Assembly: GCA_945903605.1 (NCBI GenBank)
Contig: CAMDOH010000010.1
Location: 1-50,246 of the forward strand
DNA: 50,246 nt
Direction of reading: 5' to 3'
Source: Akkermansia muciniphila
GTDB lineage: Bacteria; Verrucomicrobiota; Verrucomicrobiia; Limisphaerales; UBA1100
Part shown: piece by piece, positions 1 to 50,246 of the stretch
Numbering within the stretch: the first letter of the stretch is position 1
How the letters are laid out: each line of letters begins with the position of its first letter
Made by a program: the position numbers and the translations under genes
Notes under the pieces: generated by a model
What the model saw: the letters and a program-made list of their open reading frames with translations, nothing else
Database searches by the model: none
Told to the model about the DNA's origin: nothing

Positions 1-309
1 ACGTTCCACATGAACATCGAGGAGAAATGCCAGGCCACGGCCATCAAGAAGGCCGGCAAACACCTCGCGCATTTTCACGCGTGCGGCACCGATCGCGGCA
101 CGCCCGGCAATGATTCGCTCGACTGGAAGCCCATCGTCGCCGCGCTCAAATCCATCCATTACAAAGGCGACGTGGTGATCGAATCCTTCACGACCGACGT
201 GAAAGTCATCGCGCGCGCCGCAGCCATCTGGCGCAAGATGGAGCCGACCCGCAACGAAATCGCCACCAAAGGCCTCGCCAACCTACAGAAGTTCTTCGGC
301 AAAAAGTAA
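1..309 (+). CDS. Sugar phosphate isomerase/epimerase, C-terminal part (5' end outside window)
   Basis: The frame is open from base 1 (reads TFHMNIEE), so the gene starts upstream; 102 codons are visible. The text fits the end of an AP-endonuclease-2-type TIM barrel as in sugar phosphate isomerases and tagatose/psicose 3-epimerase relatives. FHMNIEE carries a conserved acidic pair, HFHACGTDRG is a typical barrel strand and loop, and DVVIESF holds the usual C-terminal metal-binding Glu. Such enzymes epimerise or isomerise keto-sugars in the cytosol using a divalent metal. The DUF1080 and ThuA genes that follow are common partners in sugar-utilisation clusters of this group. The exact substrate cannot be told from this fragment. 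Confidence 0.8.
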   Translation, partial: TFHMNIEEKCQATAIKKAGKHLAHFHACGTDRGTPGNDSLDWKPIVAALKSIHYKGDVVIESFTTDVKVIARAAAIWRKMEPTRNEIATKGLANLQKFFGKK

Positions 310-360
310 TCACTGAATCCCACCCGCACGAACCCCGTCATTTCAACCACACAAACCAAA

Positions 361-1068
361 ATGAAACTTACGAAACTGCTCCTCGCACTCCTCTCCACCG
401 CATCTCTGGCCTTCGCCGCCGAGGAAGGCTTCAAGCCGCTCTTTGATGGCAAGACTCTCACCGGCTGGGATGGCAATCCCAAGCTGTGGAGCGTGAAGGA
501 CGGCGCCATCACCGGCGTCACCGGCAGCGATCCGGAAACCAAAATCAATCACAACACATTCCTCGTTCACAAAGATGAGGTGAGCGATTTCGAGCTGCGT
601 TTCAGCTACCGCATCGTCGCTGGAAATTCCGGCGTGCAGTATCGCAGCAAGGTCACCGGCAAGGGCGCGTTCGGCCCGCGCGTCGGTGGTTATCAAGGCG
701 ACTTCGAGGCCGGCACCACTTACAGCGGCATCCTTTATGATGAAGGCGGCGTGGCGGGCGGCCGTGGTGTCATGTGCAATCGCGGCGAGAAAGTGAAGTG
801 GACCGCTGACAACAAGAAGGAAGTCGCGGGCAAGACCGAGAAGAGCTCCGCCGAGCTGCAGGCTGCCATCAAGAAAGAGGATTGGAACGAGTTCGTGATC
901 ATCGCCAAAGGCAACAAGCTCACGCACATCATCAACGGCAACGTCACCGCCGAAATCACCGACGAGTCGCCGAAGGCGCTCAAGAGTGGCGTGCTCGGAT
1001 TGCAGATCCACGTCGGTCCGCCGATGACCGTTCAGTTCAAGAACGTCCGCATCAAAGACCTGAAGTAA
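361..1068 (+). CDS. Secreted DUF1080 (3-keto-disaccharide hydrolase-like) protein
   Basis: 235 aa with a clear signal peptide (residues 1-19, cut near AFAAEEG). The mature part opens with FKPLFDGKTLTGWDG, the hallmark start of DUF1080, a concanavalin-like beta-sandwich. Further family features are the FELRFSYRI strand, the NSGVQYRS turn and a C-terminal GVLGLQIHVGPP strand. Some members hydrolyse 3-keto-disaccharides; many in Verrucomicrobia and Planctomycetes are uncharacterised exported proteins. It starts 51 bases after the isomerase gene, in the same direction, and ends just before a strong hairpin terminator. Envelope or periplasmic carbohydrate breakdown is likely; the substrate is unknown. 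Confidence 0.88.
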   Translation: MKLTKLLLALLSTASLAFAAEEGFKPLFDGKTLTGWDGNPKLWSVKDGAITGVTGSDPETKINHNTFLVHKDEVSDFELRFSYRIVAGNSGVQYRSKVTGKGAFGPRVGGYQGDFEAGTTYSGILYDEGGVAGGRGVMCNRGEKVKWTADNKKEVAGKTEKSSAELQAAIKKEDWNEFVIIAKGNKLTHIINGNVTAEITDESPKALKSGVLGLQIHVGPPMTVQFKNVRIKDLK

Positions 1069-1080
1069 CCAATCTCCAAC

Positions 1081-1110
1081 GAGGGACGGGTTCGCCCGTC
1101 CCTCTTTTTA
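1081..1110 (+). terminator. Rho-independent terminator with TTCG tetraloop
   Basis: A perfect 10-bp stem (GAGGGACGGG at 1081-1090 pairing with CCCGTCCCTC at 1095-1104) encloses the very stable TTCG loop and is followed by TTTTTA. It lies 12 bases after the DUF1080 stop codon. It ends only 8 bases before the ATG of the next gene, so it may also act as an attenuator for that gene. Confidence 0.9.
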
Positions 1111-1118
1111 TTTCTGAT

Positions 1119-2099
1119 ATGAAAAACATTCGCTCACTCCTCACACTCGGCTTCGCGCTGGCCGTCGCATTCGATGCGTCCGCTGCCGACAAGAAAATCA
1201 TCTTCATCGCTGGCCGTATCAGTCACGGCCCGCTTTCGCACGAGCATCGTGCCGGTTGCCTGCTGCTGGCCAAATCACTCGCCGGCATCAAAGGCATCAC
1301 CACCGAAGTCCACACCAACGGCTGGGTGATTGACGAGAAGGTGCTCGAAAACGCCGCGGCCATCATCGTGTACAGCGACGGCGGCGGCGGACATCCGTTG
1401 TTGCAAGGCGACCGTCTCACGAAGATCGGCGCGCTCATGAAAAAGGGCGTCGGCCTCGGCACGATCCATTACGCTGTCGAACCGACCACCGACAAGGGCA
1501 ATAAGGAATTCCGCGAATGGATTGGCGGCTGCTTCGAAACGCACTGGAGCGTGAACCCGCATTGGACGGCGGACTTCACGCAGTTTCCAAAACACGAAGT
1601 GACGCAAGGGGTGAAGCCGTTCAAGACGAATGACGAGTGGTATTATCACATGCGCTTCCGCGACGGCATGAAAGACGTCACGCCGATTCTCACTGCGATG
1701 CCGCCGGAGAAAACCACCGGCTGGAGCAAAGACAAGCCGGCGGATGCCAAGACCTCCACTCACGGCGGCAACCCGCACGTGTTCAAATCCGTGGTCGAGC
1801 GCAAGGAAGCGCAGCACATGATGTGGGTCGCCACGCGGCCCGATGGCGGGCGGGGTTTTGGTTTCACCGGCGGCCACAATCACATCGGTTGGGGCAACGA
1901 CGACCAGCGCAAGCTCATCGGCAACGCCATTCTGTGGCTCGCCAAAGTGCCCGTGCCGGCCAACGGCGTTGAAAGCAAAATCACGCAGGAAGAGCTGATG
2001 GCGAACCTCGATCCGAAAGGCGCGCCGAAACCGAAGCCAACTTCAACCACGCCTCCATCCAAGTTGACAGTGACCCCGAAACCACTGGAAACGAAGTAG
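1119..2099 (+). CDS. Secreted ThuA-like domain protein
   Basis: 326 aa from the ATG at 1119. This start gives a signal peptide (residues 1-22, cut near FDASAAD); the frame is open further upstream but would run through the DUF1080 gene. The mature protein begins KKIIFIAGRISHG and has the ThuA features DEWYYHMRF, a cluster of aromatic and His residues (ETHWSVNPHW) and the C-terminal GFGFTGGHNH segment. ThuA folds like class I glutamine amidotransferases and is linked to trehalose/disaccharide utilisation; its reaction is not firmly known. The last 45 residues are Pro/Thr/Lys-rich and probably disordered. No Shine-Dalgarno sequence is visible between the terminator T-run and the ATG. Confidence 0.85.
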   Translation: MKNIRSLLTLGFALAVAFDASAADKKIIFIAGRISHGPLSHEHRAGCLLLAKSLAGIKGITTEVHTNGWVIDEKVLENAAAIIVYSDGGGGHPLLQGDRLTKIGALMKKGVGLGTIHYAVEPTTDKGNKEFREWIGGCFETHWSVNPHWTADFTQFPKHEVTQGVKPFKTNDEWYYHMRFRDGMKDVTPILTAMPPEKTTGWSKDKPADAKTSTHGGNPHVFKSVVERKEAQHMMWVATRPDGGRGFGFTGGHNHIGWGNDDQRKLIGNAILWLAKVPVPANGVESKITQEELMANLDPKGAPKPKPTSTTPPSKLTVTPKPLETK

Positions 2100-2154
2100 G
2101 ATTCCTCACTCGCTGCACTTCACTCAAGTCGCAGTTGAACTTGCGCTCGAACGG

Positions 2155-2667
2155 TCAGCGCGGCGGAGGAATGGAATTGGTCGGCAACGGAAGAACCATC
2201 CCGCCCGATCCGATGGGCGCGGGAAACTGTCCATCGCCAACGCCCTTCATCGGATCGTCATTTTGTTGAGGTCGGAATTTCTGGATGAGGAGTGCGCCCA
2301 AAACGATCAGGAGAACCACGGCGAGAAATGGGCCAAAGGTGCGCCAGTTGACACGGGAGAGCAGCAGAGTGAACCGGTCCAGAATCGTGGCCTGACGCCA
2401 GACATCATCCGCGCCTTCTCGAAATTTCCCGGTCAGTCCCAACTCCGCATCCAAATCCGCGAGCAGCTGTTCCTCGGGCAACTTGAGAAGTCGGGCATAA
2501 GTGCGGACAAACCCGCGCGCGTAAATCGATGCGGGAAAAGATTCCCATTCCCCCTGCTCCATCGCGCCCACCTGATCTGTCTTCAGATTGGTTGAGGCGA
2601 CGACTTGCGGGATGGTTAACTTGGCGGCTTCTCGCGCGCTTCGTAACTGTTCTGCGACTCCGGCCAC
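2155..2667 (-). CDS. Short RodZ-like protein: HTH_25 domain plus one membrane helix
   Basis: 170 aa. Residues 4-72 are a Cro/XRE-type helix-turn-helix of the RodZ kind (LRSAREAAKLTIPQVV, then YARGFVRTYARLLKL, the typical end of that domain). A basic linker leads to one transmembrane helix at 111-129 and only about 40 residues outside, rich in Pro and Gly. RodZ links the actin-like MreB to the cell-wall elongation machinery; its HTH binds MreB rather than DNA. The usual C-terminal periplasmic DUF4115 domain is absent, so this is a shortened form. It is divergent from the hydrolase at 2789 (121 bases between). The family call is good; the role in shape is inferred. Confidence 0.8.
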   Translation of the reverse strand: MAGVAEQLRSAREAAKLTIPQVVASTNLKTDQVGAMEQGEWESFPASIYARGFVRTYARLLKLPEEQLLADLDAELGLTGKFREGADDVWRQATILDRFTLLLSRVNWRTFGPFLAVVLLIVLGALLIQKFRPQQNDDPMKGVGDGQFPAPIGSGGMVLPLPTNSIPPPR

Positions 2668-2788
2668 GGCGCGAAAATAGTGGCCAGCGCCATTTCTTGC
2701 AACCCATGAAACCGTTGTTTTTCGCTCGCACCCATTCCGGCCATGCCGTTAGATTCGCCGCCCACCGGTTTGCTCCGGCGCATTAAAG

Positions 2789-3577
2789 ATGTCACTGGCC
2801 CAACTGACTTGTCTGGGAACTTGCGACGGCCTGCCCGACGGCGAGCGCGGTCATTCGGCCTATCTTTACAGACTCAGCGGCACGGTTCTGCTTGTGGATT
2901 CGGGCGAGCCAGTGGCGCGGCAACTGCGCGCACGCAACATCCATCCCGATGAAATCGATGCCGTGTGGCTGACACATTTGCACATGGATCACATCGGCGG
3001 ATTGTTCATGTTGATCCAAGGATTCTGGCTGGATGGCCGGAAGAAACCCTTGCCGATTCACTTGCCCGAAGAAGGCGTACTTGTCATCCAAGCAATGCTG
3101 CGCGCCTCTTATCTGTTCGATCAATTGTTGCCGTTCAAAATCAGTTTCATCCCGCACAGCGCCGGTCAGCCTGTGCAAATCGGCCTGACAAAAATCACTC
3201 CACTGCTCAATTCTCACCTCGATCAACTTCGGCAATCGTTCGGCGGACAGCCGGGACAGAGATTTGAATCGTTCTCATTCCGAATCGAAACTGGCACACA
3301 CACCATCGCCCACACCGGTGATGTGGGTTCGCTTCAAGATCTGGATCCCCTGCTCGACCGGGATTTGGACCTGCTCACTTGTGAGCTGTCGCATTTGGCA
3401 CCCGCAGCACTCTTCGAGAAAATCAGCCGCGCCAATGTGCGCCGAGCCGTCTTCGTTCACATCGGTCGGGCCTTGCGAAAAAACCTCGACGAACTCCGGC
3501 ACCAGGCAGGTGCGGCATTGAATTCGGTTCCGCACGATTTCGCCGCCGATGGCGACGAATATCATCTGACGCCTTAA
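2789..3577 (+). CDS. Metallo-beta-lactamase-fold hydrolase
   Basis: 262 aa, cytosolic (no signal peptide). All metal-site motifs are present: HxHxDH at H63/H65/D67/H68, H143 in NSHLD, D178 in HTGD and H224 in FVHIG. The overall plan resembles small-molecule or RNA-processing MBL enzymes (ribonuclease Z and phosphodiesterase-like). Its position next to a cyclic-nucleotide receptor makes a cyclic-nucleotide phosphodiesterase worth considering, but nothing in the sequence proves it. It converges with the receptor gene and the two overlap by 4 bases at their ends. Confidence 0.8.
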   Translation: MSLAQLTCLGTCDGLPDGERGHSAYLYRLSGTVLLVDSGEPVARQLRARNIHPDEIDAVWLTHLHMDHIGGLFMLIQGFWLDGRKKPLPIHLPEEGVLVIQAMLRASYLFDQLLPFKISFIPHSAGQPVQIGLTKITPLLNSHLDQLRQSFGGQPGQRFESFSFRIETGTHTIAHTGDVGSLQDLDPLLDRDLDLLTCELSHLAPAALFEKISRANVRRAVFVHIGRALRKNLDELRHQAGAALNSVPHDFAADGDEYHLTP

Positions 3578-4284
3578 TTCTGCGTCGCGCGCAAAACGAG
3601 GATATCGCGATTGTGCCGCGTGTTGTCGGCGCGGATTCGCGCGGCCAGATTCTGTCCGAGCGCCGCCAGAAATGGCGCGGCGACTTCGGGCATCTCACGA
3701 GTCATCCGCTCAAACGCTTCGACGGTGATACTGAGCAGAATCGAATCCTGATTGGCAATGACGTCAGCCGAGCGTTCACCACGATCGAACAGTGCCACTT
3801 CGCCGAACACATCGCCCTCCTTCAAATTCGTGATCACCCGTTCCTTGTCGCCCACCAACTGCCTCACCCGCAACGACCCTTGCAACACGATATACATCGC
3901 GTCGCCGGATTTCCCCTGCTGAACAACCGTATCGAATTGGCGCACCTTTCGCACCTGCATGAGCTGCGAAAAACGACCTAGCTGCTGATCGCTTAAAGTG
4001 TCGAGCAATCGAACCTGCCTCAACGCGCCCGGCGGCACGCCAGCGATGAGTGGTGTGTGATTGAGTTTGCAGAATTTGGGATGATGCTCGCCCAACAGCT
4101 CTGCCAGTTCAACGATTTCACCGGCGCGGCTCCACTGATCTTGATCCAGAAGATAAAGCCAGGTTTCGGGCAGCACTCGACCTTCCGTGATCCACTCGGC
4201 CAATGTGTCGAGATTCACTGGGCCATACACGACATCGTCCACCGCCCAGACCTTGTACTGGCCCGACGTGTTTTCGGCTGGCAT
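3574..4284 (-). CDS. GYF_2-like adaptor fused to a cyclic-nucleotide-binding domain
   Basis: 236 aa from the ATG at 4284; an earlier in-frame start would overlap the ftsK stop. Residues 9-65 look like a bacterial GYF_2 domain (YKVWAVDDVVYGPV, then VLPETWLYL and W51), a fold thought to bind peptides. Residues 88-205 form a cNMP-binding domain. Its phosphate-binding cassette FGEVALFDRGERSADV has E162, R171 and S172, matching the cAMP contacts Glu72, Arg82 and Ser83 of E. coli CRP; Ser in place of Thr favours cAMP over cGMP. There is no DNA-binding helix-turn-helix, so it is not a CRP-type regulator. The gene lies 52 bases downstream of the FtsK-cyclase gene on the same strand, probably co-transcribed, and is its likely reader. 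Confidence 0.85.
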   Translation of the reverse strand: MPAENTSGQYKVWAVDDVVYGPVNLDTLAEWITEGRVLPETWLYLLDQDQWSRAGEIVELAELLGEHHPKFCKLNHTPLIAGVPPGALRQVRLLDTLSDQQLGRFSQLMQVRKVRQFDTVVQQGKSGDAMYIVLQGSLRVRQLVGDKERVITNLKEGDVFGEVALFDRGERSADVIANQDSILLSITVEAFERMTREMPEVAAPFLAALGQNLAARIRADNTRHNRDILVLRATQN

Positions 4285-4336
4285 GAACCCGATGCTGAGA
4301 ACTGGACGCCCGTTTGAAAAGCCAAAACGACTGTGA

Positions 4337-7300
4337 TTACTTCGTTGCGAGTTGTTCGGCAGCGAGCGCATCGAGATCGATCAAAATGTCGCGAGGCTCA
4401 GCCCCTTTGCTCGGGCCAACGATTCCGCGATTCTCAATCTCGTCCATGATTCGCGCAGCGCGTGTGTAACCAAGGCGCAGTCGTCGTTGCAATAACGAGA
4501 CGCTCGCCTTTTGCTCAGTACGGATGACCTCGATGCACGACTCGATGAGCGCCTCATCCTCGTCGCATCCCCCATTGTCGCCAAACGAACTGGTGGGCTT
4601 CGAGAGTTGCTGATGAATATCCATCTCGTAGCTCGGCTTGCCTTGCACAGCAATATAATCGATGACCGACTGGATTTCTTGATCAGTCACGAGCACGCCT
4701 TGTACGCGAGTTGGCTTGGCCGAACCTGGCGGCAGATAAAGCATGTCGCCTTTGCCCAGCAATTTCTCGGCACCCATCTCATCAAGAATCGTGCGGGAAT
4801 CGACCCGTTGCGCGACTTGAAATGCGATGCGCGCAGGAATGTTCGCTTTGATGACGCCGGTGATGACATCCACACTCGGCCGTTGCGTGGCGACAATGCA
4901 GTGGATGCCGGCGGCGCGAGCCATCTGTGTGATGCGCGCGATGGCCATCTCCACATCCGCAGGCGCGACGAGCATCAGATCCGCCAGCTCGTCAATGACG
5001 ACCACGATGTAACTGAGCTTCTCAGGAATGATGATATCCTCCTGTTGAACGGCAGCGATCTCTTCGTCCACCTCGACAGCGAAACCATCCGACTTCGGCT
5101 CGATACGATTATCGCGCGAGATCAATGGCAGCTCAGGCTCGGCAACGACCTTCGGTTTGTGCGGCCGGTCGTTGAACGACTTGATGTTTTTCACGTTTAC
5201 ACGGGCGAAAATGCGGTAACGCTTTTCCATTTCCTGCACCACCCAGCGGAGGGCGAGGATGACTTTCTTGGCATCGGTGACGACCGGCACCACGAGGTGC
5301 GGCAGCGCGTTGTACATCTGCAATTCGACGACCTTGGGATCGATCATCACAAAGCGCAGTTGATCGGGCGAGAATCGGTACAGCAGCGAAGCGATGATGG
5401 AATTGATGCAGACAGATTTGCCCGCGCCCGTGGCACCTGCGATGAGCAAGTGAGGCATGTCACCAAGATCGGCGATGATCGGGTTGCCGTAAACGTCCTT
5501 GCCGAGCGCCACGGGAATGCGCGCCTTCGTGTTCATCATCTCCTCGGACTCGAGCAGGTCGCGCATGATGACTTTGGTTTTGACCAGATTGGGCACCTCG
5601 ATGCCGACGGAACTTTTGCCGGGAATGGGCGCGAGGATGGAGATGCGCTCGGCGCGAACGGCAGCGGCGATGTTTTTGGAAAGACTCGTGATCTTTTCGA
5701 GCTTCACGCCGGGGGCCGGATGCAATTCGTAGCGCGTGATGGTCGGGCCTTTGGTGATGTCGCCCACGGCCACTTCGATCTCGAATTGCGCGAGCGTCTG
5801 CTGCATCAGCCGCGCATTGGCCATCAAAGTTTCCTTCGTGTCTGTCGAGCGCTGCGTGGTGTCCGGCTCCTGCAACAACGAGAGCGGCGGAAGTTTGTAA
5901 TCGCCGATTTGCGGGACGGTCGCCACTGACATCGGCCGTTTCCTGGGTTTCGGCCTTTGTCCCATTGTCCGAATGGCAGGTTCCGTCCCAGCGACGGCCA
6001 CGGCTGTTCCGAGCACTTCGGCGGTAGTGGCTGCACGGGGTATTTCTGGTTCAGCCGGCTCGGCCAGTGGCGGTTCCACCAACCGGGTTTCGTCCATCAA
6101 TTCCTGGCTCTGATCGGTGACCTCAAAAATCTCGACGCGCTGATCCACTCCCTGCAAATCGAATTCGCCCAAGAGCCGTGTCTGATATTCGGGATGACTG
6201 GCGATGTCCTGCTGGATTTTTCCCGAGATGGCGATTCCGCCAACAGGCGCGTACGGCTCGATGCGCGAGGCGATGTTGACCCCATCGCCAAGAATATCGC
6301 CGCCTTCGCAAACGATGTCGCCTTGGTGGACACCCACTCGCAGGTTCAGATGCGCCACCGATCGCGCGGCTTCCTGCATTCGCAAGGCGCATTGGACGGC
6401 TCCCAAAGAACTGTTGAAACTGAGCAGGAGTCCATCGCCAATTTCCTTGAGCCATTCGCCTTGGAATTCCTTGACGATGGGCCGGAGCAACGACCGCTGC
6501 TTTTTCAGCAGCTTTAGCGCCGCTTTTTCGTCGCGGCTGGAGAGTCTCGTGTATCCAGCAATGTCGGTGAAAACAATCGCGGCCAATCGGCGGGTCGATT
6601 CGGGTTCAGTTTTTGCCTGTCTTGAATTGGCGGCTATCGGCACGCTGAGATCGCGAATGGTCGGCTCGGGCACGGGCTGCATATCCGCGCCAATTCCGGA
6701 GAGCGCTGCAGGCACCTCAACCGTCTCAACAGATTTGCCGCCCTTTTGCTGGATCTGTTTCTGGAGTTGCACCACTTGCTTGGCCAGATCTTCGGCTTGA
6801 GATTGGAGCGCCGCTTCCTGACGGGACACTGTTTCAGCAGGAGTTTTCTTTTCACGCCATTGCTGCCACCGATCGCGCAGCCAAAGTGTGAGATTGAAAT
6901 TGGTGAGAAAAAGCAGGCTCACGAGATAAAGCGTCATCAGGATAATCACGGCTCCAGCCGTGCCAAGGTGACGGAAGATAAGCCAATTCAGAAACCAGCC
7001 TGCGGCCCCACCGGCATCGGGTGCGTTCAACTGATCCTTTAACGACGAAGCCCAATTGGGGAACAAGCTCAGTCCAGCAGAAATGCAAAGGACGACAACG
7101 ACAGCCCATGGCCAGCGACGCAACAATCCCTTCCAGCGATCGATGAAACAGAACAGCCCGAATAGAAGCATCAACGGCCCGACGAGATAGCCTGAAGCGC
7201 CAAACAAAAAGAACAGGCCCTGTGCCGTCCACGCGCCGAGAATGCCAACAAGATTGCTGGTGGAATCATTGACCTCCGTACCGTTGAAAGCGACATCAGC

Positions 7301-7417
7301 ACGATCGAATGAATAGGTCGACAAGAAAACCAACGCGGCAAGACATAGCAAAATCAGCCCGGCCAACTCGGACCGTGCACCATTTGCAGGGGGGGATGTC
7401 GTCTCCTTGGTAGACAT
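4337..7417 (-). CDS. ftsK: FtsK/SpoIIIE DNA translocase with an inserted class III adenylate cyclase domain
   Basis: 1026 aa, one unbroken frame. Residues 18-172 hold four membrane helices of the FtsK N-domain. Residues 199-225 may be coiled coil. Residues 277-433 are a class III nucleotide cyclase: metal Asp D285 and D328, adenine-selecting K324 and D374, transition-state N381 and R385. A Pro-rich linker follows (448-495). The motor spans about 505-925, with Walker A GATGAGKS at 661-668 and Walker B VVVIDE at 805-810. Residues 945-1012 are the winged-helix gamma domain that reads KOPS-type DNA signals. FtsK pumps DNA at the division septum as a hexamer; class III cyclases work as dimers. About 50 acidic residues between Walker A and B are normal for some FtsK proteins. 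The fusion is visible directly; a link between pumping and cAMP is inferred. Confidence 0.95.
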   Translation of the reverse strand: MSTKETTSPPANGARSELAGLILLCLAALVFLSTYSFDRADVAFNGTEVNDSTSNLVGILGAWTAQGLFFLFGASGYLVGPLMLLFGLFCFIDRWKGLLRRWPWAVVVVLCISAGLSLFPNWASSLKDQLNAPDAGGAAGWFLNWLIFRHLGTAGAVIILMTLYLVSLLFLTNFNLTLWLRDRWQQWREKKTPAETVSRQEAALQSQAEDLAKQVVQLQKQIQQKGGKSVETVEVPAALSGIGADMQPVPEPTIRDLSVPIAANSRQAKTEPESTRRLAAIVFTDIAGYTRLSSRDEKAALKLLKKQRSLLRPIVKEFQGEWLKEIGDGLLLSFNSSLGAVQCALRMQEAARSVAHLNLRVGVHQGDIVCEGGDILGDGVNIASRIEPYAPVGGIAISGKIQQDIASHPEYQTRLLGEFDLQGVDQRVEIFEVTDQSQELMDETRLVEPPLAEPAEPEIPRAATTAEVLGTAVAVAGTEPAIRTMGQRPKPRKRPMSVATVPQIGDYKLPPLSLLQEPDTTQRSTDTKETLMANARLMQQTLAQFEIEVAVGDITKGPTITRYELHPAPGVKLEKITSLSKNIAAAVRAERISILAPIPGKSSVGIEVPNLVKTKVIMRDLLESEEMMNTKARIPVALGKDVYGNPIIADLGDMPHLLIAGATGAGKSVCINSIIASLLYRFSPDQLRFVMIDPKVVELQMYNALPHLVVPVVTDAKKVILALRWVVQEMEKRYRIFARVNVKNIKSFNDRPHKPKVVAEPELPLISRDNRIEPKSDGFAVEVDEEIAAVQQEDIIIPEKLSYIVVVIDELADLMLVAPADVEMAIARITQMARAAGIHCIVATQRPSVDVITGVIKANIPARIAFQVAQRVDSRTILDEMGAEKLLGKGDMLYLPPGSAKPTRVQGVLVTDQEIQSVIDYIAVQGKPSYEMDIHQQLSKPTSSFGDNGGCDEDEALIESCIEVIRTEQKASVSLLQRRLRLGYTRAARIMDEIENRGIVGPSKGAEPRDILIDLDALAAEQLATK
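6119..6589 (-). other. Class III adenylate cyclase catalytic domain inside FtsK
   Basis: This part of the ftsK frame encodes residues 277-433. Core motifs in order: IVFTDIAGYT (metal D285), WLKEIGDG (K324 and metal D328), GGDILGDGVNIASR (D374, N381, R385), then GGIAISG. Lys plus Asp at the base-selecting positions indicates ATP rather than GTP. No catalytic residue is missing, so an active enzyme is expected once two copies pair. Confidence 0.9.
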
Positions 7418-7524
7418 CTACTGTGCTGGATGTAACCAGCAAACCAACCCTGATGACAATCCAAAACTGGCCGTTGGGAGCATGACCGTTGACGAATCGT
7501 CTGTGATTGTTAGCTTCGCCCGAA

Positions 7525-8511
7525 ATGAACGGCGGCTGGCTGCAACGTTGGGCGGAAATAATCTGGTTTGAACGGAGCGACGCCAATGGTCAGCGCGTTC
7601 CGCGTTGTGTGGCATGGTACCGGTTCCACATGGCGACCGGCCGCTCCTTCATGCGCAACCGCTGCCTCACCCGCGCAGCAGCGCTTGCCTTCACCTCGCT
7701 GCTGGCATTCATCCCGATGCTCACACTCGGCACCGCGCTGGCGTTGTACCTGCTCAAGCGCACTGGTCCGTTGGCCGTGGAAGATTTCGTCAACCATCTC
7801 GTTTCATTCATCCTGCCCACGGGAACGATTCAATTCAGCGGAGGACTGACCCCCGAGCTGACCGCAGCCCGGGCCAACGTCGCGCAACAAATCATCTCAT
7901 TCGTCAGCAACCTGCAAAACTCGCAGCTCAGTTTCTTTGCCCTGATCGTCCTCAGCGGCCTGACTTGGAACCTGCTCGATCAACTGGAAACTTCGCTCGA
8001 TGATTTATGGCAAGTGGCCAAACCCCGAAACACCCTTTACCGGCTTCGACTTTATCTCTCTCTAGTTTTTTTAGGGCCGCTGGCATTGATCGCCGGACTG
8101 GCGCTCACCAACCTGCCGTTGTTCACCTCGGCGAGAAACTGGATCGACGCCAAATCTCAACTTTCCCATCTGGCATGGCTCATGGCATCGGGTCTGGCAC
8201 CGATGCTGATCAGCACCCTGCTGCTCTCATTCCTTTTCAAACTGATGCCCAACGTGCGTGTCAACAAAACCTCGGCGATCATCGGGGCGTTGACCGCCGG
8301 GTTTCTATGGCAGGCCAATCAAATGATCGGTTCGGTGTATGTCACCCGCGTGATTCTCGATAGCGTCGTCTACGGCAGCCTCGGGCTGTTGCCATTTTTC
8401 ATGTTTAACAGTTACCTCTGCTGGCTGATCATCCTTTACGGCGCGCAAGCGGGAGTTGTCCATCAGCTTGGAGAAAGACAATCGTCCAACGTTTCAGCCA
8501 ATCCATCCTGA
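7525..8511 (+). CDS. YihY/BrkB-family membrane protein
   Basis: 328 aa from the ATG at 7525 (a TTG at 7507 is an alternative). The N-terminal cytosolic segment is followed by the family signature RAAALAFTSLLAFIPML, the counterpart of the ALAYYTLLSLFPLL-type stretch, and about six membrane helices. Near the C-terminus, SVVYGSLGLLPFFMF is the conserved last-helix motif. YihY proteins were once called RNase BN but are now regarded as inner-membrane proteins of unknown transport or envelope function. Its stop codon overlaps the next start (TGATG), so the two are translationally coupled. It is divergent from ftsK. Confidence 0.87.
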   Translation: MNGGWLQRWAEIIWFERSDANGQRVPRCVAWYRFHMATGRSFMRNRCLTRAAALAFTSLLAFIPMLTLGTALALYLLKRTGPLAVEDFVNHLVSFILPTGTIQFSGGLTPELTAARANVAQQIISFVSNLQNSQLSFFALIVLSGLTWNLLDQLETSLDDLWQVAKPRNTLYRLRLYLSLVFLGPLALIAGLALTNLPLFTSARNWIDAKSQLSHLAWLMASGLAPMLISTLLLSFLFKLMPNVRVNKTSAIIGALTAGFLWQANQMIGSVYVTRVILDSVVYGSLGLLPFFMFNSYLCWLIILYGAQAGVVHQLGERQSSNVSANPS

Positions 8512-9056
8512 TGAACGATCGTTGGCGAATCCTCTCCAACAGCGCAGCCTGGATCTGGCTGGGCGGCTCGCTTTGCATTTCATTCATCGTTGCCCCCGCC
8601 CTCTTTTCTTCTGAACTCAGAACAACGCTGACGAAGGAGCAAGCGGGGCTGGCCGCACAACTTGTTTTGAAAAAACACTTTTTCTTCCAGTGCATCTGCT
8701 CGGGACTGATGTGCATCGGAATTATCGGCCACCGGCGACGCACCGCGAGCAAGTGCTGCTGGGCGGTGGCGACGATTCTGTTTCTTGTCGGAGGCCTCTG
8801 GTTGGCGCCGAAGTTGACTGCGCTCCATCAACAAATGTATCCCACACTGTACGGATTATCGGCAGCGACCATCCCCATCGAACCACTCAAATCAGCCTTT
8901 GGGAAATGGCACGGTGTTGCGCAAATGGCAAACCTCGCCGTGATGATGTGCGTGGGACTCTGGCTGTTTCTCGAATGGCGCGATGCGAAATCGGCTGGGA
9001 CTGCGTTCAAGCCTTCTTCCGTCGGCTCGGTTTCCGACGCACCCGAGCGGGCTTGA
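8511..9056 (+). CDS. DUF4149-like four-helix membrane protein
   Basis: 181 aa, starting on the last base of the YihY stop codon. Predicted membrane helices lie near residues 11-33, 55-70, 77-97 and 136-155. The first helix carries GGSLCISFIVAPALF, similar to the xxVAPxLF motif of DUF4149/TMEM205-like proteins. The function of this family is unknown. The final 50 bases overlap the end of rsfS on the other strand, and the tail (residues about 160-181) is hydrophilic and poorly conserved in character. The family call rests on the motif and topology only. Confidence 0.65.
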   Translation: MNDRWRILSNSAAWIWLGGSLCISFIVAPALFSSELRTTLTKEQAGLAAQLVLKKHFFFQCICSGLMCIGIIGHRRRTASKCCWAVATILFLVGGLWLAPKLTALHQQMYPTLYGLSAATIPIEPLKSAFGKWHGVAQMANLAVMMCVGLWLFLEWRDAKSAGTAFKPSSVGSVSDAPERA

Positions 9057-9387
9057 CCGGCTTTGAGTCGTTCCAAAGCCCTTCCAAATCATAGACGGCG
9101 CGGGTTTCAGGTCGCATGACGTGCACCACCACGTCGTAAAGATCGAGGACGACCCATTGACCTTCAGCCGAGCCTTCGGGGGCGCGGACACGAATTTGGT
9201 GAACCGAAAGCAGCCGGTCGGCAATCTCGTTCCAGATCGCGCGGACATGCGGCGCACTCGTGCCGCTGACCACCACGAAGAAATCCGTGATGCTCGATTG
9301 CGAGCGCACGTCGAGAATGACTGGATTTTCAGCCTTTTTATTTTCAGCGCACTCGCTACAGAACTGGGCAATTTGCCGTGATGTCAT
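9007..9387 (-). CDS. rsfS: Ribosomal silencing factor RsfS
   Basis: 126 aa. The core is unmistakable: NPVILDVRSQSSITDFFVVV (21-40), SGTSAPHVRAI, then GQWVVLDLYDVVVHV and RPETRAVYDLEGLW. RsfS binds ribosomal protein uL14 on the large subunit and blocks subunit joining when nutrients are short. The last 20 residues are Lys/Arg-rich, an extension beyond the usual end. It follows nadD with an ATGA start/stop overlap, a pairing seen across many bacteria. Its 3' end overlaps the convergent membrane-protein gene by 50 bases. Confidence 0.95.
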   Translation of the reverse strand: MTSRQIAQFCSECAENKKAENPVILDVRSQSSITDFFVVVSGTSAPHVRAIWNEIADRLLSVHQIRVRAPEGSAEGQWVVLDLYDVVVHVMRPETRAVYDLEGLWNDSKPVKPARVRRKPSRRKKA

Positions 9388-9989
9388 CGTTTGTTGGAGG
9401 ATGCCTTCGAGTACACTCGCGAATCAAGAATTGATTCCTCAACGCCACTGGGAACCATGTGCCCGATGGGAAGCGCTTCGCTCACACGCTGCCGGATTTG
9501 TGATGAAGAAAAATCAATCGGCCATCCACGAAGCCAGGTTCCGCGAAACGGTTCCGGCAACGACACAGGCTGGCAGCCGGGCCTTGGAACAACCACCATC
9601 TCGGTCAGTGACGCCAACTCGGCGGCATCGCGCCAGAGCGGCAGTTGAGCGACGTGATCGGCGCCGATGATGTAATGCAGCTTCGCGCCCGGATATCGAC
9701 GAGAGTAATCACGCAGCGTGTCGATGGTGTACGAAATGCCATCGCGGGAAACTTCCTGCAAATCCAATTCAAAGTGCGAATGGCCCGCGAGCGCCAGCCG
9801 CAGCCACCGCGCACGCAATGGAAATGGGGCAGCGGTTTGCTCCGGCTTGAATGGCGAGCGTGCGGCGGGGATGAAAGTGATTTGTGAAAGGGCCAGTTCC
9901 TCCATTGCCGCCTGCGCGACGAGCAAATGCCCCAGATGGACAGGATCAAACGATCCCCCAAAAAGGCCCAGCCGAATTCCATTGCCCAT
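9384..9989 (-). CDS. nadD: Nicotinate-nucleotide adenylyltransferase
   Basis: 201 aa from the ATG at 9989; the frame extends upstream, but the fold begins at RLGLFGGSFDPVHLGH, so the later start is chosen. That segment holds the nucleotidyltransferase GSFDPxHxGH motif (12-21). Other NadD marks are DLQEVSRDGISYTIDTL, HYIIGADHV and the second signature DFSSSQIRQRV near the C-terminus. It transfers AMP from ATP to nicotinate mononucleotide, giving deamido-NAD in NAD synthesis. It is the first gene of the nadD-rsfS pair and is divergent from the small basic protein gene at 10145. Confidence 0.95.
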   Translation of the reverse strand: MGNGIRLGLFGGSFDPVHLGHLLVAQAAMEELALSQITFIPAARSPFKPEQTAAPFPLRARWLRLALAGHSHFELDLQEVSRDGISYTIDTLRDYSRRYPGAKLHYIIGADHVAQLPLWRDAAELASLTEMVVVPRPGCQPVSLPEPFRGTWLRGWPIDFSSSQIRQRVSEALPIGHMVPSGVEESILDSRVYSKASSNKR

Positions 9990-10075
9990 CGGCTGAATGA
10001 ACCCCTTGAAGTCGTCTCTGGCAATATCAGACTTGGATGCCGCGAAAACAGGCAACCGGCCTGCTCGATATTTGT

Positions 10076-10104
10076 TTGGCAAAACTCTCAAGGCTTGGTA
10101 TCGC
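10076..10104 (+). promoter_or_regulatory. Possible sigma-70-type promoter for the small basic protein gene
   Basis: TTGGCA (10076-10081) is followed after 17 bases by TATCGC (10099-10104). The -35 is 5/6 to consensus but the -10 only 3/6. It would put the transcript start near 10111, just before a 5-bp hairpin (CCTGC 10115-10119, GCAGG 10125-10129) in the leader. Weak, unconfirmed. Confidence 0.3.
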
Positions 10105-10144
10105 TTTAGACCCTCCTGCACGAGGCAGGCGGAAATAACTATTT

Positions 10145-10300
10145 ATGTCACTACATCCAAGCCTCAAGGCCTCCGCAAAATTGGGCGCCAAACGGAATGT
10201 CATGAAGCGCTTCGAGCGCGTGGCTGTGCTCAAAAAGCGCGGCCAGTGGAAAGAAGGAGACCGCGTTACCGGTCTGCGCAAGACCCGGGCGGAGAGCTAG
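10145..10300 (+). CDS. Small basic protein of Verrucomicrobia/Chlamydiae (TIGR04137-like)
   Basis: 51 aa, ATG to TAG, easily missed because of its size. It begins MSLHPSLKASAK and continues with KRNVMKRFERV and KKRGQWKEGDRVTGLRK, matching from memory the small basic protein conserved in Verrucomicrobia and Chlamydiae. About 27 percent of residues are Lys or Arg, which suggests RNA or ribosome contact; its function is not established. It sits 17 bases before a 23S rRNA pseudouridine synthase gene and divergently from nadD-rsfS, a translation-related setting. It is one of the better phylum markers in this window. Confidence 0.88.
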   Translation: MSLHPSLKASAKLGAKRNVMKRFERVAVLKKRGQWKEGDRVTGLRKTRAES

Positions 10301-10317
10301 TCTCCCCTGTTCATTTC

Positions 10318-11037
10318 GTGCAATCCAAGGTCCGCCTCCAAAAACATCTAGCCGAGGCGGGGATGGGTTCTCGGCGCGCTTGCGAGGAAATCATCACCGC
10401 TGGCCGCGTCACCATCAACGGACGCCGAGTCAATCAGCTCGGCACTTGCGTCGATCCCGCTACAGACGAAGTGAAGCTCGATGGGCGCGTGGTCCGGCCG
10501 CTCCCAAAAATATACCTGGCTGTCAACAAACCTCGCGGTTGCGTCTGCAGCCGAAAGGACGAGGACAACCGCCCGTTGTTGTCAGACCTCTTGCCCAGTG
10601 AACACCGGAATCTATTTCACGTCGGCCGACTTGATTGGGACAGCGAAGGGCTGATTCTGATGACCAACGATGGAGACTTCGCACTGCACGTCACGCATCC
10701 CCGTTATCAAGTCTTGAAGATTTACGAGGTCGATGTGGATGGCGCCGCCACCGCAGCGGCACTGGCTCCGTTGGAACGCGGCATTTGGGACAAAGGCGAT
10801 ATGCTTCGTGCCAAGCGATTCCGCGTTCAACGCTCCAGACCCGCTGCGAGCGTCATCGAAATCGAACTGACTGAAGGCAAAAACCGCGAAGTGCGCCGGA
10901 TGATGTCTGCCTTGGGTTTCAAGGTGCGGCGATTGCGGCGAGTACGCATCGGCCCCGTCCGTTTGGGATGTTTACAAGTTGCGAATTGGAGGTCGTTGAC
11001 AGCCACGGAAGTTCGCCTATTACTTCACTCGGTATGA
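10318..11037 (+). CDS. rRNA pseudouridine synthase, RsuA/RluB family
   Basis: 239 aa from a GTG at 10318; the frame is open further upstream, but that region holds the small basic protein gene. Residues 4-50 are an S4 RNA-binding domain (RLQKHLAEAGMGSRRACEE). The catalytic domain follows, with KPRGCVCS and the active-site HVGRLDWDSEGLILMTNDG, D106 being the nucleophile. EGKNREVRRMM is the family's C-terminal motif. It converts a specific uridine of 23S (RluB) or 16S (RsuA) rRNA to pseudouridine; the S4 plus short-tail layout fits RluB best. The stop overlaps the next start as ATGA. Confidence 0.9.
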   Translation: MQSKVRLQKHLAEAGMGSRRACEEIITAGRVTINGRRVNQLGTCVDPATDEVKLDGRVVRPLPKIYLAVNKPRGCVCSRKDEDNRPLLSDLLPSEHRNLFHVGRLDWDSEGLILMTNDGDFALHVTHPRYQVLKIYEVDVDGAATAAALAPLERGIWDKGDMLRAKRFRVQRSRPAASVIEIELTEGKNREVRRMMSALGFKVRRLRRVRIGPVRLGCLQVANWRSLTATEVRLLLHSV

Positions 11038-12269
11038 AAATCTCATCACTTTTGGCGATGTTGCTTTGCGGCAGCATACTCAACGCACAACAGACACCTG
11101 CTCCAACTAAACCGGCTCCGGCAGCGCCCGCACCAGCCGTTGGCGCGCCGCCCGTTGTGGAAACGCCAGCCGCCCCCGAAGCCGAAAAAATCACTGGCAT
11201 CATCAAGTCCACGCGTGTGAATGCGCGCGGGAAGCCATCGGCATTCAGCGAACAGATTTTTCAATTCGACAAGGGCGAGCAAGTCATCGTGCTCGAAGAA
11301 TTGATTGTCGACAAACCGAAGGCGGGCGACTCGAAAGTTTGGTTCCGCGTGCCGATTCCCATCGACGTTCCAGTGTGGGTGAATTCAAAATTCGTCGACC
11401 TCAAGGCGAAGGTGGTCACCGCCAATGAACTGAATGTGCGCAGCGGCCCCGGCGAAAACTTCCCCGTGCTCGGCAGATTACCCCGCGGCGCAGCCATCCT
11501 CGCCATCGAGCCAGCCAAGAAATCGCAGGACTGGGTTCAGATTCACGCGATGCAGGGATTGTCCGCATTCGTGGCCGCCGAATTCGTGACCATCAGTGCC
11601 GTTTCAAACGTCGTTGAAATCCCGATCGCAAAAACCACGACACCGACTCCCGTCCCCACACCGATCCCGAATCCGACGCCGATTCCGCCGGTTGAAACTG
11701 TGATCACCGTTCCGTTTCCATTCACAGCAGTCAAACCCGCTGCCACAAACGTCGTCGAAGCGTTTCCCGCACCGCCTGCAGTGAAAGTGAATCCGCCGGC
11801 TGTCACCAAGACCGAGATTCCAGTGGTGCCAGTCCCGACGCCGCCGAAAGAGACCATCGCCAAAACGGTGAAGCCGGAGATTGCCCCCACCGCAGCGGCA
11901 CCCAAAGCAAATCTGCCGTGGTGGAAAGATATTTTCTACACGAAACCAGCCGTGGCTGCTGCACCAAAAACGACGACGCCAATCACCGTGCCCGTCACAC
12001 CGCCCGTGGCTGAAAAACTGCCCGTGCGAATTGTCACACGCGAAGGCATCGTGCAGCGCACCTTGAACATCCAATCGCCGGCCCCGTATGTTCTCGAACA
12101 CATCGAGTCGGGCAAGGTCATCAACTACCTCATCTCCACCAATGCCGATTTGCCGATGAAATTGCTCACAGGCCGCCGCGTTTTGGTCACAGGCGAAGAA
12201 GCCATTGATTCGCGTTGGTCCGATACCCCTGTGCTGAAAATCCAGACCCTCAAGACGACCGATAACTAG
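11034..12269 (+). CDS. Exported bacterial-SH3-domain protein with long Pro-rich linker
   Basis: 411 aa from the ATG at 11034, coupled to the upstream gene by ATGA. A signal peptide (1-18) is followed by a Pro/Ala-rich stretch and two bacterial SH3 domains (about 54-123 and 126-187). The second contains the textbook ANELNVRSGPGENFPVLG. Residues about 200-335 are rich in Pro, Thr and Val with short PTPIP-type repeats, suited to crossing the periplasm or cell wall. The last 75 residues (EGIVQRTLNIQSP onward) look like a small beta domain. Such SH3 domains often bind peptidoglycan or envelope proteins. Role in the envelope is inferred. Confidence 0.8.
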   Translation: MKISSLLAMLLCGSILNAQQTPAPTKPAPAAPAPAVGAPPVVETPAAPEAEKITGIIKSTRVNARGKPSAFSEQIFQFDKGEQVIVLEELIVDKPKAGDSKVWFRVPIPIDVPVWVNSKFVDLKAKVVTANELNVRSGPGENFPVLGRLPRGAAILAIEPAKKSQDWVQIHAMQGLSAFVAAEFVTISAVSNVVEIPIAKTTTPTPVPTPIPNPTPIPPVETVITVPFPFTAVKPAATNVVEAFPAPPAVKVNPPAVTKTEIPVVPVPTPPKETIAKTVKPEIAPTAAAPKANLPWWKDIFYTKPAVAAAPKTTTPITVPVTPPVAEKLPVRIVTREGIVQRTLNIQSPAPYVLEHIESGKVINYLISTNADLPMKLLTGRRVLVTGEEAIDSRWSDTPVLKIQTLKTTDN

Positions 12270-12271
12270 AC

Positions 12272-13168
12272 GTGGCAGCGGCAAACCTCATCGATGGCCG
12301 CGCCATCGCTGACAAGGTCCACGAAGAAACCCGGCGGCAAATCGCGGTCCTGAAGGAAAATGGGATCCAACCGGGCTTGGCCTTTGTCCGAGTCGGTGAA
12401 GATTCCGCTTCCAAAGTGTATGTCGGAATGAAGGAGCGCGCCTGCGCCAATCTTCAAATCCAATCCCGTACGCATGTCCTGCCGGATGAAGCATCGGAAA
12501 AAGAATTGCTTCAACTCATACTGCGACTCAACGCCGATCCCGGTGTCCACGGCATTCTCATCCAAGCACCGCTCCCGAAACAGATTCGCGGCTCCGCGAT
12601 CTATGCCGCCGTTTCGCCTGGAAAAGACGTCGATGGATTTCATCCAGTCAACATGGGCAAATTGCTGCTGGGCGACACGAGCGGCTTCGTTCCCTGCACA
12701 CCTGCAGGCGTCCAAATCCTGCTCGCCCATTCTGGCACCCTCATTGATGGCGCGAATGTCGTCGTGCTCGGCCGTGGCAACATCGTTGGCAAACCACTGG
12801 CCGCGTTGCTGGGTCAAAAAGCGCCCCATGCCAACGCTACTGTCACACTCTGCCACTCCGGCACACGCAACCTCGTCGAGCATTGCCGCGCGGCCGACAT
12901 CCTCATCGCCGCCATCGGTTCACCCCATTTTGTGAAGCGCGACATGGTGAAGCCCGGCGCTGTAGTCATCGATGTTGGCGTCAATCGCGTCGAAAACAGC
13001 ACTGCCGAGAATGGATCCAAATTGGTGGGCGATGTGGATTTCGATGCCGTGCAAACTGTCGCCGGAAAAATCACCCCCAACCCCGGCGGTGTCGGCCCCA
13101 TGACTATCGCCATGCTGTTGCGCAATACGGTGCGAGCCGCCGCCGATGCCCACGGAATCCAACTCTAA
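12272..13168 (+). CDS. folD: Bifunctional methylenetetrahydrofolate dehydrogenase/cyclohydrolase
   Basis: 298 aa from a GTG start, two bases after the previous stop. It has the FolD catalytic set: Y50 and K54 in SKVYVGMK, Q98 in ILIQAPLP and D121 in GKDVDGFHP. The NADP-binding part follows with VVVLGRGNIVGKP. The C-terminal PGGVGPMTIAMLL is the second FolD signature. The enzyme interconverts 5,10-methylene-, methenyl- and 10-formyl-tetrahydrofolate, feeding purine and formyl-methionine synthesis. It lies in a run of plus-strand genes with no functional link visible except a second folate gene, folC, at 34502. Confidence 0.96.
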   Translation: MAAANLIDGRAIADKVHEETRRQIAVLKENGIQPGLAFVRVGEDSASKVYVGMKERACANLQIQSRTHVLPDEASEKELLQLILRLNADPGVHGILIQAPLPKQIRGSAIYAAVSPGKDVDGFHPVNMGKLLLGDTSGFVPCTPAGVQILLAHSGTLIDGANVVVLGRGNIVGKPLAALLGQKAPHANATVTLCHSGTRNLVEHCRAADILIAAIGSPHFVKRDMVKPGAVVIDVGVNRVENSTAENGSKLVGDVDFDAVQTVAGKITPNPGGVGPMTIAMLLRNTVRAAADAHGIQL

Positions 13169-13175
13169 TACCCAC

Positions 13176-13601
13176 ATGCTGCCTCAACGCATTTTACCCG
13201 ACCTGCAAAGTTCACTTCTCTGCGACGACATTCGACAAGAGATCAGCGGAAACTTTATTCTGCTCGGCGTGATCAGCGTCATTCGTGTTGGCCAATTGCC
13301 CGTCACTGCGTTGCGCATTTGCGTGTTCAATCGCTGGGCGGCCGGCATTGGGAAATTCACCGAGAAAACCCGGCTCTACGCGCCCGATCAGACCACCATT
13401 TTGCGCGAGAGCAAAATGACATTTGAACTGACTGACCCCACTCACAACGCCACCAACGCGGCTGTGTTCCCGCAAGTCGAGTTTAAATCGGACGGAGTTT
13501 ATTACATCGAAATCAGCGTCGATGAAGTCATGAAAATCCGATATCCGCTGCCAGTGATTTTGGTGCAGGCACCCAAACCACCAGCCGAAGGCACTGCCTG
13601 A
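13176..13601 (+). CDS. DUF6941-like small protein
   Basis: 141 aa from the ATG at 13176, eight bases after the folD stop; an in-frame ATG at 13146 would lie inside folD. It begins LPDLQSSLLCDDIRQEISGNFILLGVISVI, which resembles the opening of DUF6941 proteins (cytosolic beta-sandwich proteins of unknown function, in which a leading Cys-Asp pair and a LxGV strand recur). The rest alternates short beta strands (KMTFELTD, GVYYIEISVD). No signal peptide or membrane helix. The family name is from memory and moderately sure; no function can be given. Confidence 0.55.
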   Translation: MLPQRILPDLQSSLLCDDIRQEISGNFILLGVISVIRVGQLPVTALRICVFNRWAAGIGKFTEKTRLYAPDQTTILRESKMTFELTDPTHNATNAAVFPQVEFKSDGVYYIEISVDEVMKIRYPLPVILVQAPKPPAEGTA

Positions 13602-13615
13602 CGGATCCACTCGCC

Positions 13616-14503
13616 GTGGAAACTGCGGCTCCACATTCGACCGAACCTGCCGCGCCATCGCCGCCAATCCATCCTTTCACGTTCAGCGCGGTGGCGGAAC
13701 TCGGCAAGATTGGCGGCAGCCGTCTCATGCTAATGGTCGCAGCCGTGGCGTTGTTGCTGGGCGCGACTGTTTCCTGCCTGTTTGTCAATGGATGGGAGCC
13801 AGTGCTCGTCCAATCGATCCGACAATTGCCCGAGGATGCCGTCATTCAGCAAGGTCAGTTGACATGGCCCGACACACAGCCGGTCGAGTTGGCAGCCAAT
13901 TCATTTCTGCGGCTCATCGTCGATCCTGCCGCCATGACAGATCATGGACAAGTTGCCGACCTGCAATTTGAATTTCAAATGAACTGTGTGAACGTCTCCT
14001 CCATCCTCGGCTTCACACGGCTTCCCTACCCGTTTGGATTGAAAGTGACGCTCTCCCAATCGATCGTCCGTCCGTGGTGGGGCGCGTGGCGTATCTGGTT
14101 CATCGCTGGCATTGCGGCAGGACTCGCGGTGCTGTCGATCCTCGTATGGATGACGCTCGCGTTGGCAGGCTCGGTTGTCGTTCGCACGGTCAGCTTTTTT
14201 TCCGGACGCGAATCTGATTTCGGTGTGCAGTTGCGTGTGGCATTGGCGTCGATGCTCGCTGGGGCCGCGCTGCTGGCCATGGGCGTCCTGTGTTACTCGC
14301 TCAAGCTCCTGCCATTGGTCGGGTTGGCATTCATCTTTGCAGTTCACCTGTTGCTGTGCTGGATCTATTTGTTTTTCTCGCCGTTTTATCTTTCTAGAAA
14401 ATCGGAGGCAGTCCCTCCGGCCAATCCATTTATCACCGAACCCGTGGATTCACTCGCGCCCGAATCAAAGCCGAAGGAATCCAACAATCCGTTCGGCACT
14501 TGA
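13616..14503 (+). CDS. Uncharacterised membrane protein with periplasmic domain
   Basis: 295 aa from a GTG at 13616, fourteen bases after the previous stop. Not recognised as a named family. A short Pro-rich N-terminus precedes a membrane helix at about 38-60. Next comes a likely periplasmic beta-rich domain (about 62-155, containing QQGQLTWPDTQPVELA). Three to four more helices follow (about 158-185, 205-228, 230-255), then a Pro/Glu/Ser-rich tail ending ESNNPFGT. Position between folD and a lipoprotein gene suggests an envelope role, nothing more. Confidence 0.65.
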   Translation: METAAPHSTEPAAPSPPIHPFTFSAVAELGKIGGSRLMLMVAAVALLLGATVSCLFVNGWEPVLVQSIRQLPEDAVIQQGQLTWPDTQPVELAANSFLRLIVDPAAMTDHGQVADLQFEFQMNCVNVSSILGFTRLPYPFGLKVTLSQSIVRPWWGAWRIWFIAGIAAGLAVLSILVWMTLALAGSVVVRTVSFFSGRESDFGVQLRVALASMLAGAALLAMGVLCYSLKLLPLVGLAFIFAVHLLLCWIYLFFSPFYLSRKSEAVPPANPFITEPVDSLAPESKPKESNNPFGT

Positions 14504-14571
14504 TCAGTCGTTCGGAGTCGAGTCCGAACATCCGATTGCCATCCCTGCACGGTTGGCATAAGGTTCACCCA

Positions 14572-15288
14572 ATGCGTTTCTGTCGTTTTTTCAGTTTGGC
14601 TGCCCTCGGATTTTTCATTGCGGGCTGCTCGCCGACGGGCAGTGCCACAATGGATGAGGAGAAGGAGCCGTATTATTTGCATGGTCGCGAACTGATGAAG
14701 CAGCGCGATTTTGGCGGGGCGCTTCGCGCTTTTCAAAAGGGACTCGAAGTCAACCCGCGCTCCTCGCTGGCTCATCTGGAAATGGGACTGCTTTATGAGC
14801 AGCACCAGAAAAATCCTGCCGCTGCGATTTATCATTTCAACCGGTTCATCGAAATCAAACCCGACTCGCCACGCGCAGAAACGGTGCGAGATCATCTGAC
14901 GGGATGCAAAATCGAGCTGGCGAAGGAAATTACGAACACGGCGGGATTTCAGCCCGGCCAGGCTGAGAAAGAACTCAAACGCGAAGTGGAACGATTGATG
15001 GCGGAAAACCAGCATCTCAAGCTGATGCTCCAGAATGGAGGATCGGGAAGCGGATTGATCACCACACCGACAAATCCACCAGCGGTCGGCACCAAAAGCG
15101 GCAAGTCAACACCGTCGACTCCAACTGCATCGGACCGCACGCACAAAATTCTTGCCGGTGAGACGCCCACTTCGATCGCAAAAAAATACGGTGTCAAAGT
15201 GGAAACACTGATTGCTGCCAATCCGGGACTCGACCCCACTCGCCTGAAGGTCAGCCAGACGATCAACATCCCATCGCGAGCGCCATAA
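14572..15288 (+). CDS. Lipoprotein with TPR repeats and LysM domain
   Basis: 238 aa from the ATG at 14572, chosen because it begins a lipoprotein signal peptide with lipobox FIAGC and C19 as the lipidated residue. Residues 34-110 form about two TPR repeats (YYLHGRELMKQRDFGGALRAF and following). Residues 130-155 are a charged coiled coil. A Ser/Thr/Pro linker leads to a LysM domain at 189-235 (HKILAGETPTSIAKKYGV), which binds peptidoglycan. The protein is thus anchored in the outer membrane or cytoplasmic membrane and grips the wall. TPR repeats suggest a scaffold for a protein partner. Confidence 0.88.
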   Translation: MRFCRFFSLAALGFFIAGCSPTGSATMDEEKEPYYLHGRELMKQRDFGGALRAFQKGLEVNPRSSLAHLEMGLLYEQHQKNPAAAIYHFNRFIEIKPDSPRAETVRDHLTGCKIELAKEITNTAGFQPGQAEKELKREVERLMAENQHLKLMLQNGGSGSGLITTPTNPPAVGTKSGKSTPSTPTASDRTHKILAGETPTSIAKKYGVKVETLIAANPGLDPTRLKVSQTINIPSRAP

Positions 15289-15305
15289 CTTCGCGGCATT
15301 CGTCA

Positions 15306-16136
15306 ATGCAACAACGGATCATTCTCGGCAGCGTCACTTTCTTCTGGTTGGTGATGAATATTCTGTTGTGGCGTTGGGAATACACCGATCAAAGGCCCGG
15401 CCAAGAAGTGGAGGCAGCCAGCGTCTGGCAGAAAATTCTACGCTCGCCTGACCTCGCTTATCTGGACATCTACAAAAAGAATCGTTGGCGCAGACCATTG
15501 GGATCCTTCCGTTGGTCCTCGGAAATCGTCGACACCGATTTTATCAATACGACCAGCGGCGCCACGCTGGATGGCATGATCCGCAAAGCCACTGGCTACT
15601 CCATTGAGATCTCCAACGGCTACCTCGATCTGCCCGAGCTGCCGCGCATCCGCTACAAGTTGCAGTTGGATTTTGATGCGAATATCAAATGGAAAACACT
15701 GCGCATCGATTTCCGGCAAGTGCCCGTCATCGCCACTGTCTCCAGCACGGCGACCAACAACACTGCAGAATTCAACATCGACACAGGCGAGCAAGTCACC
15801 ACACGCATCGTTCCCTTCGCCGATCTGCGCCAGCCATCCAAAGTCGCCGCACTTTCCGTTGAACTTTTCACCGGCAGCAAGCAAGCCGCACCGTGGGTGG
15901 AATATCTTCTCCAAGGATTGAACCCTGCCGCGCAACTCAACTATTCGGCCGATCTCGAATGGAAAGCCCGCTACGACTGGCTTCCGCAAGTCAGCTCGCG
16001 CATCCGTGTCTATCGTCTCGAAGCGAATCTGTCCGGCAGCAAACTCCTCACGATTTACGTCAGCCGTGTCGGTGAAATCCTTCGGATCGAACTTCCGAAC
16101 GAGATCGTCATCCGCAATCGCAATTTCTACAACTAG
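15306..16136 (+). CDS. Uncharacterised single-pass membrane protein upstream of ABC exporter
   Basis: 276 aa, not recognised. One N-terminal membrane helix (about 4-22) is followed by a predicted extracytoplasmic domain of mostly beta strands; RYKLQLDFDANIKWKTLRIDF and TRIRVYRLEANLSG-type strands recur. Trp and Arg are common after the helix. The stop is seven bases before the ABC ATPase start, and the three genes 15306-18639 read as one operon. An accessory subunit of the exporter is the simplest guess. Confidence 0.7.
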   Translation: MQQRIILGSVTFFWLVMNILLWRWEYTDQRPGQEVEAASVWQKILRSPDLAYLDIYKKNRWRRPLGSFRWSSEIVDTDFINTTSGATLDGMIRKATGYSIEISNGYLDLPELPRIRYKLQLDFDANIKWKTLRIDFRQVPVIATVSSTATNNTAEFNIDTGEQVTTRIVPFADLRQPSKVAALSVELFTGSKQAAPWVEYLLQGLNPAAQLNYSADLEWKARYDWLPQVSSRIRVYRLEANLSGSKLLTIYVSRVGEILRIELPNEIVIRNRNFYN

Positions 16137-16143
16137 CCCACTC

Positions 16144-16899
16144 ATGATCGAGATTGAAAATCTGACGAAGCGCTTTGGCGACCTCTGCGCTGTGAACGAA
16201 CTCAACCTCACCGTCAAAAAAGGCGAGTTCTTTGCCGTGCTAGGCCCGAACGCCGCCGGCAAAACGACCACCATCAAAATGATCGTCGGCCTGATGAAGC
16301 CCAACTCAGGCTCCGTGCGAATCTGTGGTCTCGACATTCAAAATGCACCGCTCGAAGCCCGCAAACATCTGGCATACGTCCCCGATTTCCCCTTCCTCTA
16401 CGAAAAACTCACCGCCTGGGAATTCATCCGTTTCACAGGCCAGCTCTTTTGCATGCCCGAGCCGGAGATCGAATCCAAGTCGCGCGAGCTGATCCCCATC
16501 TTCAATCTCGAACCCTATTTGAAGAAGACGATCGACACGCTCTCGCACGGCACGCGGCAGCGCATCGCCATCGTCTCGGCACTCCTGCACGCACCCGATG
16601 TGATCATCCTCGATGAACCCATGGTCGGCCTCGATCCGCACCATGCTCGCGTCGTAAAAGATGTCCTCAAAGAACGCACGCGTCGGGGCATGACCGTTTT
16701 TCTCTCCACACATCAACTCAGCGTCGCCGAAGAAATGGCCGACCGCATCGCCATCATGAATCACGGCAAGATCATTGCCTTGGGCACCGCTGAAGAACTG
16801 CGCAACCACAGTGGCTCAGGTGGCCAGCTCGAAAAAACATTTCTATCGCTCACAGCCGAAGAGGCGAATCTCACCGAGAATCACAAACTCGCCCGCTGA
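16144..16899 (+). CDS. ABC-type exporter ATP-binding subunit
   Basis: 251 aa from the ATG at 16144; earlier in-frame starts lie inside the previous gene. It has the full ATPase set: Walker A GPNAAGKT (34-41), signature LSHGTRQ (133-139, with H for the usual S/G), Walker B VIILDE (153-158) and switch H190. The Q-loop position reads YVPDF, with Asp in place of Gln, as in many ABC-2 exporters. The family is the CcmA/NatA-like group that powers ABC-2 permeases. It is followed after six bases by a large membrane protein, its likely partner. Substrate unknown. Confidence 0.92.
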   Translation: MIEIENLTKRFGDLCAVNELNLTVKKGEFFAVLGPNAAGKTTTIKMIVGLMKPNSGSVRICGLDIQNAPLEARKHLAYVPDFPFLYEKLTAWEFIRFTGQLFCMPEPEIESKSRELIPIFNLEPYLKKTIDTLSHGTRQRIAIVSALLHAPDVIILDEPMVGLDPHHARVVKDVLKERTRRGMTVFLSTHQLSVAEEMADRIAIMNHGKIIALGTAEELRNHSGSGGQLEKTFLSLTAEEANLTENHKLAR

Positions 16900-16905
16900 T
16901 CCCAC

Positions 16906-18639
16906 ATGGAAGGCACTGCGAAAATCCACTCACCGCTCTGGCTGCTCATCCGTGTGAACACGCTGCAGATGTTCCGCCGGATGAAAACGACTGGCTCGCA
17001 ATCCAGCCTGCTCATCGCGTTGATCTCGCTGTTCATCGCTGGATACGCGCTGGTGGCTTCAGCCCTTTTTTATCACGGCCTGCGCTTCGTCTCCCGCTTT
17101 CCAGGCCTCGGCGAAATTCTGATCGAACGGCTCATATTCCTCCTCTTTGCATTCCTGTTCATGCTGCTCCTTTTCAGCAACATCGTCATCAGCTACACCA
17201 ATCAGTTCCGCAATCGTGAGACGAATTATCTGCTCACCCTGCCCGTGTCTTTCCAAACCATTTTCCGATGGAAATTAATCGAGTCTACTGTTCTGGCCTC
17301 ATGGGCGTTCTTATTGTTGATCGCTCCCTTGCTCGCCGCGCACGGACTGCAGCAACGTGCGGAGTGGTCCTTCTTCGTCGTCACCCCGCTGCTCATCGGC
17401 GCGTTCATCATTCTACCGGCGATGTTCGGCAGTTGGATCGCCGTGCTTCTGGCCAGACATCTGGATCGACGCCTCTTTCAATTGCTCGCGGTGCTGACCG
17501 TCGTCGCGGTCATTTACCTCGTCAAAGTGTATCTCAAACCTCAGATCGTCGATGAGGAGACACTCGAAACCCGCATCATGGCCGTCATGGATCGGCTGCT
17601 CGCCAAGACACGGTTCTGCCAGTTTCCATTCCTGCCCAGCTACTGGCTCTCCAACTCCGTTCTGCACTGGGTTGATGGTGCGATTTCCACGGCCTTCTTC
17701 TTCGTGCTCGTCCTCGTCAGCAACGTCCTCTTTTTCGGTGTGATCAGTTTCACAAAAACCGGCCGCGTTTTTTACAGCGCCCTGTCCGCCACCCAAAGCC
17801 GAACCAGCTCCTTCGGCAAATGGCCTTGGATGCAATGGCTGAGCAAGCGCGCCACGCGTTTTCAATACAAGCCCTCCCTGCTGGAACGCGCGATGAAACT
17901 CGTCCCCATACTGAACTCCGATACTTGCGCGCTGATTTTGAAAGACAGCCGCGTCTTCTGGCGAGACACCACGCAATGGGGCCAGACGCTCATGCTATTC
18001 GGATTGCTCGGCGCGTACATCGTAAACCTGCGCTACTTCCGCCACCAGCTCGGCAGCCCGTTTTGGATTCATCTCGCTGCGCACATGAACCTCGGTGCCT
18101 GCGCGTTAAACCTCGCCACACTCACCACGCGATTTGTCTACCCACAATTCTCGCTCGAAGGCAAACGCATCTGGATTGTCGGGATGGCGCCGATCGGAAT
18201 GGTCAGCGTCGTGAAAATCAAACTCGCGCTGGCTACCGCCGTCTCGCTGCTCGTCACCCTGCCGCTCGTATTCACCTCCTGCCACATGCTCCAACTCAAT
18301 GGGCCGCAGACTTTTTATTTCGCCTCAGCCATCAGCGTGATGGCTTTCACACTCAACAGCCTTGCCATCGGCATGGGCGTCATTTATCCAAACTTGCGCG
18401 AAGACAACCCCAGTAAAATTGTCAGTGGCTTCGGTGGCACCTTCTGTCTCGTCATGAGTTTTGTGTACATCGTTGTCTCCGTCATTGCCCTCGCCATCAG
18501 CTCACCTTGGCTGGCGCACAACCTAGTCACAGCACAGCAACACATCGCTGGCTGGGTCGTTTTCACAGGGGTTTCATTCGTCCTTGGCATCATTCCACTT
18601 CGCATCGCACTGCGCCGCGCCGCCAGTTTTGAGAATTGA
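16906..18639 (+). CDS. ABC exporter permease, large ABC-2-like protein
   Basis: 577 aa with about twelve membrane helices in two similar halves (six around residues 30-210, six around 360-575), so it may act as a fused dimer of the usual six-helix ABC-2 unit. A soluble loop of about 100 residues (about 255-355) separates them. NRETNYLLTLPVS near 105-120 is like the coupling-helix region of bacterial exporters of the Gly-rich ABC-2 type. Its gene starts six bases after that of the ATPase. Substrate not deducible; envelope material or a small molecule are both possible. Confidence 0.82.
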   Translation: MEGTAKIHSPLWLLIRVNTLQMFRRMKTTGSQSSLLIALISLFIAGYALVASALFYHGLRFVSRFPGLGEILIERLIFLLFAFLFMLLLFSNIVISYTNQFRNRETNYLLTLPVSFQTIFRWKLIESTVLASWAFLLLIAPLLAAHGLQQRAEWSFFVVTPLLIGAFIILPAMFGSWIAVLLARHLDRRLFQLLAVLTVVAVIYLVKVYLKPQIVDEETLETRIMAVMDRLLAKTRFCQFPFLPSYWLSNSVLHWVDGAISTAFFFVLVLVSNVLFFGVISFTKTGRVFYSALSATQSRTSSFGKWPWMQWLSKRATRFQYKPSLLERAMKLVPILNSDTCALILKDSRVFWRDTTQWGQTLMLFGLLGAYIVNLRYFRHQLGSPFWIHLAAHMNLGACALNLATLTTRFVYPQFSLEGKRIWIVGMAPIGMVSVVKIKLALATAVSLLVTLPLVFTSCHMLQLNGPQTFYFASAISVMAFTLNSLAIGMGVIYPNLREDNPSKIVSGFGGTFCLVMSFVYIVVSVIALAISSPWLAHNLVTAQQHIAGWVVFTGVSFVLGIIPLRIALRRAASFEN

Positions 18640-18679
18640 TTCTCCCGTTCACACCCTCTGGACAATCTCCCCTTTACAC

Positions 18680-18695
18680 GAATCGAGGACGATTC
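18680..18695. promoter_or_regulatory. Perfect inverted repeat just upstream of a promoter
   Basis: GAATCG (18680-18685), loop AGGA, CGATTC (18690-18695). No T-run follows, so it is not a classic terminator. It ends four bases before the -35 box at 18700, a usual place for an operator. Chance occurrence cannot be excluded. Confidence 0.35.
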
Positions 18696-18699
18696 CACA

Positions 18700-18728
18700 T
18701 TGGCAGCATGCCACCGGCATTTAATAAT
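18700..18728 (+). promoter_or_regulatory. Sigma-70-type promoter of the coiled-coil gene pair
   Basis: TTGGCA (18700-18705) and AATAAT (18723-18728) are separated by exactly 17 bases; each box matches consensus at 5 of 6. The predicted transcript start is near 18735, leaving a short leader that holds a strong ribosome-binding site. This is the clearest promoter in the window and sits in a 116-base gap after the ABC permease gene. Confidence 0.65.
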
Positions 18729-18740
18729 GCAGGGTGTCTT

Positions 18741-18747
18741 GAGGAGG
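18741..18747 (+). promoter_or_regulatory. Strong Shine-Dalgarno site deciding the start at 18756
   Basis: GAGGAGG lies eight bases before the ATG at 18756. In-frame upstream starts (18636, 18708) lack such a site, and 18708 falls inside the promoter. Most genes in this window have no comparable site, so this pair of genes looks well translated. Confidence 0.75.
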
Positions 18748-18755
18748 AATTACCG

Positions 18756-19358
18756 ATGACGGTTCGGGTGACTGAAACGGTCCGAAAACCCGATCGCGAA
18801 ATCCTCGGCTCCCAAGTCACCGGCCTGCAGAATAAGATCACTGAACTGGCGCGCGAACTCGAACAGGTCGAGCGCGAAAAGGCCACCGTCGAAGAATCGC
18901 ACCGGCGCTACTCCGAATGTCAGCGCGGCCGCGAAGAACTGCTGCACGACCTCATCCGTAGCATCGGCCTACTCGAAGAATCCGAACTCAACTCGCGACG
19001 CGACGCCGAACAGATGGCCAGAACTCTTGCCGGACTTCGCGAAGCTATCGAAAAAGTCCGCGCCGTCCACGACGTCAACACCGCCGACCCCAATTGGAAA
19101 ACCGACCTCACGCGATCGCTCACCACTCTCGACAACGCGCGAATGGAACTCAACTCCGCCCGGCTCAAATGGACACTGATCGCCAGTCAACCCCTCGCGA
19201 CCAATGGCAGTGCGCCGACACTGGCACAGCTTGATTCCGCCAAACCGGATTTTGCGGCGCAGAGCTTCGCCGAAAGAACACTCACAGGTCTCGCTTACAC
19301 CTGGCCGCTCCTTCTGCTCGGTTCACTGATCATCATCACACTCCTCGTCAAACTCTGA
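18756..19358 (+). CDS. Tail-anchored coiled-coil membrane protein
   Basis: 200 aa, not recognised as a known family. Residues 15-110 are a long heptad-like coiled coil (LQNKITELARELEQVEREKATVEE and on), with a second helical part to about 145. The C-terminus is a membrane helix at about 178-199 (YTWPLLLLGSLIIITLLVKL), so it is tail-anchored with its bulk in the cytosol. It has its own promoter and strong ribosome-binding site. The next gene, three bases away, encodes another coiled-coil protein with a C-terminal membrane helix; the two probably pair. Confidence 0.75.
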   Translation: MTVRVTETVRKPDREILGSQVTGLQNKITELARELEQVEREKATVEESHRRYSECQRGREELLHDLIRSIGLLEESELNSRRDAEQMARTLAGLREAIEKVRAVHDVNTADPNWKTDLTRSLTTLDNARMELNSARLKWTLIASQPLATNGSAPTLAQLDSAKPDFAAQSFAERTLTGLAYTWPLLLLGSLIIITLLVKL

Positions 19359-19360
19359 TC

Positions 19361-19831
19361 ATGCTCTGGAACAGGCGCCCATCCAATCCGCTCACCGGCA
19401 AATCGCAGGAATTGGAACAGCGCGTCTCCAAGTTGCGCAACGAACTCACCCGCCTGCAGGCCAACCTTGCCCATCTGGATTCCAACTCCACCCAGACGGA
19501 TCAGTCGGCTCCCACTTGGAATGACGAGCCCATTCTGAAACCAGCGACAGCGCGAACATCTCAAGCCGAACCAGCCGGCCATTACAACGAACTAGGCGTC
19601 CGCAAATTTGACCTCGCTGGCGTATGGGAAAAAGCGCGCCGCCTTTTTAGCAGGACTGAGGAAAATCCTGCCGACGCCAAACTCGCCAACTATCTCGCCC
19701 ACGGCGGCCTGCCCGGACTCCGTCCACTGCGCCGGGAAAAACGCGTCGCCCGAAATCGCTTCATCATCCTTACAATCGTGTTGGTCGCGATTTTATGGAC
19801 AGCGCTCAGCCACCTCATCCCGCAGCTTTGA
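19361..19831 (+). CDS. Second tail-anchored coiled-coil protein
   Basis: 156 aa, not recognised. Residues 14-42 are a coiled coil (QELEQRVSKLRNELTRLQANL). The middle is polar and probably disordered. Near the C-terminus a basic stretch (LRREKRVARNR) leads to a membrane helix at about 134-150, ending LSHLIPQL. It starts two bases after the stop of the previous gene, sharing the same layout in a smaller form. Its end overlaps the start of the methyltransferase gene by 37 bases. Confidence 0.7.
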   Translation: MLWNRRPSNPLTGKSQELEQRVSKLRNELTRLQANLAHLDSNSTQTDQSAPTWNDEPILKPATARTSQAEPAGHYNELGVRKFDLAGVWEKARRLFSRTEENPADAKLANYLAHGGLPGLRPLRREKRVARNRFIILTIVLVAILWTALSHLIPQL

Positions 19832-20304
19832 GTCGGTATCGGCTGCACACGTCGGAGGGGATTTTTGTGGTCAGCTTCACTCCTGCGGGAGTCGCGCATT
19901 TGTATTTCCCAAATGCGATACGCATCGCCATCCACTCGCGACCGCCCGATGACGCGCGGCTGCGGGGCTGGCTCGCCATCACCGCCAAAGCACTGAAATC
20001 TATTTTGAAGGGTGGCCCGCCCGGTGCGCTTCCGCCGCTTGACCTCGCTTGCGCCACGCCATTTCAGGCCAAGGTTTGGAAAGAACTCCAACGCATTCCG
20101 CGCGGCAAGACTCGCAGTTACGCGGAGGTTGCCCGCGCCATCGGCCATCCAAAAGCTGCACGCGCCGTGGGCACGGCCTGCGGCGCAAATCCAATCCCGC
20201 TCATCATCCCATGTCATCGCGTCATCGCCAGCGACGGCACGCTCGGTGGATTTTCTGGAGGGCTAGATTGGAAGCGCCGCTTGCTCGCCATCGAGCGCGA
20301 CTAG
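19795..20304 (+). CDS. Methylated-DNA--protein-cysteine methyltransferase
   Basis: 169 aa. The active site IPCHRV has acceptor C140. The DNA-binding part is complete: TPFQAKVWKELQRIPRGKTRSYAEVA (88-113) and the arginine finger R123 in AARAVG. It repairs O6-methylguanine by moving the methyl group to C140 in a single-turnover reaction. The N-terminal domain is short, as in Ogt-type enzymes without an Ada part. The only ATG in frame is at 19795, which overlaps the previous gene by 37 bases. The end overlaps the convergent LOG gene by four bases. Confidence 0.93.
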   Translation: MDSAQPPHPAALSRYRLHTSEGIFVVSFTPAGVAHLYFPNAIRIAIHSRPPDDARLRGWLAITAKALKSILKGGPPGALPPLDLACATPFQAKVWKELQRIPRGKTRSYAEVARAIGHPKAARAVGTACGANPIPLIIPCHRVIASDGTLGGFSGGLDWKRRLLAIERD

Positions 20305-21350
20305 AAATTGTTCAGCACATCGATGAGTTCGCGCAGCCGGCCGTAACTCTTGCGGTCGAACCCGAAACCAATCCGTGCCAGTGCCAGTTCGTCGTTGTCA
20401 TCGCGTTCCTCGACCGTCGGCTCGATGACGTGCATCGGCTCGCCGGTAATCATGTCCGAGAAATCCTCGTTCAATCCCGCCAACGCCGTGGCCGCCGGTG
20501 CGCGGTGCAGCCGCACCACGAGTTGATCATGCACAAATCGCGTCGAGTGAAAATTCCGGTAGAAGCGCGTGATCCAGCGCACGGCCTGCGCGGGATCGTC
20601 GGTGATCTGGTACAGGTTCAGATCCTCGTGCGAGATGAGTTGATCGCGCAGCAGATGCTCGCGCACGTTGCGATCCCACGTTTTCCAGTACGTACCGCCG
20701 GGCCGATCCACGAGCACGAGCGGCATCAACCGGCTCTTGCCAGTCTGCATGAGCGTCAGCGCCTCGAATCCTTCGTCCATCGTACCGAAGCCGCCGGGGA
20801 AAAGCGCCAGCGCATCCGAGTGCCGGATGAACGTGAGCTTGCGCGTGAAGAAATATTTGAATGTGACGAGTTTCTTGTCGTGCTCGATAACGGGGTTGGC
20901 GCTCTGCTCCCACGGCAGCCGGATGTTCGCGCCGAAACTCTTTTCCAGTCCCGCACCCTCGTTGCCCGCCTGCATGATGCCGGGGCCGGCACCGGTGATG
21001 ACCATCCAACCCGCGTCCGCACTGAGCCTCGCGAATTCCACCGCCTGCTGATATTCCACCTTTGTCGGTGCCGTGCGCGCGGAACCAAAGATGGTCACCT
21101 TGCGCGTGGCGGAGTACGGCGCGAAGAGCTTGAAGGCATAACGCAATTCGCGCAGCGCCGTCTGGATCACGCGCACATCGCCGCGATGCTCCACGTCACG
21201 CATCAGCTTGAGCGCGTTCTCGATGATGTCGGCGACGAGATCCTCGTTATGCCCGCCGCCCTTTAACGCGATGAGTTCTCCGATGCGCCGCGCCAGTTCA
21301 ATTTCCGCCGCCGAACGCTCCCTCTTTTGCATAGCCCGAAGGTAATCCAT
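20301..21350 (-). CDS. LOG-family protein (nucleotide 5'-monophosphate nucleosidase-like)
   Basis: 349 aa from the ATG at 21350; longer forms to 21428 would overlap the divergent gene. A helical N-terminus (1-80) precedes the Rossmann domain: GSART at 89-93, ITGAGPGIMQAGNEGA (118-133), and the signature PGGFGTMDE at 185-193. LOG proteins cleave cytokinin- or purine-type nucleoside monophosphates at the base-ribose bond. About 90 extra residues follow the core, including an acidic stretch near the end (EERDDNDE). This is longer than the 180-200 aa plant-type LOG but shorter than PpnN of E. coli; the N- and C-terminal additions may regulate it. Confidence 0.88.
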   Translation of the reverse strand: MDYLRAMQKRERSAAEIELARRIGELIALKGGGHNEDLVADIIENALKLMRDVEHRGDVRVIQTALRELRYAFKLFAPYSATRKVTIFGSARTAPTKVEYQQAVEFARLSADAGWMVITGAGPGIMQAGNEGAGLEKSFGANIRLPWEQSANPVIEHDKKLVTFKYFFTRKLTFIRHSDALALFPGGFGTMDEGFEALTLMQTGKSRLMPLVLVDRPGGTYWKTWDRNVREHLLRDQLISHEDLNLYQITDDPAQAVRWITRFYRNFHSTRFVHDQLVVRLHRAPAATALAGLNEDFSDMITGEPMHVIEPTVEERDDNDELALARIGFGFDRKSYGRLRELIDVLNNF

Positions 21351-21408
21351 CGGCGACGTGTTGCCAACTTGCGAACGCCGCAACACATGTTTACCCTCGA
21401 CTCCTCTC

Positions 21409-22842
21409 ATGAAAACGCACTTCACCATCCATCACACCCGTTTGCTGACCGCGCTCATTTGGCTGGCGGCGGCGCTGGCGAGTCGGGCTGCAGATGAACC
21501 GCGCCCGCTCTTTATCGAGGGCTACGCAGGCCAACTCAGTTATCAGAGTGGCGACGAGGCGGAGTTTCACACTTCCACAAGCGCGGCCAAATTTGCGGTC
21601 GAGATTGTGCGCGTGGGCGACAAGCGCGAAGTCGTCTGGACAAGCAAAGATCTGCCGGGACGCGAGCATTCCGTACCGGAAAACGCATCATCACATGGCT
21701 GCGGCTGGCCGGTGACTTTCAAAGTGCCCGTCGCGGCCAACTGGCGCAGTGGCTACTATGTGGCCTCGCTCAAAGTTGAGGATGGCGGCGGACAATACAC
21801 GCAACGCGGACGGCGCACGGCCGAAAGCGAATTGTATTTTGTTGTCCGCTCCGCGCAGCCGGGACGCGACACAAAGATCCTGCTGCAACTTTCTGCGAAC
21901 ACTTACAACGCCTACAACAACTGGGGCGGGTTCAGTCTTTACGCCTACAATGGCCGAGCGAAGAATCAGGGCACTCGCGTTTCATTCAACCGCCCCGGCG
22001 GCTCACAGTTCGGCAATTGGGAATTGCCCTTTGTCGTGTGGGCCGAGCGCAATGGCTATGTGCTCGACTACGCCGTGAACAGCGACCTCGAGTTCCGTCC
22101 CGAACTTCTCAAGCCCTACAAGCTCGTGCTCAGCGTGGGCCACGACGAATATTGGAGCACGCCGATGCGCGATACTCTGGAAGCCTTCATCGGGCGCGGC
22201 GGCAACGTGGCGTTCTTCAGCGGCAATTCCGTTTGCTGGCAGGTGCGCAGCGAGGATGCCGGGCGCGCGCTCACTTGCTACAAACAGAATTATTCCGTGG
22301 ATCCCGTCTTCGCGACGGGAGATCACCGCACCCTCTCGACCGCGTGGAGTCATCATCTTGTCAAACGCCCGGAGAACACGCTCACCGGCGTGGGCTTTCT
22401 CTTTGGCGGATATCGCAAGAGCCACGGCCAGTTCATGACGGAGCCAGCGGAATTCACCGTGCACCGGCCCGAGCACTGGGTCTTCGCGGGCACGACCTTG
22501 AAACGCGGTGATGTCTTCGGCGGCAAAGACACCATCGTCGGCTACGAATGCGATGGTTGCCAGTTAGTATGGCGCGATGGCCTGCCCTTCCCGACTCATC
22601 AAGATGGCACGCCTGAGAATTTCACCGTGCTCTCCTCCTGTCCGGCCAAGTGGCATCCCGACGACGCCGAGTGGTACGAGCGTTGGGTGAAAGGCCGCGT
22701 GGGAAATGCCGTGATGGGAATCTACACGCGCGGCGGCACGGTCATCACCACCGGCACCACCGATTGGGCGCACGGCCTGCGCGGCGGTGATAAAGCGGTC
22801 GCGCGCATCACCCAAAACATTCTCGATAAACTGGGCAAATGA
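21409..22842 (+). CDS. Exported N,N-dimethylformamidase beta-subunit-like protein
   Basis: 477 aa from the ATG at 21409, which gives a signal peptide (1-28, cut near ASRAAD). An N-terminal beta domain (about 30-150) with a C-terminal Rossmann-like domain matches the large subunit of N,N-dimethylformamidase. GHDEYW at 244-249 and GGNVAFFSGNSVCWQVR after it are the conserved core. DMF amidase uses iron to hydrolyse a formamide; this protein lacks the small alpha-subunit gene nearby and is exported, so the substrate may differ. It is divergent from the LOG gene with a 58-base gap. Confidence 0.82.
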   Translation: MKTHFTIHHTRLLTALIWLAAALASRAADEPRPLFIEGYAGQLSYQSGDEAEFHTSTSAAKFAVEIVRVGDKREVVWTSKDLPGREHSVPENASSHGCGWPVTFKVPVAANWRSGYYVASLKVEDGGGQYTQRGRRTAESELYFVVRSAQPGRDTKILLQLSANTYNAYNNWGGFSLYAYNGRAKNQGTRVSFNRPGGSQFGNWELPFVVWAERNGYVLDYAVNSDLEFRPELLKPYKLVLSVGHDEYWSTPMRDTLEAFIGRGGNVAFFSGNSVCWQVRSEDAGRALTCYKQNYSVDPVFATGDHRTLSTAWSHHLVKRPENTLTGVGFLFGGYRKSHGQFMTEPAEFTVHRPEHWVFAGTTLKRGDVFGGKDTIVGYECDGCQLVWRDGLPFPTHQDGTPENFTVLSSCPAKWHPDDAEWYERWVKGRVGNAVMGIYTRGGTVITTGTTDWAHGLRGGDKAVARITQNILDKLGK

Positions 22843-22870
22843 TCGGGCGCCCGCGTGCTGGCTGGATTGC

Positions 22871-22899
22871 TTGATTGCGCCCTCATCGGCTGCTAGTTT
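22871..22899 (+). promoter_or_regulatory. Possible promoter of ileS
   Basis: TTGATT (22871-22876), 17-base spacer, then TAGTTT (22894-22899), preceded by TGC as in extended -10 promoters. Matches are 4/6 and 3/6. The leader would be about 15 bases long. Plausible, not proven. Confidence 0.35.
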
Positions 22900-22920
22900 C
22901 CCCGCTTCTTGGGCTGCCTG

Positions 22921-25740
22921 ATGGACTATAAAAACACACTCAATCTGCCGCGCACGGATTTCGCGATGAAGGCCGACCTCGTCACGCGCGAGCCGCAGCG
23001 ACTGGCGCAGTGGGAATCCGCCGGCCTGTATGCGCAGCTCCAGCAACGCCGCGCCGGTGCGCCGAAATTCGTGTTGCACGATGGCCCGCCTTTCGCCAAT
23101 GGCGATGTCCACGTCGGCACCGCGCTCAACAAGATTCTCAAGGACATCATCATCAAGTATCAGTCCTTGCGCGGCTGCCATGCGCCGTATGTGCCCGGCT
23201 GGGATTGCCACGGACTGCCCATCGAATTCAAGGTGTCACAGGAGATGCGCAAGGCGGGCAACACCGCGAGCGACCCCGCCGCCATTCGCACGGCCTGCGA
23301 AATCTACGCGCGCAAATACATCGATCTTCAGCGCACGCAATTCAAGCGCTTGGGTGTGCTGGGTGATTGGGAGAATCCGTATCTCACGCTCGATAAAGAA
23401 TACGAGGCCGACGAGCTGCGCCTTTTTGCCGACATCGTGGAGAAGGGTTTTGTTTATCGCGGCAAGAAGCCGGTGTACTGGAGCATCCCGTGCCGCACGG
23501 CGCTCGCCGAGGCCGAAGTGGAATATGCCGATCACGTGAGCCAGAGCGTGTTCGTGAAATTCCCCGTGGTCGGCCAGCCCAATACTTTCATCCTCATCTG
23601 GACCACCACACCGTGGACGCTGCCCGCCAATCTCGCCGTGGCTTTCAGCGCGAAGTTCTCCTATCAACTCGTCCGCGTCGCCGATGAGTCGCTGCTGGTC
23701 GAGACGATGTTGCTGCCCAAAGTCGCCGCTACGTGCGGTTGGGAAAGCCACGAGATCATCCGCACCGTGTACGGCGATGAACTGGCCACGCTGGAATATC
23801 AGCATCCCTTTTGCGCGCGCACGGGGCGACTGTTCGCAGCCGAGTTTGTCGAGAATTCCACCGGAACGGGTTTTGTCCACATCGCGCCGGGCCACGGCAC
23901 CGACGATTACAACCTGGGCCGCGCGCACGCACTGCCCATCTACTCGCCTGTGGATGACGAGGGTCGACTCGCCCACACCGGCGATTTGCAGCCCGCGCAA
24001 CAGATGCCCGCGAGCCTCATCGGCAAGGCCATCCTTGAAAAGGCCGGCAAGAGCGAGGCGAATGAAGCGGTCATCGCGCTCCTGCGCGAATTGAATGCGC
24101 TCGCGCACGCGGAGGATTACACCCACAGCTACCCGCATTGTTGGCGCAGCAAAACGCCGGTCATTTTCCGCGCGATGGATCAGTGGTTCATCAAAGTGGA
24201 TCATGACGCCTTTCGTCAGCGCGCGGTGCAAACCATCGGCCACGTGCATTGGGTGCCCGACTGGGGTCAGCGCCGGATCGAATCAGCCGTGGGCACACGC
24301 CCGGATTGGTGCATCAGCCGCCAGCGCACTTGGGGCGTACCCATCCCCGCTTTTTACGACGCCAAGCAAAATCCCATTCTCGATGCGCGCATCGTTCGCG
24401 CCGCCGCCGATCTCTTCGAGAAATACGGCAGCAACGTTTGGTTTGAGAAAACCGCCGCCGAATTGTGGGCGCTCTTGAAACCCGCCGATTGGAACGGCCC
24501 CGCGCCCGTTGCCAAATCGCAGGACACACTCGACGTGTGGATTGATTCGGGTTCCTCCTCGCGCGCGGTGTTGATGCGCCGCGCAGAATTGCAGCGCGCC
24601 CATTCTCCCGGAGCGATGGCGTGGCAGGCCGATGTTTATCTGGAAGGCTCCGACCAGCATCGCGGCTGGTTCCAATCCTCGCTGCTCCTCTCGCTTGCGG
24701 GCAATGGCGCCGCGCCCTTCAAGACCGTGATCACACACGGGTTCATGGTGGACGCCGATCGCGAAAAGATTTCCAAAAGCAAACAGACCGGCTACGAGAA
24801 ACCGCAGACCGCCGATGCCTACGTGAAAGCGCATGGCGCCGATGTGTTGCGCCTCTGGGTGGCCTCGCAGGATTTTCGCAATGACATCGTCGTGAGCGAG
24901 GAACGCATCCGCAAGGTGAGCGAAACCTATCGCAACCTGCGCAACACGCTGCGTTATCAGCTCTCCAATCTTTACGACTTCAATCCCGCTGCGCACACCG
25001 TGACCGATGCGAAACTCACGCCGCTCGACCGCTGGGTGCTGGGCGAATTCGCTGCGCTCGAAGAATCCGTGCGCGCCGCCTACGATGCTTTTGAATTCCA
25101 CGTCGTGTATCAGAAAGTCTCGCAGTTCGCTGCCGTCGAACTTTCCTCCATCTACCATGACGTGGTGAAAGACCGGCTCTACACCGACGCGGCGAATTCA
25201 CCGCGTCGCCGCGCCACACAGACTGCGCTGCACCGGATGGTCTCCGGCCTCGCCAGAATGCTCGCACCCATCCTCGCCTTCACCGCCGATGAAACGTGGG
25301 AATTCATCCCCGGCACAAACGTGCCTTCCGTGCATCTGGCCGACTGGCCCGAACGCGGCGCGCCGCTTTCTGAAACGGATCAAGCCGACTGGAAACAACT
25401 CTTCGCCCTGCGCGAACTGGCATTGCCCGAGCTGGAAAAGGCGCGGCAATCCAAACTCATCGGCAAAGCGCTTGAAGCCAAAGTCACGCTCTCGGGCAAT
25501 GCCGAGTCACTCGCCACCGCGCACGCGCAGGCCGATTCCCTGCGCGAACTCCTCAATGTTTCCCAGCTTGAATTGCGGGACGAACCGACGGCGCAGATCG
25601 TCACCGCCACAGTGCAGAAAGCTGAAGGCGCCAAGTGCGAACGCTGCTGGCATTGGGAACTCGACCTCGGCAAACACGCCGCGCACCCGACAATTTGCGG
25701 ACGCTGCGTGAGTGCGGTGACAGACATTGCAGTCGCTTGA
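22921..25740 (+). CDS. ileS: Isoleucyl-tRNA synthetase
   Basis: 939 aa from the ATG at 22921 (MDYKNTLNLP; an ATG at 22909 adds four residues). Class I signatures: HVGT at 64-67 in place of the usual HIGH, and KISKS at 616-620. PYVPGWDCHGLPIE and WIDSGSSSR-type motifs are typical. The editing domain CP1 is present (WTTTPWTLPANLAVA). A C-terminal zinc finger has C906, C909, C926 and C929, as in the E. coli-type enzyme. It charges tRNA-Ile in the cytosol. The HVGT form is unusual in its last residue. Confidence 0.97.
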   Translation: MDYKNTLNLPRTDFAMKADLVTREPQRLAQWESAGLYAQLQQRRAGAPKFVLHDGPPFANGDVHVGTALNKILKDIIIKYQSLRGCHAPYVPGWDCHGLPIEFKVSQEMRKAGNTASDPAAIRTACEIYARKYIDLQRTQFKRLGVLGDWENPYLTLDKEYEADELRLFADIVEKGFVYRGKKPVYWSIPCRTALAEAEVEYADHVSQSVFVKFPVVGQPNTFILIWTTTPWTLPANLAVAFSAKFSYQLVRVADESLLVETMLLPKVAATCGWESHEIIRTVYGDELATLEYQHPFCARTGRLFAAEFVENSTGTGFVHIAPGHGTDDYNLGRAHALPIYSPVDDEGRLAHTGDLQPAQQMPASLIGKAILEKAGKSEANEAVIALLRELNALAHAEDYTHSYPHCWRSKTPVIFRAMDQWFIKVDHDAFRQRAVQTIGHVHWVPDWGQRRIESAVGTRPDWCISRQRTWGVPIPAFYDAKQNPILDARIVRAAADLFEKYGSNVWFEKTAAELWALLKPADWNGPAPVAKSQDTLDVWIDSGSSSRAVLMRRAELQRAHSPGAMAWQADVYLEGSDQHRGWFQSSLLLSLAGNGAAPFKTVITHGFMVDADREKISKSKQTGYEKPQTADAYVKAHGADVLRLWVASQDFRNDIVVSEERIRKVSETYRNLRNTLRYQLSNLYDFNPAAHTVTDAKLTPLDRWVLGEFAALEESVRAAYDAFEFHVVYQKVSQFAAVELSSIYHDVVKDRLYTDAANSPRRRATQTALHRMVSGLARMLAPILAFTADETWEFIPGTNVPSVHLADWPERGAPLSETDQADWKQLFALRELALPELEKARQSKLIGKALEAKVTLSGNAESLATAHAQADSLRELLNVSQLELRDEPTAQIVTATVQKAEGAKCERCWHWELDLGKHAAHPTICGRCVSAVTDIAVA

Positions 25741-25745
25741 TTCAT

Positions 25746-25761
25746 TTCCCGCACGCGGGAA
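25746..25761. terminator. Weak hairpin between convergent ileS and cytochrome genes
   Basis: TTCCCG (25746-25751), loop CACG, CGGGAA (25756-25761). It lies six bases after the ileS stop in an 87-base convergent gap, where a terminator is expected. There is no T-run, so intrinsic termination is doubtful. Confidence 0.3.
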
Positions 25762-25827
25762 TGCCTTGCCCGAGCTTGAAATGATGGCGCGCTCCTGCTG
25801 GTGGATGCGGTCTTTGTTTGGACAAAA

Positions 25828-26217
25828 CTAGCGAGGGGAAATCGCGGGAGGGACGGGCATCGCATCAATCCATTTTCGCAGGAGGGCGAGTTCCTCTTTT
25901 GTGACGCGCAGAGTTTCCTTCTTGGGCGGCATCTCGTTGAAATGAATCAGCTCGATGAGCAGACTTTTTTGAGCATTCCCCGGCTTGATCGCAGGCCCCG
26001 ACACGCCGCCGATGAGCATCGAACTCAGTGAGCGCATGTCGAGCTTGCCGTCGCGCCGCTTCACACCGTGGCACCGAAGGCATTTCTCTTCGAGGATTGG
26101 CAGTGCGTCCCGTTTGAAGTCCGGAACAGTGTCCTTCTTGTCGTCTGCGTGCGCACTGCCCGCTGCGAGGCTGCAAATCAGCAGCCCGCAGTGGAACGCT
26201 TGATGACGCATCCGCAT
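25828..26217 (-). CDS. Exported c-type cytochrome of the PSCyt1/planctomycete type
   Basis: 129 aa. Signal peptide 1-24 (cut near AHADD). One haem site CLRCH with C46, C49 and H50, and the likely sixth ligand M96 in FNEMPPKK. The ILEEKCLRCHG opening, the acidic DGKLDMRS stretch and the EMPPKK motif match the small cytochrome domain at the start of many PVC surface proteins. It stands alone here rather than fused to the usual DUF1549/1553 domains. It would pass electrons in the periplasm. It follows the DUF3500 gene by 18 bases on the same strand. Confidence 0.85.
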   Translation of the reverse strand: MRMRHQAFHCGLLICSLAAGSAHADDKKDTVPDFKRDALPILEEKCLRCHGVKRRDGKLDMRSLSSMLIGGVSGPAIKPGNAQKSLLIELIHFNEMPPKKETLRVTKEELALLRKWIDAMPVPPAISPR

Positions 26218-26235
26218 CGCCCGTCCGCTTGAAAT

Positions 26236-27291
26236 CTACGCTTGGCCGACAATGTTCACGAAGCAATGGACGTGCGGCAGGACGCGGTAGTTCCAGACGA
26301 ATCCGGGGCCTTCAATCCGCCACGCGTCCCAGCGGCCATTTCCCTTTTCCGCGTCGTCCTTGTAGAACGCGAGACGTAGTTTCTCCATGCCGCCGTTGGT
26401 CTTAATGAGCTGCATCACTTCGTCCCCATCTTCCTTGCGGAACGGACTGATCAACGTGCGCATGACGCCCGTCACCAGCTTCCGTTGCGACTCGTCGAGA
26501 TCCGCGTAGCCGATGCCGGTCAGCGATTTCGCCATCAAGAGAGGCCGCAGCGCGCCCGCGCCGTCGCCGGGACCGCCGACCACGACCGCTTTTTTCTGCT
26601 GCTGTTCGCTGAGCATGTCAAACACGCCCATCACCTGCTTGGTCTGGTAATTATAAACGTTCGTGTCGCTGTGACCGTTGGCGGAGTGGCCGTAATACAT
26701 CGGCCCGCCGAACGCGGTGTTCGGCTGGGAATTGCCGTCGCAGCGCAGTGTCAGGTGATGCCCAGCGAAGACCCACGAGAACGGATCCTTGCCCGACGGA
26801 TCGCCGAAGATGGCGATGCCATTGCCCGCGAAGGAACCGCTGTCGTCCCATTTTCCCTTGCGGCTAATCCGGTCGTAAGATTCCTCGTCGGAAAGGATCG
26901 CCTTGAAAGTCGTGTGGATCAGATCCTGTTGCGGTTTCGTGAACTGCTCGCCCAACTTCTTGCCAAGCGGCGGCGCATTATGCGTTTTGAGCCGCGTCGG
27001 CGTGCCACCCTTTTCGGCGCCGTGCGCCCAAGGCAGCACCATCGCGGCTTTCTGTTCAGCCGTCAGCGTGGCGTAAATCTCGCGCACGAGCGTTTCCGCC
27101 GGCTTTGCCGCGCGCGCCTTATCAACCGGGGCCGCAAAAGCCGACGTGGAAGAAAGCAGCGACGCGCCTCCCATCACACCCATCGCGCCGCCCGCCACAA
27201 CGCGGATGAAATCGCGTCGAGCCAGACCGGTCAACGGAGTGACGACTTCGGAACATTCGGGGCAAGTCTGCGGGGTGGAGCGTGTGTTCAT
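26236..27291 (-). CDS. Tat-exported DUF3500 protein
   Basis: 351 aa. RRDFIRV at 25-31 is a Tat motif, followed by a Gly/Ala/Ser-rich hydrophobic stretch, so it leaves the cytosol folded. Two Cys pairs in the first 15 residues (CPEC) may be a metal knuckle. The body fits DUF3500: FAGHHLTLR, GPMYYGHSANGH and GPGFVWNYRVLPHVH are typical. The family is widespread in Verrucomicrobia, Planctomycetes and fungi, with no established reaction. It is next to a single-haem cytochrome and a Tat-exported oxidoreductase, so a redox role is possible. Confidence 0.83.
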   Translation of the reverse strand: MNTRSTPQTCPECSEVVTPLTGLARRDFIRVVAGGAMGVMGGASLLSSTSAFAAPVDKARAAKPAETLVREIYATLTAEQKAAMVLPWAHGAEKGGTPTRLKTHNAPPLGKKLGEQFTKPQQDLIHTTFKAILSDEESYDRISRKGKWDDSGSFAGNGIAIFGDPSGKDPFSWVFAGHHLTLRCDGNSQPNTAFGGPMYYGHSANGHSDTNVYNYQTKQVMGVFDMLSEQQQKKAVVVGGPGDGAGALRPLLMAKSLTGIGYADLDESQRKLVTGVMRTLISPFRKEDGDEVMQLIKTNGGMEKLRLAFYKDDAEKGNGRWDAWRIEGPGFVWNYRVLPHVHCFVNIVGQA

Positions 27292-27358
27292 AGTGAGATA
27301 GTTTGGGGTGTTGATGGAGTGAGTGGAGACGGTGTTTGTTGGAGGTTCATTGACGGTG

Positions 27359-27386
27359 ATTCTACGACGCCTCCGGTTAAGGGCAA
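27359..27386 (-). promoter_or_regulatory. Candidate promoter of the DUF3500-cytochrome pair
   Basis: On the minus strand TTGCCC (27386-27381) and TAGAAT (27364-27359) are 16 bases apart; matches are 4/6 and 5/6. The predicted start is about 60 bases before the ATG at 27291. It lies in the 159-base gap after the Gfo/Idh/MocA gene, the longest non-coding stretch in the window, in which I see no further gene. Confidence 0.4.
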
Positions 27387-27450
27387 ATTCAATCGGCTGA
27401 CTTTCAGAAACCCATCTGCATGACGATGCATTGAGCGAACTACTGCCGGC

Positions 27451-28761
27451 TCAGACTTTCGGTTCCCAACCGGGGCGGTATTCGCGCGACCAGTGTTTCT
27501 TCACGGCATCGTCATCGCCGAGAATCTTGCCGGTCTTCGGATCGCAATGAATCGTGCGGCCGGTGCGGTAGGCGATGTTGCCGAGGTGACAAAGCCGCGT
27601 GCTGATCTGCGCGTCGCCAATCTCGGCGTTCAACTTCTCGCCGGTGCGCACGGCGTTGAGGAAATTGCCAAAGTGAAATCCATCGCTCCATTTGCCGGGG
27701 ACATTCGCCGTCTCTTTGCCGGCGAGGTCGTGGATTTTGTAGCCGCTGCCGACGATTGAAAGCGTGCCGCTCTCGCCGTAGAAAGTGACAAGCGGATGAT
27801 TCTCCGGCTTGCGCGCATGGCAACTGCTCTGTTCCCACGCGATGCCGACCTTGCCGAAATCATAGACGGCGTAGGCCGTGTCCGGCGTCTCCTGATCATC
27901 CTCGAAATGGTACCGCCCGCCGTTGCAGGTGACGCGGGTGGGATAATCCACGCCCAAGCCCCAGCGCGCGACATCCAGAAAATGTGGCCCGTTATTCTGC
28001 ATCTCACCGCCGCCCCAGTGCCACATCCAATGCCAGTTGTAATGCACGATGTTGTCCTTGAACGGACGCTCAGGCGTCGGCCCCTGCCAGCTTTTCCAGC
28101 CCTCGGCCCCGAGCCATTCGGGCAGCGCCGCCGCCACGCCCTTCTTGATGGTCGGCCGCGCGCCGTCATACCAGCAACGGGCGTAGAGCAACCGGCCGAT
28201 GGCGCCGGACTTGAGTTTCTCGATGCCCTCGATGATTCCCGGTTGACTGCGGCGTTGGTTGCCCATCTGCACCTGCTTTTTATATTTGCGCGACGCCGCG
28301 ACGATCAGCTCCGCCTCGCGACAATTGTGGCTGCCGGGTTTTTCCACATACACATGCTTGCCCGCCTGCATGGCCATGATGGCCGCGGGCGTGTGCCAGA
28401 AATTCGGTGCGGCGATGGAAATCACATCCACACTCTTGTCCTCCAACATCCGCAGAAATTCCGTCACGCCTTTGGGCTCGCGTCTCTCAGGCTGATCTTT
28501 GATGAGGTTGCGCGCCGCGTTCAAACCACTGGCCACCCGGCGCGAATCCAGATCGCACACATAAGCCACCTCGCAATTGGACTGCGTCAGGTAACTGCTG
28601 ACATGCCCCATGCCGCGCCCCAATCCCATCACGCCCACGATGACTTTCTTCTGCGAATCCGCCGCGTGCAGCGATGGAAAACCTTTGGCAGCCGCCCAGC
28701 CGATGGCACCGGCGACCGCACTTTGTTTGATGAAACGACGACGGGAAGGTGTGGTGTTCAT
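27451..28761 (-). CDS. Tat-exported Gfo/Idh/MocA-family oxidoreductase
   Basis: 436 aa from the ATG at 28761. SRRRFIKQ at 6-13 is a Tat motif followed by an Ala/Gly-rich hydrophobic core. The Rossmann start is [13 protein letters not shown] (40-52) and the family's EKP is at 140-142. The C-terminal half has typical domain features such as [20 protein letters not shown]. These NAD(P)-dependent enzymes oxidise or reduce sugars and sugar derivatives; Tat export lets them carry their cofactor folded. The group is greatly expanded in Verrucomicrobia and often linked to polysaccharide breakdown. Substrate not deducible. Confidence 0.9.
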
Positions 28762-28821
28762 GGCAAGTAGGATCGCCATGAAAGTAGAACGATGCTGGAA
28801 GTTGACAAGGACAAACCCGTG

Positions 28822-29574
28822 TCACCCGCCACCGCGATGCAGCAGTGCGCGGCCGTATTCGCGATTGAGTCTGGCAATGAAATCGAGCCGGATTTCTTTG
28901 GGACAAACCGCCTCGCAGGAGCCGGTCACCGAGCAGGCGCCAAATCCTTCGGTGTCCATCTGCGCGACCATGTTGAGCGCGCGACGTTCGCGTTCGACTT
29001 TTCCCTGCGGCATGAGCGCGAGATGAGAAACTTTGGCGGCCACGAACAACATGGCACTGGCATTTTTGCACGCGGCCACACACGCGCCGCAGCCGATACA
29101 TTGCGCGGCGTCCATCGCCTGATCGGAGTCTTCTTTGGCGACGGGAATCGCATTGGCATCGGGCACGCCGCCAGTGGAGACAGAAACAAAACCGCCGGCC
29201 TGGATGATTCGGTCGAACGCACTGCGATCACAGACCAGATCTTTCACCATCGGAAACGCACGCGCGCGCCACGGCTCCACAGTGATCGTCTCGCCATCGC
29301 TGAATTTGCGCATGTGCAGTTGGCAGGCAGTCGTCGCCTTGTGACCGCCATGCGCCGTGCCGTTGATGACAAGCGAGCAGGCGCCACAGATGCCTTCGCG
29401 ACAGTCGCTGTCGAAGGCGATGGGTTCGATCCCGCGCAAGATGAGTCCCTCGTTCACCACATCGAGCATCTCGAGAAAGGACATGTCGGGATTGACCTCG
29501 CGCACCTCGTGCGTTTCGAAACCGCCGATGTCCTTCGCATCTTTCTGCCGCCAGATTTTGAGAGTGAGATTCAT
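28822..29574 (-). CDS. sdhB: Succinate dehydrogenase/fumarate reductase iron-sulfur subunit
   Basis: 250 aa. [2Fe-2S] ligands C58, C63, C66 and C84; [4Fe-4S] C159, C162, C165 and [3Fe-4S] C169, C214, C220, C224 are all present in the usual spacing. It carries electrons from the flavin of SdhA to quinone at SdhC on the cytosolic face of the membrane. It starts four bases after the sdhA stop. It is the last gene of sdhCAB. Confidence 0.95.
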
Positions 29575-29578
29575 GCGG

Positions 29579-31492
29579 TCATTTATAGCTGCGTGTGGCC
29601 AGATGCACCTCGTCGAACGTCAGCGGCTCGATATGTCGCGTCGGTGACTTGCCTTCTCCCTGATATTCCCACGCGGCCACGTGAGAGAAATGGGCATCGT
29701 CACGTTTGCATTCGCCGGCTTCCTGATGCTCCACGCGGAAATGTCCGCCGCAGGATTCTTCTCGCGTCAAGGCGTCCAGGCAGAGCAATTCGCCAAACTC
29801 GAGAAAATCTGCCACGCGTCCGGCGTATTCGAGATCTTGATTCAAGCTGCCGTTCTCGCCGGTGACACGCACGTTGCTCCAGAATTCCTCGCGCAAGGCC
29901 GGGATTTTTTGCAAGGCCGCTGTGAGGCTCTCCTTGCTGCGGGCCATGCCGCAATGTTCCCACATCAGCTTTCCCAATTCTCGGTGAATGGAGGTGGCGG
30001 TGCGCTTGCCCTTCACGGCGAGCAGTCGCCGTGTGCGCGCGGAAACAGTTTCCTGCGCCTTCTTGAATTCGGGATGATCGGTTGTGATCCTGGTTTGTTT
30101 TTGCGATGCGAAGTAATGGCCGATCGTGTAGGGCAGAATGAAATAGCCGTCGGCCAATCCCTGCATGAGCGCGCTCGCGCCGAGCCGGTTCGCTCCATGA
30201 TCGGAGAAATTGGCTTCACCGAGCACGAACAGCCCGGGCAGGTTGCTCATCAAATTGTAATCCACCCACAGCCCGCCCATCGTGTAGTGCACGGCTGGAT
30301 AAATGCGCATAGGTTGCTGATAAGCGTTCTCGCCGGTGATCCGCTCGTACATGTCGAACAAGTTTCCGTATCGCTCCCGGACAACTGGCTCGGTCAATCG
30401 CGCAATGGCGTCGGCGAAATCGAGATACACGCCTAGACTGCCCGGCCCGACGCCGCGTCCTTCGTCGCACACTTCTTTCGCGGCACGACTGGCGATGTCA
30501 CGCGGGGCCAGGTTGCCAAAGCTGGGATACTTCCGTTCCAGATAATAATCGCGGTCGGAATCGGGAATGCTGGCCGGAGTTTTGCCGCAGTCCTCCTTGC
30601 GTTTGGGCACCCACACACGGCCGTCGTTGCGCAAGGACTCGCTCATCAGCGTGAGCTTGGATTGATGATCGCCGCTCACGGGAATGCAGGTGGGATGGAT
30701 TTGCGTGTAGCAGGGATTGGCGAATGTCGCGCCCATTTTGTGCGCGCGATAGGTGGCGGTGACGTTGCACCCTTTCGCATTGGTGGAGAGAAAAAAGACG
30801 TTGCCGTATCCGCCGGTGGCGAGCACCACTGCATCGGCCGCGTGACTGGTCACCACACCGTTAATCAAATCGCGAACGACTATTCCCTTGGCATGACCGT
30901 CAACGACGACGAGTTCGAGCATCTCCGTTCGTGGATACATTTCCACACGACCCAACCCGATCTGTCTGGAGAGCGCTTGATAAGCGCCCAGGAGCAGTTG
31001 CTGTCCCGTCTGGCCGCGCGCATAAAATGTCCGGCTCACTTGCGCGCCTCCGAAGGAACGATTGTCGAGCAGCCCGCCGTACTCGCGCGCAAACGGAACG
31101 CCTTGCGCCACGCACTGGTCGATGATGCTCACCGAGACCTGCGCGAGCCGGTGAACATTCGCTTCGCGTGCGCGAAAATCGCCGCCTTTGACTGTGTCGT
31201 AAAACAACCGGTGAACCGAGTCGCCGTCGTTCTTGTAATTCTTGGCGGCATTGATTCCGCCTTGAGCGGCGATGGAATGGGCGCGACGCGGACTGTCCTG
31301 AAAACAGAAACACTTCACGTTGTATCCCAGCTCCGCGAGCGATGCGGCGGCGCTGGCACCGGCAAGTCCTGCGCCGACCACGATCACATCGAACTTCCGC
31401 TTGTTGGCTGGGTTCACCAGCTTCATGTCGAAGCGGTGCTGATCCCATTTCTGAGTCAACGGACCTGATGGAATGTGCGCGTCCAATTTCAT
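29579..31492 (-). CDS. sdhA: Succinate dehydrogenase/fumarate reductase flavoprotein subunit
   Basis: 637 aa from the ATG at 31492, whose ATGA overlap with sdhC decides the start. FAD-binding [12 protein letters not shown] begins at 38; H72 in [10 protein letters not shown] is the residue that links covalently to FAD. Later motifs include [14 protein letters not shown], the conserved HPTCIPVSG region and the C-terminal helical domain. It oxidises succinate to fumarate (or the reverse) in the citric acid cycle. The long form with a C-terminal extension resembles the Bacteroidetes/epsilon-type enzyme that works with a diheme cytochrome b. Confidence 0.95.
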
Positions 31493-32223
31493 TTGCAGCA
31501 ATCGCAGCCTGTCGTAGCGGTCACCAGTCCGCTCAACACGGCGACCGGCACGGTGATGTATCCGAGAAATAAAAGGAGCGATGCGACGATTCCGAATCGC
31601 TGAATCAACGGCCACCACGCGTGGTTACGAAGTCCCAGTGTTTGGAAAAGGGCGCTCAATCCGTGGCTCAGATGCAGGCAAAGCAGTCCGACGGCGAGAA
31701 TGTAAAATCCACTGACGAATGGGTTCTGGAATCCAGTGACCATCATCCGATACACGTCGTGAAATCCTTTCTGCGCGCCTTCAGCGACGTGAAACGTCTT
31801 GAAATCGACCGACACAAAATTGATCTCCGGCACTTGGACGGTGAAGTGGAGTATGTGATAGATCGCAAACGCGGCGACGATCAGTCCGCTCATCAACATC
31901 GTGCGACTGGCAAAAGTGGCAGCGACGGGATTGGGATCGCCGATGTACTGCACAGGTCGCGCGGCTTTGTTTTCCGCCGTGAGTTTGATCGCGCTCCAGA
32001 GGTGAATCGCGACCATGGAGAGCAGTCCCAATCGCGCCGGCCAAAGCAATTCCTTGTTGGACTGGAGAAATTGCGCGTAACGGTTGAGCGATTCCGGCCC
32101 GAGAAACAACTGGAGGTTGCCGAGCATGTGCACGACGGTGAAACCGAATAACCCAGCACCTGAGAGGGCCATGAGATATTTTCTGCCCAAGGTCGTCCCG
32201 AACAATTGTGCGGCTAGCTTCAT
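31489..32223 (-). CDS. sdhC: Succinate:quinone oxidoreductase cytochrome b558 subunit (diheme type)
   Basis: 244 aa from the ATG at 32223; a TTG at 32295 would add 24 residues. Five membrane helices. H32, H74, H123 and H184 fall where the four haem ligands of Wolinella-type diheme FrdC lie, so it probably binds two haems and reduces menaquinone without an SdhD partner. [10 protein letters not shown] at 13-22 is the family opening. The C-terminus ends GCDCCK, three Cys in four residues, which is odd for this subunit. TATAGA on the minus strand near 32310 could be a -10 box, but no good -35 was found. Confidence 0.9.
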
Positions 32224-32346
32224 TCCATGTGCGCCGATCATCGCCAGCGCAATCGTCGCTGCTGCAAACCTAATGACTCTCGTCGATAAAGGCAATTCAC
32301 AGCCGAATCTATAAGGCGGACTGTGGCGCGCGTAAGCAGAGTTGAT

Positions 32347-34524
32347 TCACTGTGCAGCGGGAAATGGCGTCGGCTGCATGTCCAACGCCTTCACAAGGAA
32401 GGCCCATTTATCGGCCGCTTCGTCGATGACTTTGGCCGTGGGCTTGCCTGCACCGTGGCCTGCTTTGGTTTCGATGCGGATGAGCACTGGCGCTTCTCCC
32501 GCATGGGCGGCCTGCAATGCGGCGGCAAATTTGAAACTGTGCGCGGGCACTACTCGATCGTCGTGGTCGCCTGTCGTCACCAATGTGGCCGGATACCGTG
32601 TTCCCGCGCGCAGATTGTGCAAAGGCGAATACGCGTGCAGCGCCTTGAATTCGTCTGGGTTTTCCGCCGAGCCATATTCGGATTTCCACGCCCAACCGAT
32701 GGTGAATTTGTGGAAGCGCAGCATGTCCATCACGCCCACGGCCGGCAATGCGGCCCCAAATAATTCCGGCCGTTGCGTCATGCAGGCGCCCACGAGCAGG
32801 CCGCCATTGCTGCCACCGGAAATCGCGAGCTTGTCCGGCCGTGTATAAAGATTGGCCTGAAGCCATTCGGCTGCGGCGATAAAATCGTCAAAGACCGTTT
32901 GCTTTTTGAGTTTCATGCCGGCCTTGTGCCAGTCCTCACCGTACTCGCCACCGCCGCGCAGATTCGGCATGGCATACACACCGCCCATCTCCATCCAGAC
33001 AAGATTGGCAGGCGAGAAGCTCGGCATCAGGCTGATATTGAATCCGCCGTAGCTGTAGAGAACCGTCGGGTTGCGACCATCGAGCGCAAGACCGCGCTTG
33101 TGCACGATGAACATGGGAATGAGCGCGCCGTCCTTGCCCTTGTATTGCACTTGGCGCGTCACAAACTGCGCGGGATCGAATGCCAGTTTTGGCTGGCGAA
33201 ACAGTGTGCTCCGGCCTGTGGCCATTTCGTGGCTGTAAATCGTGCCGGGCATATTGAAGCTGGTGAAGGAGTAATACGTGTTCGTATCACCACGTCGGCC
33301 GCCGAATCCGCCTGCAGAACCAATCCCGGGCAGCGCAACATCGCGCACCCACTTTCCATCCAATCCAAAAACACGGACGGTAGATCGCGCGTGGACCATG
33401 TAGTTGGCGATGAAACGGTCGTTGATGAGGCTCACTCCGCGCAGGGTCATCTCGGATTGCGGAATGATTTCGCGCCAATCCGCACGCGCGGGTTTCGCGG
33501 TGTCGATCGCGATGACACGGCTGCGGGGCGCGTTCAGGTCGGTCTGAAAATAAAAGACCGGCCCGTCATTGGCGATGAACGAGTAGTCCGCATCGAAATC
33601 ATTCAACAGTTCGACTGGCTTCGCCGCCTTCGCCTGCAGATCGAGATAATAAACCCGGTTGCGCGTGTCGGTTCCCTGCCAAATGGAGATGATGAGATAA
33701 CGCCCATCCTCGGTGACATTCCCTCCAAACCCCCATTCCTTTTGATCGGGACGATGATAGATGAGCGTGTCGACCGACTGTGCCGTGCCCAGCCTGTGAA
33801 AATACAGCTTCTGAAAATAATTCGCGCCCTTCAATCGCTCGCCCGATTTTGGCGCATCGTACCGGCTATAATAAAATCCGCTCCCTTCTTTGTTCCAGGA
33901 TGCGCCGGAGAATTTGACCCACTGCAAACGATCCGACAGATCTCTCCCCGACTTCACGTCGCGCACGTGCCACTCCTGCCAATCCGATCCGGAACTGGAA
34001 GTCCCGTAGGCAAGATGACGCCCATCTTCGCTCACCGAATAGCCGCTGAGCGCCACCGTTCCGTCGGAAGAAAGTTTGTTCGGATCCAACAAAACCTTCG
34101 CTGATCCCTGCGGCGAATCGGCCACGTACAGCACGCTCTGATTTTGCAGACCGTCATTTTTGGTGAAGAAATAGTTTGAGCCTTGCCGGAACGGAATGCC
34201 GTATCGCTCGTAATTCCAGAGCCGCTCGATGCGTTGGCGAATCCCTTTGCGTTCAGCGATGCCTTCCAGATGCGCGTACGTGACCTTGTTTTGCTCCTGC
34301 ACCCACGCCTTTGTTTTCGGCGCATTATCATCCTCCAACCACCGATACGGATCGGCCACTTTCACTCCGTGCAGAGTTTCCTCGAAGGGAACCTGCTCCG
34401 ACTTTGGGTACACCAACCGGCTCGGCGCAACTGTCGTTTTAATCTCGGGCTGCACGCAACTCGTGACGATTAATCCGCCAGCCAGCAGCCAGACTCGACA
34501 ATCATTTCTGCGTCTTCCATTCAT
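32347..34524 (-). CDS. Exported prolyl oligopeptidase (S9A)
   Basis: 725 aa from the ATG at 34524, which gives a lipoprotein-like signal (LLAGGLIVTSC, Cys at 23). The seven-bladed propeller precedes an alpha/beta-hydrolase domain. Catalytic triad: S572 in GGSNGG, Asp at 655/656 in DHDDRV and H690 in AGHGAGK. FNISLMPSFSP and GGGEYGEDWHKAG are standard POP motifs. It cuts short peptides after Pro in the periplasm or at the cell surface. The start overlaps the end of folC by 23 bases. It is the last gene of the thiG-to-POP run. Confidence 0.93.
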   Translation of the reverse strand: MNGRRRNDCRVWLLAGGLIVTSCVQPEIKTTVAPSRLVYPKSEQVPFEETLHGVKVADPYRWLEDDNAPKTKAWVQEQNKVTYAHLEGIAERKGIRQRIERLWNYERYGIPFRQGSNYFFTKNDGLQNQSVLYVADSPQGSAKVLLDPNKLSSDGTVALSGYSVSEDGRHLAYGTSSSGSDWQEWHVRDVKSGRDLSDRLQWVKFSGASWNKEGSGFYYSRYDAPKSGERLKGANYFQKLYFHRLGTAQSVDTLIYHRPDQKEWGFGGNVTEDGRYLIISIWQGTDTRNRVYYLDLQAKAAKPVELLNDFDADYSFIANDGPVFYFQTDLNAPRSRVIAIDTAKPARADWREIIPQSEMTLRGVSLINDRFIANYMVHARSTVRVFGLDGKWVRDVALPGIGSAGGFGGRRGDTNTYYSFTSFNMPGTIYSHEMATGRSTLFRQPKLAFDPAQFVTRQVQYKGKDGALIPMFIVHKRGLALDGRNPTVLYSYGGFNISLMPSFSPANLVWMEMGGVYAMPNLRGGGEYGEDWHKAGMKLKKQTVFDDFIAAAEWLQANLYTRPDKLAISGGSNGGLLVGACMTQRPELFGAALPAVGVMDMLRFHKFTIGWAWKSEYGSAENPDEFKALHAYSPLHNLRAGTRYPATLVTTGDHDDRVVPAHSFKFAAALQAAHAGEAPVLIRIETKAGHGAGKPTAKVIDEAADKWAFLVKALDMQPTPFPAAQ

Positions 34525-35746
34525 TGAGTTCCCTTTCCGATGGCGCCCGTGCGTTTGCCGGTCGCAATAATTCCAGTGCTTCCCCCACAAGATACAGAGA
34601 GCCGGTCACCACAATCAATCGTTCTTCCTGCGCTTGATTCAACGCCTCGGCCAGCGATTCACAAGCCACGGCACGAAGGGTGGCGCCGCCCTCATTGCAA
34701 ACGGCCGCCAATTGTTCGGCGCTCACCGCCCGGCTGCTATTGGCGCGCACTGTAAATACGTTTGCGGCCCGACCAGCCAATGCCCGGCACATCTGCGCCC
34801 AATCTTTATCCGATAACATTCCCAGAATCATTGCGGGTCGTTCGCCGGGAAAACACTCATCCAATGCGCCTATCAAAGATTCGATCCCAGCCGAATTGTG
34901 CGCCCCATCGAGTAGCACTCGGCGACCATCGGCGAGATTCAATAATTGCAATCGTCCCGGCCAATCCACCGTGGCCAAGCCTGCGAAAATGTGCGCCTGG
35001 TTTATTCCCAGTTGTCGCGCCACCGCTGCGGCCAAAGCGGCATTTCGGCGTTGGTGTTTCCCAGTCAACGATGTGTCGGCTTCGTTCCCGACCCATGTCA
35101 GCGGCGCATGATTTTCGCGTGCCACGCGCTCGATTACCGAACGCGCCTCAATCCCCTCCTCGCTGCACAAAACTGGCACGGCCTTTTTGATGATGCCCGC
35201 CTTTTCAGCGGCGATTTCAACCAACGTGTCGCCAAGCCACTCCTGATGTTCCAGCGAGATATTGGTGATAACGCTCGCCTCAGGATTGACGATGTTGGTC
35301 GCGTCCAATCGCCCGCCCAAACCCGTCTCCCAAATGACCCAATCGCAACGCGACTCAGCAAAATGTCGCAACGCCATCGCTGTCACGACTTCGAACATCG
35401 TCGGTGGAGAATCTTGTGAGCCCTCCTTGAGGTGCCGCTGAACTTCATCCACCAATCCAGCCACTTCCTCTTCGCTGATGTACTGACGATTGATTTGGAT
35501 GCGTTCGCGGAAAGTCACCAAGTGCGGCGAAGTGAAAAGTCCCGTGCGAAAACCTGCATGGCGAAAAATGCACTCCAACATCGCGCAGGTGGATCCTTTG
35601 CCGTTGGTTCCAGCGACGTGAATGAATCGCAGTTTGTCCTGCGGGTTCCCCATCAGACCGGCCAATCGCTCGATATTTTGCAGCCCGAACCGGGCGCCAA
35701 AAGTCTGGAGCCTGCCCAGAAATTGGATCGCCTCGGTATAGGTCAA
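34502..35746 (-). CDS. folC: Folylpolyglutamate synthase / dihydrofolate synthase
   Basis: 414 aa. The Mur-ligase P-loop is [11 protein letters not shown] at 43-53. [15 protein letters not shown] (72-86), the [12 protein letters not shown] motif and LDGAHNSAG are the standard signatures. It adds glutamates to folates, and in many bacteria also makes dihydrofolate from dihydropteroate. It begins with an ATGA overlap on pyrG. Together with folD at 12272 it gives two folate genes in the window, though not next to each other. Confidence 0.95.
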
Positions 35747-37359
35747 ATCGGCCGGTGATGGATATGCGCGTGCGCCGCGCTGATGAAACCTTGAAACAGC
35801 GGGTGAGGCACGTGCGGCTTGCTGCGAAACTCAGGATGAAATTGGCTGGCGATGTAGAATGGATGATTGGCCAACTCGATCAATTCCACCAATCTGCCGT
35901 TGTCGGAAGTTCCGCAGAAAACAAATCCCGCCTTTTCAAAGGCCTCGCGGTACGTGTTGTTGAATTCGTACCGATGCCGATGTCGTTCGTGGATCAACTC
36001 AGACTGATATATCTTCGCCGCGCGCGATCCTTTTGCAAGCTGGCAGGGCTGCAGCCCCAGCCGCATCGTTCCACCCTTTTGAATCACGTTCCGTTGTGCG
36101 TCCAGCAGGGCGATCACGGGATGCGGCGTGCTGGCGTCAAATTCGGTCGAATGAGCGCGATCAAGCTTCATCACATTGCGAGCAAACTCGATGGTCGCAA
36201 TCTGCATCCCCAGGCAAAGCCCCAGATACGGCAAACCTTTTTCACGCGCGTATTGCGCAGCCAGAATTTTCCCTTCGATGCCGCGCTCTCCAAATCCACC
36301 CGGCACGAGCACACCGCCCAGCCCCTGCAGAATCTGGCCCGCTCCCTGTTGCTCGATTTCCTCGGCGTCAATCTTGACGATCTCCACGCCACAATCGTTG
36401 GCAATGCCTCCATGGATGATGGATTCATACACCGATTTGTAAGCGTCCTGCAGCTCGATGTATTTCCCGACCACCCCGATGCGCACCCGGTGTTGCGGCG
36501 CGATAATCTTGCGGATGATTTCCTGCCAGTGCGACATGTTCCCTCTCGGCGCATCCAATCGCAGCATCTTGCAAATGAGATCATCGAGCCGCTCGCGTTG
36601 AAGCAACAGCGGCACTTCGTAAATCGAATGGTCCACATCCTTCTCCTCGATCACCGCGTCGAAGGCCACGTTGCAAAACATCGAAATCTTCTGGCGCAGC
36701 TCCTTGTTCAATGGCTGTTCGCAACGACAAATCAAGACATGCGGAGCGATGCCGATCTCGCGCAACTTGGCCACCGATTGCTGCGTCGGCTTCGTCTTCA
36801 ACTCGCCTGCTGCTTTGATAAACGGCACGTAGGTAAGATGGATGAAAATAGCGTTTTCGTAACCCACCACCAACGCGAATTCACGAATCGCCTCGAGAAA
36901 TGGCAGCCCTTCGATGTCGCCTGTCGTCCCGCCAATTTCAGTGATCAGCACATCCGCATTCGATTGCTCGGCAATCTGCCGGATCCGGTTCTGGATCTCG
37001 TCGGTCACATGCGGAATGACCTGCACCGTTTTGCCGAGATACTTCCCCTCGCGCTCGTTGTTTAACACCGTCTGGTACACCTGCCCGCTGGTCAGGTTGT
37101 TGAGCCGCGTCATTTGGGTGTGAGTGAACCGCTCGTAATGGCCCAAATCCAAATCCGTTTCCGCGCCGTCATCCAGCACATACACTTCGCCGTGCTGATA
37201 CGGACTCATCGTGCCGGGATCGACGTTCAGATACGGATCGAACTTTTGAAGCGCCACTTTCAATCCGCGATTCTCGAGCAGCGTTCCAATGGCTGCCGCC
37301 GTCAGTCCCTTGCCCAGCGAACTCACCACGCCGCCTGTCACAAAAATATATTTCGTCAT
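35743..37359 (-). CDS. pyrG: CTP synthase
   Basis: 538 aa, normal length. N-terminal synthetase: [18 protein letters not shown] at 8-25. C-terminal glutamine amidotransferase: nucleophile C382 in GLCLGMQ with H508 and E510 in FHPEF. It makes CTP from UTP, ATP and glutamine. Its start overlaps the kdsB stop (ATGA). KdsB consumes CTP to activate Kdo, so the neighbours are linked by substrate. Confidence 0.97.
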
Positions 37360-38090
37360 CTCAACAATGCCTCAACTCGCGCCACGTCTTCAGGACAATC
37401 CACACCGATAGAATTGTGACGCACCCGCACCACCGCCATTCCAATCCCATTTTCCAGCGCCCGCAACTGTTCCAACTTCTCCGCCAACTCCAGCGGAGAG
37501 ACCGGATAATTCACCAGCCGCAACAACGTCTGGCGCCGGTAACCATAAATACCCAAATGCTTCAAAAACGGAAACGCCGCCAAAGGTTCCAGCCCGGAAC
37601 AGCTAGCGGCATCGCGCAGATACGGAATCGTACGCCGAGAGAAATATAGAGCGCGGCCAGCCGCGTTGACAACGACTTTCACTACGTTCGGATTGTCATA
37701 CTCAGTCTGATCGATGATCAGCGTGGCAGCAGTGGTCATTTCAGCATCGGACAGCGCGCCAGCCACGGCATCAATCACCGATGGATCCATCAACGGCTCG
37801 TCGCCCTGAATGTTCAGCACTCCGTCGCACTCAAGCCGCGCCGCCACTTCGGCTATCCGATCCGAACCACTCGGATGATCCTCTCTTGTCAGCTCCACAT
37901 TGCAAAACGCGCGCGCCACTGCGGCAATTCGCTCGTCATCTGTAGCCACGATCACTTCGCACAGCGACTTCGCCAGTCGACAACGCTCGACTACATGTTG
38001 GATGAGCGGTTTGCCAGCGATGAGTTGCAGCGGCTTTCCGGGAAACCGTGTCGAGCCAAAGCGCGCGGGAATGATGCCGATGATTTTCAT
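37356..38090 (-). CDS. kdsB: 3-deoxy-manno-octulosonate cytidylyltransferase
   Basis: 244 aa from the ATG at 38090, fixed by the ATGA overlap with gmh[17 protein letters not shown] at 6-21 is the classic opening; VDVLN-type and [11 protein letters not shown] motifs, [11 protein letters not shown] and the HLGIYGYRR strand follow. It joins CMP to Kdo, the step before Kdo enters lipid A. Its presence implies lipopolysaccharide with a Kdo inner core, as expected for a Gram-negative envelope. Confidence 0.95.
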
Positions 38091-38635
38091 GCCTTCTGTT
38101 CCAGAATCCATCGGGCGGCCGCCGTCATGTCATCCATCACCACGGCACGAGCGAGGTTTGCCGCTTCCGACTTTTCCACCTCAACGCCGTAGCCGGTGCG
38201 CACCAGAATGCTCTGCTGCACTCCCGCATTCCAGCCGCACTCCAAATCAATTCGTTTGTCGCCCACCATGAAACTGCGCGAGAGGTCCACGCCAAATTCA
38301 TCACGCGCATCGAACAAGAATTGCGGGCTCGGCTTCCGTCCGCGACTCGGAAGTTCCGGTGCCTCCGGTGCAAAATAAATCTTCTCAAAATGAACTCCCT
38401 CGGGTGCCAGCTCTGCAATCAATCGCTCGTTCACTCGGTGCATGTCCGATTCAGTGTAGTAACCGCGACCAATGCCCGACTGGTTGGTGACAATGAAAAG
38501 CAGAAAGCCCGCGTCCTGCAGCCGCCGCAACGCCGTGCCTGCGCCGGGAAAAATCACCAATTTGTCAGGATCACCAAGATATCTGGCTTCGATATTGAGC
38601 GTCCCGTCGCGATCGAGAAAAACAGCCCGTTTCAT
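38087..38635 (-). CDS. gmhB: D-glycero-D-manno-heptose-1,7-bisphosphate 7-phosphatase (GmhB-like HAD)
   Basis: 182 aa from the ATG at 38635; this start gives an ATGA overlap with hldA. HAD motif I is FLDRDGT with D8 and D10; motif II is VTNQSGIGRG; motif III/IV VGDKRIDLECG. The family's HEPLN-like start and context with hldA and kdsB fit removal of the 7-phosphate in heptose synthesis. The Cys/His zinc loop of E. coli GmhB is absent: the segment reads FAPEAPELPSRGRKPSP with no Cys. A HisB-type phosphatase is the main alternative. Confidence 0.85.
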   Translation of the reverse strand: MKRAVFLDRDGTLNIEARYLGDPDKLVIFPGAGTALRRLQDAGFLLFIVTNQSGIGRGYYTESDMHRVNERLIAELAPEGVHFEKIYFAPEAPELPSRGRKPSPQFLFDARDEFGVDLSRSFMVGDKRIDLECGWNAGVQQSILVRTGYGVEVEKSEAANLARAVVMDDMTAAARWILEQKA

Positions 38636-39648
38636 TTCCAATCCGTTTTGAAGCTGGCCAACAATTCTGCCGGCGTGACGGTCGCAGTGCCGAGTTTTCC
38701 CACCACCACGCCCGCAGCATGATTTGAAAGAATGGCGGCTTCAACGGGCGAAGCGCCTGCTGCCACCGCCAAAGTGAACGTGGCAATCACCGTGTCGCCT
38801 GCGCCGGAGACATCGAACACTTCGCGCGCGACGGTGGGGATGTGAAACGGTCGCTGGCCGCGTTTACAAAGGAGCATTCCCAAGTCGCCGAGAGTGATGA
38901 GCAACAACGCCGGCGATAAATCACAAAGGAGTTTTTCCGCCACGCGCTGCAAAGGGACATCTGCCAGCGGATCGGCTGCGCGCGAGGTGTCATCCATTCC
39001 CGCCAGCTCGAATGCTTCTTTGCGATTGGGCGTGATGAGCGAAAGATGCGAGAGATCGAGATGATGGACAGGCTTCGGATCCATGCTGAGCCAGATGCCT
39101 CGCGAACGACAAAGCGATTTCACACGAGTCAACAACGCGTCGGTCACAGCGCCTTTGCCATAATCACCGAGGATGACCGCATCGGCATTCTGTAATTCGA
39201 GTTCAAACCGGTCAAGCAACCGGCCAGTCGTTTTTGAATCGAGATCGCCCGACGTTTCCCGATCCAATCGCGCCACTTGCTGGCGATGGGCAATGAGACG
39301 CGTCTTTTTCGTCGTCGGCCGGCTCTGCAATGGCACAAGCCCGGCACTGCCGACACGATCCATCGCCAGTAATTGTTTCAATTGCTGCGCAGAGACGTCG
39401 CGCCCAACCACTCCGAATAATTCTGTGTGCGTGCCGAATGCGCTGAGGTTTCGGGCGACGTTTGCCGCACCGCCCGCCATGAAACTTTCACGCTCAAATT
39501 CGATCACCGGCACTGGGGCCTCGGGCGAAATCCGGCGGACACGCCCCCAAATGAAATGATCGAGCATCACATCGCCCACGACAATGACGCGCGTTTGGGC
39601 CGCGCAGGCGAGAATCTGACGGACTCGGGCGAGAGGGAGGTGTTTCAT
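38632..39648 (-). CDS. hldA: Heptose-7-phosphate kinase (RfaE domain I)
   Basis: 338 aa, kinase half only, without the adenylyltransferase half found in HldE. PfkB-family marks: GGAANVARNLSAFG at 59-72 and the GAGDT box with catalytic D285. VVGDVMLDHFIWG at 23-35 and the ISPEAPVPV segment at 40-48 are typical of RfaE. It phosphorylates D-glycero-D-manno-heptose 7-phosphate at C1. No hldC (adenylyltransferase) gene is in the window. It starts one base after thiG. Confidence 0.92.
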   Translation of the reverse strand: MKHLPLARVRQILACAAQTRVIVVGDVMLDHFIWGRVRRISPEAPVPVIEFERESFMAGGAANVARNLSAFGTHTELFGVVGRDVSAQQLKQLLAMDRVGSAGLVPLQSRPTTKKTRLIAHRQQVARLDRETSGDLDSKTTGRLLDRFELELQNADAVILGDYGKGAVTDALLTRVKSLCRSRGIWLSMDPKPVHHLDLSHLSLITPNRKEAFELAGMDDTSRAADPLADVPLQRVAEKLLCDLSPALLLITLGDLGMLLCKRGQRPFHIPTVAREVFDVSGAGDTVIATFTLAVAAGASPVEAAILSNHAAGVVVGKLGTATVTPAELLASFKTDWK

Positions 39649-39649
39649 T

Positions 39650-40438
39650 TCAGTTCAAGAATGCGGTGAGGGGGCTCGTGGCACTCGCTGTAAACTGGGA
39701 TTCATTTATTCCCAACTCGTGCGCCGCGCGACCCGCCTCGACGGCCATTTTGAATGCGATCGCCATTCTGCTTGGATCAGCGGCGATGGCCATGGCCGTG
39801 TTCACGAGCACGGCATCTGCGCCCAGCTCCATCGCTTCAGCGGCATGACTTGGTGCGCCAATACCAGCGTCCACCACCACGGGCACGGTGGCCTGCTCGA
39901 TGATGATCCGGATTTGATCTCGTGTCTGGATGCCGCGATTGGAACCGATGGGGGAACCCAGCGGCATCACTGTGGCTGTACCGATTTCCTGCAATCGCTT
40001 GGCAAGGACAGGATCGGCATTGATGTAGGGCAGCACGGTGAAGCCTTCCTTCACGAGTTGGACGGCAGCATTGAATGTCTCCACCGGATCGGGCAGCAGA
40101 TAACGCGGGTCGGGATGGATCTCGAGTTTCACCCATTTGGGCAGTCCCGCAGCGGCAGCCAACCGCGCCAGTCGCACGGCCTCTGCGGCATTCATCGCGC
40201 CACTGGTGTTTGGCAAAATCAGATACCGCTGCGGATCGATGAATTCAAGAATGTTGGCGAAGGGATCTTTCTTGCCCGAGAGATCGGCACGCCGCAACGC
40301 AACGGTGACGATTTCGGTTCCGCTGGCGGCGAGCGCATCGCGCATCAGCTCGGGTGAAGAAAATTTGCCCGTGCCCACGAAGAGGCGGGAATGAAACTGG
40401 CGGCCAGCAATGGTCAGCGGACGGTTCTCCAACGACAT
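39650..40438 (-). CDS. thiG: Thiazole synthase
   Basis: 262 aa from the ATG at 40438 (a GTG at 40447 is possible). The TIM barrel has [18 protein letters not shown] and [15 protein letters not shown] with K104 as the Schiff-base lysine. [18 protein letters not shown] and [29 protein letters not shown] complete the ThiG signature. It makes the thiazole of thiamine from deoxyxylulose phosphate, dehydroglycine and ThiS-thiocarboxylate. No thiS or other thi gene is nearby. It leads the hldA-gmhB-kdsB-pyrG-folC run. Confidence 0.95.
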
Positions 40439-40526
40439 TTCTGCCACGATATAAGTTCACCCGTTCCGAGTCGAGGAAACGGTTTGCAATGGCCACGAGC
40501 CCTGCGGCGCGTTATACCCATCAACA

Positions 40527-41816
40527 ATGACGCGACCCGCATTTCCGAGAATGCTTCCGTTGCAGCAGAATTTCGCGCATTCGCCGCAACTGGACATCGC
40601 CGCAACCGTGAGGCGAGAATTGGCGCCACTGCGAGCACGGCTCAAACCGGGCGCGAAGATTGCCGTCGGCGTTGGCAGCCGGGGCATCACCCATCTCTCC
40701 ACGATTGTTCGCGCTGTTCTTGATGAACTTCGCGCAGCAGGCGCAGCCCCGTTCGTGCTCCCGGCAATGGGCAGTCACGGTGGAGCAACGCCCGATGGCC
40801 AGGCGGGTTTGCTTGCGGAATACGGCATCACCGAGTCAACGATGGGCGTGCCAATTCATGCGGCGATGGAAACCGAACAGGTGGGCACGACAGATACAGG
40901 CGCGCCAGTGGTGGCCAGCATCGAGGCGACGCGCGCGGATGGGATCCTCGTCATCAATCGAGTGAAGCCGCACACCGATTTTGCTAGTGAGACGCTCGGC
41001 AGCGGACTCTTGAAAATGCTCGTCATCGGACTGGGCAAGCGCGATGGCGCAGCCGCGTTTCATCTGGCGGCAATCCAGTTCGGCTACGAACCGACCATTC
41101 GTGCCAGCGCGAAAACAATCCTGCGCACGTTGCCGATACTTGGCGGGTTGGGGATTGTGGAAGACCAGCATCATGCGACGGCACGACTCGCGTTTCTGTC
41201 TGCTGAAGAAATGGAATCCGGCGAGGCTGGATTGTTCGCCGAGGCGAAAGTGCTGATGCCGCGACTTCCGTTTGATCACGCGGATTTGCTCATCATCGAT
41301 CGACTCGGCAAGAATATCAGCGGCGCGGGAATGGATCCGAATGTGACCGGCCGCTGGGTGCACGGTCGCTCGGCAGAACTCTCCCCCGGAACGGCGGCGG
41401 CCACGGTGGTGCGGCGCATTTTCGTGCGCGACCTCACGCCTGAAACTCACGGCAATTCCAATGGGATTGGTTTGGCAGACATCACGACCACCCGGTTGAT
41501 CAATGCCACTGACAAGCCCTCCACTTATATCAATGCGCTCACATCGCTCACGCCGCACGGCGCAAAGTTCCCGATCCATTTCGACACCGACCAAGAGTGC
41601 ATCTCGCGGATTTTGGACACGCTAGCGGGAGTGGAACGGGCGAAGGCAAAAGTCATCCGCATCACCGACACGCTCACGGTCGATTCCGTTGAGGTCTCCG
41701 AATCGTATTTGGAAACGATCTCTGGGATGCCGAATCTAAAAGTTTCTGGCAGCACCGCAGAAATGGCATTCGACGACACCGGCAATCTTCTGCCAATCCG
41801 CAAATCTGTTGCCTGA
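40527..41816 (+). CDS. LarA-like (DUF2088) protein
   Basis: 429 aa. MGSHGGATPDGQ and NRVKPHTDF match the LarA/DUF2088 layout, including the His and Lys expected near the nickel-pincer cofactor of lactate racemase. GLLKMLVIGLGKRDGA is typical of the non-LarA DUF2088 branch. The larB/C/E genes that build the cofactor are not in the window, so the reaction may not be lactate racemisation. It is divergent from thiG, 88 bases away. Most likely a hydroxy-acid isomerase or epimerase, unproven. Confidence 0.82.
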   Translation: MTRPAFPRMLPLQQNFAHSPQLDIAATVRRELAPLRARLKPGAKIAVGVGSRGITHLSTIVRAVLDELRAAGAAPFVLPAMGSHGGATPDGQAGLLAEYGITESTMGVPIHAAMETEQVGTTDTGAPVVASIEATRADGILVINRVKPHTDFASETLGSGLLKMLVIGLGKRDGAAAFHLAAIQFGYEPTIRASAKTILRTLPILGGLGIVEDQHHATARLAFLSAEEMESGEAGLFAEAKVLMPRLPFDHADLLIIDRLGKNISGAGMDPNVTGRWVHGRSAELSPGTAAATVVRRIFVRDLTPETHGNSNGIGLADITTTRLINATDKPSTYINALTSLTPHGAKFPIHFDTDQECISRILDTLAGVERAKAKVIRITDTLTVDSVEVSESYLETISGMPNLKVSGSTAEMAFDDTGNLLPIRKSVA

Positions 41817-41844
41817 GTGCGTCTTGATTCACTCCGGCCACAAT

Positions 41845-43116
41845 ATGAAAGGCAACGGACTTTCCTCACTGGGTCGGCGCACACAGTCCCCACCCATTTC
41901 GTGGTTGATGGCCGCGGCGCTCGAAACGCCGGGACTCATCTCACTCGCCGCTGGATTCACTGATAATCCTACGCTGCCCGTCCGCGAAACACGGGAACTG
42001 CTCCGCGGTTTGCTGAAATCCAATAGCCGTGGCCAACACGCATTGCAGTACGGCACCACGGCGGGAGATGCTGAACTGCGTCGCCTCACCGCGCAGCATT
42101 TGGCCGGGCAGGATGGTGTGCCAGTCAAATCCCGCACCCATGCGCCCGAACGGATGATGATCACGCACGGCTCGCAGCAGTTGCTGTATATCGTCACCGA
42201 AGTTCTGTGTGATGAGGGCGACATCGTGTTGGTGGAAGATCCGACTTACTTTGTTTTCCTCGGCATTCTGCAGAGTCACGGCCTGCATGGACGCGGCTTG
42301 CGAGTGGACCGCGACGGGATCGATCTGGCGCACCTGGCGGAAACGCTGGAGAGATTGAAGCGGGCGGGCGAATTGCCACGGCTGAAGGCGCTCTACATGG
42401 TGAGTCATTTCAGCAACCCAACGGGCATCACCACTGGCTATGATCGGAAAGCGGGCGCGCTGAAGTTGCTGCGCAAATATGAGAGCGCGGCAGGACATCC
42501 GATTTACCTGATCGAAGATGCGGCCTATCGCGAGTTGCGATTCGCCGGACCCGATGTGACTTCGGCACTGCTGGCCGATCCGCGCGGCGAACGCGTGATC
42601 TACGCCGGCACTTACAGCAAGCCCTTCGCCACAGGGGTGCGCATTGGATTTGGTCTTTTGCCAGAACCGGTGTTGACGGCGGCACTGCGCGTGAAGGGCA
42701 ATCACGATTTTGGCACGAGTCACTTTCTCCAACAGCTCATCGCACGCGCGATGGCCAGCGGCGCGTTTGCCGACCATCTGAGTGTGTTGCGGCGGCGTTA
42801 TGCGAGTAAGGCGGCGGCGATGGGCAAGGCGTTGCGAGCGCACATGCCCGGCGGCGTGGAATGGACCGAGCCGAACGGCGGACTTTATTATTGGGTGCGC
42901 GTGCCGGCCTCGGTGAAGGTGGACATGGATTCGGCATTGTTCCAGGCGGCGCTGCGTCACAAGGTCATCTATGTGCCGGGTAATTTGTGTTACACGCCAG
43001 ATCGGGCAGGAAAAATCCCCAACCACGAAATGCGCGTGAGCTTTGGCGGCGCGAGCATCGCCGACATCGCCAAAGGCGTCGCCCGACTCGGGAAAGCGCT
43101 CGACGAAGTGTTCTGA
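41845..43116 (+). CDS. PLP-dependent class I/II aminotransferase (LysN/2-aminoadipate type)
   Basis: 423 aa from the ATG at 41845. PLP is held by K259 in GTYSKPFATGVRIGF; N191 (SNPTG), D225 and Y228 (EDAAY) bind the cofactor and NHEMRVSF holds the carboxylate-binding Arg. Domain order and the YGTTAGDAELR opening resemble the MocR-type aminotransferase domain but without a GntR helix-turn-helix, as in 2-aminoadipate transaminase LysN. Amino donor not deducible. It follows the LarA-like gene by 28 bases. Confidence 0.92.
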   Translation: MKGNGLSSLGRRTQSPPISWLMAAALETPGLISLAAGFTDNPTLPVRETRELLRGLLKSNSRGQHALQYGTTAGDAELRRLTAQHLAGQDGVPVKSRTHAPERMMITHGSQQLLYIVTEVLCDEGDIVLVEDPTYFVFLGILQSHGLHGRGLRVDRDGIDLAHLAETLERLKRAGELPRLKALYMVSHFSNPTGITTGYDRKAGALKLLRKYESAAGHPIYLIEDAAYRELRFAGPDVTSALLADPRGERVIYAGTYSKPFATGVRIGFGLLPEPVLTAALRVKGNHDFGTSHFLQQLIARAMASGAFADHLSVLRRRYASKAAAMGKALRAHMPGGVEWTEPNGGLYYWVRVPASVKVDMDSALFQAALRHKVIYVPGNLCYTPDRAGKIPNHEMRVSFGGASIADIAKGVARLGKALDEVF

Positions 43117-43196
43117 ATCGTCCTGCAAAAGGGATCCGACTTGACCGGTTTACAACTGGTGGGGAGTGTCGCGGAACAACGCCCGTCTAAATCATC

Positions 43197-45545
43197 ATGA
43201 AACGAATCTTGTCTTCTTTGTTGTTATTCACGCTGTCGTTCTGGATCGCTGCGCCATCGGCGATGGGAGTGATCATCGTGATTGATCCCGGCCCGAACCC
43301 GATCATCATCGTGCCGCCGCGCCCGATTCCGCATCCGATTCCATGGCCGCGCCCGGTTCCGCAGCCGCACGTGTTTGCACCATTGGAAATCACATCTCTG
43401 CAAGGATCGGTGAAGATCAAGGATCAGGTGGCGGTGACCACGATCGATCAGGAATTCTACAACCCAAACCCGCGCCAGATGGAAGGCACATTCCTTTTTC
43501 CAATTCCGAAAGGAGCAGCGATCAGCAAGTTCACAATGGAGATTGGTGGCAAACCGGTGCAGGCGGAATTGCTCCCGGCTGACAAAGCCAAGAAAATCTA
43601 CGAGGACATCGTTCGCTCGATGAAGGATCCGGCGCTGCTCGAATACTCGGGCTTGGATGTGTTCAAGCTGCGCATATTCCCGATTGAACCCAATGGCCGC
43701 AAGCGCATCAGCCTCACCTACACGCAGGTGCTCAAGAACGATGCCGGTTTGGTGAGCTACCAGTATCCACTCAACACGGCCAAGTATTCTGCCAAGCCCA
43801 TCCCGAATGTCAGCTTCAAGGTGGAGATCGATTCCAAGCGCCCGATCAAATCCATCTATTCGCCTTCGCACAATGTGGAGGTCAAACGCGATGGAGCCAG
43901 CCGCGCGACTGTCGGATTCGAAGCGCGCGAAGCCAAGCCGGACGCGAACTTCCAACTCTATTTCTCGCCCGAGAAAAGCGATGTGGCCGTGAATCTCCTG
44001 ACGCATCGCACGGGCGACGGCGAGGGATTCTTCCTGTTGCTCGCTTCACCGGGTGTGGACGTGGCGGACAAACAGATCGTGCAGAAAGATGTCGTGTTCG
44101 TGATCGACACTTCCGGCTCGATGGCCGGCGCCAAACTCGAACAAGCCAAGAAGGCACTCGCGTTCTGTGTGGAAAATCTCAATGACAATGACCGGTTTGA
44201 GGTCATCCGTTTTGCCACCGAAGCGGAGACGCTTTTCGGCTCGCTCACCGAAGCGAAGAAAGCCAACCGGGACAAAGCGCGCGATCACGCGAAGGAACTC
44301 AAACCGATTGGCGGCACAGCCATCGACGACGCGTTGCGCAAAGCGCTGGGTTATCGGCCCGCCACTGGCGACCGGCCGTTCGTCGTAATTTTCCTCACCG
44401 ACGGACGCCCCACCGTGGGTGAAACGAATGAGGACAACATTCACGCCAACATCAAGAAAGTGGCGGCGAATTCGCGTATCTTCTGTTTCGGAATCGGGAC
44501 GGATGTGAATTCGCATCTGCTCGACAAGATTGCCGAGACGACGCGCGCGTTCACCCAATACGTCCTTCCTGAAGAGGATATTGAAGTGAAGGTCTCCACA
44601 TTTTTTACGAAGATCAAAGAGCCGGTCCTTGCCAATCCTTCGCTGAAATTCCCCGATGGAGTGAAGGTTTCCAAGCTGTATCCCAACCCGCTGCCGGACT
44701 TGTTCAAAGGCGAGGAATTAATTCTTACTGGACGCTACACCACCGGCTCCAAAGGCCACGTTCTTTTGGAAGGAACCGTCAACGGACAAAAGAAACAATA
44801 CGAGTACGCCGTCGAATTCCCCAATGCCAATGCGGAGAATGAATTCATCCCGCGACTTTGGGCCACGCGCCGAGTCGGGTACTTGCTCGATGAAATCCGG
44901 CTCCGAGGCGAGAGCAAGGAATTGAAGGATGAAGTGGCTGAACTGGCGCGCCAATTCGGCATTGTCACACCCTACACCGCTTATCTGATCCTCGAGGATG
45001 AAGCTCGGCGCAATGTTCCTGTCGCGATGCAGTCCTTCAAAGAACTTCAAGGCAACCGCGAATTTGTCGAAGCTCAAGCCGAAGAATTCCGCAGGTTCAA
45101 AAACGATCGTGGCGGCGAAAAAGGTGTTGGCGCAGCACGCTCCAGCATAGCGCTGAAGGACGCGAAAAATGCGACTGATGGAATTTATCAGGGCAATTTC
45201 GAGGCACTGGCCGCTGGCAAAGTTGCCGCCGCTCCTGGATTCGGTGGCGCCGCTGCTGGCACTCCGTTCAATGCTACTGAGAGGAAGCGCGCTGTTGAGT
45301 CATCCCGGTATTATCAACAGCAGATGCGCTGGAGCGCGGGCAAAAACTTCTGTCAGAATGGCGATCAGTGGATTGATTCAGAAGTCCACAAACAGAAAGC
45401 CGACGCACCGAGGGTTCGGATCCAATTCGGCACGCCGGCATATTTCAGCCTCATCACAAAGAATCCGGAATCGCGCCAATGGCTGGCCAATGGTCGCAAC
45501 GTCCAGTTTGTCCTCAAAGACACTGTCTACGAGGTCTACGAATAA
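43197..45545 (+). CDS. Exported VIT and von Willebrand A domain protein
   Basis: 782 aa. Signal peptide 1-24, then a Pro-rich stretch (PGPNPIIIVPPRPIPHPIPW). VIT domain about 60-190 (FYNPNPRQMEGTFLFPIP). vWA domain from about 298, MIDAS DTSGS at 304-308, GGTAID and FLTDGRP further on. The C-terminal third (about 560-780) includes ERKRAVESSRYYQQQMRW and is not recognised. Such proteins bind other proteins through a metal at the MIDAS site; in animals the pairing is in inter-alpha-trypsin inhibitor. Here it is likely a cell-surface or periplasmic binding protein. It precedes a cysteine-rich exported gene by 66 bases. Confidence 0.88.
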   Translation: MKRILSSLLLFTLSFWIAAPSAMGVIIVIDPGPNPIIIVPPRPIPHPIPWPRPVPQPHVFAPLEITSLQGSVKIKDQVAVTTIDQEFYNPNPRQMEGTFLFPIPKGAAISKFTMEIGGKPVQAELLPADKAKKIYEDIVRSMKDPALLEYSGLDVFKLRIFPIEPNGRKRISLTYTQVLKNDAGLVSYQYPLNTAKYSAKPIPNVSFKVEIDSKRPIKSIYSPSHNVEVKRDGASRATVGFEAREAKPDANFQLYFSPEKSDVAVNLLTHRTGDGEGFFLLLASPGVDVADKQIVQKDVVFVIDTSGSMAGAKLEQAKKALAFCVENLNDNDRFEVIRFATEAETLFGSLTEAKKANRDKARDHAKELKPIGGTAIDDALRKALGYRPATGDRPFVVIFLTDGRPTVGETNEDNIHANIKKVAANSRIFCFGIGTDVNSHLLDKIAETTRAFTQYVLPEEDIEVKVSTFFTKIKEPVLANPSLKFPDGVKVSKLYPNPLPDLFKGEELILTGRYTTGSKGHVLLEGTVNGQKKQYEYAVEFPNANAENEFIPRLWATRRVGYLLDEIRLRGESKELKDEVAELARQFGIVTPYTAYLILEDEARRNVPVAMQSFKELQGNREFVEAQAEEFRRFKNDRGGEKGVGAARSSIALKDAKNATDGIYQGNFEALAAGKVAAAPGFGGAAAGTPFNATERKRAVESSRYYQQQMRWSAGKNFCQNGDQWIDSEVHKQKADAPRVRIQFGTPAYFSLITKNPESRQWLANGRNVQFVLKDTVYEVYE

Positions 45546-45611
45546 CGGGCCAACTCGGGCTATTGACAAAATAGTTCGAACGGGCATTTTGCCATACAGC
45601 CAACTCCTTTT

Positions 45612-47162
45612 ATGAAAACAACCCTCATCGCGGCTATCGCCGCTTACATCGTACTACCCGCCAATGCAGCCATGTGTGCGAAGCACAAGGATGCCAACTT
45701 CATCACCGTCATCGGCAAATGCAGCACGGCTAACTGCGATGGATTCACAGCCAGCCGCGCGTTCAAATTCTGCAAGAGATGTTCCACAAAACAAAATGCC
45801 TGCGAAGCCTGTGGCGAGCTGCTTGCCAAAGTTCTCGCTGCCGTTCCAGCCGACAACTCCGCAGCAATCACCCAGCACGACGGCCATTTCGTGAACAATA
45901 CCTTTCGCACCAATGATGCTTCATTGTTCCTGCTCATCACCGAGATGGCGGATTTTGAAAAGGTGTTCGGCGTGGCTGCTGTCCAAGGCAAACCCAGAAA
46001 ATGGGTGAACACCCGAACATTTGAAAACAGCTCCGTGGCCGCCATCATCCGGCGCGGAAACTCGATTTGGACTTACAAGGTTCAGAAGGGCGAACTGCAG
46101 AACGGCACTCTCGCGCTGCACTTCAGCTCCGAGAAAACCCCACCCAATCCAGCCACTGAGTTTGCTTCGCCAATGATCGTTTCATTTGACCGCGCAGATG
46201 TCCAGAAAGTCGAGTTCATCGAGAATGGCAAAAGCGTCAATGTGATTGCGATTCCACAAATCGGCAAACCGTCTGGCCTCCCCGCTGACAAATCAGCCGA
46301 GATCGAGAAAACTAAAAAACGCATCGTAGAGATTGAGCAGCTCATGATTGTCGCGAAATTCACACCTGAAGGTTACGCCAAGATCACGGCCGAACTCGCC
46401 GGACTCAAAAAACAACTCGCCATACTGGAGGCCGAGGAAAAACCAAAGGACAAACCCGCTCCGCCGGTTTTCAAAGGGCCGAGCGGAAAGGCTTTTCCAG
46501 CGCATTGGGGTGAACCGCCGCGCATCCAAACGCGCGACCTGCGCCCGCTACCCGGCGGCTACGGCCAAGGCAGTGGCACATTGGCGAAATGGATTCAGAT
46601 GAACCTCGATAAAGACGCCGAGATAAAACCTGTCGAACCCAAAAAACCAGATGCCGCGCCAGAAGCCGCAGTCAACGACGACCATGGGAAAATGCTGACC
46701 AGCCACAAGGCTTGGCAGCAAATCAAAGCGAAGATCGATGGAAACTACAGCTACAAAGTTGCACGATACAGCCGGTTTGGCGGAGGCAATTCGACGGAGA
46801 TCATTGTGCGTGACAACAAGGTAGTGGAACGACGCTACCAATCCGCCAATGGATTGCCCGTGCCAGCCAAGCCCGCCGAAGATCCCAAACCCAATGGCGA
46901 GTCATGGATTGAAAAAGACAAGGACCTCGGCAAGCACAAGGAAGGTGCCGCACTGTTGACCCTCGATGAACTTTACCAAAAGGCCATCCAGATTGCGAAA
47001 CAGGAGCCGCCGGCATTTCACCGACTCTACACACGATTCGATGGACAGGGACTGCTGCTCGCCTGCCTTACGATGGACACACGCATCGCCGATGATGTCC
47101 CGCACAACGGCGTCAGCATCGCCAGCATCCAAACAGAGCCGGAATTGAAACCCAAGCCGTAA
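45612..47162 (+). CDS. Exported protein with a cysteine-rich zinc-ribbon-like N-terminus
   Basis: 516 aa, not recognised. Signal peptide 1-20 (cut after ANAA). Seven Cys follow in 46 residues: C22, C37, C42, then two CxxC pairs, C54/C57 and C64/C67, spaced like a zinc ribbon. A beta-rich part follows (about 75-215), a coiled coil (about 228-276) and a Pro-rich linker. The C-terminal domain (about 355-490) ends in NGVSIASIQTEPELKPKP. It may be co-transcribed with the VIT/vWA gene and could be its partner. No function can be assigned. Confidence 0.7.
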   Translation: MKTTLIAAIAAYIVLPANAAMCAKHKDANFITVIGKCSTANCDGFTASRAFKFCKRCSTKQNACEACGELLAKVLAAVPADNSAAITQHDGHFVNNTFRTNDASLFLLITEMADFEKVFGVAAVQGKPRKWVNTRTFENSSVAAIIRRGNSIWTYKVQKGELQNGTLALHFSSEKTPPNPATEFASPMIVSFDRADVQKVEFIENGKSVNVIAIPQIGKPSGLPADKSAEIEKTKKRIVEIEQLMIVAKFTPEGYAKITAELAGLKKQLAILEAEEKPKDKPAPPVFKGPSGKAFPAHWGEPPRIQTRDLRPLPGGYGQGSGTLAKWIQMNLDKDAEIKPVEPKKPDAAPEAAVNDDHGKMLTSHKAWQQIKAKIDGNYSYKVARYSRFGGGNSTEIIVRDNKVVERRYQSANGLPVPAKPAEDPKPNGESWIEKDKDLGKHKEGAALLTLDELYQKAIQIAKQEPPAFHRLYTRFDGQGLLLACLTMDTRIADDVPHNGVSIASIQTEPELKPKP

Positions 47163-47175
47163 CCGATCGAGTCTC

Positions 47176-48234
47176 TCAGAGGGTCCGGCTGCTTTTCCGT
47201 TTTGTGCGCGAAAGAATTTCCCGCGCCTCATCCAAAAACCGATCCACATCCGCTGGCTCCGTGTCCCAAGCGCACATCAGCCTGCAACCCGTCTGGCCGA
47301 TGAATCTGTAAAAGTGCCAGCCCGCAGCGTGCAATGCGCCAATCGCCGACTCGGGCAAATCCACAAACACCGCATTGGCCTGTCGCGGCAGCAGCACTTT
47401 CACTCCACACATCGACACCAGCCCCGCACGCAACCGCTCAGCCATTGTATTCGCGTGTTCCGCATGTCGCAGCCAGGCACCGTCGCACAACAACCCCATC
47501 CACGGTGCTGCGAGAAATCGCATCTTGCTCGCGAGCTGTCCCGCCTGCTTGCAGCGATAATCAAATTCGCGCGCCAACTCACGGTCAAAAAACACAACCG
47601 CCTCGCCCACGTGCGACCCCACTTTAGTCAGCCCGAAAGTCAACACGTCCACTCCCGCGCGCCAAGTCACCTCCGACGGTTTTACTCCGAGTGACGCCAC
47701 TGCATTCGCCAACCGCGCTCCGTCCATGTGCACTCGCAATCCGTGTCGCCTCGCCTCTTTCGTGATGGCCCTGATTTCGCGCGGTGAATACACCGTGCCC
47801 AACTCAGTCGATTGAGTCAGCGTCAGCGCGCGAGCCTTGGGCGCATGCAATTCGCGCCCGTGATTCACCGCAGCGGCGATGTCTTCCGGACGGATCTTCG
47901 CATCGTCGCCCGGCAGTAAAATCAGCTTGGCTCCACCCGAGAAAAATCCCGGCGCACCACACTCGTCCATTTCCGCATGCGCCCATTTCTGGCACAGCAC
48001 ACTGTGAAACGGCTCGCAGATATGCGCCAGCGCCAGCGCATTCGCCGCCGTTCCATTGAACAAAAAAAACACTTCGCAATCCGTGTCGAGCACCGCACGA
48101 ATCGCATCGGCTGCACGCGCCGTCCAAACATCATCACCATATCCGGGTGTATGACCGACATTCGCCTCCTCCAAAGCCGCCCATGCCTCCGGACAAATCC
48201 CTGCGTTGTTGTCGCTGGCGAAGTGGCGTTGCAT
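47176..48234 (-). CDS. Low-specificity threonine aldolase-like enzyme (beta-eliminating lyase fold)
   Basis: 352 aa. PLP lysine K204 in TFGLTKVGS; D171 and R174 in HMDGARLANA. NGTAANALAL at 60-69 binds the phosphate. The layout is that of low-specificity L-threonine aldolase and related lyases, which cleave beta-hydroxy amino acids to glycine and an aldehyde. It converges on the exported protein gene, with 13 bases between the stops, and is divergent from the gene at 48319. Confidence 0.9.
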   Translation of the reverse strand: MQRHFASDNNAGICPEAWAALEEANVGHTPGYGDDVWTARAADAIRAVLDTDCEVFFLFNGTAANALALAHICEPFHSVLCQKWAHAEMDECGAPGFFSGGAKLILLPGDDAKIRPEDIAAAVNHGRELHAPKARALTLTQSTELGTVYSPREIRAITKEARRHGLRVHMDGARLANAVASLGVKPSEVTWRAGVDVLTFGLTKVGSHVGEAVVFFDRELAREFDYRCKQAGQLASKMRFLAAPWMGLLCDGAWLRHAEHANTMAERLRAGLVSMCGVKVLLPRQANAVFVDLPESAIGALHAAGWHFYRFIGQTGCRLMCAWDTEPADVDRFLDEAREILSRTKRKSSRTL

Positions 48235-48318
48235 CCCCTGTTCTTGCCCGCTTTACGCCTTCATTTCAAGCGCGCGAAATATCTTGGTAATCCAACCCGC
48301 CTTGCCACAATCAAATTC

Positions 48319-50246
48319 ATGTTCAATCGTTACAGCATCTCATTCGCTTTTCTTGCCGTGGTGGCCTGTGCCGCGCTGGCATTGGCGGCAGAAGATCCTT
48401 TCGCCGCCGGGGTGCGCACGACGGAACCGCTCGCGCCCGCAGAGCAGCAGAAGACTTTCAAGCTGCCGCCGGGTTTTGAGATCCAGCTCATCGCCGCCGA
48501 GCCGGATTTGCGCAAGCCGATGAACATGGCCTTCGATGCCTCGGGCCGCCTGTGGATCACCGAATCGCGCGAGTATCCCTTCGCCGCCAAACCCGGCGAA
48601 CCCTCGCGTGACAGTATCCGAATCTTCTCTGACTTCGGCCCCAACGGTCGCGCCGGAAAGATGACCGTCTTCGCCGATGGGTTGAACATTCCCATCGGCC
48701 TGTATCCCTTCCGCTCGCCGTCGTCGCTCACCAACGCAGTCACGCGCGGCGCCAAACCCGCGCTCACGTGGAAGTGCATCGCGTGGAGTATTCCGAATAT
48801 CTGGCTGATGGAAGACACCGATGGCGACGGCAAGGCCGACAAGCGCGAGGTGCTCTTCGGCCCGCTCGGCTGGGAGAAGGACACGCACGGCAACCAAGCC
48901 AGCTTCCGGCGCGGTCTCGACGGCTGGATTTACGCGACGCATGGTTTTAACAACACGTCCACGTTCAAGGCGAAGGATGGATCGTCCATCACGATCAACT
49001 CGGGCAACACGTATCGCTTCCGTCCCGACGGCTCGCGCGTGGAACAGCACACGTGGGGACAGGTGAATCCGTTCGGCATGTGCATGGATCCGCTCGGCAA
49101 CTTTTACACCGCCGACTGCCACAGCTCGCCTATCTACCAGCTCGTTCGCGGCGGCTATTATCCGAGCTTCGGCAAACCGCATGATGGTCTCGGCTATGCG
49201 CCGACCGTCATCCAGCACAGCCACGGTTCCACGGCCATCGGCGGCATCGTCTATCTGAGCGACCCAGGTTGGCCCCCTGAGTTTCGCGACAACATTCTCG
49301 TCGGGAACGTCATGACCAGCCGCCTCAACCGCGACCAGATCACGTTCAACGGTTCGTCCCCGAAGGGAAAGGAGCTGGCCGATTTTCTTACCACCACCGA
49401 CCCGTGGTTTCGTCCGGTGGATTTGCAATACGGCCCTGATGGCGCGCTTTACATCGCCGATTTTTACAACCGCATCATCGGCCACTACGAAGTCCCGCTC
49501 ACGCATCCTGGCCGCGACCGCGAACGCGGCCGTCTCTGGCGCGTGGTGCATCGCAAAGACCAGCTCGCGCTGCCCAAAGGCTTCAACATCGTCACGGCCA
49601 GTTCCGATGAGCTCATCTCAAATCTGATGTCGAGAAATCCCACGCGCCATTCGCTGGCGATGAGTGAGCTTGAGCTGCGCGCTGATGCCAGAACGATCGA
49701 CACGCTCAAGCAAGCCGCGCGCGGTCTCTGGCATTTTCGCCAACGGGACGACCGCGACGGACTCATGACCGGCGCGCTTTGGGTTCTCCATCGCCGTGGC
49801 GTGTTGGACTCCGAAACGCTGCTGAACGCCGCCAGCGATCGCGACACCGCCGTGCGCGTCCACGCCCTGCGCATCCTCGCCGAGATTACCGTGTGGAAAC
49901 CCGCAGCAGCGCGTGCCGTGCTAGATGCCCTGCCCGCCGCCGATCCATTTGTGCAACGCGCCGCTGCTGAAGCGCTGGGGCTGCACCCCGACGCCGCTCA
50001 CGTTGCGCCGTTGCTGGCTGCGTTGCGCGCTGCACCCGCCGCCGATGCGCATCTGGTGTACGTGCTGCGCCGCGCACTCCGCGAGCAGTTCCGTGCGCCC
50101 GGCGCCTTTGCCAATCTGGGTGACAAACCGCTGCCCGAAGCCGAGGCCCGTGCCATCGCCGATGTCGCCGCCAGCGTCGCCACTCCCGATGCCGCGGCAT
50201 TTCTCTTCCGCCATATTCGCAGCGCCAACGAGCCCACCGAAACGCT
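48319..50246 (+). CDS. PVC-type membrane-bound dehydrogenase, N-terminal part (3' end outside window)
   Basis: The frame is open from the ATG at 48319 to the window end, 642 full codons, and continues beyond. Signal peptide 1-24 (cut near ALAAED). Residues 40-410 form a propeller-like domain of the kind found in large PVC dehydrogenases (FKLPPGFEIQLIAAEPDL, then DTDGDGKADKREVLFGP, HGNQASFRRGLDGW, and DLQYGPDGALYIADFYNR). From about 430 on the sequence looks like HEAT repeats (RNPTRHSLAMSEL and on). A C-terminal CxxCH haem domain is usual but lies outside the window. Such proteins probably oxidise sugars at the cell surface. Confidence 0.88.
   Translation, partial: MFNRYSISFAFLAVVACAALALAAEDPFAAGVRTTEPLAPAEQQKTFKLPPGFEIQLIAAEPDLRKPMNMAFDASGRLWITESREYPFAAKPGEPSRDSIRIFSDFGPNGRAGKMTVFADGLNIPIGLYPFRSPSSLTNAVTRGAKPALTWKCIAWSIPNIWLMEDTDGDGKADKREVLFGPLGWEKDTHGNQASFRRGLDGWIYATHGFNNTSTFKAKDGSSITINSGNTYRFRPDGSRVEQHTWGQVNPFGMCMDPLGNFYTADCHSSPIYQLVRGGYYPSFGKPHDGLGYAPTVIQHSHGSTAIGGIVYLSDPGWPPEFRDNILVGNVMTSRLNRDQITFNGSSPKGKELADFLTTTDPWFRPVDLQYGPDGALYIADFYNRIIGHYEVPLTHPGRDRERGRLWRVVHRKDQLALPKGFNIVTASSDELISNLMSRNPTRHSLAMSELELRADARTIDTLKQAARGLWHFRQRDDRDGLMTGALWVLHRRGVLDSETLLNAASDRDTAVRVHALRILAEITVWKPAAARAVLDALPAADPFVQRAAAEALGLHPDAAHVAPLLAALRAAPAADAHLVYVLRRALREQFRAPGAFANLGDKPLPEAEARAIADVAASVATPDAAAFLFRHIRSANEPTET

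Follow-up and report, generated by a model that had tools for sequence, protein, structure and literature searches.

Predicted writer, predicted reader and probable eraser of a cyclic nucleotide are assembled at a single locus of the window, by which we mean the whole stretch of DNA that was analysed (50,246 nucleotides). They are, respectively, an FtsK protein with an inserted class III cyclase, a receptor of the cyclic-nucleotide-binding (CNB) type and a metallo-hydrolase, the gene of which converges on that of the receptor (Table 1). The FtsK-cyclase and receptor pair was found in the window and in 18 of the 19 other genomes of its family (f1), a family of uncultured freshwater and marine Verrucomicrobia (the named records are MAGs from Lake Baikal and, going by isolate names, from marine samples). 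We see in the locus a variation on known cAMP signalling, not a novel type of molecule, and the reading towards which we lean, with some reserve, is that a small cAMP signalling module has been built into the ftsK locus. A search of the literature on FtsK-cyclase fusions or on proteins combining GYF and CNB domains returned nothing relevant. In these bacteria, cAMP produced by the division machinery may serve as a local signal. With the predicted writer in FtsK, and the predicted reader and probable eraser alongside it family-wide, it would become testable whether, at division, a small-molecule second messenger can directly report what state the DNA-translocation machinery is in.

Table 1. Features of the ftsK-receptor locus (window coordinates)
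Feature	Position	Strand	Basis
RodZ-like gene (HTH_25 + TM); linkage to ftsK ancestral	2155..2667	-	Pfam, synteny
Metallo-beta-lactamase-fold hydrolase, probable cyclic-nucleotide phosphodiesterase ('eraser'), convergent with receptor	2789..3577	+	PF12706; fold
'Reader': receptor of 236 aa made up of GYF_2, CNB and C-helix, without DNA-binding domain	3574..4284	-	ORF, Pfam, AlphaFold2, Foldseek
Long C-terminal helix of receptor, residues 199-235, CRP-type dimerisation helix, HTH missing	3580..3690	-	AlphaFold2 model
CNB domain of receptor, residues 112-196	3697..3951	-	Pfam PF00027 2e-20; Foldseek
Phosphate-binding cassette GEVALFDRGERSA with E162, R171, S172	3766..3804	-	alignment
GYF_2 domain of receptor, residues 15-60, adaptor fold	4105..4242	-	Pfam PF14237 sub-threshold; modelled fold
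Promoter-like element of receptor gene, TTTTCA-17-CAGCAT, 7 nt before ATG	4292..4320	-	conserved upstream pattern
'Writer': FtsK of 1026 aa carrying a class III cyclase insertion (4TM, coiled-coil-like stretch in linker, cyclase, alpha, motor, gamma)	4337..7417	-	
Class III nucleotide cyclase domain in FtsK linker, residues 279-427	6137..6583	-	PF00211 7e-13

The receptor and its promoter

The first-pass annotation had placed the receptor gene 52 bases past the gene of the FtsK-cyclase, and the interval separating it from the stop codon of the latter (ending at 4337) is indeed of exactly 52 bp (4285-4336). The start of the receptor gene at the ATG in 4284 is indicated both by the near-invariance of M1 among 36 homologues and by the conserved promoter that immediately precedes it. 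The cNMP_binding family matched the protein far above the Pfam cut-off (72.8 bits for a cut-off of 27.5) and was recognised in all 36 orthologues. E162, R171 and S172, the contact residues that the annotation had named with exact numbering, are invariant in the 19 receptors of the family; the cassette pattern GE..L......RSA is invariant there as well, and nearly so across the order. In the sister families, where there is no FtsK-cyclase, the glutamate of the cassette is replaced by D in 5 receptors out of 20.

The two other traits attributed to the protein, an N-terminal GYF_2-like adaptor fold and the lack of a DNA-binding domain, also hold. The window protein itself is just under the Pfam cut-off for GYF_2 (E = 2.7e-5, 24.3 bits for a cut-off of 25.8), 30 of the 36 orthologues match that family at E ≤ 0.01 and the core residues W13, Y20, G21, P22, W31, W42 and W51 are invariant in the alignment. 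In the AlphaFold2 model (mean pLDDT of 88), a GYF-like unit (residues 10-71) is followed by the beta-barrel of the CNB domain and, at the end, by a helix of 37 residues; its GYF_2 region adopts a beta-beta-alpha-beta-beta-alpha arrangement, with block-mean pLDDT values of ~82-92 up to residue 60. The best Foldseek matches of the model were the N-terminal domains of CRP/CAP and GlxR (E to 1.9e-12). Among Pfam families, neither an HTH nor anything else that binds DNA was found in the receptor, the chain of which terminates in the single long helix; the C-terminal HTH that characterises CRP/FNR transcription factors is therefore missing.

The receptor is thus similar to the members of the CRP/CAP family (E. 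coli CRP, T. thermophilus CAP, GlxR) in its CNB domain, its ERSA-type cassette and its long C-helix, but differs from them by the absence of the HTH and the addition of an N-terminal GYF_2 domain, so that a DNA-independent output is expected. The regulatory subunits of PKA, the HCN and bacterial CNG channels and the MscS-CNB proteins likewise use a CNB domain as a ligand switch with a non-DNA output, whereas the output domain of the receptor is a GYF_2 adaptor. Its sequence points strongly to a CRP-derived protein, predicted to be of the cAMP type, and the case documents such a receptor in which DNA binding appears to have been swapped for an adaptor domain.

In the family and its sister families, the receptor gene is preceded by a T-rich -35-like element and a TAnnnT -10 element, separated by a spacer of ~17 nt and ending 6-7 nt before the ATG. 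The -10 is degenerate in the window genome (CAGCAT), but the pattern is clear in the relatives (TTTnC-17-TAnnnT). Among 22 representatives, TA occupied the -10 position in 19 (4.7 expected after shuffling, with 0 of 2000 shuffles reaching 19) and TTT was seen 15 times at the -35 position (2.3 expected). The receptor gene is probably transcribed separately, as a nearly leaderless message. Since it has a conserved promoter of its own, operon-type co-transcription with ftsK is not implied and loses ground as the default reading; an RT-PCR product across the gap between the two genes would not alone prove an operon. The element, as read in window 4285-4336 and in the upstream regions of L076-L113, points to near-leaderless transcription of the receptor gene across the order.

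The cyclase within FtsK and the converging hydrolase

The FtsK of the window is complete (4TM, alpha, motor, gamma), and its cytoplasmic linker houses the cyclase domain. A charged, coiled-coil-like stretch and an EPTVRDLS motif precede the domain, both also present in the cyclase-free FtsKs of the sister families. The residues by which a class III cyclase was judged, i.e. two metal-binding Asp, a base-specifying Lys and Asp, and a transition-state Asn and Arg, are all there (D285, D328, K324, D374, N381 and R385), and the six are invariant in the 17 family sequences aligned. A Lys/Asp pair is the usual sign of ATP-type specificity in this class. When identity to the window FtsK was broken down by part, the cyclase of the relatives (68-79%) proved about as conserved as their motor (mostly 70-77%) and much more so than their 4TM region (47-51%), which indicates that the cyclase is under strong constraint. 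In all its catalytic residues the domain is like the class III adenylate cyclases of the cyclase-TPR/TolB type, from which it differs by its position inside the FtsK linker. The fusion was seen only in the family: none was detected in the rest of the 320 genomes of the order that were scanned, nor in a sample of 388 genomes from the phylum. Class III cyclases are active as dimers and FtsK forms hexamers, so an activation that depends on assembly is plausible. Docking of the GYF_2 domain on FtsK itself found no support: PPG-phi and other proline motifs were sought in 17 FtsKs of the family and 6 of sister families, no gained GYF docking motif was found and only the ancestral PPG[SA] of the motor recurs.

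The hydrolase gene shares 4 bp with the 3' end of the receptor gene. Its product matches PF12706 at 62 bits (cut-off of 27), carries a THLHMDH motif which fits the [T/S]HxHxDH consensus, and has metal-type His and Asp residues that are invariant or nearly so among 13 homologues. The atypical class II phosphodiesterases Rv1339, YhfI and CpdA are defined by the combination of PF12706 and [T/S]HxHxDH (PMC9293780), and YhfI has a strong preference for cAMP/cGMP (PMC9117128). With these enzymes (CpdA being that of C. glutamicum) and the related Apyc1, the hydrolase has in common the domain, the motif and the fold, but it remains under the thresholds of the NCBIfam equivalogs, and its phosphodiesterase role is a predicted one; the cyclic-nucleotide phosphodiesterase model NF041851 gave 29 bits, over the first 69 residues only, for a cut-off of 400. 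Sequence and modelled fold, the latter resembling that of YhfI, make it a probable atypical class II phosphodiesterase-like enzyme and a probable cAMP eraser.

Conservation and origin of the locus

The one family genome in which neither FtsK-cyclase nor receptor was detected, G019, is 50% complete; the pair is kept in every family genome that could be tested, and the case that would have undone the first-pass proposal, a receptor occurring only away from cyclase-bearing ftsK genes, is excluded. The order is always the same in the window and in the 18 relatives (18/18): ftsK is followed by the receptor gene in the same orientation, then by the hydrolase gene facing it, then by the rodZ-like gene, again in the orientation of ftsK. 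The cyclase lies on the same contig as the receptor in 15 relatives, ftsK being split by a contig end in G003, G010 and G014. The gap between ftsK and the receptor gene varies from 40 to 173 bp, and the receptors are 41-54% identical to that of the window. Orthologues with a CNB domain at this level of identity, together with a gene order kept in 19 genomes out of 19, argue that the receptor gene is not a chance reading frame. The invariable presence of the converging hydrolase gene (18/18 relatives) is an addition to the initial description. The three split ftsK genes, all from one genus, break at different points (L098, L105 and L109), perhaps an assembly effect of repeats or strain variation.

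The linkage of ftsK to the rodZ-like gene predates the insertion of the receptor and hydrolase genes between them. The receptor family is essentially confined to the order: outside it, the phylum sample gave a single, partial CNB match at 1e-25. It is common in the sister families but away from ftsK, as seen in 20 loci of 9-16 kb containing neither ftsK nor hydrolase gene; in five of these, the receptor gene is just downstream of an argS-like gene, which we take to be argS. The hydrolase is present elsewhere in 22 sister-family genomes, and the FtsK cyclase is most closely related to stand-alone cyclases found in the same family and in one sister family (53-64% identity). In the cyclase tree, the FtsK cyclases form one clade, with a weak support of 0.63. 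Since relatives of all three are found elsewhere, the locus appears to have been put together from three separate elements in the family's ancestor. The receptor had existed before the pair arose and, judging from these comparisons, was relocated to the fused ftsK gene; its location in the sister families implies an ancestral role that was not specific to FtsK. The earlier view of cyclase and receptor as neighbours of a division protein is supported by the conserved pair, with these qualifications. A single evolutionary event lies behind the 19 genomes, which are not 19 independent witnesses, and the evidential weight resides in the maintenance of the arrangement through large protein divergence.

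A proposed circuit and its alternatives

In the module that we favour, cAMP would be made by the cyclase domain that FtsK carries in its linker, as the residues of that domain strongly suggest, and oligomerisation of FtsK would be the likely activating event, given that the cyclase acts as a dimer. The receptor, a dimer that has lost its DNA-binding domain, would, on equally strong indications, bind cAMP through its CNB domain; binding would move the C-helix and expose or orient the GYF_2 adaptor, which would then dock on a proline-rich partner to give a non-transcriptional output. The YhfI-type hydrolase would degrade cAMP and so end or localise the signal. Most likely the output would inform the envelope or cell-shape machinery that FtsK has assembled or is active at division, the exact process being a guess. 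The septal checkpoint for chromosome segregation put forward in the first-pass annotation is one of several possible outputs, envelope shape, to which the adjacent rodZ-like gene points, being another; both the checkpoint and the 'septal' placement are hypothetical. In a fuller version, FtsK would sense its own assembly or DNA translocation and respond by producing cAMP, and a dedicated, DNA-independent CNB-GYF receptor and the phosphodiesterase would form with it a local circuit coupled to division, in which cAMP tells the envelope machinery that the chromosome has cleared the septum. This version is speculative and we hold it to be rather unlikely.

The module is favoured by the fixed gene order, the confinement of the FtsK-cyclase to one family and the retention of the six catalytic residues and of the cyclic-nucleotide contacts. 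Also in its favour are the motor-like conservation of the cyclase, the relaxed glutamate of sister-family receptors, the CRP-type fold devoid of an HTH, the lack of any second PF00027 protein among those detected in the window genome, and the resemblance of the hydrolase to atypical class II phosphodiesterases. Counting against it are the ancestral receptor found elsewhere in sister families, its own promoter, the second class III cyclase of the window genome (two were detected), the absence of a new docking motif in FtsK and the single evolutionary event, as well as two sister-family genomes (G023 and G050) where the receptor is present without a detected class III cyclase. The first three of these points would equally fit a general, housekeeping receptor which reads whole-cell cAMP from all cyclases and came to lie beside ftsK through one rearrangement that was never undone. 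This we consider unlikely, though worth serious attention, because relocation and cyclase insertion are limited to the same family and both were kept, with the hydrolase, through deep divergence, whereas the nearby BrkB gene, an ancestral neighbour upstream of ftsK, was not detected in G001, G002 and G005; moreover, E162 is fixed only where the FtsK-cyclase exists. Genomes G023 and G050 would fit a reading in which the CNB domain binds another ligand or none and acts as a scaffold, the FtsK cyclase signalling elsewhere; many CRP/FNR proteins do not bind cAMP. The conservation of the canonical cassette, absolute in the family and almost so in the order, makes that improbable.

Doubt is greater for the hydrolase, which could be RNase Z-like or something else unrelated to cAMP, so that the module would be a pair and not a trio. 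RNase Z is its best curated match in NCBIfam (TIGR02651, 88 bits), yet far under the cut-off of 293, so that the protein falls well short of both NCBIfam models, and it is the best RNase Z-like match of the window genome, two further points against the module. But it is shorter than RNase Z, with an ELAH-type motif at the site where RNase Z has HEAT or HST, and Foldseek ranked an arylsulfatase and YhfI first, ahead of RNase Z and Apyc1. Its absence from more than half of the order genomes searched also argues that it is not an obligatory tRNA enzyme. We regard the pair as a real possibility, short of an even chance, and retain the trio. As to a Pycsar-like anti-phage system made of cyclase and CNB effector, PADLOC models of Pyc effectors do match the receptor, but only in the shared CNB region; an effector would combine CNB with a TM or TIR killing domain, and the receptor has no TM, TIR or toxin domain. 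Besides, the cyclase is within a core division gene, inherited vertically across the family with fixed synteny. This reading was rejected as highly improbable.

Another observation that was not in the earlier description is that no PF00027 protein other than the receptor was detected in the window genome (2.68 Mb, 92% complete); the receptor appears to be the sole cAMP-type receptor of that cell. At least one further class III cyclase was found in most of the family genomes considered. Other family members also carry small CNB proteins and MscS-like proteins of ~500 aa with a CNB domain; one such channel, with the CNB domain at its C-terminus, is encoded at 947-2455 (+) of L170, and the type occurs in several family members but not in the window genome. 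The cassettes read in the CNB proteins of L166, L168 and L170-L172 are without the canonical Glu-Arg-Ser set. In G003 (L166), an FHA-containing class III cyclase gene is divergent from that of a small CNB protein. The two genes, which take up 1424-2122 (-) and 2242-3933 (+), may form another cyclase/CNB neighbourhood, one where ligand binding is non-canonical; because its CNB protein lacks the Arg of the phosphate-binding cassette, the pair was discounted as a supporting case. Other GYF_2-type proteins, with transmembrane segments, are encoded in L164 (973-1926, +) and L167 (193-1002, +), and GYF_2 may be a general envelope-adaptor domain in these genomes.
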